Assembly: GCF_017355885.1 (NCBI RefSeq) | Contig: NZ_JAFEUU010000024.1 | Location: forward strand, 1-41,237 | Direction of reading: 5' to 3' | Source: Sabulicella rubraurantiaca | GTDB taxonomy: Bacteria; Pseudomonadota; Alphaproteobacteria; Acetobacterales; Acetobacteraceae | DNA: 41,237 bases | Shown here: positions 1 to 41,237 of the stretch, in pieces | How the letters are laid out: every line of letters begins with the position of its first letter | Numbering within the stretch: the stretch's first letter is position 1 | Translations under genes and position numbers: made by a program | The notes under the pieces: model-generated | What the model was told of the DNA's origin: nothing | Seen by the model: the letters and a program-made list of their open reading frames with translations, nothing else | The model's database searches: none

Positions 1-756
1 CCAGGTGCACGCTCATGGCCGCGCTGGTGCAGAAGGGCAGCACCAGCGCTGCTCCCTTGCCCTCGCCGGGACAGACAGCGCCGAAGATGAAGGTGGATGC
101 TGTTCTTTGGTCCCGCGGCGCGGCGGGACGGCTGCCTCGCGGGGCCCAACGCCGGGTGAGCTTGTTCTTCTGGCCGACGCGGGCCTCGTCGGCGAACCAG
201 ACCTCTACGGCCGCGGGCTCAATGCCTTTCTCCTGCGCGATGGTGTCCAGCACCGCAGGGAAGTTTTTTTAAACGCCTCAATGGCGCCCTCGGCCTGGGC
301 ATGGTGGCGTGGCCGCGCCGAGAGCTTGCGGTAGCCCATCGCGCGCAGTTCCCGGCTCAGCGTCTGCACCGACACCGAGACGCGCAGCTCCTCCCACAGC
401 CATCGGCCCAGGTCGACCAGTCGCCAGCGCACCACGCCGTGGATCGCTGGGATTGGTCCCGTCTGGATCGCCGTGATCAGTGCCGCGCGGTGAGTGTCGG
501 TCAGCCGTGCCGGCTGGCCCGGCGCCTTGCGGTCGATCAGGCCACTGGGCCCCTCGGCGTTGAACCGAAGCACCCAGTCGCGGACGATCTGCAAGGTCAC
601 GCTGCCGAGCCGCGCCGCCTCGCTCCGCGACGCGCCGTCGTAGATCGCAGCCAGCGTCAGCAGCCGACGCGACTGCGCCGCATCTTTCGATCGCCGCGCC
701 AGGGCGCGCAGCGTCCGCGCATCGTAGTCAAGACGAAGGGGAAGCGGCTGACCCAT
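1..756 (-). CDS. IS630-family transposase, copy A, in two frames and partial
   Basis: This is a DDE transposase. The first frame (756-205) begins MGQPLPLRLDYDARTL and holds the helix-turn-helix region (SRSEAARLGSVTLQIVRDW) and a second winged-helix part ending in YRKLSARPRHHAQAEGAIEAFKK. At a run of seven T (264-270, AAAAAAA in the coding strand) the homologous protein continues in the -1 frame (NFPAVLDTIAQEKGIEP, then WFADEARVGQKNK with the first catalytic Asp) to the window edge. The break could be a programmed -1 frameshift, which is known in some IS630 elements, or a plain indel. The downstream catalytic residues lie outside the window. Confidence 0.8.
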
Positions 757-846
757 GGCAAGGCTCCGTTGCTCCGCACCTTGAATCAGATCCGGGCCGC
801 GTCGGGGAAGCCCCCTCGTGAGTCAGCCTCACCGAGACTTGGTATA
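1..846 (-). mobile_element. IS630-family element, copy A (cut by the window edge)
   Basis: This is the right part of an IS630-type insertion sequence. Bases 1-846 align along their length with 20071-20903 of the second copy, with scattered substitutions and small indels. The outer end reads ACTTGGTA followed by TA near 845-846, fitting the TA target preference known for IS630. Beyond it, the sequence returns to the alcohol dehydrogenase reading frame, which places the junction. The left end lies outside the window. Confidence 0.85.
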
Positions 847-1777
847 ACGCCGCATTCGCTTCGGTCAGCGGCATGACATGGGTTTCGGCGCGGATGGGAA
901 TGCGCGGCGCAAGGTTCAGGAAAGCCTCTCCGTCCGCGCGCGTCAGGTTGGCCACCGAGCGTAGGACGCGCTCCTGCCAGAGCAGCGCATAAGGGAAAGC
1001 GGGGATGTCGCTCATGTGGATGCCTGCACAGACGACGCTCCCGCCCGCCTCCACAGCTCCCAGCGCGGCGGGCACCAGCGCTCCGTGCGGCGCAAAGATG
1101 ATCGCTGCCTCCAACAGGGCGGGCGGCACCTCGTCAGAGCCACCAGCCCATGCCGCGCCGAGGCGGCGAGCGAAATCTTGCCCGGCACGATCACCCGGGC
1201 GTGTGAAGGCGAACACCTCCCGTCCCTCGTGCTGGGCAACCTGAACTATGATGTGTGCCGCAGCACCGAAGCCATACAGGCCAATACGTCTCGCCGTGCC
1301 GGCCATACGGAGGGCGCGGTGCCCGATCAATCCAGCACAGATGAGGGGTGCCGTCTCCACGTCCGCATATCCCTCCGGGATGGGCAGGCAGAAGCGGGAA
1401 TCAGCAACGGCATACTCGGCGTATCCGCCGTCGAGCTGGTAGCCGGTGAAGAGCGCCTCCGCGCAAAGGTTCTCGCGCCCGCTCTGGCAGAAACGGCATG
1501 CACCGCACGTCCAGCCGAGCCACGGCACGCCAACGCGATCACCTACGCGGAGGCGCGTCACCCCTGGGCCCACCTCCGCCACGCGCCCGACGATCTCGTG
1601 ACCCGGGACGAGGTCGCGCTTGGGATGAGCCAACTCGCCGTCCACGATATGCAGGTCGGTACGGCATACGGCGCACGCGGCAACGCGAATGACCACTTGC
1701 CCTGGCGCGGGCTTTGGGTCGGGCACGACGGCGCATTCCAGTCGTCCGGGCGCCCTGCGGAGAAGCATGGCACGCAT
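728..1777 (-). pseudogene. Zinc-dependent alcohol dehydrogenase, 3' end replaced by IS630
   Basis: This is a medium-chain Zn/NAD(P)-dependent alcohol dehydrogenase of the CAD2-like group. Counting from MRAMLLRRAPG at 1777, the catalytic zinc ligands are Cys38 and His60-Glu61 (PGHE). The structural zinc site is Cys91, Cys94, Cys97 and Cys105 (CGACRFC...C), and the nucleotide-binding turn is LYGFGAAAH. I chose 1777 because the family begins MKAM-like there; the open frame runs back to 1876 but that stretch is not family-like. About residue 310, after TEANAAL, the frame enters the IS630 end and adds about 39 foreign residues before a stop at 728. Only the last 15-25 native residues seem lost, so residual function cannot be excluded. 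Confidence 0.85.
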
Positions 1778-1841
1778 GACCAACTGTGCCATGGGCGTGC
1801 CGCATGGTCGAGCTTTGTCGCACCATGTCGGCTTGATACAT

Positions 1842-3056
1842 CTACGGAAATGCACTCTCGCCGGATGGAAGTTCAAAGATCATCCGATAGCAACCGGACG
1901 CTGCGGTGCGCATGTTGTGAGCGAAGCCCCAGAGGTAGAGAAGAAACTTGCGATATTCGGCCTCGCCGAACCTCTCCACGACGCTCTCGTGGTTCTTCTC
2001 CCAGTTGTGGGCCCATTGGCGGAATGTGAGATAGTAGCTGTGTCGGTCGTCAAAGAGTTCGACCAACTGAAGGCTCGTCTGTGCCATTGCTGCGAGCAGT
2101 TCGTGCAGCACGAGCAGGGAGTGGTTGCCAGGGTAGATGTGCTTGACGACAACCGAGTTCACATCCTTCTTGCTCGCAGTCGACGACCCATCAAGAAAGA
2201 TACGTCCGCCAGGCTTTAGAAGGGAGACGAATTTGGCCAGCACCTTCTCGTACTGCGGCAGGTGCTCGATCACCCCCATCATAATGATGGCGTCATACTT
2301 TCGTTCGGTTTGATATTCCAAAATATCAGCGAAGATCAGCTCCCAGTCGTAGCCTTCTGCTTGGGCCGTTTCTTCAAGATATGCAATGGAGGCGCGCGAG
2401 ATGGATAGGCCTGTGCATCTTACTCCGCGTTCTGACGCGTACTTGAACCAGCTTCCCCAACCCGGGCCAATCTCCAAAATGTGGTCGCCCGCCTTCAGTC
2501 GGCATCTCTCGAAGCAATAAGAGAGCTTGCGCAGGCAGGCGTCAGTCAGTGGTTCGTCGTCTCGCTCGTAGATGCCCTGGGTGTAGAGCGGCATCTTTGG
2601 GTCGAGAAACTGCAAGAAGAATGAGGCGTCTCGATCGTAGTGCACAGAGATTGCCTGTTTGTTGAGCCGCGTTTGGCCCTTCAGCAAGGGTTCAACGAGC
2701 TGCCAGAGCGTCAGCAGGGGATGCCGGTCCGTCAGAACGCGATTGCGGAGCCAGAATACACTCAGCATCTCGCCTTCTATGTCGAAGTCGCCATTAAAGT
2801 AAGCTTCTGCAAGCCTCCGCTCGTCAAGGCTCGCGAAGGCCAGCACGGAGCGCCGGTTGCGGAGCAGGAACTTGAATGCGCATGAGCCGTTGCCAAAGCG
2901 CCGCGCCGTGCCATCGGGCAGGATGAGGTCAAAGGCGGTTGGGAGATTGGTGCACTTCGCCGCGAGGCGCTGGTGGAGCAATCGGGCCAATCCGGAAACC
3001 GGCACCTGATCGGACGCGGGCAGGAACCCGTGGGGTGCTATTGCGTCTCCAGCCAT
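1842..3056 (-). CDS. CFA-synthase-like SAM-dependent methyltransferase
   Basis: This 404-residue protein belongs to the cyclopropane-fatty-acyl-phospholipid synthase superfamily, which transfers a methyl group from S-adenosylmethionine to unsaturated acyl chains at the membrane. It has an N-terminal lipid-binding-type region. The Rossmann SAM motif is ILEIGPGWGSW, followed by GVRCTGLSIS, MMGVIEHLPQYEKVL and a HIYPGN segment where E. coli Cfa has YIFPNG. The catalytic cysteine context of E. coli Cfa (YSCAYW) reads YTQGIY here, so the Cys is absent and the true reaction may differ. The coding region looks lower in GC than the metal genes next to it, suggesting separate acquisition. It lies 65 bp upstream of the dehydrogenase start on the same strand and may be cotranscribed with it. 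Confidence 0.75.
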   Translation of the reverse strand: MAGDAIAPHGFLPASDQVPVSGLARLLHQRLAAKCTNLPTAFDLILPDGTARRFGNGSCAFKFLLRNRRSVLAFASLDERRLAEAYFNGDFDIEGEMLSVFWLRNRVLTDRHPLLTLWQLVEPLLKGQTRLNKQAISVHYDRDASFFLQFLDPKMPLYTQGIYERDDEPLTDACLRKLSYCFERCRLKAGDHILEIGPGWGSWFKYASERGVRCTGLSISRASIAYLEETAQAEGYDWELIFADILEYQTERKYDAIIMMGVIEHLPQYEKVLAKFVSLLKPGGRIFLDGSSTASKKDVNSVVVKHIYPGNHSLLVLHELLAAMAQTSLQLVELFDDRHSYYLTFRQWAHNWEKNHESVVERFGEAEYRKFLLYLWGFAHNMRTAASGCYRMIFELPSGESAFP

Positions 3057-3468
3057 TGAATTGTCCTCCGAGTTATTGCCGCCTCAGAGCCCAGCCCAGG
3101 ATACGCCCATGCCTGGAAACCTAGTTTAGTTCATCTCGCCACGTGGTGATCAAGAGCGAAATAACACGCCGAATGCAGCGAGAAGCAAAGCCACCCACCA
3201 CGTTGATCACCGTCGATACGACATGCCGACTTCGTCGAGGCACGCTGTCGCGAGGTCCAGTTCATCCTCAACGAACGCCCGAAGAACTATGCCCGGGATC
3301 GAACGGGTGCCGCCGCTCCGTCTTCCACCACCCGGAGGACTGATCCGGCGCTTCGTCGGTGGCTCAGCAGCCTTTTGAGCGGAAGCCACCCGGCGCGTAC
3401 CTCAGAGTATTGAGCCGAGGTGAGACCGGCACCAAGAACAGCGTGCGGGCGTCAGGCCCGAAGAACGC
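3057..3468. other. Intergenic stretch between the metal operon and the CFA-like gene
   Basis: I see no convincing gene here. Short frames cross 3143-3389 on both strands, but none resembles a family I recognise. They look like debris or noncoding spacer. The metal operon ends at 3469 and no strong T-tailed terminator is visible after it. Confidence 0.4.
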
Positions 3469-5886
3469 TCAGTGAGCACTCTGTCGGTCATCGATCTTGA
3501 CGGAACGCAGCCGCAAGGCGTTCCCCACCACGCTCACCGATGAGAGCGCCATCGCGGCAGCTGCGATGACGGGCGAAAGCAGAATGCCGAAGAAAGGATA
3601 GAGCAAGCCCGCCGCGATCGGCACGCCAGCAGCATTGTAGACGAAGGCGAAGAACAGGTTCTCGCGGATATTGCGCATCACCGCCTTCGACAGGCGTCGT
3701 GCGCGCACGATGCCCGTCAGGTCGCCGCCCAGCAGCGTCACCCCCGCGCTCTCGATGGCAACGTCTGTGCCGGTTCCCATCGCCACCCCAACCTCGGCTG
3801 CGGCCAGGGCTGGGGCATCGTTGACGCCATCACCCGCCATGGCGACGCGCCGGCCCTCGCCCTTCAGGCGCTCGACGATGCGCTGCTTGTCCTCGGGCAG
3901 AACCTCCGCCTCGACCTCGGTGATTCCGAGGCGCCGCGCCACGGCCTCGGCAGTGGTCCGGTTGTCGCCGGTCAGCATCACCACACAGATGCCCTCGGCC
4001 CGGAGCCCATCGAGTGCCGCTTGCGTGGTGTCTTTGATGGGGTCCGCAACCGCGATGAGGCCGGCTGGGGCACCATCCAGGGCGACAAAGAACACGGTCG
4101 CTCCATCGCCCCGGAGGCGCTGCGCCTCGTCTACCAGGGCACCAGGATCCACGCTCAGTTCCACCATCAGGCGGGCGTTTCCGATGGCGACGCGGCGGCC
4201 CTCGACCGTTCCGGTGACGCCGCGGCCGGAAGGCGCGTCGAACCCCTCGACCGCTGGAATGGTCAGGCCACGGTCGGCCGCGGCGCGAACCACTGCCTCC
4301 GCGAGCGGGTGCTGGCTTGGGCGCTCCAGCCCGGCGGCAAGGCGCAGCAGGTCGCCCTCGGTCACCCCAGAGACCGGCACCACGGCAACCACCTCCGGCC
4401 GCCCCTGCGTGAGGGTGCCGGTCTTGTCGACAATCAGGGTGTCGATCCGCTCGAGGCGCTCCAGCGCTTCGGCATTCTTGATCAGCACGCCAACCTGGGC
4501 GCCACGGCCGACCCCCACCATGATCGACATTGGCGTCGCCAAGCCGAGGGCGCAGGGGCAGGCAATGATCAGCACCGTCACCGCGGCTATGAGGCCGAAG
4601 GCTAGGCGCGGCTCAGGCCCCCAGATGGACCACGCGGCAAAGGCAAGCACGGCGACGACGACAACGAGCGGCACAAACCATCCCGCGACCTGATCAGCCA
4701 AGCGCTGGATCGGCGCGCGGGACCGCTGCGCACCCGCGACCATCCGCACGATCTGGGCGAGCACGGTGTCCTGCCCGACGCGGTCGGCGCGCATGACAAA
4801 GGAACCCTGCCCGTTGAGCGTTCCGCCGACCACCCGCGCGCCCGGGGCCTTCTGCACCGGCACAGGCTCACCGGTGACCATGCTCTCGTCGACGTTGGAG
4901 CGGCCTTCCAGCACTTCCCCATCCATCGGCACCTTGTCGCCGGGCCGGACGCGCAGGCGGTCCCCCACATGCACATGGGTAAGTGGGATCTCCGCCTCGT
5001 CGCCATTGGGGCCGATCCGTCGCGCCGTCGGCGGGGCGAGGTCTAGAAGAGCGCGGATCGCACCCCCGGTCCGCTCGCGCGCCCGCAACTCCAGCACCTG
5101 TCCCAACAGGACGAGCACGACGATGACGGCGGCGGCCTCGAAATAGACCGCGACGGACCCGTCCCCGGCGCGGAAGGCAGCCGGGAAGATGCCGGGCGCC
5201 ACGGTCGCGACGACGCTGAAGACCCAGGCGACGCCAGTGCCGAGCGCGATCAGGGTGAACATGTTGAGCGAGCGGTTGCGGAGGCTCGCCCAGCCCCGTT
5301 CGAAGAAGGGCCAGCCCGCCCAGAGGACGACCGGAGTGGCCAGCACGAGCTGGATCCAGTTTCCGACGCGCGGGCCACCGACCAGGTGCATCATGCCCGT
5401 GAGGTGCCCACCCATCTCGAGCAGGAAGACAGGGATCGTCAGGGCCAGCCCAACCCAGAAGCGGCGGGTGAAATCGGCAATCTCGGGGTTTGGCGCCGCC
5501 TCTGCGGTCGGCATCTCGGGTTCGAGCGCCATCCCGCAGATGGGGCAGTTGCCCGGCCCAGGCCGGCGGATCTCCGGGTGCATCGGGCAGGTGTAGACGG
5601 TGCCGGGCGCCACCGTCTCGGCGCGGAGCGCAGGCTTAGGGACAGTGTACTTGGCAGGGTCGGCGACGAACTTCGTGCGACAGCCGGCCGAGCAGAAATG
5701 ATAAGCGACGCCAGCGTGCTCGGCGTGGTGGGGCGTCGTGGCCGGATCGACGGTCATCCCGCAGACAGGATCCTTCACCGTGTTGGCTTCGTCGGCCACC
5801 ATCCCTCCGTGGTGCTGGACGCTGGGCCCAGGATCGCGGTGGGCAGCCCCGTGTCGATGATGGGCGTGGTGATCGTGGTCGCTCAT
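3469..5886 (-). CDS. copA: Copper-translocating P1B-type ATPase
   Basis: This is an inner-membrane ATPase of about 805 residues that exports Cu(I) (or Ag(I)) from the cytosol. The start [13 protein letters not shown] is set by a 4-nt ATGA overlap with the upstream membrane-protein gene. In order it has a His-rich N-terminus, a YHS domain (about residues 37-80, [12 protein letters not shown]...FCSAGC), and a heavy-metal-binding segment (YTCPMHPEI...[12 protein letters not shown]). Then come the membrane segments, the TGEP actuator loop, the CPC ion-binding motif ([11 protein letters not shown]), the phosphorylation site DKTGTLT and the hinge [10 protein letters not shown]. The usual ferredoxin-like HMA domain with MxCxxC is missing and is replaced by the YHS and CPMHP modules, an arrangement known in a subset of Cu ATPases. 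It is the last gene of the metal cluster. Confidence 0.95.
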
Positions 5887-6425
5887 GACGGTCTTCCAAG
5901 AGTACGGGGTGAGCCTGACAACTGCCGGGCGGCGGCGAGACAGAGCGGCGGAAGGAGGAGCCACTGAAGGATGGGGGAGAGGCCGGTTCCGAGCGGGGGC
6001 AGCGTCGGCATGGCAGGGGCATAGGCCCAGCTTCGCCAGACCTCGACGTTCAGCCACTCGAGAAGGACGGTCGCAGCGACCCCCGCCGCCGTGGCGACGA
6101 GGCCGACGTGCCAGAAGTTCTCGCCCGGCCACCGCCAGGACCGCGTCAGGACCACCGCGGCAGCCAGGGCCGTTGCACCGATCGCGCCATCGCCGACCGT
6201 GCAGTGGGCGACGCCAAAGGCGATTTCCCCTGGGCTCCCTTCCGTCCACAGCGTGTAGAGCGGCAAGTGGACTAACTCCCAGGCGAGGTTGGCGCTGAGC
6301 AGCAGGCCAAGGTACTGGCCCGCGAGCGCCAGGGCGGCCTTCCCTGCAGGCTCCGGCCCCAGCACCCGCTCAGCTCTCGCGCGAGGAGCCAGAAGCCCTG
6401 CCGCCATGGCTGTGGCCGTGCCCAC
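5883..6425 (-). CDS. Polytopic membrane protein of the metal cluster
   Basis: I do not recognise the family. The protein of about 175-180 residues has about four hydrophobic segments (around [56 protein letters not shown] and [18 protein letters not shown]), so it should sit in the inner membrane. It starts with GTG at 6425 or, more likely, ATG at 6407, inside the end of the DUF2933 gene. Its stop overlaps the CopA start as ATGA, so the two are probably translationally coupled. That position suggests a supporting role in copper export, but nothing in the sequence shows the function. It has few Met, Cys or clustered His residues that would bind metal. Confidence 0.75.
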
Positions 6426-6615
6426 CGTGCATGAAAAGGTGCATCAGCGGACAGGCCAGCAGCAGGAGGTAGGGCAGTGCGCCAAGGACGTGGCCCCAGT
6501 GTTCGCGCACCACGTAAAAGGCGGCAACGAGGACGAAGCCGAGAACGGCGATGCCCACGGGCGTGCGCCACCAGGACGGCCGCACGGTGCCTCTTTCGTG
6601 CGTTGCGTGGTCCAC
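6370..6615 (-). CDS. DUF2933-type small membrane protein
   Basis: This is a protein of about 81 residues with one clear hydrophobic region (TPVGIAVLGFVLVAAFYVV, then [29 protein letters not shown]). The [16 protein letters not shown] ending is typical of DUF2933 proteins, which sit beside copper genes. The Cys, Met and His residues there could bind metal at the membrane. The start is inferred as GTG at 6615, because the preceding gene stops at 6617-6619, leaving only one base between them, and the family begins MDHA-like. A longer frame reaches 6753 but lies within the preceding gene. Confidence 0.75.
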   Translation of the reverse strand: MDHATHERGTVRPSWWRTPVGIAVLGFVLVAAFYVVREHWGHVLGALPYLLLLACPLMHLFMHGGHGHSHGGRASGSSRES

Positions 6616-6616
6616 C

Positions 6617-7216
6617 TCAGTGCATCCCCATCCGCATGGATCGGAAATGCTCGGCCATGAGTTCGTCGGCCGTGCGGCGCTGCTCCTCCGAGAGCGCGGC
6701 GTAGAGCGGCCCAGCGGCGGCCGAGACGGCCCGCATCGCTTCGAGTTGGGCACTGAGGAGGGCGATCCGCCGCTCTATTTGCTGCGGCGCCGGCGTGGCG
6801 CCCGGAGCACCCTGCATGCTCGCCTGCACAGCGGCATGCAGACGCCCCGATTGAGCGCGGACGGCCTCGGCATAGGTGTTCCACTGCGTCGCCTGGGCGT
6901 CAGTGATCCGCAGCTCCGCGCGGATGAAGGCGAGCCGCCCCTCCACGCGTCGGAACGGCTGCGTGGCCATCGCCATCCGGCGTTCCTGCATCATCCGCAT
7001 CATGTCGGCCCTACCGCCGCCCATCATGCCACCCGGGCCGCCCATCCCCATGCCTCCCTGCTGCGGCGGGCGCTCCGGCGCGCCGGGCGCCGCTTGTACG
7101 CCCTGCGGGTGGTGGGCGGTGTGTCCGTCATTCGTACCGGGCGCTTGCGCCAGAGCCATGCTGATCGTGCCCAGCGCCAGCGCGGTTGCGGCGGCCAGTC
7201 CTGTAAGCTTTCTCAT
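6617..7216 (-). CDS. Spy/CpxP-like periplasmic protein
   Basis: This is a periplasmic protein of about 199 residues. The start MRKLTGLAAATALALG at 7216 has AGGAGG placed just upstream and gives a clear signal peptide ending near ALAQA. After it comes a His/Met/Gly-rich linker (GGMGMGGPGGMMGGG, MMRMMQERRMAM), then a helical region with the LTxxQ-type signature (LRITDAQATQWNTYAEAVR) of the Spy/CpxP superfamily. Related proteins act as periplasmic chaperones or metal-stress sensors. The Met-rich part suggests copper binding, which is inference. It sits between the DUF411 and DUF2933 genes on the same strand. Confidence 0.8.
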   Translation of the reverse strand: MRKLTGLAAATALALGTISMALAQAPGTNDGHTAHHPQGVQAAPGAPERPPQQGGMGMGGPGGMMGGGRADMMRMMQERRMAMATQPFRRVEGRLAFIRAELRITDAQATQWNTYAEAVRAQSGRLHAAVQASMQGAPGATPAPQQIERRIALLSAQLEAMRAVSAAAGPLYAALSEEQRRTADELMAEHFRSMRMGMH

Positions 7217-7309
7217 GATGCTCCTCCTGATCTCGCCTTGGTGCGGGTTCTGTCCCAACCGTTCTTTTCGACAATTCCTGCGTCGCGCGCTTTGACCCCG
7301 CGCAAGGTT

Positions 7310-7777
7310 TCAGGTCGGACGCGCACCCGTGAAGCGCATGAAGGGCCGGTGCGAGCCGTCCGCTCGCCACGCGACCACGTCGTAGGTCTCCGGCGCATGC
7401 CCTGGCACCTCCATGCCTGGGCTGCCGACCGGCGTGGCAGGGACCGCAAGGCCGACGATCCCAGCGGGCCGTTCCGACAGGAGGCGACGGATGGCCGGGG
7501 CCGGCACGTGACCCTCCAGCACGAAGCCGGCCACCCGTGCCGCATGGCAGGAGAGGAGGTCGGACGGCGTGCCGAGCATGCGCCGGACTGGCGAGACGGA
7601 AGCGACGACCCGGTCCTCCACCGTGAACCCCTCGGTTCGAAGGTAGTCCACCCAGCCGGAGCAGCAGCCGCAATGGGGATCGCGCCAGACCTCGATCTGG
7701 GGCGCCTGGGCGGAGGCGGTGAAGCCGGTCGCAGCCCATGCCGCCGTGCCAAGAATGAAGCTTCTGCGTGAGGTCAT
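7310..7777 (-). CDS. DUF411 family exported metal-binding protein
   Basis: This 155-residue protein has a twin-arginine-like signal (MTSRRSFILGTAAWAATGF). The DUF411 core starts at IEVWRDPHCGCCSGWVDYL, a thioredoxin-fold-like region with the CGCC metal-binding pair. It continues to CHAARVAGFVLEGHVPAPAI, a conserved stretch of the family. Members are encoded in copper resistance clusters and probably bind copper in the periplasm. The gene begins 23 bp after the DUF305 gene and shares its operon. Confidence 0.85.
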   Translation of the reverse strand: MTSRRSFILGTAAWAATGFTASAQAPQIEVWRDPHCGCCSGWVDYLRTEGFTVEDRVVASVSPVRRMLGTPSDLLSCHAARVAGFVLEGHVPAPAIRRLLSERPAGIVGLAVPATPVGSPGMEVPGHAPETYDVVAWRADGSHRPFMRFTGARPT

Positions 7778-7800
7778 GGCCCTCGTCTCCGGAGTGGGTC

Positions 7801-8424
7801 TCAGCGATTGGTTGGACGCTGCAGGAAAGCGCGTAGCTCGGCGATCTCACGCTCCTGCTCGCGGACCACCGCCTCGGCCGTGCGGCGCATCTCAGGATCG
7901 CGGCCGTACTGGAGTTGGACCCGTGCCATGTCGATCGCGCCCTGGTGATGGGGGATCATCGCAGCAGCGAAATCGCGGTCGGCATCGCCCGTAAACTGGA
8001 TTGCCATATCGCGGTGCATCTTCTGGTTGGCGGCCTGGAACGCGGCCGTTGACGGGGAGGCAGCTGCGCCCGGTGCCGGGGCGGCGCTATGGTCATGCGC
8101 GCCGCCGCCAGGCTGGCTCCGCGCCGCGCCATGGTGCATGCCCCCATGGCCCATGCGGCTCATCATCTGGGCGTGCATCTCGGGCGTCATGCGTTGGCGC
8201 ATCGCACTGTAGACCTGTGCCATCTGCTCGGGTGTCAGGTCCTGCATCATCCCCATCATCTGCTGGATCTGCTCGGCGGTCGGCGCAGCCCGGTGCGGGG
8301 CGGCCTGGGCCGGCGCGGCACCGTGGCCGCCATGGTTCTGCAAGCCCTGTGCAGCCGCCAAACTGGCGCCTCCAACGGCGAGAGCGGCGATGGCGAAGGT
8401 GGCCCTGATCGTGGCGCTTGGCAC
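7801..8424 (-). CDS. DUF305 family exported protein (CopM-like)
   Basis: This is the first gene of the second metal operon, 207 residues from a GTG start at 8424 with a GAGG upstream. A signal peptide (ATFAIAALAVGGASLAAAQG) is followed by a His/Met-rich half (MMGMMQDL, MHAQMMSRMGHGGMHHG). The DUF305 core follows: FAAAMIPHHQGAIDMARVQL, with the conserved MIPHHQ metal ligands. DUF305 proteins bind copper in the periplasm in some bacteria. A candidate operator for the response regulator lies 69-85 nt upstream. Confidence 0.88.
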   Translation of the reverse strand: MPSATIRATFAIAALAVGGASLAAAQGLQNHGGHGAAPAQAAPHRAAPTAEQIQQMMGMMQDLTPEQMAQVYSAMRQRMTPEMHAQMMSRMGHGGMHHGAARSQPGGGAHDHSAAPAPGAAASPSTAAFQAANQKMHRDMAIQFTGDADRDFAAAMIPHHQGAIDMARVQLQYGRDPEMRRTAEAVVREQEREIAELRAFLQRPTNR

Positions 8425-8492
8425 GGTGTCTGTCCTCTGCAGATGTTATGTTGCCATCTTGCGCACGGAGCGCGTCGTTGCTTCTCCAGCTC

Positions 8493-8509
8493 GTGACATA
8501 GTGTTGCAG
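8493..8509 (-). promoter_or_regulatory. Candidate response-regulator site before the DUF305-copA operon
   Basis: On the minus strand the site reads CTGCAACACTATGTCAC. It shares 12 of 17 positions with the perfect inverted repeat at 15970-15986 (GTGACATACTTTGTCAC), including the ACT core and the whole TGTCAC arm. It lies 69-85 nt before the GTG start at 8424, a distance close to that of the other site from its gene. TGACA-spacer-TGTCA is the known form of CusR-type copper boxes. Binding is inferred. Confidence 0.55.
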
Positions 8510-8559
8510 GAGCGTTCGTGCTGCCCGCAGCAATGTCGCGATGCCCCAGGCTGCCTTCG

Positions 8560-9900
8560 TCATCCCTGGCCGCGAGGCAGGACCACGCAGGCGAGCAGGC
8601 CACCTTGCTGGCTCTCCTTGAGTTCGAGACCGCCGCCACTCGCCTCCGCGAAGCGTGCCGCGATGGCGAGGCCAAGTCCGCTCCCTCCCCTCCCCCGAGC
8701 AGCGTCGAGTTGAACGAAAGGCTCGAGCGCCCGAGCGCGGTCCCCGGGTGCGATGCCTCGCCCGGCATCGGAGATCTCGACCACGACCCGGCTGCCCTCG
8801 TCACGAACCGCCAAGCGCACGGGCGGAGCGCCATGGGTGATGGCGTTTTCGACCAAGTTGGACAGCGCCCGTTTCGCTGCGAGGCGGCGCAGTGGCAGGA
8901 CGACGCGGGCCGGTCCCTCATAGGCGGCATCGTGGCCCATATCGGCAGCATCCGAAGCCAGGGTCTGGAGAATCGCCGCCAAGTCGGTGGCGCGTGCGGG
9001 TTCGGCGTCGCGCCCCTCCCGGATGTAGTCCAGCGTGCGACCCACCATCGCCTCCATCTCGGCGATGTCGGCTTCCATCCGCTCCCGGTCCTCCCCCTCC
9101 GGCAGGAAGCCCGCCCGCAGCTTGAGGCGGGAAAGCGGCGTCCGCAGGTCATGGCTCATGGAGGCGAGCGTCTCGGTCCGGTCCTCGATCAGGCGGCGGA
9201 TCCGCTCCTGCATGGCATTGAAGGCTGCTGCCGCGTGCTGCACCTCGCTGGGGCCATCGGTGGGCAGGGGCCTGGTGTGGAGGTCACGCCCGATCTTGTC
9301 CGCGGCATCGGCGAGGCGGCGCAGGGGGTGGGTGATCCAGCGAACGACGAGCGCCGAAGCGAGCGCGATGCCCAGCGTCATCGCGACCATGGACGCGAGC
9401 ACATTCCCGCCTTCTGGCGCATCGCCGGGTGCCCCGATCCAGTTAGCGGAGAACACGAGCCAGCCCCCCGCCTCGAGGGGGATGCCGCCCACAGCACGGT
9501 GGCCGGCCTCGGCCTTCGGATCCCAGCCAAGACGGGCACCCGGACCCAGCCGGGCTGCCACCGACGCCAGCGGGGCAGGCGGCGCGATGTCGGGCAGCGG
9601 GGCAATCCGGTCCCAATGCAGCTCGATGCCCGGTACGGATAGGGCATGGGCGGCCGCATCCCGCGACGCTTCCGGCGTGTTCGCGACCGTGGCGCTGGCG
9701 GCGGAGATCCGCCCCAGGAGCCGTTCCAGTCGCGCCCCGCTTTCGGCCCCGTGCAGCGCCTGCTCGTGCACCACCATGCTGCCGAGGTGCAGCAGCGTGA
9801 GGCCGCCGAGGAGAAGGACGGTGATGCGGCCGGCGAGGCTGCGGGGCCACAGCCAGCGCACCCCGCGAGGGCGAGCTTCGTTCTCGCCGCCTGCGCTCAC
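8560..9900 (-). CDS. Two-component sensor histidine kinase
   Basis: This is a 446-residue membrane histidine kinase. It has a first hydrophobic helix (RITVLLLGGLTLLHLGSMVV), a periplasmic part of about 110 residues, and a second helix (VLASMVAMTLGIALASALVV). A HAMP linker (WITHPLRRLADAADKIG), the His-box SMSHDLRTPLSRLKL, the N-box NLVENAITHG and the ATP-lid motifs DAGRGI and GGSGLGLAIA follow. It overlaps the response regulator stop by 4 nt (ATGA), so the pair is coupled. The context suggests sensing of periplasmic copper or silver, as CusS does. The sensor region has no obvious Cys/Met/His cluster, so the ligand is unproven. Confidence 0.92.
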   Translation of the reverse strand: MSAGGENEARPRGVRWLWPRSLAGRITVLLLGGLTLLHLGSMVVHEQALHGAESGARLERLLGRISAASATVANTPEASRDAAAHALSVPGIELHWDRIAPLPDIAPPAPLASVAARLGPGARLGWDPKAEAGHRAVGGIPLEAGGWLVFSANWIGAPGDAPEGGNVLASMVAMTLGIALASALVVRWITHPLRRLADAADKIGRDLHTRPLPTDGPSEVQHAAAAFNAMQERIRRLIEDRTETLASMSHDLRTPLSRLKLRAGFLPEGEDRERMEADIAEMEAMVGRTLDYIREGRDAEPARATDLAAILQTLASDAADMGHDAAYEGPARVVLPLRRLAAKRALSNLVENAITHGAPPVRLAVRDEGSRVVVEISDAGRGIAPGDRARALEPFVQLDAARGRGGSGLGLAIAARFAEASGGGLELKESQQGGLLACVVLPRGQG

Positions 9901-10649
9901 GCCCGCGCCACTTCCGCGACGAAGACGTAGCCCGCACCCCGGACCGTCTTGATCAGGGACGGGCTGTCCTCCTCGGGCTCGATCTTCCGGCGGAGGCGGC
10001 TGACCTGGACATCCACCGTCCGGTCGAAAGGGTCGACGCCAACGCGACGCTTGGCCACCTCGAGCAGTTGCTCGCGCGACAGGACCCGGCCCGGGTGCTC
10101 AAGAAAGGCCAGCAGCAGGTCATACTCCGCGCCCGACAGGTCAACGACCGCACCATCCGGCGAGGTCAACTCGCGCCGGGCGGCGTCGAGCACCCAGCCA
10201 GCGAAGGTCAGGTGGCGGGAGCGCGGGTCTCTCTCGGCCTCGGCTGGAGCGGCCCGGCGTAGCACCGCCCGGATGCGGGCGACCAGTTCCCGGGGTGCAA
10301 AGGGCTTCGCCACGTAGTCATCGGCACCTAGTTCGAGGCCTAGGACACGGTCCATCTCTTCGCCCCGCGCGGTGAGCATCATGACCGGGATGCGGCCGCG
10401 TTCGCGTAGCTTCCGGAGCAGGTCGAGGCCGGAGCTTCCGGGCAGCATCACATCGAGCAGAACGAGGTCGGGCTCCCCAGCCGGGCTCTCCATGACCTCC
10501 CACATCTCGCGTCCGTCGCGGGCGAGCGAGACGCGATATCCAGCCTCGCGCAGGAGACGCGCCACAAGCTGGCGCATCTCGCCATCGTCCTCCACGACGA
10601 GGAGATGCGCCTCCGGGTCGAGGAGGCGGCGCTCCGACGCTTCGTTCAT
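9897..10649 (-). CDS. OmpR-family response regulator
   Basis: This is a 250-residue DNA-binding regulator. The receiver domain has the acidic pair in VVEDDGEMRQLV, the phospho-acceptor Asp in LVLLDVMLPGSSG, the Thr/Ala switch in VMMLTARG and the Lys in DYVAKPF. The C-terminal winged helix (LTSPDGAVVDLSGAEYDLLLAFLEHPGRV...RTVDVQVSRLRRKIE) is of the OmpR/PhoB type. It overlaps by 4 nt with the gene on either side. It probably controls both metal operons through the GTGACA-type sites at 15970 and 8493, as CusR or CopR would. Confidence 0.93.
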   Translation of the reverse strand: MNEASERRLLDPEAHLLVVEDDGEMRQLVARLLREAGYRVSLARDGREMWEVMESPAGEPDLVLLDVMLPGSSGLDLLRKLRERGRIPVMMLTARGEEMDRVLGLELGADDYVAKPFAPRELVARIRAVLRRAAPAEAERDPRSRHLTFAGWVLDAARRELTSPDGAVVDLSGAEYDLLLAFLEHPGRVLSREQLLEVAKRRVGVDPFDRTVDVQVSRLRRKIEPEEDSPSLIKTVRGAGYVFVAEVARA

Positions 10650-11047
10650 TGCACCGGGTCGGCCGGGGTGAACCGGGCCTGGACACGGGCAACGCCCGGC
10701 CGCGGCACGATCTGGACCACAACCCGCAAGCCCGGCGTCGCCTTGAACTCGCCAGCCGCAACCAGCGCAGCGCCGTCGGGCCGGGGGGCAAGAGGCAGGG
10801 TCTGCTGGCGCTCTTCGGACAAGACGATCGCAGTGCCGGACGCCTCTCGCATCGCAACCGGACGGTCGTTGTGGTCGAGCAGAAACAGGATGATTTCACC
10901 GTCCCGTGCGACCAACTCGCCGTGATAGGGCCCGACGTCTTGGACCTGGCCGCCATTCGGGCCACGCCCCCCGGCGGGGACGTGGGCCGAGGCTGTGGTG
11001 GGGACCAGGACGCTGAGTGTGCCAAGAAGGCTTCGCCGAGTGATCAC
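10646..11047 (-). CDS. Small exported protein between the RND pump and the regulator
   Basis: I do not recognise a named family. The GTG start at 11047 has GAGGG upstream and follows the pump stop by 16 bp; an open frame reaches back to 11143 but lies inside the pump gene. The 133-residue product has a Tat-like signal (ITRRSLLGTLSVLVPTTASA). A compact domain follows (GPNGGQVQDVGPYHGELVARD...ILFLLDHNDRPV), resembling the small beta domains found with CzcB/CusB-type adaptors. Its stop overlaps the response regulator start as ATGA. A role as a periplasmic accessory of the pump or as a sensor partner is inference. Confidence 0.7.
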   Translation of the reverse strand: MITRRSLLGTLSVLVPTTASAHVPAGGRGPNGGQVQDVGPYHGELVARDGEIILFLLDHNDRPVAMREASGTAIVLSEERQQTLPLAPRPDGAALVAAGEFKATPGLRVVVQIVPRPGVARVQARFTPADPVQ

Positions 11048-11063
11048 TTTGGTTTTCCCTCTG

Positions 11064-14000
11064 TCAGTATGTGTCTGCTGTCGCGTGCGAACGAGAGCCG
11101 GTCTCGGCATTCCGTTCGGATGCCTCGGCACGCAAACGTTCAAGCGCGGGCCGGCCGAAGCGATGAAAGAGGATGGGCGTCACTAGCGTATCCAGCAGCG
11201 TGGCGCTGACGAGGCCACCCAGGATCGTGACAGCCACCGGGTGGAGGATCTCCTTCCCGGGCGCCTCCGCCCCCACCGCAAGCGGAACGAGGGCCAATCC
11301 CGCCGAGAGGGCGGTCATGAGCACCGGCGTCAGCCGCTCCGCACTGCCGCGCAGGATCAGCCCTAGTCCCCATCGCTCGCCCTCATGGAGGGCGAGGTTG
11401 AGATAGTGGCTCACCTTCAGGATGCCGTTGCGCGTGGTGATGCCCGTCAGCGTCACAAAGCCAACCATCGTCGCGACTGAAAGGGGCTGGCTGGTGATCC
11501 AGAGCGCGGCCACCGCCCCAATCAGAGCCAGCGGCACGTTGCCCATGATGATCGCGGCCAGCATGGCCGAGCGATAGCGAGAGTAGAGCACGGTGAAGAT
11601 GAGCGAGAGCGAAACGATGGCGAGGATCGCGATGGTCTGCATCGCTTCCTCCTGAGCCTGGAAGGTGCCCTCGAGGCTCGTGGTGTAGCCGGGTGGCATC
11701 GGCACGGCAGCGACCTCGGCTCGGATCGCGGCCACTGCAGCCGACATGTCGGTGCCGGGCGCGGTGTTGGCGAGCACGACCATCCGGCGCCTTGCGCCCT
11801 CGCGGAGGATCTGGTTCGGCCCGTCCGCCTCCTCCACCCGAGCCAGCAGGCGCAGAGGCACCCGCCCGCCCGGCGTCTCCACCAGCGCTTCGGCCAGACG
11901 GGCCGTGGTGCGGTCCTCGTCAGCGAGGCGTAGGACAACATCGAAGCGGCGGGCGCCATCCATGATCTGACTGACGACAGCGCCGCCCGTGAGCGCCTCC
12001 AGCGTCTCGGTCAGGCTGGCTGCGGAGACACCGTAGAGGGCAGCCCGCTCATGATCGACCGCGATGCGGAGTTGTGGCACGCGCACCTGGCGCTCGAGCT
12101 GAAGATCAGCGAGCCCCGGCACGTTTGCGGCCAGCCGTGCCCGCAGCGTCTCCGACAACGTCCGCAGCGTGTCGAGGTCGTCGCCGAAGACCTTCAGCGC
12201 GATCTGCGCCCGGACGCCCGAGAGCATGTGGTCCAGCCGGTGACTGATAGGCTGGCCGATGTTAACGGCTGCCGGCAGGCCGGACAGGCGAGCACGGATG
12301 TCGGCCAACACCTCTCCCCGTGGCCGCGCGCCCTCGCGAAGATCGAGGTCGATCTCGGAGGAGTGGACGCCTTCCGCGTGCTCGTCGAGTTCGGCCCGGC
12401 CGGTTCGGCGTCCAACGCCCTTGACCTCCGGGATCTCCAGCAGAAGCCGCTCCGCCACGCGGCCTAGGGCGTCGCTTTGCGCAAGCGAGATGCCGGGCTG
12501 GTAGGTAACGCTGATGACCAGCGTCCCCTCGTTGAAGGGCGGCAGGAAAGTCCGAGGCAGGAAGGGAACGCTCGCCGCGGCCAGCGCCACGCCCGCGGCG
12601 GCCACGCCAAGGACGAAGGAGCGGTGCCCGAAGGCCCATCGCAATGCATGGTCATTTCCGGCCTTGAGCGCCCGCACCAGCCAGCCGTCATGCTCGCCCA
12701 TCCGGCGCATCCGGGGCAGCAGCCAGTAGGACAGCACCGGCGTGACGGTGACCGCCACGAGCAGCGAGCAGAGGATCGAGACCATATAGGCCACCCCAAG
12801 AGGCGCGAAGAGCCGCCCCTCGATGCCGGAAAGCGCAAAGAGCGGGATAAAGACCAGGACGATGATGAGCGTGGCGTAGACGATGCCCGACCTCACCTCG
12901 GCACTGGCATGCGCGACGACCGAGAGCACCGGCTCCGGCTCCCCGCACTCGCGGTTCTCGCGGAGGCGGCGGAAGATGTTCTCGACGTCCACCACGGCAT
13001 CGTCCACCAGCTCGCCGACGGCGATGGCAATGCCGCCGAGCGTCATCGTGTTGATGGAGAGGCCGAAGGCGGCGAAGACGATCGCGGTGAGCAGAATGGA
13101 GAGCGGGATCGCCGTCAGGGAAATGAAGGTCGTCCGGGTGTTGAGCAGGAAGGCGAAAAGCACCACTGCGACGACGAAGAAGGCTTCCACCAGCACCTGC
13201 TGAAGGTTGGCGATCGACTGCTCGATAAAGTCGGCTTGGCGGAACTTCACCCGGTCAGCGGCGACGCCGCGCGGCATTCCAGCCTGCAATTCCCGCAGCG
13301 CCGCCTCGACCGCGCGGGTCAGGCGGATCGTATCAGCCCCGGGTTGCTTGGCGATGGCGAGGATCACGGCGGGCGCGCCATCCACCCCTGCCTCGCCCCG
13401 CTTGAAGCGGGCCCCGTAATCGACTTCCGCCACCTGCCGGAGCGCGATGGGCTGCCCCTCGCGGAAGCCGACCGTGGCGTTGCGCAGGTCCTCGAGCGAT
13501 GTCGTCCGGCCGATGTTGCGGATCAGGTACTCGCGCCCCGCCTGGTCCACGTAGCCCCCGCCCGCATTGACGCCGAACTGGCGCAGGGCGGTGGCGAGTT
13601 GGTCGTAGGTGATTTCGAGAGCGTGGAGGCGGTCGAGATCGGGCATGACCCGGAACTGCCGGACCTCTCCGCCGATCGGGATCACCTGACTGATGCCGGG
13701 GATGGTGAGAAGGCGGGGGCGCATCACCCAATCTGCCAGCTCGCGCAGCTGCATCGGGGTGACGGAGCCATCCTGCGGCGCCGTCATGGCGACCAGCATG
13801 ATTTCCCCCATGATGGAGGAAACGGGCGCCATCGCCGGCAGCACCCGTGGCGGCAGCTGGGACTGGATTTGCCCAAGCCGCTCCGAGACCTGCTGGCGGG
13901 CGCGCCAGATGTCCGCGCCCCAATCGAACTCGACGAAGACGATGGAGAGCCCGACCGAAGACACCGACCGGACGCGGGTGACCCCCGGCAGACCGTTCAC

Positions 14001-14216
14001 CGCCGTCTCAATCGGGAAGGAGACGAGCTGCTCCACCTCCTCCGGCGCGAAGCCCTCGGCCTCGGTCATGAGGGTGACGGTGGGCTTGTTGAGGTCAGGG
14101 AACACGTCGACCGGCATGCGGGGGAGCGTCCACGCGCCATAGCCCGAGACGAGCAAGGCCACGACAAGGACGAAGATCCGGTTTCGGAGCGAGAAGCCGA
14201 CGATGGCGTTGAACAT
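11064..14216 (-). CDS. HME-RND heavy-metal efflux pump (CzcA/CusA family)
   Basis: This 1050-residue inner-membrane proton antiporter is the full family length. It starts MFNAIVGFSLRNRIFVLVVALLVSGYGAWTL-like with the family's first helix. It has the porter motifs (PVDVFPDLNKPTVTLMTEAEG, then TRVRSVSSVGLSIV) and a second repeat starting at SVPFLPRTFLPPFNEGTL. The fourth-helix proton-relay segment reads AVGELVDDAVVDVEN. This differs from the DFG-type signature of Zn/Co/Cd pumps and from the GAMVDAA signature of CusA, so the substrate cannot be assigned from the sequence; copper is suggested by the neighbours. The adaptor gene ends one base before it. No outer-membrane factor gene is nearby. Confidence 0.93.
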   Translation of the reverse strand: MFNAIVGFSLRNRIFVLVVALLVSGYGAWTLPRMPVDVFPDLNKPTVTLMTEAEGFAPEEVEQLVSFPIETAVNGLPGVTRVRSVSSVGLSIVFVEFDWGADIWRARQQVSERLGQIQSQLPPRVLPAMAPVSSIMGEIMLVAMTAPQDGSVTPMQLRELADWVMRPRLLTIPGISQVIPIGGEVRQFRVMPDLDRLHALEITYDQLATALRQFGVNAGGGYVDQAGREYLIRNIGRTTSLEDLRNATVGFREGQPIALRQVAEVDYGARFKRGEAGVDGAPAVILAIAKQPGADTIRLTRAVEAALRELQAGMPRGVAADRVKFRQADFIEQSIANLQQVLVEAFFVVAVVLFAFLLNTRTTFISLTAIPLSILLTAIVFAAFGLSINTMTLGGIAIAVGELVDDAVVDVENIFRRLRENRECGEPEPVLSVVAHASAEVRSGIVYATLIIVLVFIPLFALSGIEGRLFAPLGVAYMVSILCSLLVAVTVTPVLSYWLLPRMRRMGEHDGWLVRALKAGNDHALRWAFGHRSFVLGVAAAGVALAAASVPFLPRTFLPPFNEGTLVISVTYQPGISLAQSDALGRVAERLLLEIPEVKGVGRRTGRAELDEHAEGVHSSEIDLDLREGARPRGEVLADIRARLSGLPAAVNIGQPISHRLDHMLSGVRAQIALKVFGDDLDTLRTLSETLRARLAANVPGLADLQLERQVRVPQLRIAVDHERAALYGVSAASLTETLEALTGGAVVSQIMDGARRFDVVLRLADEDRTTARLAEALVETPGGRVPLRLLARVEEADGPNQILREGARRRMVVLANTAPGTDMSAAVAAIRAEVAAVPMPPGYTTSLEGTFQAQEEAMQTIAILAIVSLSLIFTVLYSRYRSAMLAAIIMGNVPLALIGAVAALWITSQPLSVATMVGFVTLTGITTRNGILKVSHYLNLALHEGERWGLGLILRGSAERLTPVLMTALSAGLALVPLAVGAEAPGKEILHPVAVTILGGLVSATLLDTLVTPILFHRFGRPALERLRAEASERNAETGSRSHATADTY

Positions 14217-14217
14217 G

Positions 14218-15909
14218 TCAGCGCACCTGGGCGATCAGGCCGGCGCCCTGGATGACGACGCGACGGCCCGCGTCGAGGCCGGCCGTCACCACCACCCGTG
14301 TTCCGTCGAGCGGCTGCACCCGGACCTGCCGGGGGACGAAGCGCTCGGCGCTCGCATGCTCGAAGACGACAGGCGGGCCCTCGGCGGAGCGAACCACGGC
14401 GTCGGCCGGCAGGACGATACCCTGGACGGCCCGGGCGGTGCGTAGCGTGACAAGCAAGGATGCGCCAATGGGCGCATCCGCAGGTGGATTCACGACCCGG
14501 AAGTTCACCGGCACGGCCTGTTGCCGCACGGTCAGTCCGCGACCGACGAAGGCCAGTTCGATGACCCGACCATCCGTGAGGGTGGCACTCGCGCCGGTGA
14601 TCTGATCGAGCGCCGCGCGTTCGAAGGCCAACGCCTCCACCCAGAGCCGTGACGGATCGACGATGTCGAACACGGTGGCGGCGCTGTCCACGAGCTGGCC
14701 GACTGCGCCCCTCACGGTGGAGACGACCCCGGAGACCGGCGCGACGAGAGGTTCCCGGCCCGAGAGCGCCGGCTGGATGGCAGTTCGGCGCTGCCGCGCG
14801 CCGGCGAGTTCAGTCTGCGCGTCCTGGATCTCGCGCTCTGCCACGGTGCCACGGAGCGTCGTGAGGCGGCGGACGCGGGCCTCAAGGATGGTGATTTGCG
14901 CGTCGAGTTCGGCGGCATTCTGGATCAGCCCGCCCCGCTCGGCCGCGGTGTAGGTGGGCACGACATAGGCAAGGATCTGCCCGCGCTCGACCTGTTGGCC
15001 AAGCGTCGGGAAGCCACGGTCGCCCGGTTCGAGACGGCCAGTCTGGCTCGGCTGGACCCTGCCTGAGGCGTTGGGGTCGGGCACAAGGGTGCCGATCATC
15101 CGGACGGAGGCGGAGGCCTCGCCGGCCTCGGTCATCTGGGTGCGGATGGTGAGCAGCCGCTGAGAGGCCTTCGGGACGAAGATCGCGCCATCATCGAGAC
15201 GGCGGGACGCCTCGGAAGGGGCGGATGTGCCGGGCGCCGTGGTGCTCGCGAGCGCTGGTGCCGAGGCGACCGCCGCGAGGAGGCTGAGCACGGCGACACG
15301 CCGGGGTACAGCCGGCTTTTGGGCCGCCGGAACTGGCCCTGGCTGGGCGGGCGCCTCTTCGACCATTGGGGGCAGCGGGCGGCGGACGGAGCCGCGACCG
15401 ACCAAGACGCCAAGAAGGAGGAGCCCGGTACCGATCCCTAACTGGACCGGTAGCTCGCGGAGGAGGCCCAGGAAATCAGCCGATGGGCTGGCTGTGGCCG
15501 GTGCGGCCGGCACCTCCAGCGTCGCAGTCAGTAGGTCCATCTCGTCACCGGCGGTGACGGTGAAGACGATGTCGCGCTGGCCCGGCTGGGCCAGGAGGGC
15601 GTGGCGCGCAACAAAGAGGCCGAGCCCCTGTCGCTGCGCTGCGATCTCCTGCCCGTCGAGGGTGAGGGTCACGGCACCATCCAGCGGTGCGTTGTCGGAG
15701 AACCGGTCGAGCCAAATGGTGAGGGTGCCGTCGGGACCGAGGACGGCCACAAGTTCGAAGAGGCCGCTTTGCGCCTCGGCCCGAGGCAGCGCCGTGGCGA
15801 CGGCCTGTGGCGCGTCGTGGTCGTGCCCTTCATGCGCCTGGGTGGCTGGCGTCCCGGTCAGGAAGAGCATGGCAGTGAGGCAGAAGGTGAAGATAGTGGG
15901 CAGGCGCAT
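14218..15909 (-). CDS. RND periplasmic adaptor subunit (CusB/CzcB-like)
   Basis: This is a 563-residue membrane-fusion protein that would link the RND pump to an outer-membrane channel. A signal peptide ends near ATQAHEGHDHD, giving a His-rich mature N-terminus. An N-terminal beta domain (GPDGTLTIWLDRFSDNAPLDGAVTLTLDG) is followed by a hydrophobic segment (IGTGLLLLGVLVG) and a second signal-like stretch. Then come the classic adaptor parts: the barrel-sandwich (GRLEPGDRGFPTLGQQVERGQILAYVV), an alpha-helical hairpin (AAELDAQITILEARVRRL...) and beta-barrel repeats. It is long for the family because of the extra N-terminal domain. GGGAG-type RBS precedes the start, and it is the first gene of the pump operon. 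Confidence 0.9.
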   Translation of the reverse strand: MRLPTIFTFCLTAMLFLTGTPATQAHEGHDHDAPQAVATALPRAEAQSGLFELVAVLGPDGTLTIWLDRFSDNAPLDGAVTLTLDGQEIAAQRQGLGLFVARHALLAQPGQRDIVFTVTAGDEMDLLTATLEVPAAPATASPSADFLGLLRELPVQLGIGTGLLLLGVLVGRGSVRRPLPPMVEEAPAQPGPVPAAQKPAVPRRVAVLSLLAAVASAPALASTTAPGTSAPSEASRRLDDGAIFVPKASQRLLTIRTQMTEAGEASASVRMIGTLVPDPNASGRVQPSQTGRLEPGDRGFPTLGQQVERGQILAYVVPTYTAAERGGLIQNAAELDAQITILEARVRRLTTLRGTVAEREIQDAQTELAGARQRRTAIQPALSGREPLVAPVSGVVSTVRGAVGQLVDSAATVFDIVDPSRLWVEALAFERAALDQITGASATLTDGRVIELAFVGRGLTVRQQAVPVNFRVVNPPADAPIGASLLVTLRTARAVQGIVLPADAVVRSAEGPPVVFEHASAERFVPRQVRVQPLDGTRVVVTAGLDAGRRVVIQGAGLIAQVR

Positions 15910-15969
15910 GGGGGAACTCCCAGATGCCCTACCTATGCACTGGGAGATGCGACAGGTCCGCTCGGCTCT

Positions 15970-15986
15970 GTGACAAAGTATGTCAC
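15970..15986 (-). promoter_or_regulatory. Inverted-repeat operator candidate before the RND operon
   Basis: The minus strand reads GTGACATACTTTGTCAC, a perfect 6-bp inverted repeat with a 5-bp spacer. It lies 61-77 nt before the adaptor start. The arms match the TGACA/TGTCA form known for CusR-type copper boxes. A degenerate copy stands before the DUF305 operon. The adjacent response regulator is the natural candidate to bind it. Confidence 0.65.
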
Positions 15987-16065
15987 CGAGTTCGGCTGGA
16001 TCGCCTTAAAACTCCTAACGAAACATTTGCTGAGTGGGGCGCGATCCGATCCTCCTGCGCCGAAG

Positions 16066-16506
16066 TCAGCCCTCGCGTATCCATGTGAACATCCCGACGA
16101 ACTTTCTGCCCGGTGCCAGTGGATGCTCCTGTAAGCCAGTCCTGAGCGTGAGGCGGTCCCCCTCCACCGCGAAGAACCGCACCTGCTCCGTGCCCTCCCA
16201 GGCAGGGTGCCATGCCACATCCACCGCGATTATGATCCGGTCACCCTCCACACGAAATCGCCCGGTGTAAGCCGTCATTCCGTTGAACAAGGCGGCGGCT
16301 TGAGCGTCGTCGGCTGGCGGCGAACGGCCAGAGCCAGTCATGACAAACATCGCCCGTCCCATCGGCTCGAAGACGGCGAAGCCACGGGGGTCAGGACGGA
16401 TAATCACCTCCCCGGTATCCTCCATCCGGCGCTCGTTCTGAACCAAACGCCAGGCTCCCAGCAGCATCCTGTAATTTGGTGCAGCTCCGTCCATCGTCTC
16501 CATCAT
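16066..16506 (-). CDS. Lipocalin-like domain protein
   Basis: This 146-residue protein begins MMETMDGAAPNYRMLLGAWRLVQNE with GGGAG just upstream. It shows the pattern of the lipocalin-like family (PF13924-type): an initial LLGAWRLV, a PDPRGFAVFEPMGRAMFVMT strand region, AYTGRFRVEGDRIIIAVD, and a closing FAVEGDRLTLRTG. No signal peptide is visible, so it should be cytoplasmic. The ligand is unknown. It lies upstream of the RND operon on the same strand and has its own start region; no link to metal resistance is evident. Confidence 0.7.
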   Translation of the reverse strand: MMETMDGAAPNYRMLLGAWRLVQNERRMEDTGEVIIRPDPRGFAVFEPMGRAMFVMTGSGRSPPADDAQAAALFNGMTAYTGRFRVEGDRIIIAVDVAWHPAWEGTEQVRFFAVEGDRLTLRTGLQEHPLAPGRKFVGMFTWIREG

Positions 16507-16809
16507 CGTGCTCCCGCGCGTGGCTGGGGGGGCCGGACCGGCCTTCGCCTGATCACGATAACGTAGGCCCCTCAGTGCCGCGAAAGGTTCAGTGTCAATC
16601 GGGAAGCCGCAGGTTGGGCCGCTCGGGCGGCATTAGCGGCTTCATCGCCGCCCAAGCCCAATCGGAAGCAAAAGGCTTTGCCATGACAGCCCACTGCTCG
16701 GAACCCAGTGACGTCAGGCTGTTTTAATCGGCGATGCCGCTGCAACCGGCGATGATGCCTCTGGCGCCGCGTAACCTCGTCCACGCGCCATGAAGGAGAC
16801 CGCTTGGGT
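16507..16809. other. Noncoding stretch before the HWE kinase remnant
   Basis: I see no gene here. The open frames crossing it on both strands are low-complexity GC frames without family features. It is probably decayed sequence continuous with the pseudogene next to it. Confidence 0.35.
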
Positions 16810-17403
16810 TCAGTCCACCGGTGCCGCTTTGGGCTCTCTTGTGGTGAACTGGCCCTCCAGTGGCACTTCGATGTCGCACCAACCCCGTCCGCTCCCAGGC
16901 GAGCGACAGGCCGCCCCCAGTTGCACGCGCACCGTGCCATCGAGAACTCGCGGCCCGAAGCCCTGCCGCGTCGGTGGGTCAGCCAGCGGACTCGTACCCG
17001 TCTCGGCCCACCGTCCACTCGCCAGCACACGGAGACACGACCGCTGGGCTCCGAGAGCGCGCCGTACTTCACCGCATTCGTCGCAAGCTCGTGCACCGCC
17101 ATGGCCAGCGGCTCTGTAGCGGAGGCCGGCACGATCAGTCGCGGCCCGTCCAAAACCAATCGCTGGCCATCTCCGATGAAAGGTGCCAGTTCACCGTCCA
17201 GCGGTCGTCGGCAAGCGGGGCCTGTGCCCGTGCCAAGACCGCTATCCGCCCCTCGACCGCCTGCCGCTACGAGGTGGGAACCGGCGCCTGCGCGAGCCAC
17301 AGCGCGGATTGCACCACGGCCAGGACGTTCTTGGCACGGTGCTCCACCTCACGCGCCATCAGGCGCTGGCGCTCCTCCGCCTTCTTGCGGTGAGTGCCGT
17401 GCC
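16810..17403 (-). pseudogene. Decayed HWE-type histidine kinase
   Basis: Pieces of one kinase appear in successive frames. MAREVEHRAKNVLAVVQSAL is the His-box of the HWE/HisKA_2 family and is closed by a stop at 17267. VEGRIAVLARAQAPL follows in another frame. LDGELAPFIGDGQRLVLDGP and HELATNAVKYGALS, the N-box, lie in a third. The C-terminal RVLDGTVRVQLGAACRS...DIEVPLEG is shifted once more and ends at 16810. At least three frameshifts make the gene non-functional. The intact kinase at 26594-27421 belongs to the same family. Confidence 0.75.
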
Positions 17404-17787
17404 AAACAACACCCGCCATCCGCAACTTGCGGGTCAGCGGCTCGGGCTCGGCGGGGACTCACTTCTCGAGCCAAGGGTTCCTGCCGCTGATCGGCCGGAA
17501 GATCCGGAACTTGGAGTGTCACGCCGTGGCGTGCGTGACATCGTCCTGAGCAAGGGCGCGATGGCGCTCGACGTCTTCGAGATGCAGCAGGCTCAGCCCT
17601 GCGAAATTGCTTTCGAGCGTTTCGCTTGGCCGGGCGTTGGGGGCTTCTCTAGTGCCTACCAGAGCGAGCAGCCCGCCGACCAGAAGCGGTACCTGGCAAG
17701 TGACGTGCCAGAAGCCGCTGAAAACTGTTCAATCATTTAAATTCGTCTGACATGACGCTGACTTCCAGTTGCAAACCACGCGCAGAA
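17404..17787. other. Noncoding or decayed region
   Basis: No supported gene is visible. It may contain the lost N-terminal sensor part of the kinase pseudogene: a minus-strand segment reading LSLLHLEDVERHRALAQDD is open but matches nothing I can name. Confidence 0.35.
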
Positions 17788-17817
17788 GCGGCCCTGGCTC
17801 GCGCGAGCCAGGGCCGC
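17788..17817 (-). terminator. Perfect 30-nt palindrome, probable terminator
   Basis: The 30 bases form a perfect palindrome with arms GCGGCCCTGGCTCGC. It stands 35-64 nt after the stop of the sorting-tail protein gene at 17852. A strong GC hairpin at a gene end fits a transcription terminator, though no long T run follows on the minus strand. Confidence 0.65.
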
Positions 17818-17851
17818 GCTTGTTCACACCGCTTGGAGCGGCGGCTTGTGC

Positions 17852-18538
17852 TCAGGCAGCGACCATGCGGCGGACTGCCGCGAGGCCGAGCAGGCCGATA
17901 CCCAGGAAGGCGAGGCCCGCCGGCGCCGGCACGGCCACCTGCGAGGCGCTTGCGTCACCGCTGACGCTCGCCGTGAAGTGGCAGATGGTCGAACCGCAGA
18001 TATCGAGCGCCTGGGACAGCGCCGTGAAGGTGAAGCCGAGAGCAGACGGATCCTGTAGTTTGGAAGCTGGGATCTGGTCGGAGGTGAAGTTGACCGAGCC
18101 CGGCGGTTGGCTCGCGACCAGGCTGGCCTGGAAGCCGCCTTGCGGCCCAGCGACGCGCGAGCCGGCCAGGGCGATGTCGGCAAAGCTGCCCGACAGATAG
18201 TTGGTACCGGTGCCGCCTGCGCCCGAGGTGATGCTGAAGCTGCCCGAGAAGGCCTGGAAGACGTCGGTGCCGGCCACGAGGGTCGCGCTACCTGTGCTGG
18301 TCGCATTCAGGTTCAGGAAAGCCTGAAAGGGCGTCGGCGTGCTGTCCGCATAGCCCGACACCGTGATCGCCACGTCCGTCCCGGTCAGGGTCGTCGAGGT
18401 GCCGGCAATGGAGTTGGCGGTGATCGTGTTGGTCGTCGAGTTTTGCGCGAAGGTGATGATGGTGACCGGCGCCGCCTGGGCCATGGCGCCCAAGCCAACA
18501 AAAGCAGCCGTCGTGGCCAGTAGAGCTAGCTTCCTCAT
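17852..18538 (-). CDS. Exported protein with PEP-CTERM-like sorting tail (first)
   Basis: This 228-residue exported protein has no named family in its body. The start at 18538 has GAGGAG upstream. A signal peptide (MRKLALLATTAAFVGLGAMAQA) leads to a Thr/Ser/Gly/Asn-rich beta-type domain (FAQNSTTNTITANSIAGTST...). The C-terminus VAVPAPAGLAFLGIGLLGLAAVRR is a PEP-CTERM-like signal of the VPAPA form: a short Pro motif, a hydrophobic helix and terminal arginines. Such proteins are taken to the outer surface by an exosortase system. No exosortase is seen in the window. It pairs with the gene upstream, which has the same tail. Confidence 0.8.
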   Translation of the reverse strand: MRKLALLATTAAFVGLGAMAQAAPVTIITFAQNSTTNTITANSIAGTSTTLTGTDVAITVSGYADSTPTPFQAFLNLNATSTGSATLVAGTDVFQAFSGSFSITSGAGGTGTNYLSGSFADIALAGSRVAGPQGGFQASLVASQPPGSVNFTSDQIPASKLQDPSALGFTFTALSQALDICGSTICHFTASVSGDASASQVAVPAPAGLAFLGIGLLGLAAVRRMVAA

Positions 18539-18616
18539 CTTGGTCTCCTCAGATCAGGTTTGGTTCGTGCTTCCGAACCTTGTTGGAAATGGGACAATCC
18601 TTCTTGAGGTCGCATG

Positions 18617-18633
18617 ACGGGCCCTCGGCCCGT
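18617..18633 (-). terminator. Short hairpin after the second sorting-tail gene
   Basis: ACGGGCC and GGCCCGT form a 7-bp stem with a 3-nt loop, 19-35 nt after the stop at 18652. No T run follows on the minus strand, so this is a weak terminator candidate. Confidence 0.4.
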
Positions 18634-18651
18634 TGCGCTTTAGGGAAACGT

Positions 18652-19215
18652 TCAGATCTCCTTGCGGCGCAGGAGACCGACACCGAGCAGACCGGCGCCA
18701 AGCAGGGCCAGACCGGCCGGCGCAGAGACTGGGACCTGCGTGTCGTAGAAACTGATGTTCGACAGGCCGGGGAACTGCTGGTTGTTGGGGTTGATGGGCG
18801 TGTTGACGGTGTCCGAGCCCGAACCAGGGGAGGTGAAGAGGTTGAAGTTCGGGCCGCCCTTCACCGCCACGTACTGGATCAGGGGATCACCTGCGCCTGG
18901 CGTATAGGTGTAGGTGACGTTGCCCGTGCCGCCCGGTCCGTAGCTGAAGCTGAACTCCGAGCCATCGATGGTGGGGAAGAGGCCCTGCGTGAACGCAGTC
19001 ACGTTCCCGTTATTGTCGAAATCGAACTTTGCGATGAGCGGGGTGTCGTTCAGGGTCACACCGCCATAGGTGCCTGAGGCGATGCAGTTCGGGGGCGTTC
19101 CGAACTCGCCAGCGCAGGCATTGCCCGGGATGGTCGCGATGAGCGCAGCCTGCGCGCCGGAGGTAGCGAGCATGCTCCCTGCAAGCGCCACCGTCGCCAA
19201 GAGAAGTTTCCGCAT
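18652..19215 (-). CDS. Exported protein with PEP-CTERM-like sorting tail (second)
   Basis: This 187-residue protein starts MRKLLLATVALAGSMLATSGAQA, a clear signal peptide. Its body (LIATIPGNACAGEFGTPPNC, FDFDNNGNVTAFTQ, FSFSYGPGGTGNVTYTY) is Gly/Asn-rich beta sequence with two Cys that could pair. It ends VSAPAGLALLGAGLLGVGLLRRKEI, the same kind of sorting tail as the gene downstream. The bodies of the two proteins are not obviously alike, so this is a pair joined by export route rather than a simple duplication. Its surface role is unknown. Confidence 0.8.
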   Translation of the reverse strand: MRKLLLATVALAGSMLATSGAQAALIATIPGNACAGEFGTPPNCIASGTYGGVTLNDTPLIAKFDFDNNGNVTAFTQGLFPTIDGSEFSFSYGPGGTGNVTYTYTPGAGDPLIQYVAVKGGPNFNLFTSPGSGSDTVNTPINPNNQQFPGLSNISFYDTQVPVSAPAGLALLGAGLLGVGLLRRKEI

Positions 19216-19635
19216 ATCCCTGACCTTCTACAAAGCAATCGAGGAGGACCGTTCTCCTCTGCTCCTCAGGTGCAAGAAACATGCCTCAGAATATTTCCAG
19301 GCTTTTTCAGATGCTTGCAGGGCTGGCTCACGCGCAAGCTTTGCAAGTGTAAAAAATCCCGAACATCACTTTTCGGGAGTGTTGGCATCAGAGTGTGTTC
19401 GCTAGAAGGAGGAGGAGCTTTGGCGGCCAACTTGCCGCAAACGGCCAACACCTTTTCGGGACAGGTCCCTGAACGGGCAAAAGGAGATCCTCTCCCCGCT
19501 CAACTCGACCATCAAGGCGCTAGGTAGCGTGCCTGGATGTCAGGGCCGATCGAGCACGTCCGGTGTTCGGCTTCCAACTGAGCGGTTAGCACATCCTCTT
19601 CGGGACAGTCCGCCGCCACTGAACAGCACTACCTC
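19216..19635. other. Leader region and spacer up to IS630 copy B
   Basis: No supported gene is present. It contains a strong minus-strand terminator hairpin at 19357-19378, described separately, and the promoter of the sorting-tail gene must lie between that hairpin and 19215 or upstream of it. Confidence 0.4.
19357..19378 (-). terminator. Intrinsic terminator with a T run
   Basis: On the minus strand TCCCGAA, an 8-nt loop, and TTCGGGA are followed at once by TTTTTT. This is a textbook rho-independent terminator. It lies 142 nt before the sorting-tail start and has no intact gene upstream on its strand, because IS630 copy B sits there. Confidence 0.75.
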
Positions 19636-20901
19636 TGCCAAGTCCCAGTCGCACGCGCGGCAGTTGTGAAAGCCCGGCTCTTCAGTGGCTGGCATGCAGG
19701 ACACTCCGTGGCTCGCCAGATCGACCGGCATGTCGAGGGCGTAGCCACCTGCGAGGCCGATCACGCCACATGGGCCCGGTCTCGAACGCCGATGGACATG
19801 ATGAGCCAAGGCTGGGCGACGAGCTTGTTCCAGGCGTGGCAGCAATGATCGACGATGTCGTCGTGGGCGGCGAAGATACGGTTGGACAGCCAGTTGTCGC
19901 GCATGAACTGCCAGACGTTCTCCATGACGTTCAGCTCGGGACATTTCGGCGGCAGCGGCAGCAGGCTGATGTTGGCCGGCACCCGGACCCGATCCGACAG
20001 ATGCCAGCCCGCCTGATCGAGCAGCAGCACGGCGTGCCTGCCAGGCCCAACCATCTGGCTGATCTCGGCCAGGTGCACGCTCATGGCCGCGCTGGTGCAG
20101 AAGGGCAGCACCAGCGCTGCTCCCTTGCCCTCGCCGGGACAGACAGCGCCGAAGATGAAGGTGGATGCTGTTCTTTGGTCCCGCGGCGCGGCGGGGCGGC
20201 TGCCTCGCGGCGCCCAGCGCCGGGTGATCTTGTTCTTCTGGCCCATACGAGCCTCATCGGCGAACGAGATCTCTATGGTGCCGGGCTCAACGCCCTTCCC
20301 CCGCGCGATGACGTCCAGCGTGACGGGGAAGGACTTTGGAAAAGATCGAGGGCGCCCTCCGCCTGGGTGTGATGTCTCGGCCGCGCCGAGAGCTTGCGGT
20401 AGCCCATGGCGCGCAGTTCCCGGCTCAGCGTCTGCTTGGAGACCGAGACGCCAAACTCCTGGCGCAGCCAATGGCCAAGATCGATCAGCCGCCGCCGCAC
20501 CACGCCGTGGATGGCCGGGATCGGGCCCGCCTCGACCGCCGCCGTCAGAGCCGCACGGCGGGCGTCGGTCAGCCGTGCCGGCTGGCCGGGCGCTTGCGGT
20601 CGATCAGGCCACTTGGCCCCTCGGCATTGAACCGCACCGCCCAGTCGCGGACGATCTGCAAGGTCACGCTGCCGATCCGCGCCGCCTGGCTCCGGTAGAT
20701 CGCCGCCAGCGTGAGCAGCCGTCGCAACTGCGCTGGATCCTTCGCTCGCCGCGCTAAGGCGCGCAGCGTCCCCGCATCGTAGTCATGGCGAAGGGGAAGC
20801 GCCTGACCCATGGCAAAGGCTCCGTTGCTCCCCACCTTGCATCAGATCGGGGCCGCGTCGGGGATTCCCCTTCGTGATTCAGCCTCACCGGGACTTGGCA
20901 T
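19636..20901 (-). mobile_element. IS630-family element, copy B
   Basis: Terminal inverted repeats are visible: TGCCAAGTCCCAGT at 19636 and ACCGGGACTTGGCA ending at 20900. The length of about 1.27 kb suits the family. Its right part matches copy A at 1-846 closely and has the same orientation. Its transposase carries indels, so it cannot move unaided. Confidence 0.8.
19761..20835 (-). pseudogene. IS630-family transposase, copy B, frameshifted
   Basis: The N-terminal frame starts at 20811 (MGQALPLRHDYDAGTL) and runs with HTH residues to about 20585, where a missing base in the RKAPGQPARL codons shifts the frame. A second frame covers GVVRRRLIDLGHWL to about 20340, and a third gives FADEARMGQKNKITRRWA, VLLLDQAGWHL and PLPPKCPELNVMENVWQFMRDNWL with the DDE residues, ending at 19761. 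Four residues (DGAS) present in copy A are also missing. The A7 slip run of copy A is not preserved here, so this is decay, not programmed frameshifting. Confidence 0.85.
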
Positions 20902-21032
20902 TACCTCAGGGAAACTTCCTCATTGCCTGTCTGCTCTTCACCGCCCCGGCGAAAACGCAGACGCACTGCCATGCGACGAACGGCGACACTATGTGCTGTG
21001 GTGCCGAGCGCGAGGCCGAGACGCAGGGCCCG

Positions 21033-21476
21033 TCAGATGCCGAGTGCCGCGCGGCACGCGGCGGCCAAGTCTTCGATCAGGACGTCGGGCTTCGGCGGCA
21101 CTTGATACGTCCTGAAGACGTCGCCGCTTGCGGTACGGAGTTCGATATCTGCGCTCTCCGACAAACAAAATTCGAGCTTCGTGATAGTCTTGTAAGCGTA
21201 GCCATATCCCTTGCTCAACAGCAGATCCTGGAAGGCTTTGGATGCATCTGGTTGGCTGCCAAATCCGCCCTCTCCATACTCGAGGCGCAGACCGCGCTGA
21301 CAAAGGCGCTCATTAGCCTTTTGCAGTTCCTCGCGCATGTCATGCATCAGACCACTCACAACCCACTCGCCGTTTGCCTGAAAAGCGCTGTGGAGTTCCG
21401 CATCCCGGGCAGCCTTCACATCAAGCGCCAAAAGAACTTCGTCGAAGGGATGGCTCGGCGAGAAGTCAGCGGTCAT
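21033..21476 (-). CDS. Hypothetical protein, second gene of an unknown two-gene operon
   Basis: I do not recognise this family. I chose the start MTADFSPSHPF at 21476 because AAGGA lies about seven bases upstream; the frame itself opens at 21527. The 147-residue product has no signal peptide or membrane segment. It looks like a soluble alpha/beta protein with a charged helix (GLMHDMREELQKANERLCQRGL) and a strand-rich half (KTITKLEFCLSESADIELRTASGDVFRTYQVP). Base composition is less GC-rich than the flanking genes, suggesting transfer. It follows the gene at 21565-22044 by 88 bp. Confidence 0.6.
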   Translation of the reverse strand: MTADFSPSHPFDEVLLALDVKAARDAELHSAFQANGEWVVSGLMHDMREELQKANERLCQRGLRLEYGEGGFGSQPDASKAFQDLLLSKGYGYAYKTITKLEFCLSESADIELRTASGDVFRTYQVPPKPDVLIEDLAAACRAALGI

Positions 21477-21564
21477 CTGCAGTTCCTTTTCTTGCGAGGT
21501 TGTGCGTCCGGGGAGCGACTCGTCCATGCCCGACGACGGCGGCGCGCCCTACCCCGACCAGCCC

Positions 21565-22044
21565 TCACTCATCCGGCGGCAGAAAGCCCGGCAGCCCATC
21601 CCTCACGAAATCGTGAAGCGTTGCGGCGACATCCTCGTCGCTTGGCGTGCTCGAGAAGCGGCGCACGTACTTGCCTATGTCATGCACGGCCTGGATCGAA
21701 CCATCAGCCACGACAACAAAGCGAAGCGTCGCCAGATGCCGTGTGTAGAGCCCCGAAGTCTTCTGCAGATAGAAGACGGCGCTGGTTCCAATCGCGTCGT
21801 CATCGGTCCAGCGGCCCTTTTCAATCGTGAAGGCGCACCCTTTTGCGGGACCTGTGAGCAGATAGCCACCCTCCGCCAGTTCTCGCCGGAGTTCGCGCAC
21901 GGAGAACGGAAGTTTCTCGAAACTAAGATCCAAGATCCAAAGGGCACTATTTTTTATACGCAGACCCAGATCTGGTCCGGATTTTTCTGCCAACCCAGTA
22001 ATCCTCTTCTGGTTCCGGCCGACATCTTCTGCATCACTACGCAT
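21565..22044 (-). CDS. Hypothetical protein, first gene of an unknown two-gene operon
   Basis: I do not recognise this family. The start MRSDAEDVGRNQKRITGL at 22044 is set by GGAGGGG about ten bases upstream; the open frame reaches 22251 but that part overlaps the divergent HTH gene. The 159-residue product looks soluble. It has a helix-strand pattern (ILDLSFEKLPFSVRELRRELAEGGYLL), a strand region (HLATLRFVVVADGSIQAVHDIGKYV) and an acidic C-terminus. It is divergent from an excisionase-like gene with only 46 bp between starts. Lower GC than its surroundings points to a mobile origin. Confidence 0.6.
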   Translation of the reverse strand: MRSDAEDVGRNQKRITGLAEKSGPDLGLRIKNSALWILDLSFEKLPFSVRELRRELAEGGYLLTGPAKGCAFTIEKGRWTDDDAIGTSAVFYLQKTSGLYTRHLATLRFVVVADGSIQAVHDIGKYVRRFSSTPSDEDVAATLHDFVRDGLPGFLPPDE

Positions 22045-22055
22045 TTTGGCCGCCC

Positions 22056-22080
22056 CTCCATAGTATTCACGACTATGGAG
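22056..22080. promoter_or_regulatory. Perfect inverted repeat in the divergent gap
   Basis: CTCCATAGT (22056-22064) and ACTATGGAG (22072-22080) are perfect 9-bp arms around a 7-nt centre. The outer end of each arm is GGAG on its own transcript, so each arm forms the Shine-Dalgarno region of one of the two divergent genes. A DNA-binding protein here, such as the HTH protein next to it, could shut both genes; hairpin formation in either mRNA could also mask the ribosome site. Confidence 0.65.
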
Positions 22081-22090
22081 CGGCGGAAAT

Positions 22091-22441
22091 GTGGCGTCTA
22101 TGCCTGACGGCCGCCTCCCCGCCCGCGTCTGCGCTGACGAGATTGCGCACATGACCGGGCTTTCCGTCCGCAGGGTGCAGGAGCGAGCCACTGCCGGGCA
22201 GATGCCAGGCGCGGCAAAATTGTGCGGGATCTGGACACTTGATCCCGCCAAGGTTGAAGCATGGATTGCCGCGGAGGGACGCAGGGCATGGCGGGCAAGC
22301 CTCGGAACCTCTGCCAGCGCGGTGAGGCTGGGTGGGGACGTCTCAAGGTTGCCGGCAACGAGTATCGAGGCAGCCTACGCACAACTGGTCCCGCGAAGCG
22401 GCGCTCCGGCTCAAGGCGTGGCGGCGGAAGCTGGAGCGTGA
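22091..22441 (+). CDS. Excisionase-like helix-turn-helix protein
   Basis: This 116-residue protein starts with GTG at 22091, with GGAG ten bases before, or with ATG at 22100. The N-terminal half (CADEIAHMTGLSVRRVQERATAGQMPGAAKLCGIWTLDPAKVEAWI) is a MerR-like winged HTH of the kind found in excisionases and small phage regulators. The rest is Ala-rich and featureless and overlaps the integrase fragment in another frame. A role in excision or in control of the divergent operon is inferred. Confidence 0.65.
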   Translation: MASMPDGRLPARVCADEIAHMTGLSVRRVQERATAGQMPGAAKLCGIWTLDPAKVEAWIAAEGRRAWRASLGTSASAVRLGGDVSRLPATSIEAAYAQLVPRSGAPAQGVAAEAGA

Positions 22442-22643
22442 GCGTGAGGCGCGCCGCGATGTTAAGGCGCCCACGTTCCAGGACGCGGTGGTGCGCTGGG
22501 GCAAGGAAGTCCTGCCAGGCGCGGCGAAGCCCGCCGTCGGGGCCCGCTATCTGTCCAGCATCGGCCAGCTCGACCCCATGTTCGGCACGCTGCGGATGGA
22601 ACAGATCAGCCCGGAGCGGGATCTGACGAGCCCTGCAACTTAG
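22335..22643 (+). pseudogene. Tyrosine integrase, N-terminal fragment
   Basis: The segment SREAALRLKAWRRKLERERE followed by TFQDAVVRWGKEVLPGAAK...ARYLSSIGQLDPMFGTLRMEQIS is the N-terminal SAM-like, core-binding domain of phage-type tyrosine recombinases. It stops at 22643 just after MEQISPERD, so the catalytic domain with the R-H-R-Y residues is absent. The true start is unclear because the frame overlaps the HTH gene. This marks the end of a deleted prophage or integrative element. Confidence 0.65.
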
Positions 22644-22652
22644 CCGCGGTCA

Positions 22653-22849
22653 CAGATGCCTCCCCTTCGCGGCGTCAGTCTCGGCGCGCAGCTTCGTGAC
22701 GATCGCATCCATGAGCATGGTCTCGCGGTCGGCCTTGGCCTGGGTCATACGGCTGTCACTGTGACCCACCGGGGGTAGACGCGGCGGCGCATATGGGCCT
22801 CGCGCTCGGCGCACTCGGCCATGTCTCCGAGGGTGGGGGCGTCGCTCAT
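22653..22849 (-). pseudogene. Small phage-type protein, frameshifted
   Basis: MSDAPTLGDMAECAEREAHM begins at 22849, overlapping the upstream stop as ATGA, and continues to RVYPRWV. There the frame breaks; the rest, SRMTQAKADRETMLMDAIVTKLRAETDAAKG, follows in the next frame to 22653. Joined, the two parts look like a short conserved phage protein of 60-65 residues. One base lost or gained near 22760 explains the break. Confidence 0.6.
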
Positions 22850-23142
22850 ATCGTGAATCTCGCGCGGCAGTTTCGGCACGTGTGGACGTGGCCGGATGAC
22901 GAAGCGGCGGCAATGCTGTCGTGCAAGCGGTGCAAACGCCCGGCGGCATACTCCCAGCGCCATGCATGCGGGTCTTCCTCCCGGTGCGCGGCGTCAATCC
23001 ATGCCTCCACCCGGCGGCGCTGCACCCACCCCATCCAGCGCCAGAAGCCGCACGCGAACACGGGTCGCCATGCCCACCATTCCTCCCAGCCTTCGATTGC
23101 AGGCAGGAGGCCGTTATGCTCGAGTTTGGGGAGAGGAAGCAT
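22846..23142 (-). CDS. Small phage-type hypothetical protein
   Basis: This is a product of about 98 residues starting MLPLPKLEHNGLLPAIEGWEEWW, with GAGAGAGG upstream. It is rich in Trp (WEEWWAWRP, FWRWMGW, WRWEYAAG) and ends CRNCRARFTI, a single CxxC pair. I do not recognise the family. It overlaps the next small gene by 4 nt and lies in a run of small same-strand genes, as in a phage early region. Confidence 0.5.
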   Translation of the reverse strand: MLPLPKLEHNGLLPAIEGWEEWWAWRPVFACGFWRWMGWVQRRRVEAWIDAAHREEDPHAWRWEYAAGRLHRLHDSIAAASSSGHVHTCRNCRARFTI

Positions 23143-23253
23143 GTCTGTGGTCCTCTCTCGGCAGCAAGGGCGCGGAGGGCGGCGGCAAAGTTGCTGTGTC
23201 GGTTGGCGCAGACCTGCATGTAGTCGGCATCCTCGCGCTGGAAGCCCCCTCAT
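23143..23253 (-). pseudogene. Phage-type gene remnant with a G-run frameshift
   Basis: An ATG at 23253 is followed by a run of five G. The frame continuing after one fewer G reads GFQREDADYMQVCANRHSNFAAALRALAAERG, a coherent helical protein start, whereas the actual frame is incoherent. It sits between two small genes on the same strand. I infer a one-base insertion in a decayed phage gene. Confidence 0.4.
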
Positions 23254-23256
23254 GCA

Positions 23257-23385
23257 TTACTTTTCGGATTCCTGGCTCTGCCTGGCCATGCTGTCGTGCC
23301 ACTTCGCCGCCACCTCGATTCCCTCCCGCCGCGCCTCGGCCATCAGCGCGGCAACGTGCGCCACGGCGGCTTCGCAGGTCAGCAC
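23257..23385 (-). CDS. Short phage-type ORF, possibly a C-terminal fragment
   Basis: A frame of about 42 residues ends VAALMAEARREGIEVAAKWHDSMARQSQESEK at 23257. The composition and spacing suit the small genes that follow on the same strand. The GTG at 23385 is a possible start, but the frame is open further upstream, so this may be the tail of a truncated gene. Confidence 0.35.
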   Translation of the reverse strand: MLTCEAAVAHVAALMAEARREGIEVAAKWHDSMARQSQESEK

Positions 23386-24310
23386 GGCGCAGACTTTATT
23401 TTCGAGGGCAACACCTGGCGTGCGGGCGACTGCGAAGTGCGCTCCATCACTACCTCATCCGGCTACTCCGCGCTCGCGCGCCGCGGCAGCGCGGCCGGCA
23501 CCACCAAGTAGCCCCGCTTGCTCGACCGGCATGTGCTGCGCCTGCCGCCCGCCGGCGCTTCCGCCGTCCACGAGGCGCACCAGCCGCTCCTGCTCCGCCG
23601 CGAGGTCCTGCGCCATGTGCTGCGGGACCGGGGCCGCGAGGCCTGCCGGCGCTTCCTGGGATGGCGCGAGAACGGGCTCAAGGTCAGCCACGACATCTAC
23701 CTCAAGTCCTTCGCGCTGGATGAGGACCTACCGGGGCGTCGTGGCGCTGGCCGCGGAATGGACGGAACTGCAGCGCGCTCTCCAGCTTTCGAAGGTGCCG
23801 CACTACGCGACGCTCGCCCACGCCTCGCGCCGCATCCTTGCGGACGCCGCGGCAGGGGGGCCTTCCGCCACGCTCAGTTCGTGGTGGTCCGGCCCGCTCA
23901 CGGGCGCGGCCTGATCGACGCAGCCCCCGTCGCGGCAGTGGATGCGACCGGGCTCGAGGCGCGTCACGTCAGCGCTTATTTCGGCTTGCGGCGCGGGGGA
24001 GAGGGTCACCGCCGGCGCGCTGGGCCAAAACTGACTGTCGTCATCCACGCTCACTCGCACCTCATCATAGGCGCGGTGCCGGGGGTCGGCCCGAGCCAGG
24101 ACTCGCCCGATTTCATGCCGGCCCTGCGGCAGGCCGCAGGCTTGGTCCGGATCGACACCGCTCTGGGCGATGCGGGCTATGACGCCGAGCACAACCACCG
24201 CCTCTGCCGCGAGGATCTCGGCGCGCGGCAAACGGTCATTCGCCTCAACCGCCGCAACACCGGCCGCCGATGGCCGAAAACGCCCTACCGCCGCGCTGGA
24301 GTGCACCCCA

Positions 24311-25162
24311 TCAAACCGGACACTCGGCTTGGGTGGCTGACTGGTGGGTGATGAACTCACGGGGCGAACGCATCTGCAAGCCGCTGTGAGGGTGGATGGA
24401 GTTGTAGTCGGTGAACCAAGCCGGCAAGTGCCCGAGGACGGTGAGCGCATCGGGGCATGGGTTCACCCGAACGTAGTCACGCTTCAGCGTCTTCACGAAG
24501 GCCTCGCAAACGCCGTTGCTCTCCGGGCTGCGGACCGGCGTGAAACACGCCACCAGACCGAGAGCCGTGGCGAAATCGATGGTCTCGCCCGCGGTGTAGG
24601 GCGAGCCATTGTCCGCCAACCACTGCACAGGCTGCGGGGCACGGATGGCCTCAAACCGCCGCTCGACGCAGTCCAGCATCATGTCGCGGACCATCTCGCC
24701 CGAAATGCCGGTGCCGGCCGTGGCGACCCAGGAAATGATCTCGCGGTCATGAGTGTCGATGGCAAAAGCGACGCGAACCACCTCGCCGTTCGAGCACGAG
24801 ATCTCCAGGCCATCGGAAGCCCAGCGCTGATTGGACGCCGGAGCGACCACCGTGCCTTCGTGGGCGCGGCCGATGCGGCGTGCCGTGCAGGGCTGCAGGG
24901 TGAGGCCCGCCCGGCGCATGAGGCGCAAGACGCGCTTTCGGTTCACCGGCGGCTCGCCCGAGCTGCGCCGGGCGCGGTTTAGCAGGGCCGTGAGGCGCCG
25001 GTATCCGTAGGTCGGACGAACGTCCGTGATGGCGCGGATGGCCGTGAGGAGATCGTCGTCGCCCTCGCGGCGATAGGGCCCGCGGCGCCGGCGCTCGGGA
25101 TGCCGGAGTTGGCCCACGAGGTTCGAGCGTGCGACGCCCAGCGTCTGAGCCACGGCTTTCAC
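24311..25162 (-). CDS. IS3-family transposase OrfB (integrase core)
   Basis: This is a 283-residue DDE integrase-type catalytic subunit. An HTH_21-like segment (YGYRRLTALLNR) precedes the rve core: WASDGLEISCSNGEVVRVAFAIDTHDREIISW with the first Asp, VQWLADNGSPYTA with the second, and FTPVRSPESNGVCEAFVKTLKRDYV with the Glu. It begins at a GTG overlapping the OrfA stop. The -1 frame from the A7 run in OrfA leads straight into it, so the active protein is probably an OrfAB fusion. Confidence 0.93.
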   Translation of the reverse strand: MKAVAQTLGVARSNLVGQLRHPERRRRGPYRREGDDDLLTAIRAITDVRPTYGYRRLTALLNRARRSSGEPPVNRKRVLRLMRRAGLTLQPCTARRIGRAHEGTVVAPASNQRWASDGLEISCSNGEVVRVAFAIDTHDREIISWVATAGTGISGEMVRDMMLDCVERRFEAIRAPQPVQWLADNGSPYTAGETIDFATALGLVACFTPVRSPESNGVCEAFVKTLKRDYVRVNPCPDALTVLGHLPAWFTDYNSIHPHSGLQMRSPREFITHQSATQAECPV

Positions 25163-25548
25163 CGGGAACCGCCCGGTCCCGGCGACGGCAAGCGCAAGGC
25201 GTGTTTTTTTAGGCGAGCTTGCTCGAGGGCCTCGCGCAGGATCTCGGCCTCCATGGTCTTGCGGCCGAGCAGGCGCTCCAGCTCGCGGACCTTGGCCTCC
25301 AGCTCACGGACGCGGCTGGCGGCCACCACCTCCTCGTCCGCCCGGACCGCCTCAAGACCTCCTTCGGCCATGCGTCGCCTCCACCCGAACAAGAGGCTGG
25401 GGGAGACACCATGCAGCCGGGCGACGGCCGAGACCGTCATGCCAGGCCGGGTGGTCTCCTCCACCAGCCGGACCTTCTCCTCGGCACTGTAGCGCCGACG
25501 GCGCTCGCGGCCGGTGATGATTTCAACGCGTCCGATGGGCTTCGACAT
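25159..25548 (-). CDS. IS3-family transposase OrfA
   Basis: This 129-residue DNA-binding subunit begins MSKPIGRVEIITGRERRRRYSAEEKVRLVEET. Its helix-turn-helix follows (TVSAVARLHGVSPSLLFGWRRRM) and then a leucine-zipper-like coiled coil (RELEAKVRELERLLGRKTMEAEILREALEQA). At 25204-25210 the coding strand has AAAAAAA in the phase A-AAA-AAA, a classic slippery heptamer for -1 frameshifting into OrfB. Confidence 0.9.
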   Translation of the reverse strand: MSKPIGRVEIITGRERRRRYSAEEKVRLVEETTRPGMTVSAVARLHGVSPSLLFGWRRRMAEGGLEAVRADEEVVAASRVRELEAKVRELERLLGRKTMEAEILREALEQARLKKHALRLPSPGPGGSR

Positions 25549-25890
25549 AGGCGTGTGCCTAGGCGTGCGCCTAGGTCCTCCGGGCTACGCCGGGTGTCCG
25601 GTCGAAACGGGGGCCGCTCCACCCGCCATCGCTTCCCAAGAGCGACTTACAATCAGCGATGGCACGCAGAAAGCGGCTTCAGCCAGCACAAACGCCGCCT
25701 CGGATCAGCGCTCACCGCCCGCGGTGACCACGCACAGGCCCGAGAACTCGTCCTGCGCGTCCTCACACACAACCTCATACTCCTCGCCGAGGCCGCTTAG
25801 ATTTCAACAGAGCAAAGCGGGCTCTAAGTTCTCCCCCAACAGAAGCGCAGGGCCGTTTCGACACGCCACGTTCGGCTGCTTCATGCCTCT

Positions 25891-26295
25891 TCAGGCAGCA
25901 TCCTTTTGCGCGGCTGACGCAAGCTTGGCGAGAGCAGGGCTGACCTTCCTTCGGGCGCCCTGCGCGTCTTGCTGAAACTCCGGCCACTCCACCTGGAATG
26001 ACAGCAGGAAGCTGAGTGCGGGCCACTCCCCCTCCAGCTTCTCAATCGCCTGCCAGGGCGACCAGTCGGCGGACCAGAACCTATACCGGATCAGTGCTTG
26101 GCCTGGGGGCCACGCTTTCTTTTCTTCCTTGGCAAGCGGCACCTCCTCGACGCGGCGCAGCGTCCAGGTGGTGCACCAATGGGAAAACATCCACTCGATG
26201 GCCTTGGGATGGTCGGGACCGAGCTGCAACACCGGCCAAGGCACCGGCACAAGGCTGTGCAGGTCGAACGACACAGCGCTCACACCAGCATACAC
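25891..26295 (-). CDS. Api92-like/YubB-type ferredoxin-fold protein
   Basis: This 134-residue protein has the pattern of the Api92/DUF1281-type family of plasmids and phages: FDLHSLVPVPWPVL, then WMFSHWCTTWTLRRVEEVP, LIRYRFWSADWSPWQAIEKLEGEWPALSFLLSFQVE. It is shorter at the N-terminus than usual members. Function in this family is unclear; members are typical of mobile DNA. The start MYAGVSAVS has AGAGGA upstream. Confidence 0.55.
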   Translation of the reverse strand: MYAGVSAVSFDLHSLVPVPWPVLQLGPDHPKAIEWMFSHWCTTWTLRRVEEVPLAKEEKKAWPPGQALIRYRFWSADWSPWQAIEKLEGEWPALSFLLSFQVEWPEFQQDAQGARRKVSPALAKLASAAQKDAA

Positions 26296-26306
26296 GTTCG
26301 TCCTCT

Positions 26307-26540
26307 CTACTTATCGCTGTGGGCCATAACAGTCGGCCACGTCACCCACATGTCGGCTGGCGGCTGATGGCATGACGAGCAACGCAAGCGGTCATGCAAT
26401 GTGGAGAACTCAGCACGAGCACCAACCAGCCTGATGAGGTCCTCACGATTGATCACTCGCTCACGGCCACATGGGCTGCACCGTAGCCCGAGGCCCTCGC
26501 CTGGCCGGAGGTAGCTGACGGTGATGCCTCGGACTCGCAT
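26307..26540 (-). CDS. Small zinc-ribbon protein
   Basis: This is a 77-residue protein with two CxxC pairs, LRCSPCGRE and LRCSSCHQP, about 31 residues apart, as in small zinc ribbons. Between them lies a helix (INREDLIRLVGARAEFSTLHDR), a layout shared by small uncharacterised alphaproteobacterial proteins. Its role is unknown. It lies between the Api92-like gene and the HWE kinase on the same strand. Confidence 0.55.
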   Translation of the reverse strand: MRVRGITVSYLRPGEGLGLRCSPCGRERVINREDLIRLVGARAEFSTLHDRLRCSSCHQPPADMWVTWPTVMAHSDK

Positions 26541-26593
26541 ACGGAACGAACGTAGAACACGACGGAAGGTGTCGGCAAGGACGGCGGGCTTCT

Positions 26594-27421
26594 TTAAATA
26601 CGGTCGGTCAATGCCAAGGCCCTGCTACCTGCCTCTTTGCCCGGCGACTCAAAGGCGTACTGACGCTCCGTCGCTGCGCTGTCCAGCCTGTTCGCAAGAG
26701 GGAAGTGGATCTTGCAGACCAGCCCCGTTTCTTCCCAGCGACAGTCGATCTGGCCCATCAACTGATCGCGCACGATGCCATCGATCAAGGTCGAGCCAAT
26801 GCCATGACGTCCCGGCACAGCGCACGGGGGCGGCCCGCCACATTCGACCCAATCCAGCGCGATCCAGCCTTCGCGCAGCGTCCAGCGCAGCTGTACCCGG
26901 CCCTGCGCCGCGGACAGCGCTCCGTATTTCAAGGCGTTTGTCGCCAGTTCATGTAGCACCATAGCCACGGGCTGCACGACGATGGCGGAAAGGAACACCT
27001 CAGGGCCTTCAATCGTTACCGCCTCGTCGTTGCCCGCAAGATAGGCGGCGAGTTCGCGCTCAGCGATCCTGCGAAGGGTGGCATGTCCCCAGCCGTGATC
27101 GGCGAGGAGACAATGAACGCGCGACAATGCCTGGATCCGCTCGGTGACCGAGCGCTTGAAGCAGGCAGGGTCATCAGATGGTGTGAGCGTGACGAGCCCC
27201 TGGACTACGCCGAGCAGGTTCTTGGCGCGGTGGTCCACTTCCTGAGCGAGAAGCAGGCGCGCCTGCTCACCCCGCTCCTTGGAAGCTGCTGCCTCTTTCG
27301 CCGCAGCCTCCGTCCTTTTGATCTGGCGCGCCACCTCGGCCATCTCGCGCTTGAGCGCGCGGTTCCAGGCCAGCAGCAGCGCAACCGTCGCCAGGGGAAG
27401 CAGGAGAAGGAGACTGGTCAT
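26594..27421 (-). CDS. HWE-family histidine kinase
   Basis: This 275-residue kinase starts at 27421 as part of an ATGA overlap with the membrane-protein gene upstream. It has one N-terminal membrane helix (MTSLLLLLPLATVALLLAW), a charged coiled coil (about residues 24-58), the His-box EVDHRAKNLLGVVQG with His64, the N-box HELATNALKYGALS and the family's WxE motif in LDWVECGGPP, then HGIGSTLIDGIV. It lacks a sensor domain of its own. The partner encoded just before it probably supplies the input. No response regulator is adjacent. Confidence 0.85.
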   Translation of the reverse strand: MTSLLLLLPLATVALLLAWNRALKREMAEVARQIKRTEAAAKEAAASKERGEQARLLLAQEVDHRAKNLLGVVQGLVTLTPSDDPACFKRSVTERIQALSRVHCLLADHGWGHATLRRIAERELAAYLAGNDEAVTIEGPEVFLSAIVVQPVAMVLHELATNALKYGALSAAQGRVQLRWTLREGWIALDWVECGGPPPCAVPGRHGIGSTLIDGIVRDQLMGQIDCRWEETGLVCKIHFPLANRLDSAATERQYAFESPGKEAGSRALALTDRI

Positions 27422-27858
27422 GCCGGGCGATGGCTTTGCGCCAGCCGGACCGCGAGGCTGCCGATTGCCCGCCCATGGCGCAGCAGCCCAAGCGCCGTGC
27501 CAATGCTTGCGACCATCGTGACCTGCATGACGCCTGCGTGAAGCCAGTAGGTCCATCCCCCAACGAACAGGGTCACCAGATGCGTCAGATGTCCCAGCCC
27601 GCAGCTGAGGATGAACACGAAGAACATCAACAAGACCGAGCGGAATGGCATGATGCCGCCTGCACCCTTCAAGAAGCGCAGGATCGCGAAGGGGATCAGG
27701 AAATAGGCGGCTGCGATGCCCAGATTGGTCACGACCTCGTTGAGGATGACCGCGGGCTCGAGAAGGAGGCACACGGCGTGCGGCGCAAGACCACCGCCAT
27801 AGTGCTGAACCCAGTCATAGGTCAGCGCCGACACCAGCTCCAGCAAAGCCATCTCCAT
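27418..27858 (-). CDS. ETR1-like membrane sensor protein
   Basis: This 146-residue membrane protein resembles the ethylene-binding domain of plant ETR1 and its bacterial relatives. NLGIAAAYFLIPFAILRFLK aligns with ETR1 DFFIAIAYFSIPLELIYFVK, and FRSVLLMFFVFILSCGLGHL aligns with the segment carrying copper ligands Cys65 and His69; here they are Cys86 and His90. Asp25 of ETR1 is Asn45 here. The N-terminal HAVCLLLEP matches bacterial family members (HxxCLLW.P). Those relatives are usually fused to a kinase; this one is a separate gene whose stop overlaps the kinase start. It probably forms a sensor complex with the kinase in the membrane. The ligand, ethylene or otherwise, is unknown. Confidence 0.7.
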   Translation of the reverse strand: MEMALLELVSALTYDWVQHYGGGLAPHAVCLLLEPAVILNEVVTNLGIAAAYFLIPFAILRFLKGAGGIMPFRSVLLMFFVFILSCGLGHLTHLVTLFVGGWTYWLHAGVMQVTMVASIGTALGLLRHGRAIGSLAVRLAQSHRPA

Positions 27859-28525
27859 TCAAAAAAATGCAATCCCTGCGGCCATGTGCCGAAGGCGGCA
27901 TGCCCTCGCAATCCGTAGTCTCCACGATCAAATCGCCCAAAGCTGCGCCCATGCCTTGGCAGAAGGTCATACTCTGTGGGCTGCTCTCAATGCTTAGAGC
28001 AGCGACCTTCTGACCGTTCCGCTCCATGGACTAGGCTAGCCCCTCCGTCACACTTAAGCATGGTGCAGCCACTCGCCGGGCGGCAGCACGTTAGGTTGTG
28101 GTAGCGAGGGTGCGCACCCTTGGCATGGACGTGCCAGCAACTCGGGGCAGTATCCCCGTGAAGTTTATTCACTCGCAGCCCCACGCAGACGTTGGGGACG
28201 CTGGTCGTGCGGTGTCACGGCCGAGCCGCATGGCCGCGACCGCCGCCACTATCTGTTGGCCGTGGCGTCGATACCGATCAGCGAGGGCTTGGTCCGGCCC
28301 TAAGGTCCGTTAGCGCCTGAGACAGCCGAGCGTGACGGCGGGGCAGAGGACGCCAAGGAAGGAACGGGCGGTTTCTCGTCGCGGGTGCCACCGGACGCCA
28401 CTCCTGCAAGTGTGATCAGAGGCGCCAGCAAAGTTCCGGTTGTTGCAGTTCGGCTCCGGGCGGACGACTGGAGCCTCGTCGCGTCCGGTCCGGGTGCCTT
28501 AAGGTCGCGTGGTAGGGATCCTCCG
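27859..28525. other. Long intergenic region with a hairpin cluster
   Basis: I find no convincing gene. A frame at 27815-28027 on the minus strand overlaps the ETR1-like gene and has no family features. The stretch 28107-28204 holds consecutive inverted repeats, given separately. Confidence 0.4.
28107..28204. repeat. Run of consecutive inverted repeats
   Basis: The run opens with a perfect 14-bp palindrome (AGGGTGCGCACCCT, 28107-28120). Then come TGGCA/TGCCA (28121-28136), CGGGG/CCCCG (28143-28158), GTGAA/TTCAC (28158-28172) and CAGCCCCA/TGGGG..GCTG (about 28176-28204). Five neighbouring hairpins in about 100 nt with little sequence between them could be a structured RNA or a multi-site DNA element. 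Confidence 0.45.
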
Positions 28526-28828
28526 ATGGCCGGGACCTTCTTCGGGTGGCGGGTGGTCGCGGTATCCTTCGCGGTCGCCTTCCTCTCCTATGGCTGTGCG
28601 GTGTATGGGCCCGGCGTGTGGCTGCACGCCCTGGTGCTGGAGCGCGGCTGGTCCGTGGCCTTCGTCTCCGCCTGCATCACGCTGCACTTCCTGGCCGGCG
28701 CCGCTGTCGCCTCACGCCTGCCAGCGCTGCATACCCGCCTCGGTGTCGCGACGACGACCCGTTTGGGCCTCGTCGTGCTTGCAGCCGGGTGCGCCGGCTG
28801 GGCCTCAGCCTGCGGTGTCGGGCGATGA
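28526..28828 (+). pseudogene. MFS transporter, N-terminal fragment
   Basis: From MAGTFFGWRVVAVSFAVAFL the product has three hydrophobic segments typical of the first helices of MFS transporters (GWRVVAVSFAVAFLSYG, FVSACITLHFLAGAAVASRL, RLGLVVLAAGCAGWASA). After about 95 residues the homology ends and the frame closes at 28828. Nine or so expected helices are missing, so this is a truncated remnant. It begins like the oxalate/formate-antiporter branch of MFS. Confidence 0.65.
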
Positions 28829-28927
28829 TGGCGCCCTCACGGCCTCCGATCATCAGCGCCGTGCACCAGACCGTGCCAAGCGTGCGTGAGTCGCGCTCCA
28901 CCACCCCGACCGCGGCAGCAGCGGTGG

Positions 28928-30532
28928 TCAGGCCTGCACGCCAGCTGCCCGCAGGGCGGCAATGTAGCGGTCCCGGGTCCCCTTATCCTGGAAGGGAGAT
29001 ATCACGTCCTCGAGACTGCGATCCCGCGGCATGATGCTCTGCATGGCCGCTGCGGCCTCGCGAGCCTCCGTCTCTCGGCCGGACAGCATGAGCGCTCCAA
29101 CCAAAGCACGGTGTCCTGGAAGCCAGTTCGGCGCGCGGCGAACCGAGCGATTGGCCCACTGGACGGCGGCCTCGAGGTCGCCCGCGATCAGATAGGCAAG
29201 CGCAACACCCGCAAGCATGAAGGCAATCTCGGGATCCTGCGGGCTGAGGCGCAGGGCGCGCTCAAAGAGTGGGATCGCCATCTCGGGCTGGCACGCATAG
29301 ACATAGACCCAGGCGCAACTCAGCAAAACCTGGGCTGAGCCGCGGTTCTGCGCGAGAGCCCGCTCCGCCGCTGCGACGCCTGCTGCATGATCGCGGGCAA
29401 GATGAGTGACGGCGAGTGCCGCGAGCCGGAGGACACTTGGGTCGTCCTGGTCAAGGCTGAGAAGGCCCTTTGCCCAGGCTGCGCCTTCGGCCCATTCCTC
29501 GGGTCCGGACCAGCCCTGTGCTTTCCGCACCACCCGGTGACCGGCGCTGGAGGCTTTGGCCAATGCGAAATCCGGGTCAAGTTCGACCGCTTGGCGGAAG
29601 AGGGAGAGTGCAGCATCGCTGTCTTGGCGCGTCAAACGGTATGCCCGGCTGAGGCCGCGCAGGTAAAGGTCGTAGGCGTCGAGGCTCTCAGTGGGCTTGG
29701 CGGCGGACCGGCCAATCTCAGCGGCCTGGAGGCTTGGCTCCATCGCGCCCGCTACGGCCTCGGCCACCCGGTCCTGAAGGGCGAAAATGTCCTCACGCGT
29801 GCCCTCGAAGCGGTCCGCCCAGAGGTGGTGGCCCGTCCCGGTCTCGGTCAGCTGGATGGCGATACGGACGTGCTCGCCGGCCCTGCGGACACTGCCTTCC
29901 AGCACATAGCGTACGCCAAGCTCCCGTCCCACTTGGCGCACATCCACCGCGCGACCCTTGTAGGTGAAAGCGGAGTTCCGGGCGATGACGAAGAACCAGC
30001 GCAACCTGCTCAGCGCTGTCGTCAGTTCCTCCGTGATGCCGTCCGCGAAGTACTCCTGCTCAGGGTCACCGCTCAGATTGGTGAATGGCAGGACGACGAG
30101 AGAAGCGAGGTCCGGTGGGATCAGGGGGTGAGGCGCAGCCTCACTCAAGGTCAGGCGGTCAAGCGAAGGGGGCTTCTCCGCATCCCTGGCCTTCGTTGAA
30201 GCATAGGCATCCTGCGTCACTTCGGCTTCGAGCAGGTATCCGCGTTTTGGTATGGTGCGGAGCAACCGCCCATCGTCGCTGAGCGCCCGGCGGATCTCGG
30301 CGACGCAGCCCGTGATGTTGTCGTCCACCACAGACACCCCCGGCCAGACCGCCGCGAGCAACTCCTCGCGTGTGACCAGCCGGTTTGCATTTGCCAGGAG
30401 GTGCCGCAGCACATCGAAGCACTTCGGCCGAAGAGCGATCTCCCCGCCGGAGCCGTCGAGCAGGACCGTGCGGCGCAGGTCCAGGGTGAAGCCTGCGAAG
30501 CGGAACGCGGCGGGGCCCTTCGTCTCACCCAT
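28928..30532 (-). CDS. CadC-type winged-helix regulator with TolB-like and TPR domains
   Basis: This regulator of about 534 residues starts with an OmpR/CadC-type winged helix (about residues 10-105: FRFAGFTLDLRRTVLLDG...LRPKCFDVLRHLLANANRLVTREELL...TIPKRGYLLEA). A TolB-N-like domain follows (about 150-255: LVVLPFTNLSGDPEQEYFADGITEELTTALSRL, YVLEGSVRRAGEHVRIAIQL). The rest is TPR-like (ALSLFRQAVELDPDFALAKA, IPLFERALRLSPQDPEIAFM). I prefer the ATG at 30532, with GGAG eight bases before, over 30550. No transmembrane helix is evident, unlike CadC itself. It is divergent from the small exported protein at 30744, a likely target. Confidence 0.85.
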   Translation of the reverse strand: MGETKGPAAFRFAGFTLDLRRTVLLDGSGGEIALRPKCFDVLRHLLANANRLVTREELLAAVWPGVSVVDDNITGCVAEIRRALSDDGRLLRTIPKRGYLLEAEVTQDAYASTKARDAEKPPSLDRLTLSEAAPHPLIPPDLASLVVLPFTNLSGDPEQEYFADGITEELTTALSRLRWFFVIARNSAFTYKGRAVDVRQVGRELGVRYVLEGSVRRAGEHVRIAIQLTETGTGHHLWADRFEGTREDIFALQDRVAEAVAGAMEPSLQAAEIGRSAAKPTESLDAYDLYLRGLSRAYRLTRQDSDAALSLFRQAVELDPDFALAKASSAGHRVVRKAQGWSGPEEWAEGAAWAKGLLSLDQDDPSVLRLAALAVTHLARDHAAGVAAAERALAQNRGSAQVLLSCAWVYVYACQPEMAIPLFERALRLSPQDPEIAFMLAGVALAYLIAGDLEAAVQWANRSVRRAPNWLPGHRALVGALMLSGRETEAREAAAAMQSIMPRDRSLEDVISPFQDKGTRDRYIAALRAAGVQA

Positions 30533-30743
30533 GGCCGGCTCTCCGAACATCTTCCTCGGGAGGGTAGGCGCAGCAGGAACGCGGGTGCAGCGAAATTGTA
30601 TCCCTCTCTCACCAGAGTTGTAGGCGCCTCTCAGGACTCGGTTCGGCCCACCGGGGTATCATCGCGACACCGATGCGGGATGGCATGGGGGAGTGTCCGG
30701 ATGGTCCGGAGTGTGCCGGCCAGCCTCGCAAGGGAGGCTCAAA

Positions 30744-31136
30744 ATGTCCGCCTTTCAGAACACTCTCGCCTTGGTCGCCGGCGCTGCGGCTCTTCTTGGC
30801 TCCGGCACGGCAGGCGCGCAGTCCTGCCCATGCTTGAACCGCGGGGCCGAGGACACGAGCATCGACTACGGTCGGGCCGCGCCCAACAACACCGTCGGCG
30901 GCGGCAACCTGATCGCCCGTTTCGAGGAGGAAAACCACACCTCGACCTACCTCGACCCGCAGTATGAACAGCGGGCGCAGAGCCGCGTGGTCGCCTTCGT
31001 CTTTACGACGGGCGACGGCCGGGCAGAGGTGGTCTGGGTGCCTGTGGGCACGCTGCCCAGCAGGCTGGTCATGCTGGGCGGTGACGGCAGCCTGCCGCAG
31101 CCGCGCATCCGTCAGCAGCGCCTCGCCAGCCGGTGA
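30744..31136 (+). CDS. Small exported hypothetical protein
   Basis: This 130-residue protein starts MSAFQNTLALVAGAAALLGSGTAGAQ with GGAGG six bases before. The signal peptide ends near AGAQ. The mature part (CPCLNRGAEDTSIDYGRAAPNNTVGGGNLIARFEEENHTSTYLDPQ, VVAFVFTTGDGRAEVVWVPVG) has a CPC motif near its N-terminus. I do not recognise the family. It is divergent from the CadC/TPR regulator with about 200 bp between, suggesting regulation by it. From its stop to 31422 I see no gene. Confidence 0.6.
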   Translation: MSAFQNTLALVAGAAALLGSGTAGAQSCPCLNRGAEDTSIDYGRAAPNNTVGGGNLIARFEEENHTSTYLDPQYEQRAQSRVVAFVFTTGDGRAEVVWVPVGTLPSRLVMLGGDGSLPQPRIRQQRLASR

Positions 31137-31422
31137 ACAAGACAACCGGGGCCGCGCTATCACGAAGCGAGCCCGGCACCCCCGTCTCGGCGAGAATTGA
31201 ACGGGCGACTACCAGCCGGCGGAGTTTGTACGTTTGGCCCTGTCTTTCGAATGCCTGCGCCCCCTGTTGACTTGTCCGGCGGACCATAAGGCGTCGAACA
31301 AATACAGATCCGTGTCGGACGATAGCTTGCGGACGTCCGTCGTTGGCGCCTAGCCGGCGGCCCTCCCGCGGTCGCTCAGAGAGTAGAGAGTCATGGGCAC
31401 GAGGGCCTGGGCCGCCGTTTTG

Positions 31423-32124
31423 CTACTGGTTGGCCGCCGCGGAGACCGGAACTGCGCGCAACGCGGTCTCGCTGACAAGAGTCCTGATGCAGCTTCCCGA
31501 CTCGGTGGCCGCCTCGGCTCGGTCGGGCGTATCACCCATCCCTTCGGCCACCGCCGCCAGGGCCCGACACAGCATTGCAAGGCGCGATGACGCCCTTTCC
31601 CGCGCGGCAGGCGGCTCGCCCAGCGTAAACTGAGCCGCGCCGTCTCCCATCGCGATGGCGGCCGCAAAGCGCGGCCCATTCGCGCCGAGTAGACCCAGGG
31701 CGGGCTCCCGGACCACGTCCAGCATCGCCTGGGCGCCGGGGCCGTAGCCGATCGCCACCGCCATCCCCGCTCCCATCGTACGCGTCATCGCATCCAGCGC
31801 GTCCAGGGCGCCCGCGATGATGCGGTCATGCGCAGCGCCGCAAGTAGCCGGGACGAGTTCGACCACCGCCGCGTGTTCCGACAGCAGCGCCGAGATCAGG
31901 AGGTGGCGTGCCGCGCTGCGGGGCTGCCCCACGGTCATCAGCACCACGGTGCCGTCGCCCGTCTGCCAGGACACCGGCAGGCTGAGCATCATGCCGCCGC
32001 GGCACGGTTGCAGGGCCTCTGGCGCAACCTGGAGGTAATGAAAGGTCGTATATTCGCCGGCCGGAGCCGGGGACGCGGCCATGCTTGCGGCGAAGACCGC
32101 CGCGGCAAGACGAGACGCCATCAT
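31423..32124 (-). CDS. Exported hypothetical protein of the MFS operon
   Basis: This is a 233-residue protein starting MMASRLAAAVFAASMAASPAPAG, a signal peptide. Its first ATG overlaps the MFS stop and GGAGAAG stands just upstream. The mature part (YTTFHYLQVAPEALQPCRGGMML, VLMTVGQPRSAARHLLISALLSEHAAVVELVP, AMAVAIGYGPGAQAMLDVV, FAAAIAMGDGAAQF) has small-residue turns reminiscent of an alpha/beta hydrolase fold, but no clear GxSxG with a full triad. Function is unknown. It is the last gene of the operon that begins at 34594. Confidence 0.6.
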   Translation of the reverse strand: MMASRLAAAVFAASMAASPAPAGEYTTFHYLQVAPEALQPCRGGMMLSLPVSWQTGDGTVVLMTVGQPRSAARHLLISALLSEHAAVVELVPATCGAAHDRIIAGALDALDAMTRTMGAGMAVAIGYGPGAQAMLDVVREPALGLLGANGPRFAAAIAMGDGAAQFTLGEPPAARERASSRLAMLCRALAAVAEGMGDTPDRAEAATESGSCIRTLVSETALRAVPVSAAANQ

Positions 32125-33458
32125 CGAACTTCTCCTTCGGCTGAAGAATCGCGAGCCTGTGGGGCACGAGCAACTCCAGTGAGCAGGGCACTGCCAACGG
32201 CGCCGGCCACCGCAATTCCGAGGATGGGGATCATGTGCTCTGACGCGACCCTGAGTCCGATCGCGAGCACCGGTGGCGCGGCAAGCAGCGCGATGCCACG
32301 GCTGGTGTAGAGCACGCCGAGCACCCCGCCGACCGAGCGTGTGCCGAAGGCGTCGGCGATGAACGCCGGAAGCAATGCGATGAAACCGCCATGCAGCGCG
32401 CCAAAGATCAACGCGAAGGCCTGAAGCGTCGCAAGCTGATCGCCGAGCGCCCAAAGCACCATGGAAGCGGCGAGGCCCAAGCAGCAGCCCAGGAAGGTGC
32501 CGCGCCGTCCAACCGCGTCGGCCAGCGCCGCCAGCATGAAGCGTCCAGCGATGGAGCCGAGGCCGATCAGGCTGAGCAGCGCCAACGCCTCAAGTCGACT
32601 GATGCCGAGGCTACGCGCAGTCTCGACCAGCATCACGTACGGGAGCGTGACCGTGGAGGAGACGAGCAGCGTCCCAAGATAGGCAAGGCCGAAGGCGCGA
32701 CTGCGAAAGGTCATCCCGCCCCGCTGCCTCGATTGCGCCCGCAGGAACTGGAGCGACGATCCCCCCGCAGTCGGGCCGAAGCAGACAGGCAAGGGAAACA
32801 GCAGCATCGCCCCGGCCAGCCCGACCAGGAGCGCCGTGATTCCACAGATCGCGAAAGCGACGCGCCAGTCTCCAAGCAGAGCCAGTACTTCCGCCGCTGG
32901 CGCCACCAGGACCGTGCCGACGCCCACTCCGCTGACTGCGATCCCTGAGGCGAGACCGCGATGCGCATCGAACCAGCGCTGCACGGCGGCGATCGCCGGG
33001 ACATAGGCGAAGCCGGTGCCCATACCGATGAGCAGTCCGTAGCCGATATAGACCTCGATCAGGGTGGTGGCCGCCGCTGCGACCATCAAGCCGGTCCCGA
33101 CCAGGACCATCCCCGCCGCCGCCAGCACGCGTGCCCCGATCCGGTCAGCAAGCGGGCCAGTCAGCGCGCTGATGAAGAAGCAGGAACCCCCGCTCAGCGC
33201 AAAGACGATGGAAACTGACGACCGCTCGGCGCCAAACGTGGCGCCGATCTCCTCCGCGAAAGCGGCATAGGAGTAGATTGCGCCATAGCCAACCATCACG
33301 ACCAGGAAGGCGCCTCCCACGACCAGCCACCCGCGAAACGGCGTGGCGTTCGTGAACTGGACGGCGAGAGACGGCACAAGCGTGACCGCGGCCTCATCGG
33401 CGTGGCGGACAGGGCGCGCGTGGAAGGCGTGACCCATTACTGGCGCTTCCGGCGTCAC
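32121..33458 (-). CDS. MFS transporter
   Basis: This is a 12-helix major facilitator of about 445 residues. The GTG start at 33458 overlaps the hydrolase stop as GTGA. The motif A loop GPLADRIGARVLAAAG follows the second helix. Later segments include VYIGYGLLIGMGTGFAYVPAIAAVQRWF, the motif of the oxalate/formate-antiporter and monocarboxylate branch, and LALLSLIGLGSIAGRFMLAALADAVGRR. The substrate is probably a small carboxylate, which is inference. It lies between a dienelactone-hydrolase-like enzyme and an exported protein, suggesting uptake of the compound that the enzyme handles. Confidence 0.88.
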   Translation of the reverse strand: MTPEAPVMGHAFHARPVRHADEAAVTLVPSLAVQFTNATPFRGWLVVGGAFLVVMVGYGAIYSYAAFAEEIGATFGAERSSVSIVFALSGGSCFFISALTGPLADRIGARVLAAAGMVLVGTGLMVAAAATTLIEVYIGYGLLIGMGTGFAYVPAIAAVQRWFDAHRGLASGIAVSGVGVGTVLVAPAAEVLALLGDWRVAFAICGITALLVGLAGAMLLFPLPVCFGPTAGGSSLQFLRAQSRQRGGMTFRSRAFGLAYLGTLLVSSTVTLPYVMLVETARSLGISRLEALALLSLIGLGSIAGRFMLAALADAVGRRGTFLGCCLGLAASMVLWALGDQLATLQAFALIFGALHGGFIALLPAFIADAFGTRSVGGVLGVLYTSRGIALLAAPPVLAIGLRVASEHMIPILGIAVAGAVGSALLTGVARAPQARDSSAEGEVR

Positions 33459-34297
33459 GGGCGACGCGCCGCGAGAGACGCGGCGAAGAAAGTGGCGACC
33501 TCGGTCGCCGCGAGTTCCACAACTTCCGGCCAATGGACCACAGCGAGCATCAGCCCAGGCCTGCCCGACCAGGGCAGTTTGACCCTCTCATGCGGCCCGT
33601 GCGGCGCCAGATCCCATGCATAACCCGCCCCGGCGATCTCCCTGCGGCGCACCGGCGCGGAGCGGCCGAGATGTCCGGCCAGAGCGCTACATTCGGTGGG
33701 CCGGTTGGACGGATCCGCGTCGCCATGCATCAGGAGGATTGGCGCGCGGGGACGAATGCCCTCGCTCCCCACCGTGGCCGCCAGCGGAGCGCATCCAGGG
33801 TAAAGCAGCGCCACGCCGGCGATGCGCCCACCATGGACCTGGCCGACTGCGGCACGCAGGGCGGCCTGCCCGCTGGCTCCAAAGGCAAGTAGGCCTATGG
33901 GCACGTTCGCGAAGCGTGGGTCCTGGGCTGCGAGGCCCAAGACCGTCGTCAGGCGCGCCTGCACCTCTGCGTGGTCCTCGACCACGGGCATCGCTCCAAG
34001 GCCATCAGCGAAATTCCCAAGCAATTCCACGTGAAGCACCGCGATGCCGGCCGCGGTGACTTGGTCGCCATAGTGCCAGCCGCGGGAGTCAATGCCTGTC
34101 GCGTCCTGCAAGGCGATGACCAAGGGAGTCGGCGCAGAATGCGCCGCGCCATCGGGCAGCCAAAGGATCCCCATGTCGTCGAGGCCAACAGCCTCGCTCT
34201 CACTCGGCGTGGCGAGCCCGACACCGCCTATGGCATTGAGAAGGACGCCAAGCCAAATGGCCCTGCCAAGCGATCTCCCCTTGCGCCGGATTGCCAC
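33455..34297 (-). CDS. Dienelactone-hydrolase-like alpha/beta hydrolase, exported
   Basis: This 280-residue protein starts with GTG at 34297 and has an N-terminal signal-like helix (GRAIWLGVLLNAIGGVGLA). The fold is alpha/beta hydrolase: the nucleophile elbow is LLAFGASGQAAL (Ser in GASG), and the acid lies in PILLMHGDADPSNRP. Where the catalytic His of dienelactone hydrolases stands (GAGH), this protein has AGAGYAWD. The His may be supplied by APHG just after, or activity may be lost. It lies 12 bp after the hypothetical gene at 34310 and overlaps the MFS start. Confidence 0.7.
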   Translation of the reverse strand: MAIRRKGRSLGRAIWLGVLLNAIGGVGLATPSESEAVGLDDMGILWLPDGAAHSAPTPLVIALQDATGIDSRGWHYGDQVTAAGIAVLHVELLGNFADGLGAMPVVEDHAEVQARLTTVLGLAAQDPRFANVPIGLLAFGASGQAALRAAVGQVHGGRIAGVALLYPGCAPLAATVGSEGIRPRAPILLMHGDADPSNRPTECSALAGHLGRSAPVRRREIAGAGYAWDLAPHGPHERVKLPWSGRPGLMLAVVHWPEVVELAATEVATFFAASLAARRP

Positions 34298-34309
34298 CGT
34301 CCGGGCCCT

Positions 34310-34594
34310 TCACGCCCGTGGGCTCTGTGCGATGGTGCGGATGTCTCGCCGGACCCGCCCCATGATTGTTAACGCACCCCCCCTGAACCGGGCAAGGTAC
34401 GCCCGTGCCACCGCAGCAACATAGGCACGGCCTGCGGCTTCAATCGCCAAGGAATCGCCCTGGAGTGCCGCGGCGCGCAGGCGACTTTCCAGAATTTCTA
34501 CGGTGGCAAACGCCTCCGCCGCAGGCAATCCTTTCCTCGCGTGCTCGCCCGCAACGGGCTGCGGCTTGGGGTTGTGGGTGGACGCTCGCATCAT
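34310..34594 (-). CDS. Small hypothetical protein, first gene of the MFS operon
   Basis: This protein of about 94 residues has an ATG at 34594 with GGAG upstream. I do not recognise a family. It has a disordered start (MRASTHNPKPQPVAGEHARKG), then helices (FATVEILESRLRAAALQGDSLAIEAAGRAYVAAVARAYLARF), and a basic tail. No signal or membrane segment is seen. It is divergent from the AraC-family gene, which probably controls it. Confidence 0.55.
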   Translation of the reverse strand: MMRASTHNPKPQPVAGEHARKGLPAAEAFATVEILESRLRAAALQGDSLAIEAAGRAYVAAVARAYLARFRGGALTIMGRVRRDIRTIAQSPRA

Positions 34595-34760
34595 CGGCTG
34601 TGCTCCGGTCTCCACGAAGCCTTGCACGCACGGTTGTCCGGCAGCGGAACGAAAGAGGAGATGTCCGGAGCTTTCCTGCCAAATTTGTCCAAGTTCTGCG
34701 GAATTCGTCTATTGTCCCCCCTGCAGTCGAGGAGTGCCCGCAGCTACGGGAGGTTCCGCC

Positions 34761-35804
34761 ATGTTGGTTCCGACGCTCTCTTTCGATTTCGACCAATTGT
34801 CGCTGTTCAACGTCGTCCGCGTGTCCGATCCATCGGACCTCGATACGCGCTCGCGTGTGAGCGACCGCCTTCCGGGATCGAGCCGCGACTATCGCTATCA
34901 GTTGCTGGACCGCACACTCTGGCGCATGCGATGCAACACGCCAATCCTCAGCGTCGCTATTCGTAGCGCGGGCCCGATCCTGGCCAGTTTCGGCGAGAAC
35001 CGCTTCGCGACGGAAGTCTCGGTCAGAGACGACAAATGCGACGTTTTCGGCTTCAGCACACCGTTGCAAGGCAGCATGGCTCTGATCCGGCGCGGTGACC
35101 CGGCAACGGCGACTTCTTCCAGCGGCCTCGCCTACCGCCTCGGCCCGGATGCTCGGCTTGTGACGAGCGACGGAAGCAAGCGAACAAACGTTTTCATCAA
35201 GGTTGCAACGGTCGAGGAGGTGCTGGAGCAGATGCTCGGCAAACGGCTTCGCACGCCGCTTGAGTTCGAGCCAACGGTGGATTGGAGCAAGGGATTGGCC
35301 GCCAGTTTGAAGGCCCAGCTCGACTTCATCCTAAATGAGTTCGCGCGACCGGACGGCATCGCCGGGAACGCTGTCGCGCTCGCCTCTACGACCGACCTGC
35401 TGATGACGCTAATCCTGCGCGGCTTGCCCCACAATCATACCGGTCAGCTTGCGCTCGAGCCCGGCTATGCGGTGCCGGCCTATGTCCAGCGTGCAGAGGA
35501 TTTCATGCGCGCACACGCCGCATGCCCCATCCACCTCACCGACGTGGCTGCCGCTGCGGGATGCAGCGTCCGCACGCTTGGCGTCGTGTTCCAGCGCTTC
35601 CGTGGTCAGACGCCGCTGACGGCGCTGCATGCGTTCCGGTTGGAGCAGGTGTATGCCGAACTGCGCCGAGGCACTGACGCGAAGACCATCGGCGTCATCG
35701 CGCGCCGCTATGGCTTCACGAATGCATCTCGGTTCACCGTCGCGTTTCGTCGCCGTTTCGGCGAAACGCCGTTGGAGCTGCTGAGGCGCTCTTCCGACCC
35801 GTAA
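34761..35804 (+). CDS. AraC-family transcriptional regulator
   Basis: This 347-residue regulator starts MLVPTLSFDFDQL at 34761, with GGGAGG seven bases before. The N-terminal half is an AraC-binding-like domain (MRCNTPILSVAIRSAGPIL...FGFSTPLQGSMALIRRG). The C-terminal double HTH (HLTDVAAAAGCSVRTLGVVFQRFRG, then IGVIARRYGFTNASRFTVAFRRRFGETP) is the AraC/XylS signature. It is divergent from the four-gene operon at 34594-31423, its likely target. It ends two bases before an IS3-like terminal sequence and the IS1111 element, so its 3' end escaped disruption narrowly. Confidence 0.88.
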   Translation: MLVPTLSFDFDQLSLFNVVRVSDPSDLDTRSRVSDRLPGSSRDYRYQLLDRTLWRMRCNTPILSVAIRSAGPILASFGENRFATEVSVRDDKCDVFGFSTPLQGSMALIRRGDPATATSSSGLAYRLGPDARLVTSDGSKRTNVFIKVATVEEVLEQMLGKRLRTPLEFEPTVDWSKGLAASLKAQLDFILNEFARPDGIAGNAVALASTTDLLMTLILRGLPHNHTGQLALEPGYAVPAYVQRAEDFMRAHAACPIHLTDVAAAAGCSVRTLGVVFQRFRGQTPLTALHAFRLEQVYAELRRGTDAKTIGVIARRYGFTNASRFTVAFRRRFGETPLELLRRSSDP

Positions 35805-35806
35805 TC

Positions 35807-35830
35807 TGGAGTGCACCCCATCAAACCAGA
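35807..35830 (+). repeat. IS3-end sequence next to the IS1111 element
   Basis: From 35806 onward 22 consecutive bases are identical to 24296-24317, the left terminal repeat of the IS3 element; two of the next two to three bases also agree. No other IS3 sequence lies near. It is either the scar of a lost IS3 copy or a target chosen by the IS1111 element. Confidence 0.75.
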
Positions 35831-35913
35831 TGAGGTGGATGGCTCCCGCATACGGCATCAGAGTGCCAGGGTGGGCCGCTGTCAGGCGAACCCGAGCAAG
35901 GAGCCATCCACCA

Positions 35914-36947
35914 TGGAAGTGGCAACGGTCGGCCTGGATTTGGCCAAGCATGTGTTTCAGGTTCATGCCGTGGACGCGTCGGGGGTGGTGCTCCTCCGCA
36001 AGTCATTACGGCGCTCGCAGGTGCTGCCCTTCTTCGCCAGCCTACCGCGTTGCCTGGTGGGCATGGAGGCTTGCGGCACGTCGCACCACTGGGCCCGGGA
36101 ACTGATCGGCCTCGGGCACGAGGTTCGGCTGATGCCACCTGCCTACGTGAAGCCCTACGTGAAGCGAGGCAAGACCGATGCCGCCGACGCCGAGGCGATC
36201 TGCGAGGCGGTCAGCCGGCCCACCATGCGCTTCGTGCCAGTGAAATCGCGTGAGCAGCAGGCGGCGCTGTCGATGCATCGCACCCGCGACTTGTTGGTCA
36301 AGCAGCGGACGCAGCTGGTCAACATGATGCGCGGCTTGTTGGCCGAGTTCGGCATCATCATGCCGGACGGGCTCGAGCAGGCCCTGGTGACGGCGCGCCA
36401 GCTCGTCGACGGCGAAGTCCCTGACGTCCCGCCGGCGGCCGTCACGATAGTCGGCGTTCTGTCGCAGCAGGCGCTCGACACTGATGTCCGGCTGCGGGAG
36501 ATCGATCGTGCGCTGGCTGCGATGCAGCGGGCCGACGATGCGGCACAACGCCTCGCCACGCTTCCAGGCATCGGTCCTGTTGCCGCCACGGCGCTGGCCG
36601 CCTCTGTCACCGACCCGGGGCAGTTCCGCTCGGCCCGGCAGTTTGCAGCGTGGCTTGGGTTGACACCCCTGCAGAACTCCAGCGGCGGCAAGGAAAGGCT
36701 CGGTCGGATCAGCAAGATGGGCGACCGGTACCTGCGCAAGCTCCTCGTGATCGGTGCGACATCCTTGATCCGACGGGCGCGTCAGACGACCGACGCCATG
36801 GGGCGGCGCCTGGCCGATCTGCTGGCACGAAAGCCGGTGCGACTGGCCACGGTGGCCCTGGCCAACAAGATGGCGCGGATCGTTTGGGCCGTTCTCACGC
36901 GTGGTGGGACCTACCAGAAGCTCCAGACGCCAGCTCTCATGGCCTAG
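35914..36947 (+). CDS. IS110-family transposase (DEDD recombinase), IS1111 group
   Basis: This 344-residue protein starts MEVATVGLDLAKHVFQVHAV, with the RuvC-like Asp in GLDLAK, then GMEACGTSHHWARELIGLGHEV and KTDAADAEAICEAV, which complete the DEDD catalytic region. The C-terminal Tnp_20 domain has LPGIGPVAATALAASVTDPGQFRSARQFAAWLGLTP and the Ser nucleophile region QNSSGGKERLGRISKMGDRYLRKLL. These enzymes act with a small guide RNA from the noncoding end of the element. The gene is intact and the element probably active. Confidence 0.95.
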
Positions 36948-37191
36948 GCCGCCGTTCGGGATCAGCTGAGGATCGGCTGGAGGAGGTTGCGGGGAGTGAT
37001 GGCGAAACCGGTCAGACCGGGAACAGGGACAACCCGCCGGATGTCCAAGGCGTCAGAGCCTGAAAACCAGATTGGGACCTTGTTCGCGGACTCCATCAGG
37101 GCCAGCAGTCTTTTGCCGACTGCAACAACAGGCCGGACAGAGGACTGCACCCGACCATGATCGCCGGATCAGCAAATCGCACTTGCAACGT
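36948..37191 (+). ncRNA. Candidate guide-RNA (seekRNA/bridge RNA) region of the IS1111 element
   Basis: IS1111-group elements are known to encode their target-guiding RNA downstream of the transposase. This stretch of about 245 nt lies between the stop and the subterminal repeat, has no gene, and contains short complementary segments such as AAACCGGTC/GACCGG. The location is known from the family; the RNA itself is inferred. Confidence 0.4.
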
Positions 37192-37204
37192 GGGAGCCAT
37201 CCAC

Positions 37205-37509
37205 AGAGTTCGATACATTGGGCTGTTAACCTTGTAACAACTTCATGGATCACCGGACTGGGGTCCCATCCCACAAATTGCCAACACCCCGGCTGGAAAA
37301 AGACCAGGAAATGATAGCGAATTAAATAATTCATCATCATAAGAAGTCATTCTTCAAGTTCGGACCCAAGGCTTATCGATGACATATGGCATAGCAGACC
37401 ACGGACATTGACCCCTGTCAGTTCAATCATAATTGGGGAATGAGAGTTTGCGGCCTTGCCTCGAATGACTTGAACAACACGGGCCGCATTCTGCGTAGGA
37501 GTGATTTCC
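37205..37509 (+). promoter_or_regulatory. AT-rich upstream region of the H-NS-like gene
   Basis: This gap is clearly richer in A and T than its surroundings, especially 37300-37400 (GCGAATTAAATAATTCATC and following). No gene is visible. It probably carries the promoter of the H-NS-like gene and, as AT-rich DNA, could bind H-NS for autoregulation. GTAGGAG sits at the start. Confidence 0.5.
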
Positions 37510-37938
37510 ATGTCAGATCATGAAGCTGAATCCAAATCCCGGCCGCGCGGGCGCGAGGCGGGACACGAAGGCCCACAAGCCGCCGACCGAGTGATGGCTG
37601 GACTTGGTGAGATGAGCGTCGGTCAGTTGCGCCAGATCATCAGCACGGCCGAAGGCTTGATCCAGCGGAAGAGCGAGGACGAGAAAAGATCCCTGAAGGA
37701 GGAGATCGAACGCCGGGCTGCCGATCTGGGCATCAGCCTTCGCGATCTCTTTGGCGAGCCCGTCCAGGCGGCCGGCCGCGGCCGCGGCCGGCCAGCCAGG
37801 AAAGCCGGACATGAGGGGCCTGCGCCGAAGTACCGGGGGCAGAACGAGGAGCTTTGGAGCGGTCGTGGCCGCATGCCGCGATGGCTTCAGGCTGCCCAGG
37901 CCAATGGCAAGTCCAAGGACGATTTCCTGATCAAATAG
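37510..37938 (+). CDS. H-NS family DNA-binding protein (HvrA-like)
   Basis: This is a nucleoid protein of 142 residues. The ATG at 37510 has AGGAG eight bases before. The N-terminal part has an oligomerisation helix (MSVGQLRQIISTAEGLIQRKSEDEKRSLKEEIERRA). The C-terminal DNA-binding motif is PKYRGQNEELWSGRGRMPRWLQAA, matching the alphaproteobacterial H-NS consensus with the GRGR core. A Gly/Arg linker (AAGRGRGRPARK) joins them. AGHEGP occurs in both halves, an odd internal repeat. It probably silences AT-rich foreign DNA. IS elements stand on both sides, the right one only 17 bp from its stop. Confidence 0.88.
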   Translation: MSDHEAESKSRPRGREAGHEGPQAADRVMAGLGEMSVGQLRQIISTAEGLIQRKSEDEKRSLKEEIERRAADLGISLRDLFGEPVQAAGRGRGRPARKAGHEGPAPKYRGQNEELWSGRGRMPRWLQAAQANGKSKDDFLIK

Positions 37939-37955
37939 CGGTCGTTCGGGACCTA

Positions 37956-39141
37956 GTGTCCTGACCGCTAAATATCTGGTCACTTCTACTTGGCTGTGAC
38001 TCGCTGCGGCTGACAGCGGAGGACGGCGATGGCGGCGCCGAAGGCGGTTCGGATCGAGTTGTCGGCGGCTGAGCGCGCGGAGTTGGAGGCACGTCTGCGC
38101 CGCCGGAAGGTGGCGCGCGGCGACGCGCTGCGGGCGCAGATCGTGCTGCTCGCCGCGGAGGAGCTGAGCAACTTGGCGATTGTGGAGCGGCTCGGTGTCG
38201 CCCGCATGACGGTGGCAACCTGGCGGCGCCGTTTCGCGGAGGAGCGCCTCGACGGACTGGCCGACGAGCCGCGCCCCGGCGCGCCACGGACTGTCAGCGA
38301 CGAGAAGGTGGCCGAGGTGGTGACAGCGACGCTGGAGAGCCTGCCGGCGGGCCGAACACATTGGAGTTCGCGCGGCATGGCCAAGGCCGCTGGACTAGCG
38401 CCGTCCACGGTGCAGCGCATCTGGAAGGCGTTCTCGCTCCAGCCGCATCGGGTGGAGACTTTCAAGCTCTCAACCGATCCGCGCTTTGTCGAGAAGGTGC
38501 GCGACATCGTCGGACTCTACCTCAGCCCGCCTGAGCGTGCCCTCGTCCTGTGCGTCGACGAGAAGAGCCAGATCCAGGCTCTCGACCGCACTCAACCGCT
38601 GCTGCCGCTGCGTCCCGGCCAAGTCGAGCGGCGCACCCACGATGGCAAGCGTTGCGGCACAACCTCGCTGTTCGCCGCGCTCGACATCAAAGCTGGCACC
38701 GTCATCGGCAAGTGCATGGCACGGCACCGGGCGGCCGAGTTTCGACGCTTTCTCGATACCGTCGAGACCCGCGTGCCGGCAGATCTTGATGTTCACGTGG
38801 TCATGGACAACGCCGCGAGCCACAAGACAAAGCTCATCCGCGACTGGTTCGCCAAGCGGCCTCGCTGGCACGTTCACTACACCCCGACCTCGGCCTCCTG
38901 GATCAATCAGGTCGAGCGGTTCTTCGCGCTGCTGACCGACGACGCCATCCGGCGGAGTGCCCACCGCTCCACGGCGGAGCTTGAAGCCGCGATCAAGGGC
39001 TACATCGACGCCCACAACGCCGACCCCAAACCTTTTGCCTGGACAAAAAGCGCCGATGACATCCTCGCCGCCGTCCAGCGCTTCTGTCAGCGCACCGTCA
39101 CCGTCCAGGCAAAGTGCCTGGGAACTTCAGAATCGGGACAC
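37956..39141 (+). mobile_element. IS630-family element of a second type, complete
   Basis: Terminal repeats GTGTCCTGA (37956) and TCGGGACAC (ending 39141) are inverted with one mismatch. TA stands on each side (37954-37955 and 39142-39143), the expected IS630 target duplication. The length is 1186 bp. Its transposase is in one frame and unlike that of copies A and B. Confidence 0.88.
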
Positions 39142-39144
39142 TAG
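38029..39144 (+). CDS. IS630-family transposase, single frame
   Basis: This is a 371-residue DDE transposase. It has an HTH (LSNLAIVERLGVARMTVATWRRRFAEERLDGL), a second wing (GMAKAAGLAPSTVQRIWKAF), and the catalytic core: LVLCVDEKSQIQALDRTQPLLP with the first Asp, VHVVMDNAASHKT with the second, and HYTPTSASWINQVERFFALL with the Glu. The last codons are CAC then TAG. The TA of this stop is the right target duplication and the G is host sequence, so the stop codon depends on the insertion site. It looks intact. Confidence 0.93.
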   Translation: MAAPKAVRIELSAAERAELEARLRRRKVARGDALRAQIVLLAAEELSNLAIVERLGVARMTVATWRRRFAEERLDGLADEPRPGAPRTVSDEKVAEVVTATLESLPAGRTHWSSRGMAKAAGLAPSTVQRIWKAFSLQPHRVETFKLSTDPRFVEKVRDIVGLYLSPPERALVLCVDEKSQIQALDRTQPLLPLRPGQVERRTHDGKRCGTTSLFAALDIKAGTVIGKCMARHRAAEFRRFLDTVETRVPADLDVHVVMDNAASHKTKLIRDWFAKRPRWHVHYTPTSASWINQVERFFALLTDDAIRRSAHRSTAELEAAIKGYIDAHNADPKPFAWTKSADDILAAVQRFCQRTVTVQAKCLGTSESGH

Positions 39145-39521
39145 GTCTCCAGGCCCATCTCGCTTGATTCGTCGGCTGGTCGTGCAGGCCTCCCCAGATC
39201 CGCTCCTTGTCACGATTTTCCCTAGGAGCTGAGCGGTAGGCACGGATCTCCATCTCCACCTACCAAGCAGATATCCACCGTCCGGCGATGGGACGCGCCG
39301 TCGCCGTATGATGGGCGGGCGAGAGACGGGACTTCCGATCGGTCAATTGAGTCTGTCACGCTTCGGGTCAAGCGCCCGCGATTGAGTACAGGTGCCCAAA
39401 AGCGTTGCTCGATTCGACGTTTCCGATGAGCCGCTTTCGCCGGGGGTCCGACGATTGACCATAAAGCCTGCTTCCAGCTGAACAGGCCGCTCAGCTCGCA
39501 GCAACGCCACGCAAGATCACT
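39145..39521. other. Intergenic region right of the IS630 element
   Basis: No gene or clear repeat is visible. It lies between the IS630 right end and the LysR stop. Confidence 0.4.
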
Positions 39522-40409
39522 TCACGCGGCGAGGCCTCTGGCGCGCAGCCCGGCGGCCACGTGGTCCACGAAAGCGCGCACCTTCGGGGCCATGAGCCGG
39601 TTGGTCGGATAGACGGCGAAGATGCCGCTCGATGGGGTCTCCGCATCCGGCAGTACGCGCTGCAGCAGGCCGGCGGCCAGCGCATCGGTCACCGACCAGT
39701 CCGGCACCGCCGCCAGCCCGACCCCAGCCAGCGCCGCCGCCCGGAGCGACTCCGTGTTGTCGGTGAGCAGCACTGGCCGCACGGCCACCGCCGCTCCCCC
39801 TAGCCGCCAAGTGTCCCGCCACGACAAGGGCGCGAAGCCCACGCAGCGATGCCGCGCCACTTCGGATGGTGTGACCGGCTCCCCCTGCTGCGCCAGATAG
39901 CCCGGCGAGGCGACGATGATGACGCGCGAGGTGGCCAGGCGGCGCACCACCAGCCCGGGCGCCGGCTCCTCCACAACGCGGATCGCGAGGTCGAACCCGT
40001 CCTCCACCAGCCGCACGGCGCCTGCCGCCTCAGAGAGTTCGATCTCGATGGCCGGGTGGGCTGCCAGGAAGCTGGCGAGGCCGGGAACCAGATGCCGCGC
40101 CGCGAAGCACTCCGGCGCCGCCACACGAAGGCGCCCCACCGGCGTCTCCTGCAGCGACTGCGCCTCCAGCCGCGCTGCTGCGGCCTCATCCAGCAGCTTG
40201 CGGCAGCGCGCGTAGAAGACCCGGCCCACCTCGGTCGGCTGCACGCGGCGCGTGCCGCGATCCAGCAGCCGCACGCCGAGCCGCTCCTCCAGCGCGCGCA
40301 CCGCTTCGCTCACGGAAGATTTCGCCGTCTGAAGCCGCTCCGCCGCAGCGGTGACGCTGCCTGCCTCCACCACGCAGACAAAAGCCTCGATGCCTGCGAA
40401 AGCTGCCAT
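39522..40409 (-). CDS. LysR-family transcriptional regulator
   Basis: This 295-residue regulator starts MAAFAGIEAFVCVVEAGSVTAAAERLQTAKSSVSEAVRALE, the LysR HTH; the open frame reaches further upstream but that part overlaps the cupin gene. The effector domain runs from GRLRVAAPECFAARHLVPGLASFLA through FDLAIRVVEEPAPGLVVRRLA to FAVYPTNRLMAPKVRAFVDHV, the pattern of the DsdA/PtxR-like branch. It is divergent from the cupin gene with 120 bp between starts and probably controls it. Confidence 0.9.
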   Translation of the reverse strand: MAAFAGIEAFVCVVEAGSVTAAAERLQTAKSSVSEAVRALEERLGVRLLDRGTRRVQPTEVGRVFYARCRKLLDEAAAARLEAQSLQETPVGRLRVAAPECFAARHLVPGLASFLAAHPAIEIELSEAAGAVRLVEDGFDLAIRVVEEPAPGLVVRRLATSRVIIVASPGYLAQQGEPVTPSEVARHRCVGFAPLSWRDTWRLGGAAVAVRPVLLTDNTESLRAAALAGVGLAAVPDWSVTDALAAGLLQRVLPDAETPSSGIFAVYPTNRLMAPKVRAFVDHVAAGLRARGLAA

Positions 40410-40529
40410 GGCAGCATTGTTCGTGCTGGCGAACGCCCTGTCCAGAAGCACCGCCTGTCGCGTCCCCAAAGGCCGGCGCAACTTCCCGCCCGAGGCGCGA
40501 GGGGCGCCGATGCGAAAAGGGAGGAAACG

Positions 40530-40991
40530 ATGTCCGATACGATGGCACGCGCGGAGAACGGCACCTTGGCCCCGGAGGAGGGCGAAGTGCTCGACGTGTT
40601 CGGAGCCCGCTTGGTGGTGAAGGCGTATCCCGCCACTGCGGGCTTCCTGCTGGCCGAGCACGTCGTGCCGCCTGGCTTCCTCGTGCCGCCTCACGTTCAT
40701 CAGGGCGAGGACGAGGTGTTTTTCATGCTGGAGGGCGAGCTGACCCTGCTCGACGGCGGCGGAGCGCGGCGCATCGGCCCTGGATGCACGGCGCAGCTTC
40801 CGGCCGGCTTGCTCCATGGCTTCCGCAACGACACGGGCGCGCCGGTCCGCTTTCTTGTGGCGTTGCGCCCCGGATTGCAGGGGATCGAGATGTTCCGCCA
40901 TTTCGACCGCGCTGGCCGCGCCGCCCCTCGTGGCCTGACCTCACCCGAGATCGTCGCGATCTGCGCGCAGTACGGCGTGACCACGGGCTGA
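40530..40991 (+). CDS. Cupin-domain protein
   Basis: This 153-residue single-domain cupin starts MSDTMARAENGTLAPEEGE, with GGGAGG six bases before. The metal-binding motif is PPHVHQGEDEVFFMLEGELTL (two His and Glu), and the second motif is LPAGLLHGFRN with the last His. A quercetinase-like or sugar-isomerase-like role is possible, but small cupins vary widely in function. It is divergent from the LysR gene, its likely regulator. Confidence 0.85.
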   Translation: MSDTMARAENGTLAPEEGEVLDVFGARLVVKAYPATAGFLLAEHVVPPGFLVPPHVHQGEDEVFFMLEGELTLLDGGGARRIGPGCTAQLPAGLLHGFRNDTGAPVRFLVALRPGLQGIEMFRHFDRAGRAAPRGLTSPEIVAICAQYGVTTG

Positions 40992-41014
40992 GTTGGCGGG
41001 ACTGAAGTCGCGGC

Positions 41015-41237
41015 TCAAACCCCAATCAGCTCGTGAAGGCTTCCGGCCGGGCGGCCGGGAGCCACTCTGTTCTGCGTCAGCGCCGCTTCGTCGTCAGTTG
41101 TCCTGGGCGCCTTGCGCTGTGTCAATCGGTGTTGCCCCAGCACCGCGCAGGCCCTGCGCTCCGACACGCCAAGCTCGCGCATGACATGCTCCACGCAGGC
41201 CCGCCGCCGGGTGGGGCTCACCAGTTTCCCGAGGCGG
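41015..41237 (-). pseudogene. IS3-family transposase OrfB, N-terminal fragment
   Basis: The segment RRRACVEHVMRELGVSERRACAVLGQHRLTQRK is the usual N-terminal HTH of OrfB in the IS407/IS2-like branch of IS3. After about 50 residues the match ends (TDDEAALTQ, then NRVAPGRPAG), and the frame closes at 41015 with no integrase core. It is a truncated remnant. The element's 5' part lies beyond the window. Confidence 0.65.

Follow-up and report, generated by a model that had tools for sequence, protein, structure and literature searches.

A stand-alone ETR1_N membrane domain and a separate HWE histidine kinase encoded by overlapping genes in Sabulicella rubraurantiaca

The gene pair

The window analysed here is the entire 41,237-base contig C16 of Sabulicella rubraurantiaca, the genome of which amounts to 5.0 Mb in 64 contigs. 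A sequence-only reading of this DNA had proposed a split ethylene-receptor-like system, with an ETR1-type membrane domain and an HWE kinase encoded by separate genes coupled by an ATGA overlap, and both parts of the proposal were borne out. The overlap is read on the minus strand (table 1); the 146-aa sensor matched the Pfam ETR1_N family (PF25487) with 66 bits against a curated cut-off of 27, and thus does not fall in an unrelated membrane family; the 275-aa kinase, which is not fused to the membrane domain, matched HWE_HK (PF07536) with 69.6 bits (cut-off, 22.8).

Table 1. Coordinates, in the window, of the gene pair and of the copper-type gene cluster found on the same contig.
Feature	Coordinates	Strand	Basis
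Stand-alone ETR1_N sensor (P0001), 146 aa, three membrane helices	27418..27858	-	PF25487, hydropathy, AF2
HWE histidine kinase (P0002), 275 aa, N-terminal hydrophobic helix	26594..27421	-	PF07536, hydropathy
ATGA start/stop overlap, sensor to kinase	27418..27421	-	Sequence
P-ATPase with HMBD and YHS, LTXXQ, DUF411, DUF305, kinase/regulator pair, RND pump, periplasmic subunit	3469-15909	-	Pfam

Three hydrophobic stretches were found in the sensor by hydropathy analysis, and the AF2 model obtained from four sequences places helices at residues 2-20, 27-32, 35-63, 72-99, 103-127 and 129-142 with moderate confidence (mean pLDDT, 68.5). The kinase begins with a hydrophobic helix and further comprises a charged linker, coiled-coil-like by eye, the HWE_HK domain and an ATPase region. 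The single membrane helix initially assigned to it corresponds to the N-terminal one, but a second stretch (residues 142-160) also exceeds the hydropathy threshold and lies within the catalytic region. The motifs EVDHRAKN, HELATNALKYGALS and DWVE, recognized by eye, correspond to the phospho-acceptor His, the N-box His and the W-x-E element by which we take HWE kinases to be defined. No sensor domain was detected in this kinase by Pfam, which makes the ETR1_N protein its obvious input.

A promoter scan of the 26.3-28.4 kb region, a search for solved structures matching P0001 at E 1, and searches for a PHROGs family for P0001 and for an NCBIfam family for five sensors (P0001, P0003, P0004 and two others) gave no hits, and no response regulator turned up in those frames around the pair that were scanned.

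The closest relatives and the origin of the split

The same two-gene layout is found in Roseomonas nepalensis (L098, NZ_RCZP01000044.1; the sensor protein is the same as that of G417:C92), where the sensor gene is followed, after a 5 nt gap, by that of a membrane-PAS-HWE kinase. The two sensors are 60% identical and form a clade (SH-aLRT 99) on a long stem, in a quick tree that included long rows. The divergence between their genes at the three codon positions is 0.33/0.21/0.51, with 32 of 55 fourfold sites differing, a third-position bias that fits a sensor gene under selection. Identity between the two kinases is 48% (198 aa); they were not resolved as sisters in the tree, so that kinase orthology is not claimed and, judging from these sequences, sensor and kinase may not have moved together. 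Within its own genome the R. nepalensis partner kinase ranks second among 35 matches to P0002, a rank that speaks neither for nor against orthology. As for the searches themselves, a scan of genome contigs with the sensor as a single protein returned no relative, and one with a two-sequence alignment recovered three loci, one of which is an orthologue.

The S. rubraurantiaca genome also contains an intact fused paralogue (L002, at C11:381885), a 487-aa ORF comprising ETR1_N and a kinase, which lies apart from the sensor clade in the tree. The paralogue has both the Asp and the Lys of ETR1 discussed below, and its kinase is 35% identical to the window kinase over 206 columns.

By taking into account that most ETR1_N proteins are found in long ORFs, the present arrangement could have been generated from a fused gene by an indel or an assembly error. 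However, the split recurs in another genus, the window kinase begins with a hydrophobic helix that the fused forms lack, and its closest match in the same genome is a kinase scoring 163 bits rather than that of the fused paralogue (101 bits). With the intact fused gene being a separate one, this explanation was rejected, and we regard it as highly improbable.

Distribution of ETR1_N domains and of split pairs

Matches to PF25487 above the cut-off were obtained in 72/397, 28/385 and 28/398 genomes of three overlapping draws, for a union of 124 genomes; the loci were drawn from larger groups and the counts describe these draws only. ETR1_N is encoded by a separate gene directly preceding that of a membrane kinase in five of the 124 (G000, G417, G075, G535 and G638), so that the layout is found in four genomes besides the present one and the expectation that relatives are normally fused is supported. 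The G075 sensor, in which two hydrophobic stretches rather than three were detected at the threshold used, is of the Asn type, has Tyr in place of the Lys, and its gene overlaps by 4 nt with that of a CHASE3-HisKA kinase. The G535 and G638 sensors keep both Asp and Lys, are paired with HisKA membrane kinases through overlaps of 8 and 1 nt, respectively, and are followed, after the pair, by response-regulator genes. In G638 (L096:3788-8103) genes for SCO1/SenC, ETR1_N, the HisKA kinase (with a Cache match below cut-off), a receiver and a receiver-kinase follow each other in tight succession.

All five kinases of the split pairs start with a hydrophobic helix, three of them carrying a second one further on, whereas a hydrophobic stretch follows the ETR1_N domain in only 4 of 120 long ORFs (those at least 400 aa long and keeping Cys and His, some of them truncated where the locus ends). 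A single origin of the five split sensors was not rejected (p-AU 0.785), and the tree holding them together scored 29.6 log units above the quick free tree; long branches are present, so a single origin is not claimed. Orthologue-level matches to the window sensor are rare, being limited to the sensor itself among the 21 genomes of its genus, and to one of the 15 genomes of the genus of R. nepalensis.

Several other short frames were not counted as split pairs. The frames of L009, L102, L020 and L100 run into the contig end according to their coordinates, L017 is by eye a reduced fused gene, and in L057 and L060 the frame is disrupted within or close to a PAS-like part, again by eye. L181, L061 and L193 are pieces, L196 has an internal stop, and L059 has no kinase beside it. 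L067, with a kinase frame 18 nt on, was set aside as either a frameshift or a real split. L201, a 298-aa cyanobacterial ETR1_N frame on the Acaryochloris plasmid pMB03, was also set aside, with an IS1 transposase gene lying between the domain and the downstream ATP-binding gene. A further separate ETR1_N protein (L223:2533-3159, minus strand; G131:C291) keeps Asp, Cys and His, has Gly at the position of Lys91, and has no kinase in the stretch seen. Its neighbour is a GH108-domain frame, and tail-fibre and baseplate matches lie upstream of it, so that it occupies the place of a holin in what resembles a prophage; it gave no match in phage records.

In the literature searched, no paper on split ETR1_N/kinase pairs was found among the titles and beginnings of abstracts listed, which does not prove their absence in print.

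Residues of the ligand site

Residues were numbered through a profile alignment with AzoEtr1 of Azospirillum brasilense Sp7, in which D35, C75, H79 and K98 correspond to D25, C65, H69 and K91 of ETR1 (PMC11819568). According to the same source, seven residues are required for ethylene binding, D25, C65, H69, I35, P36 and I62 being among them. The AYF-x-IP stretch and the Cys/His pair of the copper site had been recognized from the sequence alone, and were found as described: AYFLIP spans residues 51-56 of the sensor, and Cys65/His69 align with Cys86 and His90. Overall, six of the eight positions checked are retained, namely Tyr52 (Y32, which we take to be one of the seven binding residues), Ile55 (I35), Pro56 (P36), Ile83 (I62), Cys86 (C65) and His90 (H69). 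The alignment also confirmed that Asn45 occupies the position of Asp25, as first suggested, and revealed the loss of the partner Lys (Met111 at the position of Lys91), which had been missed.

Asp25 and Lys91 are thought to couple binding to output, Lys91 being predicted to bond with Asp25. The ETR1 Asp has been modelled in a salt bridge with the conserved Lys, natural variants exist, and the Asp-to-Asn form of ETR1 is described as functional with an approximately 100-fold lower affinity (2026 review, PMC13012798). Mutation of D25 is elsewhere stated to abolish ETR1 binding, the substitution not being named at that point (PMC11819568).

To place the two replacements, 160 distinct ETR1_N domains with at least 70 aligned residues were surveyed, as drawn from 202 loci after dropping near-copies. 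The D25 position is occupied by Asp in 134 domains, by Asn in 15 and by other residues in nine, with two gapped; Lys is found at the K91 position in 136 of the 160. Three of the Asn-bearing domains are split sensors (window, R. nepalensis and G075) and the other 12 are in ORFs longer than 600 aa, taken as fused relatives, seven of which (L003, L105, L106, L108, L155, L166 and L167) keep Cys, His and Lys. Thus, the changed ligand that had been proposed from Asn45 does not follow: Asn is found mostly in long ORFs, and with Asp-to-Asn ETR1 being functional, Asn alone argues for a lower affinity rather than for a new ligand, so that the proposal is a weak one. That Asp and Lys are lost together is a more interesting departure than Asn alone, and with both residues absent the signalling route of ETR1 is not to be assumed for the window pair.

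The partner Lys is absent in 8 of the 16 domains, the window one included, that lack Asp and keep Cys and His. Of the 135 rows with Cys/His in which neither position is gapped, 115 combine Asp with Lys, four have only Asp, eight only Lys and eight neither (Fisher p 2e-6). When the tree was taken into account, the independent pairs numbered 9 and 8 if all branches were used but only two if the branches had to be well supported, which is not enough for significance in a sign test; for this tree, domains without Cys65/His69 or with fewer than 85 residues were dropped, together with L151, L185, L086 and the rows gapped at either position. The association of the two losses, as it appears in these alignments, may be considered a lead.

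Genomic surroundings

The genes at 3469-15909 form what, from the families they belong to, we take to be a copper-resistance cluster. The region had been described as rich in copper genes; such genes are indeed present, but the cluster ends 10.7 kb from the sensor/kinase pair, with transposase genes in between, and has its own kinase and regulator. Transposase genes are found at 19.8, 24.3, 35.8 and 38.0 kb, and a broken HWE kinase remnant is detected in several frames at 16500-17900 of the window (minus strand).

The presence of this cluster on the same contig, the SCO1/SenC gene directly upstream of the G638 pair, and the retention of Cys/His when Asp25 is lost would be consistent with a pair that responds to copper, the signal being the occupation of the Cys/His site by Cu(I), with no role for ethylene. 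We consider this unlikely by taking into account the distance, the intervening transposase genes and the two-component pair already present in the cluster, and that the two genes scanned upstream of the R. nepalensis pair encode a solute-binding protein and a permease, i.e. transporter parts without a copper family.

The transposase genes and the kinase remnant, along with the loss of both Asp25 and Lys91 and the rarity of orthologues, may also suggest that the ETR1_N gene is a relic, encoding a neutral membrane protein beside an unrelated HWE kinase in a decaying region. Both frames are, however, open, R. nepalensis maintains the layout with a sensor whose divergence is biased to third positions, and the layout recurs in three further genomes, so that a relic appears quite improbable.

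Proposed mechanism and comparison with known systems

The ETR1_N domain with its copper-site residues, the overlap of the genes, the hydrophobic helix of the kinase itself and the recurrence of the layout are best explained, in our opinion with reasonable though not high probability, by a two-protein membrane receptor of a known family, made of a three-helix ETR1_N subunit and a separate kinase. We infer that the ETR1_N subunit would bind Cu(I) via Cys86 and His90, and that a small ligand would be held with it, either ethylene, with low affinity, or a small olefin resembling it. The sensor would be made together with the kinase and sit against its membrane helix, the signal passing from the former to the latter, and the kinase would then phosphorylate a response regulator whose gene lies elsewhere. 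Alphaproteobacterial HWE kinases often feed PhyR-type regulators. Residues 1-130 of AzoEtr1, expressed without the kinase, bind ethylene (PMC11819568), so that binding could survive the separation of the domain.

AzoEtr1 is, like the window pair, an alphaproteobacterial system with a three-helix ETR1_N domain, a Cys/His pair and a histidine kinase output. However, it is described as a single fusion of helices, PAS and kinase that has Asp35 and Lys98 and the gene of which overlaps that of a response regulator (PMC11819568), whereas in the window there are two proteins, with Asn and Met at these positions. Arabidopsis ETR1 shares the membrane domain family and the copper-site residues with the window sensor, but keeps Asp25 and Lys91. 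Its membrane domain is fused to GAF and kinase domains. The fused paralogue of the same genome differs in being a single ORF with Asp and Lys, its ETR1_N domain and kinase being related to those of the pair. Intramembrane-sensing kinases with little or no sensor domain, such as BceS with BceAB or LiaS with LiaF, also rely on a separate membrane protein; the resemblance is one of design only, the sensor families being unrelated.

A broader and tentative proposal, which we would not yet favour, is that the ETR1_N proteins encoded on their own belong to a single lineage and serve as detachable subunits, sensing olefins through Cu(I), for membrane-anchored HWE or HisKA kinases (one with CHASE3), the Asn branch of which might signal without the Asp25-Lys91 latch through helix-helix contacts between the two proteins.

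Concluding remarks

The pair represents a known receptor family in an arrangement that is uncommon for it. How a change in the ETR1 membrane domain is propagated to the kinase is described as unclear (PMC13012798), and a naturally separated sensor and kinase could be expressed, swapped and tested apart, so that this layout could help to clarify the communication between the sensing and the signalling part. Natural variants without Asp25 and Lys91 would, furthermore, test the need for that pair of residues in signalling.
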